This document shows, piece after piece, positions 1-39,014 of a stretch of 39,014 bases of DNA (positions are counted from its first letter, which is position 1; the number at the start of each line of letters is the position of its first letter). Source of the stretch: Candidatus Adlerbacteria bacterium (GTDB lineage: Bacteria > Patescibacteriota > Minisyncoccia > Phycocordibacterales > SBAW01). Location of the stretch: NCBI GenBank assembly GCA_903884345.1, contig CAISEE010000016.1, forward strand, positions 1 to 39,014, given 5' to 3'. The position numbers were made by a program, and so were the translations under genes. A model generated the notes under the pieces. That model was given only the letters and a program-made list of their open reading frames with translations. It was not told the origin of the DNA and made no database searches.

Positions 1-1
1 C

Positions 2-133
2 ATTGCGTCAGTGACTGAGGAAGAGTTGCACGAGGTGCATGCCTTTCTCAACGACCGACCGAGGGAGTGTTTGGGGTTTGCGAGTCCGATGGAGTATTAT
101 CCAGATATTCAGACTGTCCTACTTGAGGGGTAG
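2..133 (+). CDS. IS30-family transposase, C-terminal fragment (cut by window edge)
   Basis: An open frame enters from the left edge and stops at TAG 131-133, giving 43 residues. It contains FLNDRPRECLGFASPMEYY, which matches the end of the IS30-family DDE integrase core (usual form LNxRPRKxLGxxTPxE). Transposases of this family cut and join insertion-sequence ends. The upstream catalytic residues lie outside the window, so it cannot be said whether the element is intact. The right-hand inverted repeat should lie just downstream, but I could not identify it without the left end. The IS3 integrase C-terminus is a less likely alternative. Confidence 0.75.
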   Translation: MASVTEEELHEVHAFLNDRPRECLGFASPMEYYPDIQTVLLEG

Positions 134-158
134 CTAGAGGTGTTCGGACGCCCACGGC

Positions 159-186
159 ACTATAGTACAGTCGGGTGCTTTGTCAA
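159..186 (-). promoter_or_regulatory. Possible leftward sigma70-type promoter
   Basis: On the minus strand TTGACA (186-181) is followed after 16 bases by TATAGT (164-159). It is the best -35/-10 pair in the first kilobase. It points into the 3' end of the transposase, so it would make antisense RNA to the insertion sequence, or be a chance match in the element's end. No gene is visible downstream of it inside the window. Confidence 0.35.
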
Positions 187-196
187 CACATGTGCC

Positions 197-226
197 TTGC
201 GTTTTTCGATATCCCTGTTGTATGAT
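197..226 (+). promoter_or_regulatory. Possible promoter for a short transcript
   Basis: TTGCGT (197-202) and TATGAT (221-226) are separated by 18 bases. Transcription would start near 233 and would run to the intrinsic terminator at 512-544, giving an RNA of about 300 bases. The -35 match is poor and the -10 is five of six. Confidence 0.3.
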
Positions 227-249
227 TTTTTAGGAAGAAGGGGGTTCGT

Positions 250-501
250 ATGCTATTGGAGGCCGAGTGCGAAAAAGTCGCCGACATGCCATATCAACGC
301 GAGACGCGGCCGAGCGAATTGCCGTGTACTGCAGCTCGAAAGATGCTAGCGGCGGTCGGTGATGCGGTGCCGAGTGCTGCACAAACAGCGGCATTTGGCG
401 AAGTAACGAAATGGTGCCCGTGCTGGTTTGGGTGCGGCAGATGCCGCGCGAAATGGATGTTTCCGCACCTGTTACCGTTCGTGCGTCGGTTTGAGTGGTA
501 G
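250..501 (+). CDS. Hypothetical 83-residue ORF, doubtful
   Basis: An 83-codon frame starts at ATG 250 behind a G-rich stretch (239-243). The product has a Cys/Trp-rich segment, WCPCWFGCGRCRAKW, with a CxC-x3-C-x2-C arrangement but no recognised family. It lies between a weak promoter (197-226) and a strong terminator (512-544), so this stretch is probably transcribed. The RNA may be the functional product, since a hairpin at 432-449 lies inside the frame. Otherwise I see nothing definite between 134 and 600. Confidence 0.2.
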   Translation: MLLEAECEKVADMPYQRETRPSELPCTAARKMLAAVGDAVPSAAQTAAFGEVTKWCPCWFGCGRCRAKWMFPHLLPFVRRFEW

Positions 502-511
502 CGAGTGGTTT

Positions 512-544
512 GAGGTCCAGCCCTGTGCTGGGCCTCTTTCTTTT
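512..544 (+). terminator. Intrinsic terminator
   Basis: A 10-base stem GAGGTCCAGC (512-521) pairs with GCTGGGCCTC (527-536), with one T-G wobble, around the loop CCTGT. It is followed by TTTCTTTT. This is a canonical Rho-independent terminator. It closes whatever is transcribed upstream and isolates murD, which has its own promoter-like elements just downstream. Confidence 0.8.
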
Positions 545-569
545 GCAAGAAGGGTGTCAAGCGATTTTC

Positions 570-598
570 TTTACGGCAGGCGCATTTTGCGACATGAT
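570..598 (+). promoter_or_regulatory. Promoter of murD, predicted leaderless
   Basis: TTTACG (570-575) and CATGAT (593-598) are 17 bases apart, each matching four of six consensus bases. Six bases separate the -10 hexamer from ATG 605, so the predicted transcription start coincides with the start codon. Confidence 0.5.
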
Positions 599-604
599 AC
601 AGGT

Positions 605-1972
605 ATGACGACCTCCTACCATGAGTACTTCCGCGGCAAGTGCATCACCCTGATGGGGCTGGGGCTGTTGGGGCGCGGCGTGGGGGACGCACGGTTTTTG
701 GCCGAGTGCGGGGCCGAGCTCATCGTGACCGATAAAAAGAGCGCGGAGGAGCTCGCCACGTCGGTGGCCGAACTCAGCGACTTGCCCAACATCACCTTTC
801 GCCTGGGCGAGCACAATCTCGAAGATTTTCGCGACCGTGACCTTATCATCAAGGCCGCCGGCGTGCCGCAGGATTCGCCCTTCATTGCCGAGGCGCGCGC
901 GGCGGGCATCCCGATTGCCATGACGACGGCGCTCTTCTCGCAGTTTGCAAAAGAAGCGGGTGCGACCATCGTGGGTGTGACGGGGACGCGCGGCAAGTCG
1001 ACCACGACCGCGATGATCGCCGAGATTCTTGAGCAAGCCGGCAAATCGGTATTGGTCGGCGGCAACGTGCGCGGCGTCTCGACCTTGGCACTCTTACCTG
1101 AGGTAACGGCCGAGACGCATGCCGTGCTCGAACTCGACTCTTGGCAGCTCCAGGGGTTTGGTGAGGCGAAACTTGGTCCTGATGTCGGCGTGTTTACGAC
1201 GCTCTATCCCGACCATCTCAACTATTACAAAAACGACACGGCCGCCTACCTCGCCGACAAAGCGAACATTTTTCTATACCAAGACGAGGCGGATACCATC
1301 GTCGTGGGTGAGCAGGCTGCCGACACGGTCTTGGCCCGCTACGGCGACGCGATGCCGGCGCGCCGCGTCATTGCACGCGCAACCGATGTGCCGCAGGATT
1401 GGGTGCTCGGGGTTTTGGGCGAGCACAACCGCGCCAACGCGGCGTGTGCGCTGGCGGCCGCTCGCGCGCTCGGCGTCGATGATGGCATCACACGAGCCGC
1501 CCTTCAGTCATTTCGCGGCGTGCCCGGGCGGCTGGAGAATCTCGGCGTCTTTGCGGGTGTGCGCGTCTACAACGACAACAACGCCACGACGCCCGACGCC
1601 ACGCTCGCGGCGATTCGTGCGCTGACAGAAGTTGGCGTGAAGAACGTCATCCTTATTATGGGCGGCGACGATAAAGGGCTTGACATGTCGGCGCTCGTGG
1701 CCGAATTGCCGCGATGCAAAGCCGTCGTCCTATTCAAAGAGCGCGGCACTGACCGCATTCGCGAGCAGGTCTTCGCGCTCGAGCATGAAGGCCTTCAGGT
1801 ATTCCAAGAGGAGGGGCTCGCGGCCTGCGTCGAACAAGCCTTCCACGTCGCGGCCGCGGGCGACATCATTCTCTACAGTCCCGCGTTCTCGTCCTTCGGC
1901 CGCTTCTTCAAAAATGAGTACGACCGCAACGATCAGTTCGTCGCACTAATCCAATCACACAATCAATCATGA
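605..1972 (+). CDS. murD: UDP-N-acetylmuramoyl-L-alanine--D-glutamate ligase
   Basis: MurD adds D-glutamate to UDP-MurNAc-L-alanine in the cytoplasm, an ATP-dependent step of peptidoglycan precursor synthesis. The 455-residue product has an N-terminal Rossmann-like domain (MGLGLLGRG). It then has the Mur ligase ATP-binding motif GTRGKSTTTAMI near residue 130, the central motif ELDSWQLQGF, and NDNNATTPDATLAAI of the C-terminal domain. The frame is open further upstream to 428, but that would cross the terminator at 512-544. ATG 605 gives a normal MurD N-terminus and sits just behind a -10-like element. Its stop overlaps the murC start (ATGA at 1969-1972), so the two are translationally coupled. 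Confidence 0.95.
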   Translation: MTTSYHEYFRGKCITLMGLGLLGRGVGDARFLAECGAELIVTDKKSAEELATSVAELSDLPNITFRLGEHNLEDFRDRDLIIKAAGVPQDSPFIAEARAAGIPIAMTTALFSQFAKEAGATIVGVTGTRGKSTTTAMIAEILEQAGKSVLVGGNVRGVSTLALLPEVTAETHAVLELDSWQLQGFGEAKLGPDVGVFTTLYPDHLNYYKNDTAAYLADKANIFLYQDEADTIVVGEQAADTVLARYGDAMPARRVIARATDVPQDWVLGVLGEHNRANAACALAAARALGVDDGITRAALQSFRGVPGRLENLGVFAGVRVYNDNNATTPDATLAAIRALTEVGVKNVILIMGGDDKGLDMSALVAELPRCKAVVLFKERGTDRIREQVFALEHEGLQVFQEEGLAACVEQAFHVAAAGDIILYSPAFSSFGRFFKNEYDRNDQFVALIQSHNQS

Positions 1973-3270
1973 AAACCCAACACATACATATGGTCGGGAT
2001 CGGTGGCATCGGCATGTCGGCGCTCGCGCAATTATTCCTGGCCCAAGGCGCCGAGATCTCGGGCTGCGATCGGGGTGAGTCTCCCACGACCGAACTGTTG
2101 CGCGCCAAAGGCATTTCGGTGTCGGTGGGGCACGAGGAGGCGCACATTACGAGCGAGACCACACTCCTTATATATAGCGATGCCATTCCCGCCGACAATC
2201 CCGAGCGCGTGAAGGCACGCGAGCAGGGCATCGAGGAGCTTTCGTACTTTGCGGCGCTGGGTCGGGCGGCCGAAGGGAAGCGCGTCATCGCGGTTGCAGG
2301 CACGCACGGCAAGACCACGACCACGGCCATGATCGGCAAGATGCTGATTGATGCGGGCGAGGACCCCACGGTCGTCGTCGGGAGTATCGTCACCGACTTC
2401 AAGAGCAACTACCGCGAAGGCAAGAGCGACATCTTCGTCGTCGAGGCCTGCGAGTATCGTCGACACTTTTTGAATTTCCACCCGAAGGTTCTCGTCATCA
2501 CCAACATTGAGCTCGATCACACCGACTACTTCCGCGACCTCGCCGACGTCGAGAGTGCGTTTGCCGAGTCGGTCGCGACCGTTGAAGATGGTGGTGTCGT
2601 TATCGCGGACCCGACGTCAGCCAGCGTCATCGCAGCGATTGCCAAAGCAACCGCTCCCGTCGTCGACTACGTGCAGGAGTCGGTACCGACGCTGAAACTC
2701 CCAGGCGAGTTTAATCGCGAGAACGCGCGCGCTGCTAAAGCCGCGGTGCGCGCCTTGGTGCCGGGGATTGTCGAGGAGGTGCTCGACCAGTCGCTCGAAT
2801 CCTTCCATGGGACGTGGCGGCGCTTCGAGTATAAGGGGCAGCTGCCGCACGATGCGATGCTCTACGACGATTACGCGCACCAGCCCACCGCCATCCGCCG
2901 CACGATTCTCGCGGCCAAAGAGAAGTTTCCCGACAAGCGCATCGCCGTGGTCTTTCACCCGCACCTCTACTCGCGCACGCGCGACCTCTTCGACGATTTT
3001 GCGGCATCCCTGGCCCTCGTCGATGAGGCGTACGTGCTACCCATTTATGCCGCGCGTGAGGAGCCGGACCCTGCGGTCTCGCACGAATCACTCGCCGAGG
3101 CGGTCAATCAGGTTGGCGGCCACGCGCAGGCACTCGCCGATTTAGACGAGGCGACCCGTGTCCTGGCGGCGCTCCCCAAAGACGTCGTCGCCTTCACCAT
3201 GGGTGCGGGCGACGTCTACCGTGCGGGCGAGGCAGCACTCCTGTTATCAATCGAAACTGCCACACAATAG
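1969..3270 (+). CDS. murC: UDP-N-acetylmuramate--L-alanine ligase
   Basis: MurC joins L-alanine to UDP-MurNAc using ATP, the first amino-acid addition of the peptidoglycan stem. At 433 residues it is slightly shorter than the usual 450-490. Visible signatures are the N-terminal glycine motif GIGGIGMSALAQ, the P-loop GTHGKTTTTAMI near residue 110, ITNIELDHTDYF, HGTWRRFEYKG and YDDYAHQPTAIRRTI. The start codon overlaps the murD stop by four bases. rsmI follows after one base, so murD-murC-rsmI is one operon. murE, murF, mraY and murG are not in the window; murB is 25 kb away. Confidence 0.96.
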   Translation: MKTQHIHMVGIGGIGMSALAQLFLAQGAEISGCDRGESPTTELLRAKGISVSVGHEEAHITSETTLLIYSDAIPADNPERVKAREQGIEELSYFAALGRAAEGKRVIAVAGTHGKTTTTAMIGKMLIDAGEDPTVVVGSIVTDFKSNYREGKSDIFVVEACEYRRHFLNFHPKVLVITNIELDHTDYFRDLADVESAFAESVATVEDGGVVIADPTSASVIAAIAKATAPVVDYVQESVPTLKLPGEFNRENARAAKAAVRALVPGIVEEVLDQSLESFHGTWRRFEYKGQLPHDAMLYDDYAHQPTAIRRTILAAKEKFPDKRIAVVFHPHLYSRTRDLFDDFAASLALVDEAYVLPIYAAREEPDPAVSHESLAEAVNQVGGHAQALADLDEATRVLAALPKDVVAFTMGAGDVYRAGEAALLLSIETATQ

Positions 3271-3271
3271 T

Positions 3272-3946
3272 ATGGGAACCCTCTCCATCGTCGCGACCCC
3301 GATCGGGAATCTCGAGGACATCACCCTGCGAGCGCTGCGCACGCTTCGTGAATGCGATGTCATCTACGCCGAGGACACGCGCGTGATTGCCAAATTGCTC
3401 ACGCGCCACGAGCTTCACAAACCGCTCCAACGGATGGATGCTGCGACCGAGGGCAAGAAAGGGGAGGAGGTGGTCGCTCGACTTGCGGCAGGCGAGCGAG
3501 TGGTCTTTGTCTCCGACGCCGGCACGCCAGGAATCTCTGACCCGGGTGCACGCCTGGTCGCGTACGTGCGCGAGCATGCGCCCGAGGCAGTGATCGAGGC
3601 CATTCCCGGCCCCTCGGCCATCACGGCGCTCCTCTCGATTGCGGGCATCGATGCTACCCGGTTCTCGTTCTTCGGCTTCTTGCCGCACAAAAAAGGGCGC
3701 ATGACGATGCTGCGCGAGGTCGCGGCGAGCCCGCTTCCGGTCGTCCTCTACGAGTCGCCGCACCGCATTTTAAAACTGATGGAGGAACTCGCTGCCGCGC
3801 TGCCCGCATGCCGCGTGACGGTGGGCCGCGAGCTCACCAAGATGCACGAGGAGGTCATTGCGGGCTCGCCCAGTGAGATCTCGGCGTCGCTTGAGTCCCG
3901 CGACGCGGTGCGCGGGGAATTTGTCGTTATCGTTGAGGCTATATAA
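3272..3946 (+). CDS. rsmI: 16S rRNA (cytidine(1402)-2'-O)-methyltransferase
   Basis: RsmI methylates the 2'-OH of C1402 in the decoding centre of 16S rRNA with S-adenosylmethionine. The 224-residue product shows the tetrapyrrole-methylase fold: GTLSIVATPIGNLEDITLRA at the N-terminus, then AEDTR, FVSDAGTPGISDPG, AIPGPSAITALLSIAG, FFGFLPHKKG and LYESPHRI. It ends soon after GEFVVIVEA, so the C-terminal extension of about 50-60 residues seen in E. coli RsmI is absent. ATG 3272 follows the murC stop by one base and gives the family-typical N-terminus. Confidence 0.94.
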   Translation: MGTLSIVATPIGNLEDITLRALRTLRECDVIYAEDTRVIAKLLTRHELHKPLQRMDAATEGKKGEEVVARLAAGERVVFVSDAGTPGISDPGARLVAYVREHAPEAVIEAIPGPSAITALLSIAGIDATRFSFFGFLPHKKGRMTMLREVAASPLPVVLYESPHRILKLMEELAAALPACRVTVGRELTKMHEEVIAGSPSEISASLESRDAVRGEFVVIVEAI

Positions 3947-3954
3947 ATCACTTG

Positions 3955-3963
3955 TGATAGGAT
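3955..3963 (+). promoter_or_regulatory. Extended -10 element, predicted leaderless start
   Basis: TGA directly precedes TAGGAT (3958-3963), an extended -10 form. Six bases (TGAGGT) lie between it and ATG 3970. The GAGG in the gap is too close to the start to be a normal Shine-Dalgarno. Confidence 0.4.
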
Positions 3964-3969
3964 TGAGGT

Positions 3970-4215
3970 ATGTCCAAAGAAATGAGCGTAATCGTCCTGG
4001 GGTTATTGGTCGCGTTGGTGCCGCTCTCGGGCTTTCCTGAGTCAGGTCGGACCGCGCTTATTGCGGTGTTTGGTATCGCGATTGCCGTCATCGGATTTTT
4101 GCTGCGCGGCGAAGTGCTCGCGCGCGGAAGTAAAAAGTCGGACAGTCACCCCTTCGTCGAGAGCTCAGCTGCGCCCGCGCCTGCATACCATGAGCACGAA
4201 GAAGGCGCCGAATAA
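3970..4215 (+). CDS. Small two-helix membrane protein, unknown function
   Basis: The 81-residue product has two hydrophobic segments, residues about 6-22 (VIVLGLLVALVPLSGFP) and 28-46 (ALIAVFGIAIAVIGFLL), followed by a polar tail of about 35 residues (HPFVESSAAPAPAYHEHEE). It belongs to no family I recognise. Its last 26 bases overlap the start of the DUF4015-like gene, which suggests co-translation and perhaps a shared role at the membrane. Confidence 0.65.
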   Translation: MSKEMSVIVLGLLVALVPLSGFPESGRTALIAVFGIAIAVIGFLLRGEVLARGSKKSDSHPFVESSAAPAPAYHEHEEGAE

Positions 4216-5578
4216 TTCGCTCCGCGAGTATTGGCCGTACATCGCGGCGGGCGTATTCGGCATCGCCGTCGCCGTCGCGCTGGCATACGTCGTGTTGCCG
4301 GTGGTGACCTCGGTCTCCTCAAGCGGCCCCGTCGCGGCAATCTCTAGCGTGGCGGCAGTGAGCGCCACCTCGAGCACCACAACCACCGCGACGCCCATTG
4401 CCATCTCGGGAGTCACGCACATCAAAACACCCGATGCGGTGCGTGCCATTTACATGTCGCAGTGCGTCGTCGGCACGCCATCCTTTCGCAACTCGCTGGT
4501 CTCGCTGATCGACAAGAGCGACCTTAACGCGGTCGTCATTGACGTGCGCGATTACACGGGCACCATTTCATTCCCGACCGACAACCCGCTGCTGAAAGAT
4601 GCGGTCTCGACCGCCTGTGGCGCGTCTGACATGAAGGAGTTCATCGCCGAGCTCCACGCGAAAAATATCTACGTCATCGGCCGCATCACCACCTTCCAAA
4701 ATCCGTACTACACCAAAATGCATCCGCACGAGGCGGTGCAGAGCAAGTCGGGCGGCGTGTGGAAAGATTACAAAGGCTTGGCCTTCGTCGACGTCGGCGC
4801 CACACCCTATTGGGAGAATGTCGTGGCGCTCGGCGAGGAATCCTATAACATGGGCTTCGATGAGCTGAACTTCGACTACGTGCGCTTCCCCTCCGACGGC
4901 CCCATGAGCGACGCGTACTACTCGTGGGATGTGGGGAAGACCAAGGCACAGGCGCTCGAGGAGTTCTTTGCCTACCTCTCCAAGAACTTGCGCGACCCCG
5001 CCAACTACCCCTCGACAGGCTCGGGTCAAGTTGGCGCGCCCCAAGTCCCCGCACTCTCGGCCGACGTCTTCGGTATGGCGGCCAGCAACGAGGATGACCT
5101 TGGCATCGGCCAGGTCCTCGAGCGCGCGCTCCCGTACTTTGATTTCGTCGACCCCATGGTCTACCCGTCGCACTACCCGGCAGGATTCAACGGCTACAAA
5201 GACGTCAACGCGCACCCCTACGACATCGTGAAGTTCGCGATGGATCGCGCGGTTGCCTGCACCACAGCCACCACGACGAGTGTGCCCGCGATGGACGAGA
5301 CACCGATCGTCACGATCTCGGCTGCCTCGACCGCCGCCACGAGCACCTCGACCGCCAAGGCAACGGCCGCGAAAGCGTCCCCGCAGCTCTACTCCAAACC
5401 CGCCTTCGCCGCCTCGAAAATCCGCCCGTGGCTCCAGAGCTTCGACTACCCGGTGGTCTACACGCCCGACATGGTCGCGGCCCAAATCAAAGCCAACGAA
5501 GACGCCGGCCTCTCGTCCTACCTCTTCTGGGACGCCGGCAATAAGTACACCGCGCTGCGAGAGGTTTTGGGGCAGTAA
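4190..5578 (+). CDS. Membrane-anchored putative glycoside hydrolase (DUF4015-like)
   Basis: The 462-residue product starts with a cytoplasmic tail and one membrane helix (about 16-39), then a Ser/Thr/Ala-rich linker to about 75, then an external domain. That domain has features of the DUF4015 putative glycosyl-hydrolase family (TIM barrel): AVVIDVRDYTGTISF, GFDELNFDYVRFPSDG and VDPMVYPSHY. The acidic residues in the second motif are the likely active site. Two low-complexity insertions interrupt the domain: a Thr/Ala-rich run near residues 362-400, and a short STGSGQ insert encoded by a dispersed repeat (5009-5030). The frame is open upstream to 4061, but ATG 4190 gives a sensible membrane-anchor start. 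The substrate is unknown; a cell-surface polysaccharide is likely. Confidence 0.8.
   Translation: MSTKKAPNNSLREYWPYIAAGVFGIAVAVALAYVVLPVVTSVSSSGPVAAISSVAAVSATSSTTTTATPIAISGVTHIKTPDAVRAIYMSQCVVGTPSFRNSLVSLIDKSDLNAVVIDVRDYTGTISFPTDNPLLKDAVSTACGASDMKEFIAELHAKNIYVIGRITTFQNPYYTKMHPHEAVQSKSGGVWKDYKGLAFVDVGATPYWENVVALGEESYNMGFDELNFDYVRFPSDGPMSDAYYSWDVGKTKAQALEEFFAYLSKNLRDPANYPSTGSGQVGAPQVPALSADVFGMAASNEDDLGIGQVLERALPYFDFVDPMVYPSHYPAGFNGYKDVNAHPYDIVKFAMDRAVACTTATTTSVPAMDETPIVTISAASTAATSTSTAKATAAKASPQLYSKPAFAASKIRPWLQSFDYPVVYTPDMVAAQIKANEDAGLSSYLFWDAGNKYTALREVLGQ
5009..5030 (+). repeat. Dispersed STGSGQ-type repeat inside a gene
   Basis: CTCGACAGGCTCGGGTCAAG (5011-5030) resembles the short repeat that recurs in many Patescibacteria and other genomes and reads as STGSGQ in one frame. 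Here it is inserted in frame in the DUF4015-like gene, giving NYPSTGSGQVGAP. I found no second copy in this window. Confidence 0.5.
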
Positions 5579-5589
5579 GCATTAACCGA

Positions 5590-5595
5590 TAGGAT
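5590..5595 (+). promoter_or_regulatory. -10-like element, predicted leaderless start
   Basis: TAGGAT ends seven bases before ATG 5603. The same hexamer precedes the gene at 3970. Confidence 0.35.
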
Positions 5596-5602
5596 ATTTT
5601 GT

Positions 5603-5908
5603 ATGGCTACGTACAACAAACTGGTTCGCGACAAGATTCCTGAGATTTTAGACATGAAAGGTGTACCGTACGAGATGCGTATAGCCTCAGGACAAGAGTT
5701 TAAGATCGAGCTCATCAAAAAACTCCATGAGGAGGTTGCTGAGTTCGTGGCCGACGAGAGTATAGAAGAATTAGCCGACGTTCTTGAGGTTATCGCAGCA
5801 CTTCGAACACTACCCGAGTACGTAGCCGTCGAGGAAGAACGTCTGCTTAAACGTACCGAGCGTGGCGGTTTCGATGCGCGTATTATATGCAAGGGCAAGA
5901 AGGCGTAA
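5603..5908 (+). CDS. MazG/phosphoribosyl-ATP pyrophosphohydrolase-like protein
   Basis: The 101-residue product starts YNKLVRDKIPEIL and contains LHEEVAEFV and EELADVLEVIAAL. These acidic motifs (EExxE and EExxD) bind magnesium in the all-alpha NTP pyrophosphatase superfamily. The N-terminal NKLVRDKIP form is typical of stand-alone house-cleaning enzymes (COG4997-like), not the histidine-pathway HisE, and no his genes are nearby. It probably hydrolyses a non-canonical nucleoside triphosphate. A Nudix hydrolase follows directly, which supports a nucleotide-sanitation role. Confidence 0.85.
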   Translation: MATYNKLVRDKIPEILDMKGVPYEMRIASGQEFKIELIKKLHEEVAEFVADESIEELADVLEVIAALRTLPEYVAVEEERLLKRTERGGFDARIICKGKKA

Positions 5909-5916
5909 ATACTATT

Positions 5917-6417
5917 ATGCAACTCACCAACACCTGGAAAGCGTACAGTGGAGTCGAATATATTTTCGAATACTCGGACGCAGATTCGTTCGAGCATCTT
6001 GAGCCGCAATTTGTGCGCCAGGTTTATGGCGTGTGTTTTTGTGATGGGAAGATTGTGTTGGGGTGGAGCTGTGGGCGCAAGGAGTGGTGCCTCATTGGCG
6101 GCACAATTGAGGCAGGGGAGACCTTCGAGCAGACGCTTAAGCGCGAGATTAAGGAAGAGTCGAACATGGAGATTTTGGCGTACACCCCGATAGGCTGCCA
6201 AAAGATGATCGACACGCGCGACCAGAGCTTCGTCTACCAGTTGCGCTACGCCTGCCTCGCCAAACCATTCGGTCCCTTCCAAGGTGACCCTTTGGGTGAC
6301 ATCGTCAAAATCGAACTGGTCGACCCTGCATTAATTAAGGATTACCTTAAATGGGGCACCATCCACGACCATATCGTCGAGCGCGCAATCGAGCTTTTCC
6401 CCACTTTGCGTACATAG
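5917..6417 (+). CDS. Nudix hydrolase
   Basis: The 166-residue product has a Nudix box at residues about 62-84: G-x5-E-x7-REIKEES, with the glycine after EE-x replaced by Asn (EESNM instead of EExGU). The REIKEE core that binds metal is intact. Nudix enzymes hydrolyse nucleoside diphosphates linked to another moiety; the substrate here cannot be read from sequence. An in-frame ATG at 5887 would overlap the previous gene by 22 bases; ATG 5917 avoids this and is preferred with moderate confidence. Confidence 0.85.
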   Translation: MQLTNTWKAYSGVEYIFEYSDADSFEHLEPQFVRQVYGVCFCDGKIVLGWSCGRKEWCLIGGTIEAGETFEQTLKREIKEESNMEILAYTPIGCQKMIDTRDQSFVYQLRYACLAKPFGPFQGDPLGDIVKIELVDPALIKDYLKWGTIHDHIVERAIELFPTLRT

Positions 6418-6434
6418 GTGTCAATTAACGAAGC

Positions 6435-6440
6435 TATACT
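6435..6440 (+). promoter_or_regulatory. -10 element, predicted leaderless start
   Basis: TATACT ends seven bases before ATG 6448. Its position supports the ATG over the GTG at 6418 as the true start of the next gene. Confidence 0.5.
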
Positions 6441-6447
6441 GGATATT

Positions 6448-6822
6448 ATGAGAGATGCTGAGATACTTTTGTTCTTTTGCATTGTGTCGGGCATCGGCAT
6501 GGGTACTTCCTATCTTTTGTTGCGAACTAGTAAGGAATTTCGGTGGAGCTCGTTCGTCGCATTTCTCTTCGCGCCGGTATGCGCATCGCTTCTGTTGACT
6601 TTGGTATATGGGTGGCGCGTGTTGTTTCTCTTTGCTGTCTCTTGCGTCGTCGGATTCTTAATGGAATTTTCGCTGGGTTTGCTGTATCACAAAACACTTA
6701 AGCATCGTCTGTGGTCGTATGATCGATACAACGTTGGCGGCTATACAAGCTGGCTGACCATCCCCATGTGGGGTGTTGCAGGTGTCCTCTTTTGGCTGCT
6801 CGGTCGCGTTGTCGGGCTCTAA
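6448..6822 (+). CDS. Small multi-pass membrane protein, unknown function
   Basis: The 124-residue product has about four hydrophobic segments: LFFCIVSGIGMGTSYLLL, FVAFLFAPVCASLLLTLVY, LFLFAVSCVVGFLMEFSLGL and MWGVAGVLFWLLGRVVGL. A conserved-looking loop, HRLWSYDRYNVGGYTSWL, lies before the last helix. The GFLME...G...W.Y pattern recalls small integral membrane families such as the CmpB-type permeases, but I cannot assign it. A GTG at 6418 would add ten residues; ATG 6448 is chosen because of the TATACT seven bases upstream. Confidence 0.6.
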   Translation: MRDAEILLFFCIVSGIGMGTSYLLLRTSKEFRWSSFVAFLFAPVCASLLLTLVYGWRVLFLFAVSCVVGFLMEFSLGLLYHKTLKHRLWSYDRYNVGGYTSWLTIPMWGVAGVLFWLLGRVVGL

Positions 6823-6865
6823 CCGGTTAATCCTGTGTATTTGAAAAATTGTGGTCTCGATGAAA

Positions 6866-6874
6866 TGGTATACT
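6866..6874 (+). promoter_or_regulatory. Extended -10 element, predicted leaderless start
   Basis: TGG directly precedes TATACT (6869-6874), giving an extended -10. Seven bases separate it from ATG 6882. No well-spaced -35 is visible, as expected for extended -10 promoters. Confidence 0.55.
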
Positions 6875-6881
6875 TTTGGTA

Positions 6882-8876
6882 ATGCAGGAAGATCCGAATA
6901 AAGTTACGTACTTCGCCAAATCCAATTCGCGTGGGGCCGAGGTGCCGTTCGGGATCAAGCGCCGCGATCGCGCGCGCCATATGTACGTCATCGGGAAGAC
7001 GGGTATGGGTAAGTCGACCTTGCTCGAGAACATGGCGATTCAGGACATTCGCAATGGCGAGGGGTTAGCTTTCATCGACCCGCACGGCTCGACCGCCGAC
7101 CGCATCCTCGAGTACGTGCCCGAGCACCGCGTCAAAGACGTGGTGTACTTCGCACCGTTCGATATGGAGTACCCCTTGGCCTTCAATGTCATGGAGGACG
7201 TGGGCTACGACAAGCGCCACCTCGTGGTGTCGGGGCTTATGTCGGCGTTCAAGAAATTGTGGGTCGACGCCTGGAGCGCCCGCATGGAGTACATTCTCTC
7301 CAACACCCTGCTGGCACTTCTTGAGTACGAGGGTGCGACGCTGTTGGACGTCAACACCATGTACACCAACAAGGCCTTTCGCAAGAAGGTCGTCGACAAC
7401 GTCAAAGACCCGGTGGTGAAGCGCTTCTGGGTCGAGGAGTTCGCTAACTTTACCGACCGCTTCGCGGCCGAAGCAACGCCGGCCATCCAAAACAAGGTGG
7501 GGCAGTTTACCTCCAATCCGCTCATCCGCAACATCATCGGGCAGCCAAAGTCCTCCTTCGACATCCGTAAATTAATGGATGAGCGAAAGATTTTCATCAT
7601 CAACCTCTCCAAAGGGCGCGTGGGCGAGGTCAATGCCAACCTGCTTGGCTCCATGCTCGTGACCAAAATTTATTTGGCGGCCATGTCGCGCGCCGATGTG
7701 ACCGCGGCGACCTTGACAACGCTTCCGAACTTTTACTTTTACGTAGACGAATTCCAAAACTTTGCCAACGAATCCTTTGCCGACATTCTCTCGGAGGCGC
7801 GTAAGTACAAACTAAACCTCTTAATTGCGCACCAGTACGTCGAGCAGATGGAGGAGGAGGTGCGCAATGCCGTCTTCGGCAACGTCGGTACCACGGTGGC
7901 CTTTCGCGTGGGGCCGTTTGATGCCGAGACCCTCGAGACCATCTTTCAGCCGACGTTCATGCAGACCGACTTGGTCAACCTCGGCTTCGCGCAGATCTAC
8001 CTCACGCTCATGATCGATGGTGTGGGATCGCCGCCATTTTCGGCGACGACCCTGCCGCCGTTTGACCCGCCGCCCGCCCGCTTCGACGCCCTGGCGCTCC
8101 AGTACTCGCGCGAGCAGTTCGGTCGCCCTCGCGCGGCAATCGAGGAGATGCTTCAGAAGTGGCAAGAGAGCGAGCTTGAGCCCGCCAAGAGCGTGGCACC
8201 TAAAGCGGCTGCTTCGTCAGGCGCATCTGGTACCGCATCTGCCTCGTCATCGGCCCCGTCGGGGAAGCATCAAACGCCGCACGCAGCCGACAAGCCGCGC
8301 GGGATGCCGCTGCGCAGCGACTACGTCAAACCCGCGGAGCGCGTCGTCCCACCCCCCGTACCTCTGACGCCGCAGGAGTTGGCCGAGCTCGAGGCGCACA
8401 AGCGCGCGGTCGCGGCCAGTATCCAAAAGAACACCGCAGCGCACGCCGTCGCGGCTCCAGAACCTGCGCCCGAACCGGTGTCTGCGCCCGAGCCTGCGCC
8501 GCAGCCTAAGCCCGAGCCGACTCCGCACAAACCTGTCGAGCGTCCCCGCGAGCCTGCGCCGCGACCGCAAGAGTCAGTGGTGCCCAAGCCGCCACTTGAG
8601 GGCGCGACCAGTCTCAAAGACGCGCTCGCGGCTGCGATGAAAAAAGCGGCCGAAGCCCCCAAAGAAGAAGTAGCAAGCGCTCCGGCGCCGTCGCCCGAGC
8701 CGGCGTCTCTTAAAGATGCACTCGCCAAGGTCGCGACGCATACGCCACCCACACCACCACCGCACAACCGACCGCATCCGCACGTCGAACCGACGAAAGA
8801 ACCTCCGGCTCAAATGCAAGAACAGGTCATGCGGGAGATGCTCGCAGTTGATGAACAAGGCGATGAAACGCGCTAG
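6882..8876 (+). CDS. TraD/VirD4-like type IV secretion DNA-binding ATPase
   Basis: The 664-residue product has Walker A GKTGMGKST near residue 40, AFIDPHGSTAD just after it, and a Walker B segment FYFYVDEFQNFANES near residue 290, then HQYVEQMEEEVRNAVFGNVG. This is the HerA/VirD4-type hexameric motor architecture found in TraD-like coupling proteins. The last 230 residues or so are Pro/Ala/Glu-rich and probably disordered. There is no obvious N-terminal membrane anchor, and no other conjugation or type IV secretion gene is in the window, so it may act in DNA uptake, pilus export or chromosome handling. An alternative TTG at 6876 was rejected in favour of ATG 6882. The next gene overlaps its end by 26 bases. 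Confidence 0.85.
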   Translation: MQEDPNKVTYFAKSNSRGAEVPFGIKRRDRARHMYVIGKTGMGKSTLLENMAIQDIRNGEGLAFIDPHGSTADRILEYVPEHRVKDVVYFAPFDMEYPLAFNVMEDVGYDKRHLVVSGLMSAFKKLWVDAWSARMEYILSNTLLALLEYEGATLLDVNTMYTNKAFRKKVVDNVKDPVVKRFWVEEFANFTDRFAAEATPAIQNKVGQFTSNPLIRNIIGQPKSSFDIRKLMDERKIFIINLSKGRVGEVNANLLGSMLVTKIYLAAMSRADVTAATLTTLPNFYFYVDEFQNFANESFADILSEARKYKLNLLIAHQYVEQMEEEVRNAVFGNVGTTVAFRVGPFDAETLETIFQPTFMQTDLVNLGFAQIYLTLMIDGVGSPPFSATTLPPFDPPPARFDALALQYSREQFGRPRAAIEEMLQKWQESELEPAKSVAPKAAASSGASGTASASSSAPSGKHQTPHAADKPRGMPLRSDYVKPAERVVPPPVPLTPQELAELEAHKRAVAASIQKNTAAHAVAAPEPAPEPVSAPEPAPQPKPEPTPHKPVERPREPAPRPQESVVPKPPLEGATSLKDALAAAMKKAAEAPKEEVASAPAPSPEPASLKDALAKVATHTPPTPPPHNRPHPHVEPTKEPPAQMQEQVMREMLAVDEQGDETR

Positions 8877-10416
8877 TTATTTATTACTATTTGTCACGGC
8901 AGCTATCAGTATTTCGTGTGTTGTACTTCCCACTGCGGCACGGGCGTCGGTGCGCATCACCGAGGTCATGTACGACCCGCCCGGCTCGGGCGCACAGTGG
9001 ATCGAGGTCTACAATCCCGATGCGAGCCCGGTTACACTGATTGCGGGTACCAAGGGTTGGCGTGTCGACGACGGAGGGTCATCAAAGCACGTGCTCGTTG
9101 ATCCTGCGTCGGCGAGTAACGGCGGCGGACGCGGATCGCTCACCATCCCGCCCGCGGGATTTGCTATCATCACTAACGACCCCACAGGGTTTATCGCGCA
9201 GTTTGGTGGTTCGTACTCGGTCATCAAGTCAGCTATCAGTCCCAACCAGACGAGCGGCGCCACCATCGCGCTCATCGACGACCAGGGGAGTGTCGTCGAC
9301 TCCGTGACCTACGCCACCGCTATGGGTGGTAAGAACGACGGCAACGCGCTCCATCGAAGCGGTGACGCACTGCTTGCGGCGCCACCGGATCCGGGCGTGT
9401 ATACGGCGGCCGATAGTGTCCCGACTGGCGCGACCTCTGACGCGTCGATTGCTGCGACGACCACACCGGCGATTGCAACGAGTGTCGCGGCACCCCTGCC
9501 ACCAGATACACTTCTGGCTCGCATCACCAGTCAGCCGGCGGTCTCGGTCGGTGCGGGGTCGTACTTCGTCGGTGCTGCTTTGACGCCGCAGGGGGTGCCG
9601 CTTGCGGACGCGCGCTACATTTGGAATTTCGGCGACGGCGCGACAGGGGAGGGTCGTTCCGTTTTTCATACGTACGCCTACCCGGGGAAGTACAACGTCA
9701 TGCTCACCGTCGCGTCGGGCATAATCGCGGGGACGGCGCGTCAGATTGTCGCTGCGCTACCGGCCGAAGTTGGTTTGCTCTCGGAACCCGATGGCTCAGT
9801 CATGCTGCTTGACCAGTCGGCACAGGACCTCGACGTCTCACTCTGGAGCATTACCTCGGGTACCTCGACGTTTGTGCTGCCGCAGGGCACGACGATTCTC
9901 GGCGGGCAGGGAGTTCGCGTCTCGAGCGCGACCATGGGTATGTACGCGCAAAGCGATGCGGTACTGCGCTACATCAACGGCACCATCGCCGCGACCGCCG
10001 CGACCGCGGTCGCGTATGTGCCGCCGCCGGTCGAAGTTGCTCCACCAGCTCCATCGGCGCCACCCGTTGCTGCGTCAACCGCAGAGCCTGTGCCTGTCAT
10101 CACCGAGACGCCCCGGGTGCCCGCGCCGGCCGAGTCGCTCTCACCTGAGCCACCACCAGTCGTGATAGAGGCTGCGCCCGAGGTGCCCGCGAGCGCGACC
10201 CCGCCGAAGGAATCTGCACAAGACCCCATTGCAAACCAGGCGGCGGTCGCGGCGGCCCCGTTCTCGCCCACGTTCCTTGAATCGGTGCTCGCGCTCGTCG
10301 CGGTCATTCTTCTCGGTATCGCCGGAGTTTGGTATGCTCATGCGGAGGATGCCCGCCGCTGGCAAAGTGAGGGCTCTGAAACTTCTCCCTCGGCCGCGGA
10401 GTTTGATATTGAATAG
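8851..10416 (+). CDS. Secreted lamin-tail-domain protein with PKD domain and C-terminal anchor
   Basis: The 521-residue product has a signal peptide (residues 1-32, likely cut after ARA). A lamin-tail domain follows directly (VRITEVMYDPPGSGAQWIEVYN). A PKD domain lies at about 256-288 (YIWNFGDGATGEG, then YPGKYNVMLTV). A degenerate second lamin-tail-like repeat is at about 305-385, followed by a Pro/Ala-rich stretch and a C-terminal membrane helix at about 475-497. The layout is that of a wall- or membrane-anchored surface protein. It overlaps the TraD-like gene by 26 bases, implying co-expression. ATG 8863 is an alternative start four codons in; neither has a good ribosome-binding site. Confidence 0.8.
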   Translation: MNKAMKRASYLLLFVTAAISISCVVLPTAARASVRITEVMYDPPGSGAQWIEVYNPDASPVTLIAGTKGWRVDDGGSSKHVLVDPASASNGGGRGSLTIPPAGFAIITNDPTGFIAQFGGSYSVIKSAISPNQTSGATIALIDDQGSVVDSVTYATAMGGKNDGNALHRSGDALLAAPPDPGVYTAADSVPTGATSDASIAATTTPAIATSVAAPLPPDTLLARITSQPAVSVGAGSYFVGAALTPQGVPLADARYIWNFGDGATGEGRSVFHTYAYPGKYNVMLTVASGIIAGTARQIVAALPAEVGLLSEPDGSVMLLDQSAQDLDVSLWSITSGTSTFVLPQGTTILGGQGVRVSSATMGMYAQSDAVLRYINGTIAATAATAVAYVPPPVEVAPPAPSAPPVAASTAEPVPVITETPRVPAPAESLSPEPPPVVIEAAPEVPASATPPKESAQDPIANQAAVAAAPFSPTFLESVLALVAVILLGIAGVWYAHAEDARRWQSEGSETSPSAAEFDIE

Positions 10417-10431
10417 CTCCACCTTTTTTCT

Positions 10432-11301
10432 ATGGCATCCACTCCCCACAATCCTAAGCTCATCCTCGTGACCGGCGGCGCCGGGTTCATTGGCTCGCAC
10501 CTATGCGAGCGTTTGGTTCGGGAAGGGCATCGCGTCATCTCGCTCGACAACTACTTCACCGGCAGTCGCGACAACCACGTTGCGGGGGTGGAGTATCGCG
10601 AGGGCCACACCAAAGACATCGAGGCATTGGTTCCCGAGCATCCCAACCTGATCTATCACTTGGGCGAGTACTCGCGCGTCGAGATCAGCTTCACCGAGCC
10701 CGGCCTCGTGTGGGAACTCAACATCGCGGGCACCTTCGGAGTCCTCGAGTATTGGCGCCGCCGCGGGTGCAAGCTCGTGTACGCCGGCTCGTCGACCAAG
10801 TTCGCCGACGGCGGCCTGGGGCGAGACCAGAGCCCGTACGCGTGGACCAAGGCCACCAATACCGAGCTCGTGCGCAACTATGGCGAGTGGTTCGCCTTGC
10901 CCTACGCCATCACGTATTTCTATAACGTCTACGGGCCGCGCGAGCGTGCGGGGCAGTACGGCACCGTGATCGAGATCTTTCGCCAGAAGGCCGCAAAGGG
11001 CGAGACACTCTCGGTCACCGCGCCGGGCACGCAGCGACGCATGTTCACGCACGTCGATGACATCGTGGACGGCCTTCTTTTGGTCGGGGAGAAGGGTGAG
11101 GGGGATGAGTTTGGCCTGGGAGCCGAGGAGTCGTACTCGATTCTTGAAATTGCCGAACTCTTTGGTGCTCCAGTCGAGATGCGTCCCGAATCCACGGGCA
11201 ACCGCATGAGCGCCAAGCTCGACGCCACGAAGTCGCATGCGCTGGGGTGGCGCGCCACGCGACGGGTCGAAGAGTACATTCGCGCCGCGACACGAGTATG
11301 A
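10432..11301 (+). CDS. NAD-dependent epimerase/dehydratase (GalE-like SDR)
   Basis: The 289-residue product is an extended short-chain dehydrogenase. It has the NAD-binding motif TGGAGFIGSHL near residue 13, SLDNYFTGSRDN, and the catalytic Y136-x3-K140 in SPYAWTKA, preceded by AGSST. The family includes UDP-glucose 4-epimerases, UDP-glucuronate decarboxylases and dTDP-sugar dehydratases; the sequence alone does not decide which. It opens the glycan locus and probably makes a nucleotide sugar for the transferases that follow. Its stop overlaps the next start (ATGA at 11298). Confidence 0.88.
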   Translation: MASTPHNPKLILVTGGAGFIGSHLCERLVREGHRVISLDNYFTGSRDNHVAGVEYREGHTKDIEALVPEHPNLIYHLGEYSRVEISFTEPGLVWELNIAGTFGVLEYWRRRGCKLVYAGSSTKFADGGLGRDQSPYAWTKATNTELVRNYGEWFALPYAITYFYNVYGPRERAGQYGTVIEIFRQKAAKGETLSVTAPGTQRRMFTHVDDIVDGLLLVGEKGEGDEFGLGAEESYSILEIAELFGAPVEMRPESTGNRMSAKLDATKSHALGWRATRRVEEYIRAATRV

Positions 11302-12470
11302 AGCGCGTCTTGATATTTTCGCTCGCGTACCATCCGCATGTGGGTGGCGCCGAGGTCGCCATCAAAGAGATCACGGATCGCATCCCTGACCTCGAATTTC
11401 ATATCATCACGCACCGCTTCGAGCGAGCGCTGCCCGCAGAGGAGCGGCTGGGGAATGTCGTCGTCCATCGCGTGGGTTTCGGCTCCTCGTATCTTTCAAA
11501 AATACTCTTTGTGCCATGGGCGGCATTCGCCGCCGCGCGCCTGCAGAAGTCGCTTCGCTTCGACGCGTACTGGGCGATGATGTCCTACATGCTCTTTCCC
11601 GTGGCGCTGCTTCGCCTTGCGGGGCTGCGGGTGCCCTACGTCTTGACCTTGCAGGAGGGCGATCCGTTCGAGCACGTCTTCGGGCGCCCGCACATCAAAC
11701 TCGTCGCGCCACTTCTGTCGTACGGGTTCAAACACGCGCGCGTGGTGCAGGCGATCTCGACCTTCCTCGGCAGTTGGGCGCGCGAGCGAGGCTACCAGGG
11801 CGACCTCGCCATCATCCCCAACGCGGTCGACATCGCGCATTTCTCGCAACGGGTCGCGCCCGACGACATTGCCGCAGTGCGCGCGCAACTCTCGCTACAG
11901 GCGGAGGATCGCGTCCTCATCACGACCTCGCGCTTGGTCAAGAAGAACGCGGTCGACGTCGTCATTCGCGCGCTCGCGTCACTCCCCGAAAATCTGCACT
12001 TCGTCATTCTTGGCGTCGGTCACGACGAGGTGATGCTGCGCGCCTTGGCGAAGGAGTGCGGGGTCGAGCGTCGCGTGCACTTCGTCGGCTTCGTCGATCA
12101 TGCCGGCGTGCCGCGCTACCTCGCAGCCAGCGACATCTTCATCCGCCCCTCGCGATCCGAGGGCATGGGCAACTCGTTCGTTGAGGCGATGGTGGCTGGG
12201 CTCCCGGTCGTCGCGACCCAGGTGGGCGGCATCGCCGATTTCCTCTTCGACGCACGCCTTAATCCCGAGCGCCACGCCACCGGTTGGGTCGTCCGCCCCG
12301 ACTCGCCCGAGGACATCACGGCGGCGGTTCGAAACATCCTCAGCAACCCCGCCGAGGTCGAGAAAACCGTTGCCTACGCACGCCAATTTGCCACCACGCA
12401 CTACGATTGGGACACGATCGCGGCTGCTATGCGCGAGCAGGTCTTCGGCAAAGCGCTCTCAATTGGGTAG
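11298..12470 (+). CDS. Glycosyltransferase family 4
   Basis: The 390-residue product has two Rossmann domains of the GT-B fold. The N-terminal glycine loop is HPHVGGAEVAIKEI, typical of retaining GT4 enzymes. The C-terminal donor-binding region has ITTSRLVKKNAVDVVIRAL and the E-x7-E motif in SRSEGMGNSFVEAMVAGLPV. It transfers a sugar from a nucleotide donor in the cytoplasm. ATG 11298 overlaps the epimerase stop; the frame is open a little upstream, but this start gives the normal family N-terminus (MKRVLIFSLAYHPHVGG). Confidence 0.9.
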   Translation: MKRVLIFSLAYHPHVGGAEVAIKEITDRIPDLEFHIITHRFERALPAEERLGNVVVHRVGFGSSYLSKILFVPWAAFAAARLQKSLRFDAYWAMMSYMLFPVALLRLAGLRVPYVLTLQEGDPFEHVFGRPHIKLVAPLLSYGFKHARVVQAISTFLGSWARERGYQGDLAIIPNAVDIAHFSQRVAPDDIAAVRAQLSLQAEDRVLITTSRLVKKNAVDVVIRALASLPENLHFVILGVGHDEVMLRALAKECGVERRVHFVGFVDHAGVPRYLAASDIFIRPSRSEGMGNSFVEAMVAGLPVVATQVGGIADFLFDARLNPERHATGWVVRPDSPEDITAAVRNILSNPAEVEKTVAYARQFATTHYDWDTIAAAMREQVFGKALSIG

Positions 12471-12473
12471 AAT
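12468..12473 (+). promoter_or_regulatory. -10 element overlapping a stop codon
   Basis: TAGAAT matches five of six -10 bases and ends six bases before ATG 12480. Its first three bases are the TAG stop of the upstream glycosyltransferase. The intervening GGAGGT could also serve as a Shine-Dalgarno, but with almost no spacing. Confidence 0.45.
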
Positions 12474-12479
12474 GGAGGT

Positions 12480-14642
12480 ATGAAGATTCTTCTCGCGACC
12501 CCGCTTTACGCACCCCAAATCGGCGGCCCGGCGACCCACGCCAAGTTCGTCACCGAGGAGCTCTCGCGCCGCGGATTCGTGGTCGAGCGCGTCGAGTTTG
12601 GCGCGGTGCGCTCGTGGCCCCGCCTCCTGCGCCACCTGCTCTATTTGTATACAATCGTGCGGCGAGGGAAGACGGCCGACGTCATCTATGCGCTCGATCC
12701 CGTCAGCGTGGGGCTCCCGGCGATGCTCGCGGCGCGGTGGCTGAAGAAGCGCTTCGTGCTGCGCGTGGCGGGCGACTATGCGTGGGAGCAGGGTGTGCAG
12801 CGCTTTGGCGTCACCGACCACCTCGACCGATTTCTCGCGACGAAGCGTGTGCCGATTCGTGTGCGCATACTTCGTCGCATCCAAACGTCGGTGGCCCGTG
12901 GTGCCGCGCGCATCGTCGTACCCAGCGCCTATTTCAAATCGGTCATCGAGCGCTGGGGCATCCCGGGCGAGAAGGTCGAGGTCGTCTACAGCACGCTCGA
13001 GCCCCTGACTGTGCTGCAGAAGTACGCGGCGAGGAAGGCGATCGGCGTCTTCAACTCCGACCCGCTCATCGTGAGTGCGGGGCGCCTCGTGCCGTGGAAG
13101 GGTTTTCACAAACTGCTCGATGCGGTCGCGCAATTGCGCAAACAGTTTCCGGCGCTCCAGTTGCGCATCGCGGGCGACGGTCCTGGTCTCGCGAAGTTGC
13201 GCGCGGCGATTGCCGAGGCGGGGCTTGAGGGTGCGGTGCACCTTGAGGGTAAACTCTCGCAGCAAGACCTCGCCGCATTGGTCAGCGCCGCGGATGTCTT
13301 CGTGCTCAATACGCAGTACGAGGGGCTCTCGCATCAGTTGATCGAGGCGATGCAGATCGGCACCCCGATCGTGACGACGCCGGTCGGCGGCAACCCCGAG
13401 CTGCTGCAGGACGGCAAGAGTGCGCTCTTCGTCGAGCAAGACGACGTCGAGGCGCTCGCCTCGGCCGTGGCGCACCTCCTCACGCACCGCGCCTTCGCCG
13501 AGCACTTGGTCGCCGGTGCACGCGCGACCTTGTCGCGATTCGAACCCGCGCGCTCGGCTGAGGCACTCGCAAACCTCTTTATGGAGGCGATGCCGACCCA
13601 GGCCCAGCTGCGGGTCCTCATGATTAGTGGTGATCCGGCAGTGCTGCAGCCGGGCAGCAACGTGCACGAGCGCATACAGCTCCAGGCAGCGCAGATCGGG
13701 TGGCTCGACGTCTTAGTGCAGGGCCGCGGGCAGGCGACACTCGCGGGTAAGGGGAGCGTCGAGGGATTCGTGGGCTCCAAGTTCAGCGTCGCGCGGGCGA
13801 TGCTGCGCGCCGCACACTCGCGCCGATTCCACGTCGTCACGTCGCAGGATCCGTTCCTTTTGGGTCTCATCGCCTGGCGGATCGCACGCCGTAGCCGCGC
13901 CAAGCTCGAGCTCCAGATTCATACCGACCTCTTTGCGCCCGAATATGCGGCTCTCTCATGGGGTAATTGGCTGCGTGTGCGCCTCGCGCGATTCTTGCTT
14001 GTGCGCGCCGACGGCGTGCGGGTGGTCTCGGAGCGCATCGCGCGCTCGCTTGTGCCGCTTCGTCTCACCGTACCCATCTCGGTCCTGCCGATCTATGTCA
14101 ATATTGACGCCGTGCGTGCGGCGCCCTTGTGCGACACGACCGTCTTCCCGCCGTTTTCAAAACGCATCCTCGTGGTCTCGCGCCTGGAGCGCGAGAAGAA
14201 CGTCGCGGGCGCGCTGCGCGTCATGCGAGAGGTCCTCAAATCGATTCCCGACGCGGGGCTCCTCATCGCCGGCGACGGGAGCGAGCGCGCGTCGCTTGAG
14301 GCGCTGGCACGAAAGCTCGGCATCGCAAAGCGCGTGGTTTTTCTCGGGCGCCGCGACGACGCGCTCTCGCTCTACACCTGCGCCGATGTGGTGCTCTCGA
14401 CCTCCTATTACGAGGGCTACGGCGCCGTCCTAATCGAGGCTCTGGCCGCCGGGCGCGCGGTCGTAACGCCCGACGTTGGTATCGCGCGCGAGGCGGGGGC
14501 GATCGTCGTGCCTCGCAAAGACCTTGCGCGCGCTACCGTCGAGGCACTGCGCACCTACGCCAAAGGCAAGCTGTTGCTGCCGGTCGTGTCCAAAGACGCA
14601 CACGCGCGTGCCTGGGGCGAGAGCATCGCACACCTTTTATGA
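12480..14642 (+). CDS. Tandem fusion of two GT4 glycosyltransferases
   Basis: The 720-residue product holds two complete GT-B units. The first (about 1-370) starts MKILLATPLYAPQIGGPATH and has VSAGRLVPWKGFHKLLDAV and the E-x7-E motif in QYEGLSHQLIEAMQIGTPI. The second (about 375-720) starts LRVLMISGDPAVLQPGSNVH and has VVSRLEREKNVAGALRVM and YYEGYGAVLIEALAAGRAV. Both donor sites look intact, so the protein may add two sugars in sequence. No stop or frameshift separates the halves. The gene is preceded by TAGAAT six bases upstream, and its stop overlaps the next ATG. Confidence 0.88.
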   Translation: MKILLATPLYAPQIGGPATHAKFVTEELSRRGFVVERVEFGAVRSWPRLLRHLLYLYTIVRRGKTADVIYALDPVSVGLPAMLAARWLKKRFVLRVAGDYAWEQGVQRFGVTDHLDRFLATKRVPIRVRILRRIQTSVARGAARIVVPSAYFKSVIERWGIPGEKVEVVYSTLEPLTVLQKYAARKAIGVFNSDPLIVSAGRLVPWKGFHKLLDAVAQLRKQFPALQLRIAGDGPGLAKLRAAIAEAGLEGAVHLEGKLSQQDLAALVSAADVFVLNTQYEGLSHQLIEAMQIGTPIVTTPVGGNPELLQDGKSALFVEQDDVEALASAVAHLLTHRAFAEHLVAGARATLSRFEPARSAEALANLFMEAMPTQAQLRVLMISGDPAVLQPGSNVHERIQLQAAQIGWLDVLVQGRGQATLAGKGSVEGFVGSKFSVARAMLRAAHSRRFHVVTSQDPFLLGLIAWRIARRSRAKLELQIHTDLFAPEYAALSWGNWLRVRLARFLLVRADGVRVVSERIARSLVPLRLTVPISVLPIYVNIDAVRAAPLCDTTVFPPFSKRILVVSRLEREKNVAGALRVMREVLKSIPDAGLLIAGDGSERASLEALARKLGIAKRVVFLGRRDDALSLYTCADVVLSTSYYEGYGAVLIEALAAGRAVVTPDVGIAREAGAIVVPRKDLARATVEALRTYAKGKLLLPVVSKDAHARAWGESIAHLL

Positions 14643-16084
14643 AACTCCTCATCCTCACACAAACCGTTGATTCGCACGACCCCGTCCTCGGGTTCTTTCA
14701 TCGGTGGATCGGCGAGTTTTCGCACCGCTTCGAGCAGCTCACGGTCGTGTGTTTGCGTGAGGGTGCGCACGCGCTGCCGCACAACGTGGCCGTGCATTCG
14801 CTTGGCAAAGAGAAGGGTCGCGCCTCGCGCCTGCGCTACGTACTGCGACTCTATCGATTAATCTGGCGCGAGCGAAACAACTACGACGCGGTCTTGGTCC
14901 ACATGAACCAAGAGTACGTGCTGCTGGCAGGGCCCTTCTGGCTTTTGTTCGGCAAGCCGATCTACCTGTGGCGCAATCACTACGCGGGCTCCTGGGCGAC
15001 CAACCTCGCGGGTCGCCTGTGCGCGCAGGTGTTTTGTACGTCGAAATCTTCCTACACCGCCACGTTTGCAAACACGACGCTGATGCCGGTCGGCATCGAC
15101 ACAGGTGTATTCCATCCCACACCCGACGCCTCGCCGCTGCCGCACACAATTCTCTCACTCGGCCGCATCGCGCCGAGCAAGCACGTCGAGACGATCATTG
15201 AGGCGGTCGCACTCCTCGCGAAAAAAGGAGTCACGTGCTCGCTCGATATCTACGGCGACGCGCTGCCCGAGCATGCGAACTATTTGGAGAGTCTTCGTGC
15301 TCGCGTGCATGAGTCGGGACTCCAAGAAGTGGTCGCGTTTCACGGTGGGGTCGCTAACACCGACACGCCAATGGTTTACGCCGCGCACGCGGTCTTCGTT
15401 AACGCGAGTCGCTCGGGCATGTTCGACAAAACTATTTTCGAGGCACTGGCCTCGGGCGCTCTGGTCGTGGCCGCAAGCGACGATTGGAAGGCGCTGGCAG
15501 GGGAGGAGTGGTGGTTTGCGCTCGATGATGCGGCGCAGCTGGCGCAGCGACTGGAATATGTCCTTCGCCTCGCACCCGAGATTCGACACACGACTGCTGA
15601 AGCCTTGCGGTCGCGCCTCGTGAAGCCGCAGTCGCTTGAGGCGCTCGGTGCGGCACTCCAGCGTGCGATGACTGTCTCACCTCGTCTGACGAAAACCGCG
15701 CTTCTGGCGCGCTACCTGTTCGCGGGCGTGACCGCGACCGCCACCAACCTCGCACTCACGTTTTTGCTGGAGCGCTTCACCTCGCTCCACTACCTGGTCG
15801 TCGTTTCGCTCGCGGTGCTTGCGGCAGTGGTGGTGAGCTTCACGCTCCAAAAGTATGTGACGTTCAGCGGGGCGCACCATTCCCAAACGCGCACGCAGTT
15901 TGGTCTTTTCGCCGCCTTCGCTCTGTTCAATTTGTGCGTCAACGACGTTCTGGTGTACCTCATCTTCTCGGTCGCGGGGCTCCACATGCTGGTCGTCGCC
16001 GAGGCACTTGCAGCGGTCATCGTCGCGGGGTACAGTTTCTTTCTCTATCGCCATGGCATCTTTAAACCGAAAGCACGCGTATGA
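14639..16084 (+). CDS. GT4 glycosyltransferase fused to GtrA-like flippase domain
   Basis: Residues 1-345 form a GT4-like transferase (LSLGRIAPSKHVETIIEAVA and SGMFDKTIFEALASGALVV). Residues about 350-475 form a four-helix GtrA domain (ARYLFAGVTATATNLALTF, VVSFTLQKYVTFS, FNLCVNDVLVYLIF, GYSFFLYRHGIF). GtrA proteins are thought to flip polyprenyl-phosphate-linked sugars. GtrA is usually a stand-alone protein of about 130 residues beside a GtrB-type GT2, and here exactly such a GT2 follows, overlapping by four bases. The acceptor of the GT4 half is unknown. Total length is 481 residues. Confidence 0.87.
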   Translation: MKLLILTQTVDSHDPVLGFFHRWIGEFSHRFEQLTVVCLREGAHALPHNVAVHSLGKEKGRASRLRYVLRLYRLIWRERNNYDAVLVHMNQEYVLLAGPFWLLFGKPIYLWRNHYAGSWATNLAGRLCAQVFCTSKSSYTATFANTTLMPVGIDTGVFHPTPDASPLPHTILSLGRIAPSKHVETIIEAVALLAKKGVTCSLDIYGDALPEHANYLESLRARVHESGLQEVVAFHGGVANTDTPMVYAAHAVFVNASRSGMFDKTIFEALASGALVVAASDDWKALAGEEWWFALDDAAQLAQRLEYVLRLAPEIRHTTAEALRSRLVKPQSLEALGAALQRAMTVSPRLTKTALLARYLFAGVTATATNLALTFLLERFTSLHYLVVVSLAVLAAVVVSFTLQKYVTFSGAHHSQTRTQFGLFAAFALFNLCVNDVLVYLIFSVAGLHMLVVAEALAAVIVAGYSFFLYRHGIFKPKARV

Positions 16085-16827
16085 GGGTTGAGATTTGCAT
16101 CCCGGCCTACAACGAGGCCGCCATCATCGCCGAGTCGGTCCGAACCGTTCTCGCGTCGCTGCCGCAATCGCCCGACGTGACCTGGCAGATTACGGTCGCC
16201 GAGAACGGCTCGACCGACGCGACGGCCGACATCGTGCGTGCGCTCCGCCTCCCCAACGTCTCGGTGTTGTCGGTCGACACGCGCGGCAAAGGTGCTGCGA
16301 TCGTGGCGGCCGCGCGCGTGTCTTCAGCCGACATCTTCGGCTTCATCGACGCCGACCTCTCGGCCGACCCCCACTGCATCGCCGACCTTCTTCGCGCGAT
16401 CGAGCAGGGTGCCGACGTCGCCATCGGCTCGCGACTTAGCGACCCATCCCGTGTCGAGCGAAAACCGCTGCGCACGCTCTCGTCACTCATTTTCAACCTC
16501 CTGCGCCGACTGCTGCTGGGTCTTGCGGTCGCCGACAGCCAGTGCGGCCTCAAGTTCGCCAATCGACGCGGCCTTGCAGAGCTTGCGGCCTGCCAGGAGA
16601 CCGGATGGTTCTTCGACGTCGAGTGGCTCGCCCGCGCACAGCGAGAGGGTCTCTCGATCGTCGAGACGCCCATCGTCTGGAAAGAATTCTACTTCCCGAA
16701 TCGGCCGAGCAAGTTGCGCGTGGTGCAGGACGGCGTGCGAGCTATGGTTGCCTTCCTGCGCATTCGCCGACGGTTGCGGCAGGAGTCGCGGCAACCTCGA
16801 TACGCGTCCGTGGCTCAAAAACTATGA
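16081..16827 (+). CDS. GT2 glycosyltransferase, dolichyl-phosphate-sugar synthase-like
   Basis: The 248-residue product is a GT-A enzyme: ICIPAYNEAAIIAESVRTVL, AENGSTDAT, RGKGAAIVAA, the metal-binding DxD-like FIDADLSADP, and IGSRLSDPSRVERKPLR. This matches the DPM1/GtrB group, which makes polyprenyl-phosphate sugars on the inner face of the membrane. It lacks the C-terminal membrane helices of GtrB. It is translationally coupled to the GtrA-containing gene before it and to the GT4-methyltransferase gene after it. The likely consumer of its lipid-linked sugar is the GT39-like protein at 21389. Confidence 0.88.
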   Translation: MRVEICIPAYNEAAIIAESVRTVLASLPQSPDVTWQITVAENGSTDATADIVRALRLPNVSVLSVDTRGKGAAIVAAARVSSADIFGFIDADLSADPHCIADLLRAIEQGADVAIGSRLSDPSRVERKPLRTLSSLIFNLLRRLLLGLAVADSQCGLKFANRRGLAELAACQETGWFFDVEWLARAQREGLSIVETPIVWKEFYFPNRPSKLRVVQDGVRAMVAFLRIRRRLRQESRQPRYASVAQKL

Positions 16828-18632
16828 CCAACCTCACCTACATCGCAAACATTCGCCTCCCGACCGAGAAGGCGCACGGGGCGCAGATTATGAAGACCTG
16901 CGAGGCGCTCGCGCGGGCGGGGGTCTCGGTCACGCTCGTGGTGCCGCGTCGCCACAACACGATGACCGAGGATCCGTTTGACTACTATGGCGTCGAGCGA
17001 TCCTTTTCAATCCGGTATCTGCCGACCATCGACCTTGTGCGCTTTGGGCGCATCGGGTTTCTCGTGCAAACCCTGACCTTCTCGCTCGCGACCGCGAGCT
17101 ATGCGCTCACATACAAAAGTGATGCGATCTTCTCCCGCGATGAGATTCCTCTGTGGCTGTGCGGTCTTTCGCGCGCGCCGCGCATCTGGGAGTCGCACAC
17201 GGGCGCCTGGAACTACTTCGCGCGCCGCGTCGCGCGACGTGCCAAGACGGTGGTGACGATTTCGCACGGCCTCAAGCGCTGGTACGTCGAGCGCGGTGTG
17301 CCTGCGCAAAAGATCGTGGTGGCGCCCGACGGCGTCGACCTCGCTGTCGCTCGCCCCGCCGCATCTGAAAATTCGATACGCGGCATGCTCGGCATGAGTC
17401 CAGACGAGAAGCTGGTCCTCTATGCGGGGCGCCTGGGCAGCTGGAAGGGGACGGACACTCTCTTCGATGCTGCGGCACTGCTGCCCGAGCATGTGCGCGT
17501 GGTTGTCATCGGCGGCGAGGCGAGCGAGCTGTTTCATCTGAAAGACGCTCACCCGCGCATCTCGTTTTTGGGGCAGGTGCCGTACCGCGACATCGACGCC
17601 TACCTCGCGCAGGCCGATGCGCTGGTCTTGCCCAACACCGCCACGAGCGAAATCTCGGCCCGCTTCACCTCGCCGTTGAAACTCTTCTCCTACATGGCCG
17701 CAGGCAAACCCATCGTGACCTCCGACCTGTCCAGTATCCGCGAGGTCCTCGGCGACGACGCCTGCTTCTTCGTAGAGCCCGACGACGCACGCGAATTGGC
17801 CGACGGCATCATGCTTGCCTTGGTCGAGCCCACGGATGCAACCGCCCGCGCCGCCCGTGCCCGAGCACTCGTCGAGCACTACACCTGGGACGCGCGCGCC
17901 ACGGCGATCGTGCACTCGCAGCAGGCGGCAGTCAAGGATACCGAGTTTTATAATGCCGAGAGCAACAAGTACTCGGCCAAGCGCTATCCCAGCCGCGCCA
18001 CGACCTTCACCCAGTACTTCTTTAAGGAGCGCCTCGCACAGACGCTCTCGCTCATCGCGGCAATGCCCGAGGCGGTGCGCCACGAGACGCTCGAGGTGGG
18101 CTGTGCTGACGGGGTGGTGGCGCGCGCCATCTGGCAGCGGTTCTCACACTCAATTTGCACGATTGCAGCTATCGACATCTCGCCCGGCATGATCGCGGCC
18201 GCGAAGCGCCACAACGACGACACATCGATACAATTTTCGGTTCGCGAAGGGACGGCATTGTCGGGGCGCTACGGTCTTGTGGTCGAAATCGGTGTCCTCA
18301 ACTACCTCGACGTCGATCAAGAACTCCCCGCGGTGGCGTCGGTGCTGCGCGCAGATGGTCGCTACCTGTGCTCGATTGCGGGCAACTCGTCGCTGTACTC
18401 GCGCCTGCGCGGGCAGGAGAGCTACCACGATTGGCGCACGTACGCGGCCTACGAGCAGCAGATGCGCCGGCACTTTACGATCGAGCGCATCGTGCCGGTG
18501 GGCTGTTTCGTGCCGCTCTTGTGGCGCGTGCCAGCTGTGGCCCGCCTCGTACAGCCTATAATTGACTCTCTGGCGCGCGCAGTGCTGCCGAACGCTATGC
18601 ATGAAAAAATCTATGTCCTCAAAAAAAGATAA
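16824..18632 (+). CDS. GT4 glycosyltransferase fused to SAM-dependent methyltransferase
   Basis: Residues 1 to about 370 are a GT4 transferase: IRLPTEKAHGAQIMKTCEAL at the start, LYAGRLGSWKGTDTLFDAAA, and TSPLKLFSYMAAGKPIV in place of the E-x7-E region. Residues about 374-602 are a class I methyltransferase: TLEVGCADGVVARAIWQRF (SAM loop), AAIDISPGMIAAAKRHN, and VVEIGVLNYLDVDQELPAV. This pairing suggests sugar addition and methylation by one protein, possibly on the same residue or to cap a chain. The frame is open upstream to 16542, but ATG 16824 overlaps the preceding stop and gives the family N-terminus. Confidence 0.87.
   Translation: MTNLTYIANIRLPTEKAHGAQIMKTCEALARAGVSVTLVVPRRHNTMTEDPFDYYGVERSFSIRYLPTIDLVRFGRIGFLVQTLTFSLATASYALTYKSDAIFSRDEIPLWLCGLSRAPRIWESHTGAWNYFARRVARRAKTVVTISHGLKRWYVERGVPAQKIVVAPDGVDLAVARPAASENSIRGMLGMSPDEKLVLYAGRLGSWKGTDTLFDAAALLPEHVRVVVIGGEASELFHLKDAHPRISFLGQVPYRDIDAYLAQADALVLPNTATSEISARFTSPLKLFSYMAAGKPIVTSDLSSIREVLGDDACFFVEPDDARELADGIMLALVEPTDATARAARARALVEHYTWDARATAIVHSQQAAVKDTEFYNAESNKYSAKRYPSRATTFTQYFFKERLAQTLSLIAAMPEAVRHETLEVGCADGVVARAIWQRFSHSICTIAAIDISPGMIAAAKRHNDDTSIQFSVREGTALSGRYGLVVEIGVLNYLDVDQELPAVASVLRADGRYLCSIAGNSSLYSRLRGQESYHDWRTYAAYEQQMRRHFTIERIVPVGCFVPLLWRVPAVARLVQPIIDSLARAVLPNAMHEKIYVLKKR
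18557..18562 (+). promoter_or_regulatory. Possible internal promoter -10
   Basis: A perfect TATAAT lies in the 3' end of the preceding gene, 38 bases before ATG 18601. No clear -35 is seen at 17 bases. It could give the GT9 gene an extra transcript inside the operon. Confidence 0.3.
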
Positions 18633-19680
18633 TCCTCGCGACGTCCTCTTCTTTCCCTCCGGATCGATCGGCGACGCGCTCATGATGCTGGCACTGTGCG
18701 CCGAGATTCATGACCTCGAGCCCGAGCGTCGCTTCGTCGTCATCGCGCGGCGCAACGCGGGGCTCATCGCCGATATGGCGGCGGCGTACCCGTGCGTCAC
18801 CGTCGTCCCGATCGAGAAGTCGCTTCGCGGTATCCTAACACTCGTGTGGCAATCGTTTCGCCGTCCGGTCATCGCACTCATGCCCGCGGTCTTCGGCAAG
18901 AGCTGGTTTCTCAATACCGGCGTCCTCTTTTATCTGCTGTCGATGCGGCCGGGGACGCAGACGTTCGGCTTGATCGAGCGCGCGACCGACCGACATCCGT
19001 ACCGCAAGGGGATCGCCTACGACAAGTCGAGCATCCACTTCGAGAACATGCGCAACATGGCACGAGCCGCTGGGCTCTCGGTGCGAGCCTCAGGAGCGCC
19101 ACTATCATTTTGCTTCGCGACGCTGCCCGCAACGCACGTGCCGTTTGCCGAAGGTTCATACGTCGTCTTCCACCCCTTCGGTTCGAGCTCGTGGAAATCA
19201 TTCCCGCCGCGTCGCATGCATGACCTCATCGCGCGCTTCCTCGAGTTGCATCAGGGGTATAGCGCGGTCATAACCGGGGGCGCCGAGAACCAGGCCGAGG
19301 CCGAGTCTATTGCGGCGCAGCTGCCACCGAGCCGTGTGGCACTGGCGATTAACCTGCCGATTCGCGAGGCGGCCGGGGTCATCGATCGCGCGGCGCTCTA
19401 CGTCGGCGTCGACACGGGGACGACCCACGTGGCGAGCGTCATGGGTGGCCCGGTCGTGGCACTCGAGCATAACGCGTCGCCCGAGTGGCTCCCGACCTAC
19501 GACGCGCAGGCGGTCATTTTGAATAATCCCACGCACTGCCAGTGTCACGGGCGCAAGAACGACGTCTGCAAGATCGTGGTCGACGGCAAGCCCTACCTGC
19601 GCTGTCTCTACGAGATATCCGACGAGACGATTCTCGGCGCCATTGCGCGGATCCTCGCATCGCGTACGATACAAAAATAG
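18601..19680 (+). CDS. GT9 (heptosyltransferase-like) glycosyltransferase
   Basis: The 359-residue product has GT9 features: VLFFPSGSIGDALMMLALC at the start, FHPFGSSSWKSFPPRRMHDL in the middle, and GVDTGTTHVASVMGGPVVAL for donor binding. The C-terminus has a Cys-rich segment (HCQCHGRKNDVC, later LRCLYEIS) that could bind a metal or form disulfides. Heptosyltransferases act on lipopolysaccharide core, but this organism probably lacks LPS, so another sugar is likely. ATG 18601 overlaps the previous gene by 32 bases; ATG 18613 is an alternative. Confidence 0.85.
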   Translation: MKKSMSSKKDNPRDVLFFPSGSIGDALMMLALCAEIHDLEPERRFVVIARRNAGLIADMAAAYPCVTVVPIEKSLRGILTLVWQSFRRPVIALMPAVFGKSWFLNTGVLFYLLSMRPGTQTFGLIERATDRHPYRKGIAYDKSSIHFENMRNMARAAGLSVRASGAPLSFCFATLPATHVPFAEGSYVVFHPFGSSSWKSFPPRRMHDLIARFLELHQGYSAVITGGAENQAEAESIAAQLPPSRVALAINLPIREAAGVIDRAALYVGVDTGTTHVASVMGGPVVALEHNASPEWLPTYDAQAVILNNPTHCQCHGRKNDVCKIVVDGKPYLRCLYEISDETILGAIARILASRTIQK

Positions 19681-19681
19681 T

Positions 19682-20488
19682 ATGCGAAAGAAACTCACCC
19701 TCCTGTGGTCCATCGCCTCGCTCGGCGCAACGCCGCTTCAGAAGCTGCGCTTGCTTTTTTGGTGCGTCTACTGGTTCGTTGCCGAGTCGCGCACGTGGTT
19801 GCCGCACCCCTCTGCGCGCATCCGCATTCGTATCGAGGGCGTTGTGCGCTCGGTGTGGCTGTGCGGCATCGGTGACGTCTGGGTTCTCAACGACGTCCTG
19901 GTGCAGCGTGAGTACGACCACGGTGAGGCCCAGCCCTGCGAGACCATCATCGACCTCGGGAGCAACGTCGGCATCTCGACGTTGTTCTTGGCGCTGCGCT
20001 ACACATCGGCGCACGTCTATGCCGTGGAACCCAACCCGCAGTTGCGCGCGCGACTTGCCTACAACTTGGCGGGTCTGGCGAATGTCTCGCTCCATCACCT
20101 TGCCTTAGCCGAGCATGACGGTGAGGCAGTGCTCCACATCGGCAGCAACTCCGCGCACTCATCCTTATTTTCGGTGCCCAACGCCGCCACGAACGTCACG
20201 GTCGAGACCGTGTCACCCGACTCGCTCTTGGCGCGGCTGCAACTTTCGCAGGTTGACCTCGTGAAGTTCGACATCGAGGGTGCCGAGCGATTCATCTTTA
20301 GCGCTGCATTCAAAGCATTCAATCGAGTCCGTCGATACATGGGCGAGATGCACTACGACCTCATGCCGGTGACCCGCGAGGCTGTTCAGGCTCTAACGAG
20401 TGACTACGAGCGCGTCGAGGAACCTATTCCAGGGCGCGAGCGCAGCATGATATACCTACGGCGCAAGTCTGCTATACTTTCCGCATAA
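19682..20488 (+). CDS. FkbM-family methyltransferase
   Basis: The 268-residue product has the SAM-binding motif ETIIDLGSNVGISTLFLALR near residue 86, VYAVEPNPQLRARL, and the FkbM signature VDLVKFDIEGAERFIF. FkbM enzymes O-methylate sugars or polyketides, and in glycan loci they usually modify the chain. The 80-residue N-terminal part includes a hydrophobic stretch (LRLLFWCVYWFVA) that may associate with the membrane. ATG 19682 lies one base after the GT9 stop; the frame is open slightly upstream. Confidence 0.83.
   Translation: MRKKLTLLWSIASLGATPLQKLRLLFWCVYWFVAESRTWLPHPSARIRIRIEGVVRSVWLCGIGDVWVLNDVLVQREYDHGEAQPCETIIDLGSNVGISTLFLALRYTSAHVYAVEPNPQLRARLAYNLAGLANVSLHHLALAEHDGEAVLHIGSNSAHSSLFSVPNAATNVTVETVSPDSLLARLQLSQVDLVKFDIEGAERFIFSAAFKAFNRVRRYMGEMHYDLMPVTREAVQALTSDYERVEEPIPGRERSMIYLRRKSAILSA
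20470..20478 (+). promoter_or_regulatory. Extended -10 element inside upstream gene end
   Basis: TGC directly precedes TATACT (20473-20478). ATG 20506 lies 27 bases downstream, so the transcript would have a leader of about 20 bases. Confidence 0.4.
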
Positions 20489-20505
20489 CAGTAAGCAACC
20501 ATTGC

Positions 20506-21381
20506 ATGGACGACCTTCTCGCGTATTCAAACAACATCTACTCGCAGCAAGGGGAGGACGGGATACTAGGGCGCATCTTCGAGCTCATTCCGCCCAAGAA
20601 TCGCTGGTGCGTCGAATTGGGTGCCCTTAACGGCATCCACCACAGCAATACACGCCATCTCATCGCCGACTTGGGCTGGTCGGGGGTCCTGATTGAGCCG
20701 GACCAAACTTACTACGAGAAATTGGAGCAGGTGTACGCCGACACGCCGCGTGTTCACACGGTCAACGCGTTCGTCGATTTCTCGAGCGAGCATTCGCTCG
20801 GCGCCGAACTCTCCCGCACACCGATTCCCAAGGACTTCGACCTCCTCTCGCTCGACATCGACGGTAACGACTACCACGTGTGGGAGAGTCTCACAGAGTA
20901 CCAGCCCCGCGTAGTCGTCGTCGAGTACAACCCATCGATTCCAAACGACATCTCGTTCATCCAAGCGCGCGACATGTCCGTGCAGCAAGGATCCTCCGCG
21001 CGCGCCACGGTCGAACTGGGGGAGCGCAAAGGCTACACGCTCTGCGCGGTTGCGGGTGTTAACCTTTTCTTCGTGCGAAACGAGCTCTTCGCGTCCTTGT
21101 GCCTTCCCAAGCGCACGCTCGCGGAGCTCAACACCGATACACGGTATTTGACCCGACTCTACCAGCTCTACGACGGCACCTTGGTGCTCGACGGGTGCCA
21201 GCGCCTGCTCTGGCACGGTCTGCCGATTGATGCCGAGCGCATCCAGGTCGTCCCTCGGCACAAGCGGCGCTACGTTGCCGGTACGAGCAAGTCGTCAGCG
21301 GTGCGTACGCTGAAGTACTGGGTACGCCGTCTGCCGATGTACAACTTCCTGCAGAAGATTCGACGTAGTGTCGGGCTCTAG
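20506..21381 (+). CDS. FkbM-like methyltransferase-fold protein
   Basis: The 291-residue product starts with SQQGEDGILGRIFELIPP, followed by CVELGALNGIHHSNTRHLI, VLIEPDQTYYEKLEQVYAD and LLSLDIDGNDYHVWESL. These correspond to the SAM-binding loop and the FkbM signature region, in a variant often found beside sugar-modifying genes. The glycine-rich loop is ELGALNG instead of the usual DxGxNxG, so methyltransferase activity is likely but not certain. The last 50 residues are basic (RRYVAGTSKSSAVRTLK) and may contact membrane or acceptor. Confidence 0.7.
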   Translation: MDDLLAYSNNIYSQQGEDGILGRIFELIPPKNRWCVELGALNGIHHSNTRHLIADLGWSGVLIEPDQTYYEKLEQVYADTPRVHTVNAFVDFSSEHSLGAELSRTPIPKDFDLLSLDIDGNDYHVWESLTEYQPRVVVVEYNPSIPNDISFIQARDMSVQQGSSARATVELGERKGYTLCAVAGVNLFFVRNELFASLCLPKRTLAELNTDTRYLTRLYQLYDGTLVLDGCQRLLWHGLPIDAERIQVVPRHKRRYVAGTSKSSAVRTLKYWVRRLPMYNFLQKIRRSVGL

Positions 21382-21388
21382 TACTATC

Positions 21389-23470
21389 ATGAAACTTCCT
21401 CGGTTACTTCAGTCGTTGCCTCGCTGGTACTGGCTCGTGCTTGCCGCGTTATTTGCGGCGTATCTGGCGCTGTGGGGCTACACCGTCCATCTAGCCGCGG
21501 TCGAGCAGGCGGCGGGGCAGGTGGTCGTCGTTCCCGTCATGGAGCACGATTCGACGTCCTACGCCAACCTCTCCGAGGCGCTGCTTCACGGACACTTCGC
21601 CGAGCCAGGCGAGCGCTTCGAGTATTTCCATACCCCTGGCTACCCGGCGTTTGTGGCGGCGATTCGCGCACTCACCGGCTGCTCCTACCTTGCGGTGACC
21701 TTCGTACAGGTGCTCCTAGTTTTTGCAATCGCACTCATGACCGTGGCACTCGGTACCGTCCTTTGGTCACCTGCGGTTGGGCTCTGGGCGTCACTCCTGT
21801 TTTTGGTTAATCCGCTGGTGCCGTCAATTGCATTGTTCATCCTGACGGACATCCTATTTACATTTCTTTTAACGCTGGGCTTTCTGTTGCTCATTACGAT
21901 GTTCCCGCGCCGCCCGACCACGACCGTTCTTGCGGTGGGCGCCATCTTCGCGGCCGCAATCTACGTGCGCCCGATCGGCTTCGTCGCGTTCCCGATTCTT
22001 GTCGCACCACTCCTCGTGCTCAAAGCGCCTTGGAAAGACAAAGTGCTCGGCGCGCTCGCGCTGTTGCTTTTGGTAACCGCGCTCCTCTCGCCGTGGATGA
22101 TGCGCAACAAGATGCATAGCGGCGTCGCATCGTTCTCCTCGCTCGTTTCGCTCGACATGGTCTACTACAACCTGCCGCACTTCTGGCAATCCAAGTACGG
22201 CACGCCGCTTGACCAAGGTATCGCACAGGTAGAGCGAGAGAGCGGCGTGCCGCAGGGGACCGACGCCAACGGCTACCCGGCCAACTGGTACGACCTTGCC
22301 TCCTCGCCCGCGCTCACGCACTACTACCTGCACGAGGTACTCCTGACCCCAGTTTCGTACACGATCTGGCACCTCTACCAGTCGCTGGGCTTCTTTGTGA
22401 ACGCACCAATCAATCCGCCCAATCAGACGGTCAGTATCAAAGCATTATTGGCGGCAGGGCAGTGGGGCGCCTTCCTCCACGCGGTCACGACACCCTGGTG
22501 GCTCTTCGCCGAACGGCTCCTCATCCTCTGTGGTATCATATGCGCGACGCTGGGCCTCTGGCGGATGCGTCGCAGTGCCCTGGTCTGGTCCTTCGGGTTC
22601 GTGATCCTCTTCCTCGCGGCGCTCGGCGGCCCCTCCGCCCAAGCGCGCTATCGACTCCCGGTCGAGCCGATTCTCAGCATTTGTATCGTCGTTGGTTTAT
22701 TACACCTAATTAAATTGAGTCCCATGGCCGCACCGAGCACAAAGAATAGCAACAAATCGTTACTCGCGTGGAGCATGCAAACGCCGCTGCTTCGCGGAAT
22801 TCGTGGCGCCTTGGGTGGTCGATTCCTGATTCGGGCTCTCGAAGCGAAGCGCGCGACGGTTGTGTACTACACGGAGCCGGAACGAGCTGCGATTCTCGAT
22901 TTTTATAGAAGCATCAAGGCGAAACCGCGGACACTTTTGCTCGATGTCGAAGCTGTGCAAATTTATCAGACGGTCGCGGCAACGGCCAAAGTGCCAGGCG
23001 ACATCGCCGAGGTGGGCACGTACCGTGGCGGCTCGGCGCTCATCATGGCCGAGGCATCGAAGGGCAAAAAGCAGATCCACACCTTCGACACCTTCGAAGG
23101 GTTGCCGCAGGTCGTCGACTTCGATGACAAGCGATTCAGCGCCGGGCAGTATGCGACTCCCTACGAGGAGGTGCGCGCACTGCTCGCGAAGCATCCGTTC
23201 GTGCATGTCTACCAAGGTTTCTTTCCGAGCACCGCAGGTCCCATCAAAGATAAGCGTTTCTCGTTCGTGCATCTCGACGTCGACATCTACCAGAGCACCA
23301 AGGACTCGCTGGAGTTCTTCTACCCGCGCCTCAACAGTTGTGGTGCCATCATCTCCCACGACTACTCCAACGCCGAGGGTGTGCGTCGCGCCTTCGACGA
23401 ATTCTTCGCCGACAAGCCTGAGGCGGTCATCGGCCTCTCGGGCTCGCAGTGTTTGGTCATCAAACAGTAA
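21389..23470 (+). CDS. GT39-like membrane glycosyltransferase fused to TylF-like methyltransferase
   Basis: The 693-residue product has an N-terminal multi-pass part (residues 1-440, about ten hydrophobic segments). Its first external loop carries acidic residues (VMEHDSTSYANLSEALLHG), as in GT-C transferases that use polyprenyl-phosphate sugars. Residues about 446-693 are a TylF/MacrocinOMT-type methyltransferase: DIAEVGTYRGGSALIMAEA, HTFDTFEGLPQVVDFDD, and FVHLDVDIYQSTKDSLEFF with its metal-binding Asp residues. The frame is continuous. An in-frame ATG at 22724 (residue 446) sits at the domain border behind a -10-like TAAATT, so the second domain may also be made alone. The start is ATG 21389. 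Confidence 0.83.
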   Translation: MKLPRLLQSLPRWYWLVLAALFAAYLALWGYTVHLAAVEQAAGQVVVVPVMEHDSTSYANLSEALLHGHFAEPGERFEYFHTPGYPAFVAAIRALTGCSYLAVTFVQVLLVFAIALMTVALGTVLWSPAVGLWASLLFLVNPLVPSIALFILTDILFTFLLTLGFLLLITMFPRRPTTTVLAVGAIFAAAIYVRPIGFVAFPILVAPLLVLKAPWKDKVLGALALLLLVTALLSPWMMRNKMHSGVASFSSLVSLDMVYYNLPHFWQSKYGTPLDQGIAQVERESGVPQGTDANGYPANWYDLASSPALTHYYLHEVLLTPVSYTIWHLYQSLGFFVNAPINPPNQTVSIKALLAAGQWGAFLHAVTTPWWLFAERLLILCGIICATLGLWRMRRSALVWSFGFVILFLAALGGPSAQARYRLPVEPILSICIVVGLLHLIKLSPMAAPSTKNSNKSLLAWSMQTPLLRGIRGALGGRFLIRALEAKRATVVYYTEPERAAILDFYRSIKAKPRTLLLDVEAVQIYQTVAATAKVPGDIAEVGTYRGGSALIMAEASKGKKQIHTFDTFEGLPQVVDFDDKRFSAGQYATPYEEVRALLAKHPFVHVYQGFFPSTAGPIKDKRFSFVHLDVDIYQSTKDSLEFFYPRLNSCGAIISHDYSNAEGVRRAFDEFFADKPEAVIGLSGSQCLVIKQ
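22711..22716 (+). promoter_or_regulatory. Possible internal leaderless promoter -10
   Basis: TAAATT ends seven bases before the in-frame ATG 22724, inside a locally AT-rich stretch at the border between the GT39-like and TylF-like domains. Confidence 0.3.
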
Positions 23471-23482
23471 CCCAACTTTGCT

Positions 23483-24535
23483 ATGTCCTCGCTCTACTAT
23501 TTCGAGCCGTTGCCGGGCGTCTCGCTCGTGCCGTGGCTCGAGCGCGTGGACGGGACATTTGTGGAGAAAGTCCGGGACGAGGTGAAGAATCCGTTCGCAC
23601 ACTATACCGAGGCCGCGCTGGCAGATGCGGACGCGGCGATCGTTCCCAATAATTTCAAACAGTTAGACAGCGACTCGCGTGCATACATACAAACGTGCGT
23701 CGACCGGGCGCAGGCGGCAGGGAAGCCGGTGTTCCTCTTTTCCTGTGGTGACCTCACGGACAAGCTGCGCTTCGATTCTCGAGCATACGTCTTTCGCCTG
23801 TCGACCTACCGCAGGGTGATGACGCGGCAAGATATCGTTATCCCGACGTTGACCAATGACCTTGGCGCCAAAGGCGTCTCCGCGCGACCATACACCACCA
23901 AAGCGGTCGTCTCATTCTGCGGGCAGGCGGGCTACAAGACGGGCAAGCAGTGGCTGCGCTACTACCTCAAAGTCGTTGTGTACCAAGCGCTCGGCATCTT
24001 TTCTGCGACCGTGCGCGCCCGAACGATCGGCGTCTACTGGCGCCGCCGTATGCTCGCCTCGTGTCGTCGTTCCAAACGCGTCGACACCAAGTTCGTGCTG
24101 CGCAATTCCTTCTCGGGAGCTGCTCGTACCATCGAGCTTGACCCTGCACAGGCGCGCCGCGAGTTTATCGATTCAATCGTCGAGAGCGACTTCGTCTTGG
24201 CACCCAAAGGGGATGGCAACTACTCCAACCGCTTCCTCGAGGCGCTCTCGCTCGGTCGTGTGCCGGTCTTGCTCGACACCGAGGTGCTGCTGCCGCTGCA
24301 AGACGAGATTGACTACTCGACCTTCGTCGTCGGCGTCCCCATGAGCAAGGTGGGGCAGACCGCGAAGATTATCGCCGAGTGGTACGACGCGCATACCGAT
24401 GACTCGTGGTGCGCGCTCCAGATTCGCGCACGCGAAATCTACGAAACCAGGTTGCGTTTCGACTCCTTCTTCGACTATTTTTTTACGTCCGTGTTACCGA
24501 GGTTGCCGATTGATGCTCGGGAGAATCGTCGCTAA
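23483..24535 (+). CDS. Exostosin-like glycosyltransferase (GT47-like)
   Basis: The 350-residue product has the exostosin C-terminal signature SDFVLAPKGDGNYSNRFLEA followed by LSLGRVPVLLDTEVLLP, which binds the nucleotide sugar. The middle has AVVSFCGQAGYKTGKQWLR, also typical. Exostosin-type enzymes in bacteria occur in capsule and surface-polysaccharide loci. It starts 12 bases after the GT39-TylF gene. Its last 53 bases overlap the end of the flippase gene on the other strand. Confidence 0.8.
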   Translation: MSSLYYFEPLPGVSLVPWLERVDGTFVEKVRDEVKNPFAHYTEAALADADAAIVPNNFKQLDSDSRAYIQTCVDRAQAAGKPVFLFSCGDLTDKLRFDSRAYVFRLSTYRRVMTRQDIVIPTLTNDLGAKGVSARPYTTKAVVSFCGQAGYKTGKQWLRYYLKVVVYQALGIFSATVRARTIGVYWRRRMLASCRRSKRVDTKFVLRNSFSGAARTIELDPAQARREFIDSIVESDFVLAPKGDGNYSNRFLEALSLGRVPVLLDTEVLLPLQDEIDYSTFVVGVPMSKVGQTAKIIAEWYDAHTDDSWCALQIRAREIYETRLRFDSFFDYFFTSVLPRLPIDARENRR

Positions 24536-25784
24536 AGAAGAGGTACGCGCCAAAGAAGAGCTGCACGAAGGCGACGACGAGTTTAGCAAGAATAAGTCCC
24601 CACAACCCGAGAAGGAGAATGCCGGCGAATTGCAGCGCGAGTTGCACGACCGGTACGACGCCGTTGAAGACATACAATGCGCGAACCGATCGTGTGGCGC
24701 TCAGCGCGCTCACGAATATGCCGGTGGCCCAGGGGATGATGATGAGCGAGTAGACCATCGAATAGGGAACCGCCGCGATATAGGCGGGGAAGAATATCGC
24801 GAAGAAGATGTGCGCAAAGGCGACGTAGACCAGCGTCATGATGGCGCTCGCGCCTGCGGCCCAAAGGAGCTTCGGCGCGATGGTGCGTCGCACTTCGGCG
24901 CGTGACTGTGTCGCAAACTTCGGGAAGGCCGCCGAGGGGATGAACTTGGTGAGGTTGGCCAGGCGCTCGGGGAGAGCCGTTGCGTAACTATAGAGCGCCA
25001 GCGCCGCGGGGCCCAGGTAGTGAAAGGCGAGGATGTTGTCGACTTGCCCCGTAATCGTCCCGAAGATATTCATGAGACTCAAGTGCTTCCCATAGGGGAT
25101 GGTCTCGTGGTCGACGTGGTCGTTGGGTCGGTACATACGCCGCGCCAGGCGGTAGGCGATGAAGAGCCCCACAAACTGCGAGAGAACATTGGCGGCAAGC
25201 AAGACGCACGCGACCTTCGAGAAGAATGCCGCGATGATGAGCGCCGGGTAATAGAGCGTGTTGCACAGCAAGTTAAGGAGGAAGCTGCCCTGAAAGTCGC
25301 GTCGGCCGCCAGGAAGCGCTCCATAGGTATTGAGTGCCCCGTTAATCGGGACGAAGATGCCGATTAAAAGCAGTCCCCAGCCCAGTTGCTGGTTGCCGTG
25401 GAGAAAGTAGTACGCCGAGGCTGCCCATGCGCCGAGGAAGGGGATGATGCCCCAGCGCAGCTGCACCCAAATCGATTTTCGTACCATCCCGTCAAAGCCG
25501 CGTGCGACCGCACGAGTCACGGCGGTGTTCATGCCGGTCAGCGTAAACGCGCTCACGATGACGCTCACCGATAAGAGGTACTGGTAGGTGCCATAGACTT
25601 CCTTCGGGAGGAAGCGGGCGAAGGCGATATAGAGGACGAACGAGAAGAGTGACACGCAAATCGAGCCCAGGTTGATCCAGGCACCACTTTTAAACAAATA
25701 CACCATGTCGGTCTTGGTATACTTCTCGCTCCAGCGAAGGATTCGGATAAACCGTTTTTGAAAATGTTGCATAGTGGTATACAT
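24483..25784 (-). CDS. Polysaccharide flippase (Wzx/MviN-type)
   Basis: The 433-residue product has about 12-14 hydrophobic segments and the oligosaccharide-flippase N-terminus (YLFKSGAWINLGSICVSLFS, then FARFLPKEVYGTYQYLLS). It would move lipid-linked oligosaccharide across the membrane. ATG at 25784-25782 follows the stop of the upstream FkbM gene directly (TAGATG), so the two are cotranscribed. A second Met lies four codons in. It is convergent with the exostosin-like gene, and the two 3' ends overlap by 53 bases. Confidence 0.85.
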   Translation of the reverse strand: MYTTMQHFQKRFIRILRWSEKYTKTDMVYLFKSGAWINLGSICVSLFSFVLYIAFARFLPKEVYGTYQYLLSVSVIVSAFTLTGMNTAVTRAVARGFDGMVRKSIWVQLRWGIIPFLGAWAASAYYFLHGNQQLGWGLLLIGIFVPINGALNTYGALPGGRRDFQGSFLLNLLCNTLYYPALIIAAFFSKVACVLLAANVLSQFVGLFIAYRLARRMYRPNDHVDHETIPYGKHLSLMNIFGTITGQVDNILAFHYLGPAALALYSYATALPERLANLTKFIPSAAFPKFATQSRAEVRRTIAPKLLWAAGASAIMTLVYVAFAHIFFAIFFPAYIAAVPYSMVYSLIIIPWATGIFVSALSATRSVRALYVFNGVVPVVQLALQFAGILLLGLWGLILAKLVVAFVQLFFGAYLFFSDDSPEHQSATSVTRT

Positions 25785-26570
25785 CTAGCTCCTGCGCTTC
25801 GCGACGATGTTGCTGAACATGAATACGTTCGAGGTGTAGCGCTTCGGATCGATACGAATCTCGCCGTGGGGGAGGAGTCGGTAGAAGTCGTAACCGGGGA
25901 GCAGTTCGGTGAGTTCAAGCAGGGTCACGTGTCGGTAGAGGTGCATGATATTAAACTCGAATTGTATGTACGAAGGTTTCAGCGTGCGTAGTGTCTCTTG
26001 TGCGCCACGCAAGACCTCGCGCTCGAACCCTTCGGTATCGATCTTGATGAAGTCGACCCGAGTGAGGTTGTACTCGGCGACGACGCTGTCTATCGTTCGC
26101 ACCGCGACCGACTCCGACAGTGCGGGTGTACCGAGGATAGTCTTCTCCAGCGTCGCAGTCTCCGATAATGGCTTGTGCGAGAAAAGCGTCGCGGTTCCAT
26201 CGTAGTCGGAGACCGCCGCGTTGATGGGCACGATAATCTCGGCAAACCGAGATGCTGTTTGTTTAAGCGCTGAAAACGACGCCCGTGCAGGTTCGAATGC
26301 GTAGATTGTCGCGTGAGATAAACACGTGGCCAGTTTGGCGCTGTATGAGCCGATATTGGCGCCGACGTCGAGCGCAACGCGGATATCGGCTTGTGCAATC
26401 TCTTTTGTAATAAAGCGGTCTTCGCCGGTGTGGTCGGCGTTATCGTAGCCCAGCCCGTGCAGGGCGAGCGTGGCGAGCAGGTGGTTGAGGGACACAAAGA
26501 GCGGCCATCCGAGCAGGTACCCGTATAGGTTCGCAAGCTTCCAAACGAAATAGTGAGGCGTTATTTTCAT
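25785..26570 (-). CDS. FkbM-family methyltransferase
   Basis: The 261-residue product has the SAM loop VALDVGANIGSYSAKLA, AFEPARASFSALKQ, and the FkbM signature VDFIKIDTEGFEREVL. It is the most canonical of the three FkbM-type proteins in the window. The N-terminal 50 residues have a hydrophobic stretch (LYGYLLGWPLFVSLNHLLA). It leads a two-gene minus-strand operon with the flippase. Its start at 26570 faces the ligase gene across a 72-base divergent region. A possible -10 on the minus strand, AATGAT, lies eight bases before the ATG. Confidence 0.85.
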   Translation of the reverse strand: MKITPHYFVWKLANLYGYLLGWPLFVSLNHLLATLALHGLGYDNADHTGEDRFITKEIAQADIRVALDVGANIGSYSAKLATCLSHATIYAFEPARASFSALKQTASRFAEIIVPINAAVSDYDGTATLFSHKPLSETATLEKTILGTPALSESVAVRTIDSVVAEYNLTRVDFIKIDTEGFEREVLRGAQETLRTLKPSYIQFEFNIMHLYRHVTLLELTELLPGYDFYRLLPHGEIRIDPKRYTSNVFMFSNIVAKRRS

Positions 26571-26623
26571 GGTGTGGCATCATTCTCGCACGGATTACGC
26601 ACATTTTGTAGGGGAAATAACTC

Positions 26624-26632
26624 TGATATACT
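26624..26632 (+). promoter_or_regulatory. Extended -10 of the O-antigen-ligase-like gene
   Basis: TGA directly precedes TATACT (26627-26632), ten bases before ATG 26643, in the 72-base region between divergent genes. The predicted leader is about three bases. Confidence 0.5.
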
Positions 26633-26642
26633 GCCAGGTATT

Positions 26643-28904
26643 ATGAAGTATATATCGTACCTGAAGTGGGTCATTTTCGGCGGGCTCGCGTTGGTGTTCT
26701 TTGTGCCTTTTATCATCGCAGACGGCAGCGTGTTCCCGAATATGTTCTTTCCGTTCATCACGGGCAAGAACTTCGCGTTTCGCATTTTGATCGAACTCTT
26801 GTTCGGTCTCTATATTATCTTGGCGGCTGCGGCGCCCGAGTATCGCCCGCGTGCCTCGAAGATCATGTGGGTGTGCCTCGCCTTCGTCGCGTGGGTCGGA
26901 TTGGGGACGCTGCTGAGCGTCGATCCGATCAAGAGCTTCTGGAGCAACTTCGAGCGCATGGAAGGGTACATCACGCTGCTGCACCTCTTCCTTTACTTCG
27001 TGATGGCAGGGGCCATCCTTTCGGTCGACAAACTCTGGAGTCGATTCATTCAGGTGTCGATTGCCTCGTCGGTCGTCATGGGCTGCTACGGGCTTTTGCA
27101 GTTGGCAAAGGTACTGCCGATTAGCTCACAGAGCGGCTCGCGCCTCGATACCTCATTTGGCAACGCGACCTACCTGGCCGTGTTTATGCTCTTCAACCTC
27201 TTCCTCACGCTCTTTATGCTCGTGCGCCAGCGCAAGTCTGCAATAGCGCAGGCCGTCTACGGCGTAGCGCTCGTGCTGCAGGCGACCGGGCTCTTCTATA
27301 CACAGACACGCGGCGCACTGCTTGGTGTCATCGGCGGCCTCATCGTCGCGGCGATTTTCATCGCATGGCGCGCGCAGGATCCGCAGTGGAAGTTACTGCG
27401 CAAGGTCTCGCTCTGGGGTCTTGGCATCATCGCCGTGCTCGCGGTCGCATTCATCGGGTTGCGACACACGGCGCTCGTCAACAAATCGCAGACACTCAAC
27501 CGTCTGGCGTCGATTTCGCTCTCTGACCCGACCACGCAATCACGCTTCCTCATTTGGCAGATGGCCTTCGACGGCTTCAAAGAGAAGCCGATCCAGGGGT
27601 GGGGCCAAGAGAACTTCAGCTACGTCTTCAATAAATATTACTCGCCGCAAATGTACGGGCAGGAGCAGTGGTTCGACCGCGCGCACAATCAGTTCATCGA
27701 TTGGTTGATTGCCGACGGGCTTCCGGCGTTCCTCCTCTACATCGCGCTGTTCGCGCTCGCTGCATCGGCGATCGTGCGCTCCGAGCTTGAGATGCCCGAA
27801 CAGGCGATTCTCTTGGGACTCCTCGCGGGCTACGCATTCAACAACCTCTTCGTGTTCGACGACCTCATGAGTTCGGTGTACTTCTTCACGGTCATCGCCT
27901 TCGCGCACGGACTCTCGAGGCGAGCCCTACCGAGTCGACTCTTCCTTACTAAGCCAGTCAGTGAGCGAGCGCTCGCGGTCATTGCGCCGATCGTCGTGAT
28001 TGTCGTCCTCGTCTCGTGCTGGGTACTCAATGCGCCGGGAATCGCGCGCGCCAAAATGTTGGTCGAGGCCGTGACCACGCAGGTGCCGGTCGCGAATGCC
28101 AACGGCGGTGTTTCTGCCGGGCCTAAAGATCTGAAGATGAACTTGCAGGAATTTACCGATGCGTTGGGGACGACCGCGTGGCCGGGCACACCTCTGGGAC
28201 GCCAGGAGGTGACCGAGCAGCTCTTCCAGTTTGCCAACAGCAGCGCGCAGTCGACGAGCATCGCGCCCGACGTGCAGCGCAGCATCTATGTGCTGGCACA
28301 GTCGACGGGGCAGCAGATGCTCGCGCAGCGCAAGAACGACGCGCGCCTCGAGCTCTTCTTCGGCGCCTTCTACGAGGCGTACGGGCAGTACCCGCAGGCG
28401 ATTCAGTACTTGCGCCAGTCACTCGCCGACTCGCCCAAAAAGCAGCAGATCATGTTCGAGCTCGGCGTCCTCTACCTTAACTCAGGCGACAACGCGACCG
28501 GCGTGCCGCTCCTTAAAGCGGCCTTCGACGAGGAACATGCCTACAAGGACGCGCGCGTCTTGTACGCCGCAGGACTCTACTACAGCGGTGATGCGAAGGA
28601 TGCCGATGCGTTGCTCATCGAGGGCTTCGGCACCACCACCGTCGATGACCCGCGTATGCTCCAGGTGTATGCCAAGACCAAGCAGTACGACCGTTTGATC
28701 GGTGTGTGGCAGCAGCGTGTCGCGGCAAGCCCTCAGGATGCACAAGTTATGGTTGGTCTCGCGTCTGCGTACTTCGCGGCAGGCGACGTTGCCGACACTA
28801 TCACTGCTCTGCAGAAGGCCGCAGCGCTCAACCCGGGGTTGGCGCCACAGGTACAGGCACTCATTTCGCAGATTAAAAACGGCACCGTTAAACCCGGGCA
28901 ATAG
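26643..28904 (+). CDS. O-antigen ligase/polymerase-like membrane protein with TPR tail
   Basis: The 753-residue product has about a dozen hydrophobic segments to residue 465. They include the Wzy_C-type motifs TQTRGALLGVIGG (near 220), GWGQENFSYVFNKYYSP, and RAHNQFIDWLIADGLPAFLL (near 347), where the conserved His of the ligase family lies. Residues about 560-753 are tetratricopeptide-like (ELFFGAFYEAYGQYPQAIQY and ELGVLYLNSGDNATGVPLL). Such proteins attach lipid-linked glycans to an acceptor, or act as polymerases or protein O-oligosaccharyltransferases. With the flippase beside it, this is the likely final step of the glycan pathway. An upstream in-frame ATG at 26553 would overlap the divergent gene; 26643 is preferred. 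Confidence 0.85.
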   Translation: MKYISYLKWVIFGGLALVFFVPFIIADGSVFPNMFFPFITGKNFAFRILIELLFGLYIILAAAAPEYRPRASKIMWVCLAFVAWVGLGTLLSVDPIKSFWSNFERMEGYITLLHLFLYFVMAGAILSVDKLWSRFIQVSIASSVVMGCYGLLQLAKVLPISSQSGSRLDTSFGNATYLAVFMLFNLFLTLFMLVRQRKSAIAQAVYGVALVLQATGLFYTQTRGALLGVIGGLIVAAIFIAWRAQDPQWKLLRKVSLWGLGIIAVLAVAFIGLRHTALVNKSQTLNRLASISLSDPTTQSRFLIWQMAFDGFKEKPIQGWGQENFSYVFNKYYSPQMYGQEQWFDRAHNQFIDWLIADGLPAFLLYIALFALAASAIVRSELEMPEQAILLGLLAGYAFNNLFVFDDLMSSVYFFTVIAFAHGLSRRALPSRLFLTKPVSERALAVIAPIVVIVVLVSCWVLNAPGIARAKMLVEAVTTQVPVANANGGVSAGPKDLKMNLQEFTDALGTTAWPGTPLGRQEVTEQLFQFANSSAQSTSIAPDVQRSIYVLAQSTGQQMLAQRKNDARLELFFGAFYEAYGQYPQAIQYLRQSLADSPKKQQIMFELGVLYLNSGDNATGVPLLKAAFDEEHAYKDARVLYAAGLYYSGDAKDADALLIEGFGTTTVDDPRMLQVYAKTKQYDRLIGVWQQRVAASPQDAQVMVGLASAYFAAGDVADTITALQKAAALNPGLAPQVQALISQIKNGTVKPGQ

Positions 28905-28907
28905 AAT
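28902..28907 (+). promoter_or_regulatory. -10 element overlapping a stop codon, before murB
   Basis: TAGAAT ends six bases before ATG 28914. Its first three bases are the TAG stop of the ligase gene, the same arrangement as at 12468. Confidence 0.45.
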
Positions 28908-28913
28908 AGGCTC

Positions 28914-29924
28914 ATGAACATACAAGAAAACGTGCTGCTCTCGCCGTACACGACCTTCCACCTCGGCGGACCAGCGCGTTTTTTTGTGTGTGTGCAAACA
29001 ATCGACGAGGCGCGCGAGGCATTGGCATTCGCGGCAAAGCGGTCCTTGCCCGTGCTCATCTTGGGCGGCGGCTCCAACATGCTGATCGGTGATCGCGGCT
29101 TTCCGGGACTCGTCATCAAGATGGAGTGCTGCGGCATCGAGTATGTCGAAGGCGAGGGCAATACGACGGTCATTGCGGGCGCAGGGGAGGAGTGGGATCC
29201 ATTCGTGGCACAAATGGTAGCTAAGGGATTCTGGGGTGTCGAAAATCTGTCGGGTATCCCCGGTACGGTGGGCGCGGCGCCCGTCCAAAATATCGGCGCA
29301 TACGGCGTCGAGGCGAAGGAGACGATTATGTGGGTCGAGGCGATCGATCGCGAGTCGGGAGATTTGGTACGCATACCAAACAGCGACTGCGCGTTCGGTT
29401 ACCGCAGCAGCACCTTCAAGAGCAAGCCCGATCGCTACTGCATCGTGCGCGTCGCGTTCTCACTGCGAACATCGGGCACGCCGAATCTCTCGTACAAAGA
29501 TCTGCGCGAGCATTTCACAGGCGACGCGACGCCCTCGCTTGCAGCCATACGCGAATTTCTGCTCGCCACGCGCGCGCGCAAACTGCCCGACATACGGCAC
29601 GAAGGCTGCGCTGGTTCGTTCTTTCTTAATCCGTGCGTGTCACAGGAGCGTGCGTCGATGCTCGCGACGCGCTACCCGCAGTTGCCGCAATATCCCGCGC
29701 CGCACGGCGTGAAAGTGTCGCTCGCGTGGTTACTCGATCACGCGCTCGATATGCGCGGCGCACGCATCGGTGGTGCGCGTCTCTACGAGCAGCAACCACT
29801 CGTGCTCGTCGCCGATACGAGTGCGACCGCGAACGATGTGCTCGCACTGCGCGACGTCGTTGCGAAAAAAATGCGCGACATGTTCGCGATCGAAATAGAA
29901 TCGGAAGTAAAAATAATTTTATAG
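28914..29924 (+). CDS. murB: UDP-N-acetylmuramate dehydrogenase
   Basis: MurB reduces UDP-GlcNAc-enolpyruvate to UDP-MurNAc with FAD and NADPH in the cytoplasm. The 336-residue product has the FAD-binding segment LILGGGSNMLIGDRGFPG and ENLSGIPGTVGAAPVQNIGA. It has the catalytic Tyr-Arg in FGYRSSTFKS, the catalytic Ser in GCAGSFFLNP, and the C-terminal Glu in IESEVKIIL. It lies alone beside the glycan locus, away from murC and murD. Confidence 0.95.
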   Translation: MNIQENVLLSPYTTFHLGGPARFFVCVQTIDEAREALAFAAKRSLPVLILGGGSNMLIGDRGFPGLVIKMECCGIEYVEGEGNTTVIAGAGEEWDPFVAQMVAKGFWGVENLSGIPGTVGAAPVQNIGAYGVEAKETIMWVEAIDRESGDLVRIPNSDCAFGYRSSTFKSKPDRYCIVRVAFSLRTSGTPNLSYKDLREHFTGDATPSLAAIREFLLATRARKLPDIRHEGCAGSFFLNPCVSQERASMLATRYPQLPQYPAPHGVKVSLAWLLDHALDMRGARIGGARLYEQQPLVLVADTSATANDVLALRDVVAKKMRDMFAIEIESEVKIIL

Positions 29925-29941
29925 AAATTTTTTTGCGAAAG

Positions 29942-29950
29942 TTATCCACA
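29942..29950 (+). promoter_or_regulatory. Consensus DnaA box in an AT-rich intergenic region
   Basis: TTATCCACA is a perfect DnaA-box consensus. It lies in a strongly AT-rich stretch (29912-30085) in an otherwise GC-rich window. A weaker match, GTATCTACA, is at 29972-29980. Two sites are too few to call an origin. Confidence 0.35.
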
Positions 29951-29969
29951 CAAAATTGTAAATTTTTTA

Positions 29970-29998
29970 TTGTATCTACATAAAACATATTCGATACT
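29970..29998 (+). promoter_or_regulatory. Possible promoter for the basic-peptide gene
   Basis: TTGTAT (29970-29975) and GATACT (29993-29998) are 17 bases apart. The transcript would start near 30005 and end at the terminator at 30191-30231, enclosing the 18-residue reading frame. Confidence 0.3.
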
Positions 29999-30085
29999 TA
30001 GTGCAGAGCATCGAGATGTGTTCAAGAAGATTTAAAAATATTTTCTTAAACAAGGTCGATCGATGCACAACCCAAAAAAAATATC

Positions 30086-30142
30086 ATGGCAGCAAAAAAG
30101 AAAGTAGCAAAGAAGGCAGCAGCTAAGAAGAAGCGCCGCTAA
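30086..30142 (+). CDS. 18-residue Lys/Arg-rich basic peptide
   Basis: ATG 30086 to TAA 30140-30142 encodes MAAKKKVAKKAAAKKKRR. Nine of 18 residues are Lys and two are Arg, the rest almost all Ala. This resembles the repeat of histone-H1-like nucleoid proteins and the basic tails of some ribosomal proteins, but as a free peptide. The composition is unlikely by chance. It has its own AT-rich upstream region and an intrinsic terminator 50 bases downstream, so it looks like a monocistronic gene. Binding to DNA or RNA is the obvious guess; function is unknown. No Shine-Dalgarno is seen. Confidence 0.6.
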   Translation: MAAKKKVAKKAAAKKKRR

Positions 30143-30190
30143 CTCACGCTCCCGTTTTTGATATTCTCGAAAACGGAATCCTCTCGATAG

Positions 30191-30231
30191 AAAAGTCCCT
30201 CTCAACTACAAACGCGAGAGGGGCTTTTCTT
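30191..30231 (+). terminator. Intrinsic terminator after the basic-peptide gene
   Basis: A 13-base stem AAAAGTCCCTCTC (30191-30203) pairs with GAGAGGGGCTTTT (30216-30228), with one T-G wobble, around a 12-base loop. CTT follows the T-rich 3' arm. It separates the peptide transcript from secA. Confidence 0.8.
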
Positions 30232-30262
30232 GTCCCGCTATAGAGCAAAAACAGCTATTTTA

Positions 30263-30271
30263 TGCTAAAAT
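30263..30271 (+). promoter_or_regulatory. Extended -10 of secA, predicted leaderless start
   Basis: TGC directly precedes TAAAAT (30266-30271), five of six -10 bases. Six bases separate it from ATG 30278. Confidence 0.55.
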
Positions 30272-30277
30272 CGACCC

Positions 30278-32650
30278 ATGTTTTCATTTACGAAGTTGTT
30301 CGGCGACAAGGAGGCGCAACTGGTTCGCCAGACCGCCAAAACGGTGGCTGCCATTAACGGTTTCGAGGCGCAGCTGGAGACGCTCTCCGACGAGGGGCTA
30401 CGCCGCAAGACGCACGAATTTCGCAATCGCCTGAGTGCGGGCGAGACGCTCGAGGACATCCTTCCCGAGGCATTCGCGTGCGTCCGCGAGAGCGCCAAGC
30501 GCACCCTGCGACTGCGCCACTTCGACGTACAGATGATCGGCGGCATCATCCTTAATAATCGCGGCATCGCCGAGATGAAGACCGGCGAGGGTAAGACCTT
30601 GGTCGCCACACTTCCGGTGTATCTCAACGCGCTCATGGCCAAGGGCGTGCACGTCATCACCGTCAACGACTATCTCGCGCGACGCGATGCCGTGTGGATG
30701 GGGCAGGTGTACGCGGCGCTGGGTATGTCGGTCGGCATCATCAATCACGATGCGTCCTACCTCTACGATCCCACGCGCGTCGAGAACGACGCTATCCGCG
30801 ACGAGGAGGGGAGCTTCCGCGTCTTCTACGAATTCTTGCGCCCGTGCACGCGCCCCGAGGCATACCAAGCCGACATCACCTACGGCACCAACAGCGAGTA
30901 CGGTTTCGACTACCTGCGCGACAACATCGCGTATCGCCCGGGCGAACTGCGCCAGCGCGGTCACTACTTCGCCATCGTCGACGAGATCGACTCGATCCTC
31001 ATCGACGAGGCACGCACGCCGCTCATCATCTCGATGGCGACGTCCGAGTCCGAGAGCCTCTACAAGCAGTTCGTGAGCGTCGCCGGAGCGCTCGTGCTCG
31101 ATCGCGATTACACCGTCGACGAGAAACTCAAGACCATCCAAATGACCGATGAGGGGATCGAGCGCGTCGAGAAGCAACTCGGCATCGAGAATCTCTACAC
31201 CGAGCTCGGCATTAAACTCGTGCATCACCTCGAGACCGCGGTGCGCGCGCAGGCGCTCTATCAGCGCGATAAAGAGTACGTCGTTCGCAATGGCGAGGTC
31301 GTCATCGTCGACGAGTTCACCGGCCGCCTCCAGCCGGGGCGCCGCTGGTCTGAAGGGCTCCATCAGGCGATTGAGGCCAAAGAGGGAGTCGCGATCCAAA
31401 AAGAGTCGCGCACCTACGCCTCGATCACGTACCAAAACTACTTCCGTCTCTACGAAAAGCTCGCGGGCATGACGGGTACTGCCAAGACCTCGGCCGAGGA
31501 ATTCTATAAAGTCTACGGGCTCGACGTCGTCGAGATTCCGACTAACAAGCCGGTGGTGCGACTCGATCGCCACGACCTCATCTTCCAGACCGAGCAGGGC
31601 AAGTTTGCGGCGCTCGCGCGCAAGGTTAAAGAGCTCCACGCCAAGGGGCAACCCGTCCTGGTCGGCACCGTCTCGATCGAGAAGAACGAGCTCCTCTCGG
31701 CCTACCTCAAGCGCGAAGGCGTGCCGCACGAGGTCCTCAACGCCAAGAATCACGAACGCGAAGGTGAGATCGTCGCCGAGGCGGGCAAGAAGGGTCGCGT
31801 CACGGTGGCCACCAACATGGCGGGTCGCGGCGTCGACATCAAGCTGGGTGGCGCCGTCACGACACCCGAGCTCCACGACGAGGTCAAAGCACTCGGCGGC
31901 CTCTTCGTCATCGGCACCGAACGCCACGAAGCGCGCCGCATCGACAACCAGCTGCGCGGCCGCTCCGGCCGCCAAGGCGACCCCGGCGAGACACAGTTCT
32001 TCGTGTCGCTCGAGGACAGCCTCATGCGCGTCTTCGCCTCGGACTCACTCAAGGGGCTCATGGGCCGCTTCGGCATCCCCGAGGATGAGCCCATTCAAAA
32101 CGCGCTCGTCTCGCGTGCGCTCGAGAGCGCGCAGACCAAGATCGAGGGATTCAACTTCGATTCGCGCAAGCACGTGCTCGAGTTCGACAATGTGCTCGAC
32201 CGTCAGCGCCGCGCCGTCTACGACCGTCGTCGCAAGATCTTGACCGGCACGCTCGACGACGTCGCTGACGTGCTCGCCGAGCTTGCGCTTGGGGATGAAC
32301 AAGCAACCGAGCTCTTACGTCAGAAGGAACTGCAGTTCGGTCGCGACGACCTACTCATCACCTCGCGCGGCATCATCCTGCAGACGCTCGACATGCTCTG
32401 GGTCGAACACCTCGAGTCGATGGAGTACCTGCGTGGTAGCGTCAATCTGCGCGCCTACGGCCAGCGCGACCCGCTGACCGAGTACCGCAAAGAGGGGACG
32501 CGCATCTACAAAGATATGGAAGCAACCTGTGCCGCACGCGTCTTTGAGATTCTCAGCAATATCTCGGGCGAAGATGTGAAGCGTGCGACCTCACTCTCGG
32601 GCGAAGCGCCGCAGACGCCTGCGGTGACGCTTTCGGACGACGCAAAGTAG
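30278..32650 (+). CDS. secA: Preprotein translocase ATPase SecA, shortened form
   Basis: SecA is the motor that pushes unfolded proteins through SecYEG. The 790-residue product has Walker A MKTGEGKTLVATLP (near 100), ITYGTNSEYGFDYLRDNIA, the DEAD-like VDEIDSILIDEARTPLI (near 235), GMTGTAKTSAEEF, ATNMAGRGVDIKLG (near 517), and QLRGRSGRQGDPGETQF. An insert of about 30 residues (INHDASYLYDPTRVENDAIR onward) precedes ADITYGTN. Between RRRKIL and ILQTLDMLWVEHLESMEYLR there are about 45 residues instead of nearly 100 in E. coli, so the helical wing domain is largely missing. The C-terminal zinc-binding Cys cluster is also absent. Confidence 0.96.
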   Translation: MFSFTKLFGDKEAQLVRQTAKTVAAINGFEAQLETLSDEGLRRKTHEFRNRLSAGETLEDILPEAFACVRESAKRTLRLRHFDVQMIGGIILNNRGIAEMKTGEGKTLVATLPVYLNALMAKGVHVITVNDYLARRDAVWMGQVYAALGMSVGIINHDASYLYDPTRVENDAIRDEEGSFRVFYEFLRPCTRPEAYQADITYGTNSEYGFDYLRDNIAYRPGELRQRGHYFAIVDEIDSILIDEARTPLIISMATSESESLYKQFVSVAGALVLDRDYTVDEKLKTIQMTDEGIERVEKQLGIENLYTELGIKLVHHLETAVRAQALYQRDKEYVVRNGEVVIVDEFTGRLQPGRRWSEGLHQAIEAKEGVAIQKESRTYASITYQNYFRLYEKLAGMTGTAKTSAEEFYKVYGLDVVEIPTNKPVVRLDRHDLIFQTEQGKFAALARKVKELHAKGQPVLVGTVSIEKNELLSAYLKREGVPHEVLNAKNHEREGEIVAEAGKKGRVTVATNMAGRGVDIKLGGAVTTPELHDEVKALGGLFVIGTERHEARRIDNQLRGRSGRQGDPGETQFFVSLEDSLMRVFASDSLKGLMGRFGIPEDEPIQNALVSRALESAQTKIEGFNFDSRKHVLEFDNVLDRQRRAVYDRRRKILTGTLDDVADVLAELALGDEQATELLRQKELQFGRDDLLITSRGIILQTLDMLWVEHLESMEYLRGSVNLRAYGQRDPLTEYRKEGTRIYKDMEATCAARVFEILSNISGEDVKRATSLSGEAPQTPAVTLSDDAK

Positions 32651-32661
32651 CAATCAATACA

Positions 32662-32695
32662 TTTCTCGGCAAGCCGATCTAGGCTACACGAGAAA
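32662..32695 (+). other. Hairpin between secA and the CcdA-like gene
   Basis: TTTCTCG (32662-32668) pairs with CGAGAAA (32689-32695), and an inner AGCC (3272-75 of this kilobase) pairs with GGCT (32682-32685). No T-run follows on either strand, so it is not a standard terminator. It may act as an RNA-stabilising or attenuating hairpin at the secA 3' end. Confidence 0.4.
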
Positions 32696-32716
32696 AGATT
32701 CGGGAGATGTGCGCGT

Positions 32717-32722
32717 TACCAT
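32717..32722 (+). promoter_or_regulatory. -10-like element, predicted leaderless start
   Basis: TACCAT matches four of six -10 bases and ends six bases before ATG 32729. Confidence 0.3.
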
Positions 32723-32728
32723 CAACAC

Positions 32729-33493
32729 ATGACCCCTCTTAATCCGTTACTGTTTGCGCCCGCGGCTTTTCTTGCTGGGCTTCTCATGTTTTTTGCGCCT
32801 TGTACGTTGCCGATTGTCCCGGGGTACCTTGCGTTCATTGCGGGCGTGCCCGTCGGCGAGCAGGGTCAGGCACATCCGCGGGCGATGCGGCGGCGCGTCC
32901 TGTTGAATGCAACCGCTTTTGTGCTCGGGTTCTCGGTCATATTTGTATTTCTCGGTGTCTTCGCAAGCAGCCTTGGGGCACTGCTGGGCCCTTTTCGACC
33001 ACTGCTCTCGCATCTGTCGGGATTCGTCATCATCCTTTTCGGTTTGACGATGCTTGGTGTCGTGCGGCTGCCGCTCTTGGCGCGCGAGTGGCACACAAAA
33101 ATTCCGCATTTTCTGCTCATCGGCCGATGGGAGAGTTCGCTGTTTATTGGCGCCCTCTTTGCGTTGGGATGGAGCCCGTGTGTCGGACCGATTCTCGGCT
33201 CCGTCCTCCTGCTCGCCTCAATCCATACAACGGTGCTGCAGGGTGCACTCTTACTAGCGGTATTCTCGGTCGGTCTCGGTATCCCGTTCCTCGTCACGGC
33301 GGCACTCATCGGGACGGCGGGTCAGTATGTTTCGCGATGGGGGGCCGCTGCGCGTGGACTTTCGATCGTTGGCGGGGTCGCGCTCGTCTTGGTCGGCATA
33401 TTCACGCTATCTGGCGACATGCCTGTGCTAACATCGTACGCATATCGATTGCTCGAATCTCTCGGATACGATCGATTGCTACTCCACGTGTAA
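32729..33493 (+). CDS. CcdA/DsbD-like transmembrane thiol-disulfide transporter
   Basis: The 254-residue product has six or more hydrophobic segments and the two conserved Cys-Pro motifs of the family: FFAPCTLPIVPGYLAF (Cys25) and GWSPCVGPILGSV (Cys151). CcdA and the DsbD membrane domain carry electrons from cytoplasmic thioredoxin to proteins outside the membrane, for cytochrome c maturation or disulfide repair. No thioredoxin-like partner or cytochrome gene is adjacent, so its acceptor is unknown. Serving surface-protein disulfides is plausible. Confidence 0.88.
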   Translation: MTPLNPLLFAPAAFLAGLLMFFAPCTLPIVPGYLAFIAGVPVGEQGQAHPRAMRRRVLLNATAFVLGFSVIFVFLGVFASSLGALLGPFRPLLSHLSGFVIILFGLTMLGVVRLPLLAREWHTKIPHFLLIGRWESSLFIGALFALGWSPCVGPILGSVLLLASIHTTVLQGALLLAVFSVGLGIPFLVTAALIGTAGQYVSRWGAAARGLSIVGGVALVLVGIFTLSGDMPVLTSYAYRLLESLGYDRLLLHV

Positions 33494-33534
33494 TGTACTA
33501 GGATTGAACTACGCGGGTATATCTCGTCTCTCAT

Positions 33535-33873
33535 ATGATTATCAAAGCATTACTGAGACTGGTCGTTATGGCTGGGGCACTGCTCCTTATCGGGCGGTTC
33601 GTACCCGGCGTCTCGATCTCGAGTTTGTATATCGCAATCATCGTGGCGATTCTGTGGGGGATTATCACGCTGACGATACGGCCGGTTTTGCTGCTGCTGA
33701 CGCTGCCGATTAACATCCTGACACTCGGGCTGTTCACCTTCGTGCTCAATGCGCTTCTCTTTTGGTTTCTCTCGTCGTTCATTGCGGGCTTCTCGGTCGC
33801 AGGCTTCATCCCGGCGATTGAGGCGACGGTACTTTTATCACTCGTAACGTGGGTTCTCCACATCATTTTGTAA
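33535..33873 (+). CDS. Four-helix membrane protein, PF04020-like (phage-holin-4-like)
   Basis: The 112-residue product has four hydrophobic segments and the family core LTLPINILTLGLFTFVLNAL followed by LFWFLSSFIAGFSVAGF. This is the widespread bacterial family sometimes called mycobacterial 4TMS phage holin; most members are chromosomal and not phage lysis proteins. It ends three bases before obg. Its function is not established. Confidence 0.83.
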   Translation: MIIKALLRLVVMAGALLLIGRFVPGVSISSLYIAIIVAILWGIITLTIRPVLLLLTLPINILTLGLFTFVLNALLFWFLSSFIAGFSVAGFIPAIEATVLLSLVTWVLHIIL

Positions 33874-33876
33874 ACC

Positions 33877-34845
33877 ATGGCGCTCGTCGATGAACTGACA
33901 ATATTTGCGAAGGCGGGAAACGGCGGCGACGGCGTCGTGCGCTGGTTGCACCTCAAGGGCCAGGAGTATGCAGGCCCGGCGGGTGGCAACGGCGGCAATG
34001 GTGGCGACATCTATATTCGCGGCGTGCGTGACATCAACTTGCTAGCGCGCTACCGCGGCGAGAAAAAATTCGAGGCTGAAAACGGCGAGGAGGGCGGCAA
34101 CCGGTTGAAGGGTGGTCGCAGTGGCGATGATCACATCATCGATTTGCCGGTCGGCTCGGTCGTCAAAAATGTCGCGACGGGGGAGGAGTTCGAACTCATC
34201 ACTGACAACGAGCAAAAACTCGTGCTCAAAGGCGGTCGAGGTGGTGCGGGGAACGCGGTCTTTAAATCCTCGGTCAACCGAAGTCCGACCGAAAGTATTC
34301 CCGGCGGCCGCGGTGAGTCCGCGGAGCTTCGCATCGAGCTGCGACTCATCGCCGACGCGGGCCTCGTGGGGCTCCCCAATGCGGGGAAGTCCTCGCTCCT
34401 TAATGCGCTGACGGGTGCTTCGGCCAAGATCGGCTCCTACGCCTTCACGACGCTCGACCCCAACCTTGGAGCCGTCTACGGCTTCGTGCTCGCCGACATC
34501 CCTGGTCTCATCGAAGGCGCCTCCGAAGGGAAGGGGCTCGGTTTTAAATTCTTGCGCCACATCGCGCGCACGAAGATTCTCCTGCACTGCGTGTCACTCG
34601 AATCCGAAACGCCGCTCGCCGATTATCTTTCGATACACGAGGAGATGAATAAATTCGAACAGGGGGTCTTGGCGCACAAGCCCGAGATGGTCATTTTGAC
34701 CAAATCGGATACCCGAGATGCATCGGCAATCGCGGCTATCTCGGCTCAGTTTGCAGCGCGCGGTATCGAAACGGTAACCGTGTCGATTTTGGATGATGCC
34801 CAGGTCAAAGCGCTGTGGGATAGAATTCTTTCTGTTTTGCGGTAA
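33877..34845 (+). CDS. obg: GTPase Obg/CgtA
   Basis: Obg is a ribosome-associated GTPase needed for large-subunit assembly. The 322-residue product has the glycine-rich Obg fold (residues 1-157: AKAGNGGDGVVRW, GPAGGNGGNGGDIYI, LKGGRGGAGN). The G domain follows: G1 GLPNAGKSSLLNAL (near 165), G2 FTTLDPNLG, G3 DIPGLIEGASEGKGLG and G4 LTKSD. The C-terminal OCT domain found in some homologues is absent. G4 reads TKSD instead of the more common NKxD. It follows the PF04020-like gene after three bases and is followed by gatB. Confidence 0.95.
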   Translation: MALVDELTIFAKAGNGGDGVVRWLHLKGQEYAGPAGGNGGNGGDIYIRGVRDINLLARYRGEKKFEAENGEEGGNRLKGGRSGDDHIIDLPVGSVVKNVATGEEFELITDNEQKLVLKGGRGGAGNAVFKSSVNRSPTESIPGGRGESAELRIELRLIADAGLVGLPNAGKSSLLNALTGASAKIGSYAFTTLDPNLGAVYGFVLADIPGLIEGASEGKGLGFKFLRHIARTKILLHCVSLESETPLADYLSIHEEMNKFEQGVLAHKPEMVILTKSDTRDASAIAAISAQFAARGIETVTVSILDDAQVKALWDRILSVLR

Positions 34846-34848
34846 TAT
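34843..34848 (+). promoter_or_regulatory. -10-like element overlapping the obg stop codon
   Basis: TAATAT ends six bases before ATG 34855. Its first three bases are the obg stop codon TAA. Confidence 0.35.
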
Positions 34849-34854
34849 ACCTGT

Positions 34855-36270
34855 ATGTCCGAATTTTTGCCCACCATTGGTCTCGAGATTCACGCGGAGC
34901 TCAAAACCGCTACCAAGATGTTTTGCGGCTGCGCCAACGATACCGACGAAAAGCGCCCGAACGTCAACATCTGCCCCGTGTGTATGGCGCACCCAGGGAC
35001 GCTGCCCGTCATCAACCGCGAGGCGGTCCACAAGGTGCTCCAGGTCGGCACCGCGCTCGGCGCAACCCTCGCCGATTACACCGAGTTCGATCGCAAGAAC
35101 TACTTCTACCCCGACATCCCGAAGGCGTACCAAATCAGCCAGTACGCGTTCCCGCTGGTGCGCGGTGGGGCACTCAACGGTATCGAGATCACGCGTGTGC
35201 ACCTCGAAGAGGATACGGCACGCTCACAGCACGAGGGAGGCGAGAGTCTCGTCGACTTCAATCGCGCGGGTGTCCCACTCATGGAGTTGGTAACCGAACC
35301 GGTCATCCACACCGCCGAGGACGCCGGCGCCTTCGCCCGAGAATTACAGCTGCTGCTTCGGTATCTCGGGGCCGGTGACGCAAACATGGAGAAAGGCGAG
35401 ATGCGCGTCGAGGCGAATATCTCGGTGAGCCGTGACGGTACGCTCGGCACGAAGGTCGAGGTAAAAAACCTTAACTCGTTCCGCAGCGTCGAGCGCGCGG
35501 TGCGGTACGAAATCGAGCGCCAAATCAACGCGATCACCAGCGGCGAGAAAATCGTCCAAGAGACGCGCGGATGGAATGAGAATACGCAGTCGACATTTTC
35601 ACAACGAAAGAAAGAGTCATCCGAAGATTATCGCTACTTCCCCGATCCGGATCTTCCGAAACTGCTCCTCTCCGAGATTCCCGCATTTGCGAAGTCTCAA
35701 ATCAGCGAGTCGCTCCCGACACTCCCGTGGCAGCGCCGCGCTTCCTACCTCGAGAAAGGAGTGAAGGCAGAGGATGCCGAGATGTTCGTGCGCGACAGGA
35801 TCTCGGGTGACTTCTTTGACGAGGTCGCAAACGGCATGGATCGAGGCACGATACAGCTCGCGTCAAACTACATCACGAGCGACATTGCCGGATACCGCGA
35901 ACGCGGCGAGCTCTCCGACGAGTGGCTGGCCGATTCGGCGAACGCCGCACGATTCGGCAAACTCATGGGGCTGATCGAGAAGGGCGTGCTCTCATCGCGC
36001 GGAGCGAAAGACACACTCAACCTCATGCGCACCTCAACCGACGACCCAGAGTCAATCGCGAGGAAGCACGGCCTCGTGCAGCAAAACGACGCGGCCGCAC
36101 TCAAAGACGCCGTCGAGAAAGTACTCGCTGCACACCCCAGCGTGGTTGCCGATTACCGCGCCGGCAAGGCAAGCGCCCTGCAGTTTCTCATCGGGCAGGG
36201 TATGAAGGAGACGAAAGGGGCAGCCAACCCGGCGACGCTGCGCGAGCAGCTCATGCAAGCCCTCAGGTAA
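34855..36270 (+). CDS. gatB: Aspartyl/glutamyl-tRNA(Asn/Gln) amidotransferase subunit B
   Basis: GatB binds misacylated Glu-tRNA(Gln) or Asp-tRNA(Asn) and, with GatA and GatC, converts it to the amide form. The 471-residue product is full length: IGLEIHAELKTATKMFCGC at the N-terminus, VCMAHPGTLPVINREAV, KNYFYPDIPKAYQISQY, and DFNRAGVPLMELVTEPV. It ends with the YqeY-like tail domain (AHPSVVADYRAGKASALQFL). The cysteines FCGC and CPVC may form the zinc site of the family. gatA and gatC are not in the window. Confidence 0.96.
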   Translation: MSEFLPTIGLEIHAELKTATKMFCGCANDTDEKRPNVNICPVCMAHPGTLPVINREAVHKVLQVGTALGATLADYTEFDRKNYFYPDIPKAYQISQYAFPLVRGGALNGIEITRVHLEEDTARSQHEGGESLVDFNRAGVPLMELVTEPVIHTAEDAGAFARELQLLLRYLGAGDANMEKGEMRVEANISVSRDGTLGTKVEVKNLNSFRSVERAVRYEIERQINAITSGEKIVQETRGWNENTQSTFSQRKKESSEDYRYFPDPDLPKLLLSEIPAFAKSQISESLPTLPWQRRASYLEKGVKAEDAEMFVRDRISGDFFDEVANGMDRGTIQLASNYITSDIAGYRERGELSDEWLADSANAARFGKLMGLIEKGVLSSRGAKDTLNLMRTSTDDPESIARKHGLVQQNDAAALKDAVEKVLAAHPSVVADYRAGKASALQFLIGQGMKETKGAANPATLREQLMQALR

Positions 36271-36304
36271 GGGTCAATTTTAACAAGCAACAAGATGGAA
36301 GTTG

Positions 36305-36325
36305 TGCACACCCACAAGGTGTGCA
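36305..36325 (+). promoter_or_regulatory. Perfect inverted repeat, candidate operator
   Basis: TGCACACC (36305-36312) and GGTGTGCA (36318-36325) are exact reverse complements, separated by CACAA. The 21-base site covers the -35 position of the promoter whose TATAAT is at 36341-36346. The gene behind it encodes a helix-turn-helix protein, so autoregulation is plausible. It could instead be a weak terminator for gatB, but no T-run follows. Confidence 0.45.
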
Positions 36326-36340
36326 TTTCACGTTTGGGTA

Positions 36341-36346
36341 TATAAT
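36341..36346 (+). promoter_or_regulatory. Consensus -10, predicted leaderless start
   Basis: A perfect TATAAT ends six bases before ATG 36353, downstream of the inverted repeat at 36305-36325. Confidence 0.6.
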
Positions 36347-36352
36347 TATCGC

Positions 36353-37030
36353 ATGGATGAGCTAGAAATATCGGGTAAGCGATATATATCGTCACGTCGT
36401 GCCGCGAAAGAGAATCGCTACCATGTCGACTACATTGGGCAGTTGATTCGCGGCGGTAAAGTGCTCGGCACAAAGGTTGGTCGTGCGTGGTACGTCAGTG
36501 TCGACTCGCTCGAGGCGTACCTCAACGGCGAACGGGAAGCGTTGAACTCAAGCGCATCGACGTCTGCGCATGCGGATCCTTTGTCGTCGCACGCGTCGAT
36601 CGAAAATGGCGTCGACACATCGTCGATCGAACACGATGCAAATAAAATTCTTGTCGCACGCGACGATCAACCGGCAGAGGCAACGAATGTTGTCCATGGC
36701 GCATCACACGCGACAGTGCGAGATTTCGAGGTGCATGCTGCACCGATGCAAAAGGTCGCGCTAACCTACGTCGCCGACGAGGATTCGTTCTTGCCTAACG
36801 TCTCAAATAGGGCCCTGCATAAGCCAAATTTGGCGCTACCGGATGATTTGGCACATATGCGAGCACAGGCTCGTGCGCCACACCGACCGGCCTCTCGCGC
36901 CTTTGTGCGCGCTCTGGCCACGATTGGTGTCGTTGCCTTCGTAGCGACGTTCGTCGCGTCGTACACGCTCCGCTACGACGTCTCGGTGAGTGCGGGGAGC
37001 GAGGCGACATCAATCACGCTCGCGCGATAG
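36353..37030 (+). CDS. Helix-turn-helix protein with C-terminal membrane helix
   Basis: The 225-residue product begins with an excisionase/MerR-like helix-turn-helix (about 9-58: KRYISSRRAAKENRYHVDYI, then GGKVLGTKVGRAWYVSVDSL). A long polar linker of about 125 residues follows, and then one membrane helix near the C-terminus (187-206) with a short tail of 19 residues outside. A DNA-binding domain tethered to the membrane is unusual. The next gene has a related N-terminal domain and a membrane helix, so the two are paralogues in part. The start is ATG 36353; the upstream extension to 36302 would cross the promoter. Confidence 0.75.
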   Translation: MDELEISGKRYISSRRAAKENRYHVDYIGQLIRGGKVLGTKVGRAWYVSVDSLEAYLNGEREALNSSASTSAHADPLSSHASIENGVDTSSIEHDANKILVARDDQPAEATNVVHGASHATVRDFEVHAAPMQKVALTYVADEDSFLPNVSNRALHKPNLALPDDLAHMRAQARAPHRPASRAFVRALATIGVVAFVATFVASYTLRYDVSVSAGSEATSITLAR

Positions 37031-37619
37031 TAGTTTGCTCCGCGTGGCGTTATTTTTAATGCAACATTTGTCGTGCAATGTCTATTTTATGAGATTGCGC
37101 TTCAATCTAGAGTAGTGTCAATACCCAAAAAATCGGAAGTACCATGCGAAATTGAGTTTGTATAGAGTCGCGTCGGAGCGACTGAAATTTGCATATGGTA
37201 AGAAACTGTTGCGTAATAAAATTCATCAGCGATCACATCGGCGTCATTTTTTGACACGGAAATTTACGGTGAGAGGTGAGGACGTTCGCTGCGGCTTGTG
37301 GCGGAGCAGCAGCCACTCCTTTTTCTCGGTGACGATATATCTAGACATGGAGCCACGAAATTGGCAGTCATGGCGCCTGTATGATTTGTGCGGTGCTGGA
37401 TGTGATGAGACGCATTGTGTGCCATGCAATTGATTCGCCAGTGGTTGCTCAAACACCTTGCTGTGTATGCATTTTTGTATATTTTGAGGTCTACCGCAGA
37501 GGCGGCACATATCCACAGAAATACCGCATGTTTTTCGCATATTTCGATCGTTTGTTCCGTACAATGAAGCTAGTTTAGTTTCCCCGAACTAACTGCACAA
37601 ACAAAAGATTTATCGGAGT
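37031..37619 (+). other. 589-base intergenic region with hairpins, no convincing gene
   Basis: This stretch is less GC-rich than its surroundings and has stops in all frames at short intervals. It contains small perfect hairpins: AGATTG/CAATCT at 37092-37108, AGTCGC/GCGACT at 37066-37083 plus 100 (37166-37183), and an inverted repeat TTAGTT/AACTAA at 37575-37592 just before the next gene. A near-consensus DnaA box, ATATCCACA, lies around 37509. It may be a long regulatory leader or a decayed gene. Open frames of about 100 codons on both strands show no family features. Confidence 0.4.
37560..37565 (+). promoter_or_regulatory. Possible -10 of the large surface-protein gene
   Basis: TACAAT matches five of six -10 bases, 54 bases before ATG 37620. 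An inverted repeat, TTAGTT-N6-AACTAA (37575-37592), lies at the expected start of the transcript and could be an operator or a leader hairpin. Confidence 0.35.
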
Positions 37620-39014
37620 ATGGACGCCTCGCAAAAAAATTTTTCAACGAACGATCAGCGCATGCTCACTGCGCGCGACGTTTCTGTGCGATTGCGATGC
37701 GCGCCGGATTACGTCGGCAAGTTGTGTCGCGAAGGGAAGCTTGAGGGCGTACGAATCGACAACGCGTGGTTCGTACCCGAGGCTGCTATTGACACATTCG
37801 AGAAAAATCGCGCTGCGGCTCGCGTGCAGCGCGCGGAAGAACTTGCGCAACTACGCAAGCGCGAAAATCGGGAATTCAAGACTGCGGCAAAAATTCGTCG
37901 CGCCTCGCTGCGCGCTCCGCGCCACTACGCAGCGGTTGTCGTCGGTGTCGTGTTGCTATTTTCATCTGTGCTGTTCGTCGCGAGCGCGAACCAATCATTT
38001 CAGTCGCTCATGCCGCGCACGGTTGCATTTGAAAATATGTTCGAGCAGACGGCGTCGCCGCTCTTTGGAGCGCACGCGCTGGCAATTGCTGCGCCGACAC
38101 AGGGTGCGAATGTATTCTCGGGATTCGCGCGAAGCATCTTGGCTTTTATTTGGGGTAATCACACATCGAACGTCGCAGTGCAAACGGCGCCGAGTAGTGC
38201 CGTGGTTGCAGACGTATCGTCACAAGCGACCCCCGCGGTGGTCGCGCATCCGTCCACGGTCATCGAGCAAAAGACATACCCAGTCATCGAGCGCACTGTC
38301 GAACGAACAGTCGTCGCGCAAAACACTGTTACGAAAGATCTGCTCGACCAGCGATTGAATGCGCTCGAGAACTCGTTGCGCTCGCAAATCGTCGCTGTAA
38401 GCAGTCCGTCGTTCTCGACGCCGACGGGGTATCCGATTGCCGAGACTCTCTCGACCAACTCGATGCTCTCGAACGCAACGCTCTCGAACGCAACGGTGCA
38501 CGGGTTGAGCGGACTCACGGCCGCAGATGTGCCGCATGACATCGTCGCAAGCAACTACCTCCCGCTTGCGGGGGGTTCGATGCTGGGTGACCTAACAGTG
38601 CCCAACCTTACCGTGTCGGGTGACACGTATTTGGCCGGCATCACGGGTGGCGCGCAGTGTCTCCATGTCGATGCGTCGGGTAAGATTTCGGGCGCAGGCG
38701 GAGATTGCACGACGTCGTCGAGCGCCTTCGCCACCTCGACGGTCGACATGTGGCTCGCACAGCGCTCCACGAGCAATCTCGCTGAAGGTGCGAATCTCTA
38801 CTTCACGAATGCGCGCGCGGTTGCGGCCCTCACCGGGCAAAACGTCTCGATCTTCACCAACGATGCGCATTATCTAACGTCACTTGTTGGCGCCGCATCC
38901 TCGACCGTGCTTGCGGACAGCAACACTTTCTCGGGTAACGACGCGTTCACTAATGCACCAATCCTCGGCACCTTGAGCGGCCTTGTGGGCGCCAACAACG
39001 GCGGCCTGTATCAA
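37620..39014 (+). CDS. Large surface protein with N-terminal HTH and membrane helix (runs off the window)
   Basis: The frame is open from ATG 37620 to the window end, 465 codons with no stop. Residues about 15-60 are an excisionase-like helix-turn-helix (MLTARDVSVRLRCAPDYVGK, then AWFVPEAAIDTF), related to the previous gene. A charged coil and one membrane helix follow (103-122, YAAVVVGVVLLFSSVLFVAS). Then comes a long external part: a possible coiled-coil (LLDQRLNALENSLRSQI) and repetitive beta-rich sequence such as MLGDLTVPNLTVSGDTYLAG, CLHVDASGKISGAGGDC and GANLYFTNARAVAALTGQNV. These motifs resemble phage tail-fibre and giant Patescibacteria surface proteins. GGAG lies one base before the ATG. 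Confidence 0.75.
   Translation, partial: MDASQKNFSTNDQRMLTARDVSVRLRCAPDYVGKLCREGKLEGVRIDNAWFVPEAAIDTFEKNRAAARVQRAEELAQLRKRENREFKTAAKIRRASLRAPRHYAAVVVGVVLLFSSVLFVASANQSFQSLMPRTVAFENMFEQTASPLFGAHALAIAAPTQGANVFSGFARSILAFIWGNHTSNVAVQTAPSSAVVADVSSQATPAVVAHPSTVIEQKTYPVIERTVERTVVAQNTVTKDLLDQRLNALENSLRSQIVAVSSPSFSTPTGYPIAETLSTNSMLSNATLSNATVHGLSGLTAADVPHDIVASNYLPLAGGSMLGDLTVPNLTVSGDTYLAGITGGAQCLHVDASGKISGAGGDCTTSSSAFATSTVDMWLAQRSTSNLAEGANLYFTNARAVAALTGQNVSIFTNDAHYLTSLVGAASSTVLADSNTFSGNDAFTNAPILGTLSGLVGANNGGLYQ
38466..38495 (+). repeat. Tandem 15-base repeat inside the surface-protein gene
   Basis: CTCTCGAACGCAACG occurs twice in a row and encodes LSNAT-LSNAT. It is a short in-frame duplication in the stalk region of the surface protein. 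Confidence 0.7.

Follow-up and report, generated by a model that had tools for sequence, protein, structure and literature searches.

Adjacent membrane-anchored proteins with winged helix-turn-helix heads in Candidatus Adlerbacteria, one continuing into a fibre, as candidate regulators of the fibre gene

Two adjacent genes downstream of gatB in a genome of Candidatus Adlerbacteria (Patescibacteria, 887 kb) raise the question of what a domain of DNA-binding type might do at the inner end of a surface fibre. An attached life on other cells is assumed for Patescibacteria, and to our knowledge little is known of how they sense or regulate attachment; the source bacterium is itself tiny and probably host-dependent. 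The window, i.e. the whole 39,014-nt stretch of DNA analyzed, forms the terminal part of contig C16 in this genome, and in the list of open reading frames both genes, termed A and B here, lie on the same strand 3' of gatB. An initial annotation had proposed that the two proteins share one type of helix-turn-helix (HTH) head followed by a membrane helix, that B continues into a fibre, and that this arrangement could report host contact to the chromosome. No literature on this A-B locus was found. The interest of the locus lies in its conservation across many families of the order, in the union of a head of DNA-binding type with a surface fibre in a single chain, and in a defined candidate DNA site. 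Coordinates of all features are collected in Table 1.

The pair was compared across relatives found by sequence, comprising Ca. Adlerbacteria and other Paceibacteria-type Patescibacteria. A first scan of genome contigs with B gave no match. The B protein was matched in 41 of 60 relatives and the gene order gatB-A-B recurs throughout the order, indicating that the observation is more than chance. Across 80 loci, A followed gatB in 55 of the 60 in which gatB was recognised, and B followed A in 44 of the 47 with room for B. The usual gene downstream of B is gapA, and several Adlerbacteria carry the order obgE-gatB-A-B-gapA. Orthologues of A were found in about 30 Adlerbacteria species and A-type proteins also in other families, and the A profile matched 73 of 148 genomes, spread over many families of the order. 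Within its own genome, the A and B loci were the only two matches to the N-terminal part of B. The arrangement thus proved to be conserved more widely than the window alone could show.

Table 1. Positions of genes, protein segments and DNA elements in the window.
Feature	Position	Strand	Basis or remark
gatB	34855..36270	+	constant neighbour upstream of A
Inverted repeat GCACACC/GGTGTGC	36306..36324	.	from the initial annotation; arms 36306-36312 and 36318-36324; not conserved
-10 element (TATATAAT) of A	36339..36346	+	by eye
Gene A (ATG to stop, 225 aa): winged HTH, disordered linker, single membrane helix, ~20 aa outside	36353..37030	+	ORF, orthologues, AF2
A residues 1-71, BldC/Xis-like winged HTH; invariant D26, Q30, R33, K41, R44	36353..36565	+	AF2, alignment, Foldseek
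A residues 137-148 (LTYVADEDSFLP), conserved short linker motif	36761..36796	+	alignment; shuffled-linker test
A membrane helix, residues 182-205, with its positive flank facing the HTH	36896..36967	+	AF2, basic-residue counts
TATCCACAG, DnaA-box-like, ~100 nt before gene B	37510..37518	+	conserved core
-10 element TACAAT of B promoter	37560..37565	+	aligned in relatives
31-bp half-palindrome CGAACTnnCT-N9-AAAGnnnTnTCG, candidate operator	37585..37615	.	conserved between B promoter and start codon
Gene B (from ATG; 465 aa visible, open at contig end): winged HTH, long juxtamembrane helix, membrane helix, fibre	37620..39014	+	ORF, homologues, AF2
B winged HTH, residues about 14-60; D30/K34/R37 of recognition helix kept, wing tip 45-48 not	37659..37799	+	AF2, alignment, Foldseek
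B long helix, residues 54-97, invariant R71, L75, R79	37779..37910	+	alignment, AF2
B membrane helix, residues 101-123	37920..37988	+	AF2, basic-residue counts
Start of exported fibre part of B	37989..39014	+	ORF, homologues

Structure prediction with AF2, using alignments of the window proteins with related proteins, yielded a winged HTH with both wing and recognition helix in A and in B. In the model of B residues 1-150, the head (pLDDT of 94-98) consists of a strand (residues 14-17), a helix (18-25), the recognition helix (29-38) and the wing (44-53), leading into a single long helix and then the membrane helix. Pfam HTH_17 scored below its gathering cut-off of 27 bits in the two window heads (18.6 and 23.6 bits) and above it, at 30-50 bits, in several homologues; a PDB sequence search with the A or B profile returned no match. 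In Foldseek comparisons a BldC-DNA complex ranked first for B (probability 1.00 and target TM-score of 0.72-0.83 against BldC-DNA complexes) and phage Xis ranked first for A, with further matches to TraN, RdfS and RacA. E-values exceeded 0.001 because the domain is small, and the case is carried by the probabilities and target-normalised TM-scores. Basic residues were concentrated on the HTH side of the membrane helix (3.0 versus 0.8 on the other side in A, 2.3 versus 1.0 in B), and in keeping with the positive-inside rule both proteins are predicted to be N-inside with a cytoplasmic head. Together with the complete homologues of B, these results bear out the architecture read from the window alone, namely two winged-HTH heads of one type, each with a membrane helix, and a single B polypeptide running from head to fibre.

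Both heads have the BldC/MerR-like winged-HTH fold (AF2, Foldseek), and the recognition-helix residues are in the same register as in Streptomyces BldC (PDB 6AMA and 6AMK). BldC, however, is a 68-residue soluble protein with Lys26 and Arg30, whereas A has D26 and Q30, B has D30 and K34, and both are membrane proteins. The fold is likewise shared with the Xis/RDF excisionases (Pukovnik Xis 4J2N, RdfS), from which A and B differ in being membrane-anchored and encoded at a conserved chromosomal locus beside gatB, with no recombination role suggested. In a tree of 126 heads, one clade (support 0.98) held 48 of 50 B heads and none of 71 A heads, which by sequence marks the two as an old paralogous pair rather than a recent duplication. 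Two tandem heads were present in A at about 15 loci of other families.

If these heads bind DNA, where might they do so? The initial annotation had offered the inverted repeat at 36305-36325 as a binding site. The repeat is present, yet it is not conserved; relatives carry different hairpins at this place, several with T-runs, and it is probably the terminator of gatB or a remnant of one. The region upstream of B offers a better candidate: CGAA(C/A)T...TCG, 30-31 bp in length, was found there in 22 of 23 Adlerbacteria loci. Pairwise identity between species is 0.71 in this element versus 0.28-0.30 in its flanks, it is self-symmetric or pseudo-palindromic (p 0.0017 by column permutation), and it lies at varying distances from the start codon. 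In 37 genomes, zero-mismatch copies occurred upstream of B only, at about one per genome, while weaker matches were about as many as with a reversed-pattern control. An RNA element in the B leader was rejected, as folding of the element and leader gave nothing beyond shuffles (z 0.73), the only Rfam match was a chance one, and spacing to the ATG varies. Furthermore, in other families a related half-site, CGAnnnnnCT, lies on or flanking the -10 element of B and not downstream of it, a position more in line with a DNA site than with an RNA leader. Tested across families, regions upstream of B reached p<0.05 in 15 of 26 cases (combined 6e-13) versus 6 of 26 upstream of A (2e-5), a control that is itself raised, the site set having been picked by its -10 and right half.

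Two other features of the intergenic DNA were considered. The core of the DnaA-like box, TATCCACA, recurs in 22 of 23 Adlerbacteria loci and also occurs in some of the other families; a replication origin upstream of B was ruled out in one genome (G024), where the A-B locus lies about 140 kb from both the skew minimum and dnaA. Upstream of A, the -10 element sits 6 nt before the ATG, a layout that by eye recurs in many relatives and suggests a leaderless mRNA; a promoter scan at A found no full sigma-70 match. In some relatives the copies upstream of A are palindromic around the -10.

The explanation to which we assign a probability of roughly 0.5 is that A and B are paired membrane-tethered one-component regulators with BldC/MerR-like heads that control the fibre gene. 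Transmembrane transcription regulators (TTRs) are a known and widespread class in which single-pass forms are commonest, and the text of their survey makes no mention of Patescibacteria (PMC10269533). Like CadC and ToxR, A and B combine a membrane helix and a domain of DNA-binding type (HTH_17, AF2, Foldseek) in one chain, with the domain predicted to lie inside; unlike them, they carry a BldC/MerR-like head, B has a giant fibre outside, and the two proteins come as a pair. In the proposed mechanism, the A head would be held on a long flexible cytoplasmic tether and the B head on a stiff helix that leads through the membrane to the exported fibre, making B fibre and regulator in one chain. We infer that one or both heads would bind the 31-bp half-palindrome, occupying it as an operator and setting B expression in one direction or the other, and that the fibre or envelope, depending on its state (assembly, maturation and perhaps host-cell contact), would alter the pairing of the tethered heads on DNA. 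The binder of the element could instead be a factor unrelated to A or B. The earlier sensor reading is plausible, now with a specific candidate site upstream of B. The bolder version, in which the giant fibre is its own membrane-tethered transcription factor and conveys its outside state to its own promoter through one chain with A as partner, is a tentative and somewhat doubtful proposal.

The contact residues bear on which of the heads would read DNA. BldC contacts DNA through Lys26, Arg30, Lys33 and His46 (PMC5859096). Aligned by eye in the same register, with no gaps through the recognition helix, the corresponding positions in A are D26, Q30, R33 and R44, all invariant in 28 species, of which D26 and Q30 are not basic, unlike their BldC counterparts; A is invariant across these species at 26, 27, 29, 30, 31, 33, 41-44, 46 and 47. 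B keeps D30, Y31, K/R34, L35 and R37, whereas the wing tip of Adlerbacteria B has lost its basic residues and is variable. The outcomes that the initial annotation had named as refuting its reading, namely heads lacking a wing or recognition helix or homologues without conserved basic contact residues, were not observed: the contact set is invariant in A, albeit with D/Q at the base-contact positions, and B retains its recognition helix. The pattern fits a division of labour in which A binds the B operator and the Adlerbacteria B head, no longer reading DNA, binds the A head or dimerises, such that the fibre is regulated without being a transcription factor itself. Conservation of the recognition-helix face of B along with the R71/L75/R79 helix, as in a protein interface, would agree with this, and BldC heads are known to pair head to tail (PMC5859096). 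We nonetheless consider it unlikely: the residue matching BldC Arg30 is K/R in all 22 aligned B species, and in other families B mostly has Arg there and retains a GR or GK wing, a basic wing being present also in the giant B of L137, L146 and L159. A further point against it, and also against the paired-regulator reading, is the persistence of A without B in one Adlerbacteria genome (L087, 10001-11728), where gapA lies directly behind A and B has been lost from that place, suggesting that A there has another role or is a remnant.

Less likely again is the alternative raised in the initial annotation, that the fold has been reused as a cytoplasmic anchor, with the heads fixing fibre and partner to a cytoplasmic structure and regulating no genes. 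RodZ has the same HTH-membrane helix-outside order as A and B. Its HTH is of a different family from the A and B heads (Pfam HTH_17), in which no RodZ-type HTH was recognised by Pfam or among the PDB matches listed; the best structural matches are DNA-binding proteins. The linker of A gives the anchor one argument, diverging almost freely between species apart from a motif with the consensus YxxDDxPLxP, matched in 29 of 56 A linkers versus a mean of 4.3 in shuffled linkers and represented in the window by a divergent form. Such a motif points to a cytoplasmic protein partner, and the long rigid helix of B and the wing decay in Adlerbacteria would allow anchoring for B in that group. Set against this, few positions in A are as conserved as those for DNA contact, and a conserved DNA element specific to B exists. 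Very improbable is an architectural role like that of RacA, in which the heads would fasten the chromosome to the membrane without promoter control. The structural matches do include proteins that act on DNA architecture (RacA, Xis and RdfS), but the conserved element is found at the B promoter only, about once in each genome, and the G024 locus is far from skew minimum and dnaA.

As regards the fibre that A and B would control as paired regulators, complete B proteins in Adlerbacteria and the sister genus span 784-3,118 aa, most of them exceeding 1,700 aa. The window copy stops at the contig end and is presumed to be of giant length from these relatives and from another contig of its genome, C4. 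The end of C4 lies inside an ORF that encodes the end of an S74-like domain together with a surface Ig-like domain and is located just before gapA. A segment near-identical to that on C4 is found at the end of contig C3, and the C16-C4 join therefore rests on gene order rather than sequence overlap. In L233 (G000:C3), a second S74-like fibre C-terminus, which has a near-identical segment in common with that of C4, lies near an smc-like gene; in L048 such a gene is likewise close to a fibre, one with an HTH of its own. Peptidase_S74 scored above threshold in L041, L157 and L044, the last a complete B homologue with this domain and a surface Ig-like domain at its end; it was below threshold in the C4 fragment (19.3 versus 22 bits) and absent from L033, L035 and L048. 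Several B homologues share the S74 domain of Peptidase_S74 fibres (endosialidase chaperone) in their C-terminal part, although not every giant homologue scores for S74, and B differs from such fibres in being chromosomal and membrane-anchored with a winged HTH at its head.

Fusion of head and fibre is the common state of B, the exceptions being six complete short second ORFs (126-299 aa), at several of which a separate secreted fibre or surface protein comes next. Short B proteins were observed in L122, L127, L143, L151, L148 and L160, and in several the outer end is a conserved FSDEV...Y.F..VPV stretch, with genes for secreted surface proteins next. A split layout was observed in L038 (8717-13289), where a short HTH-membrane B is accompanied by an 89-aa HTH-only ORF that directly precedes a separate fibre of 2217 aa with a signal peptide.
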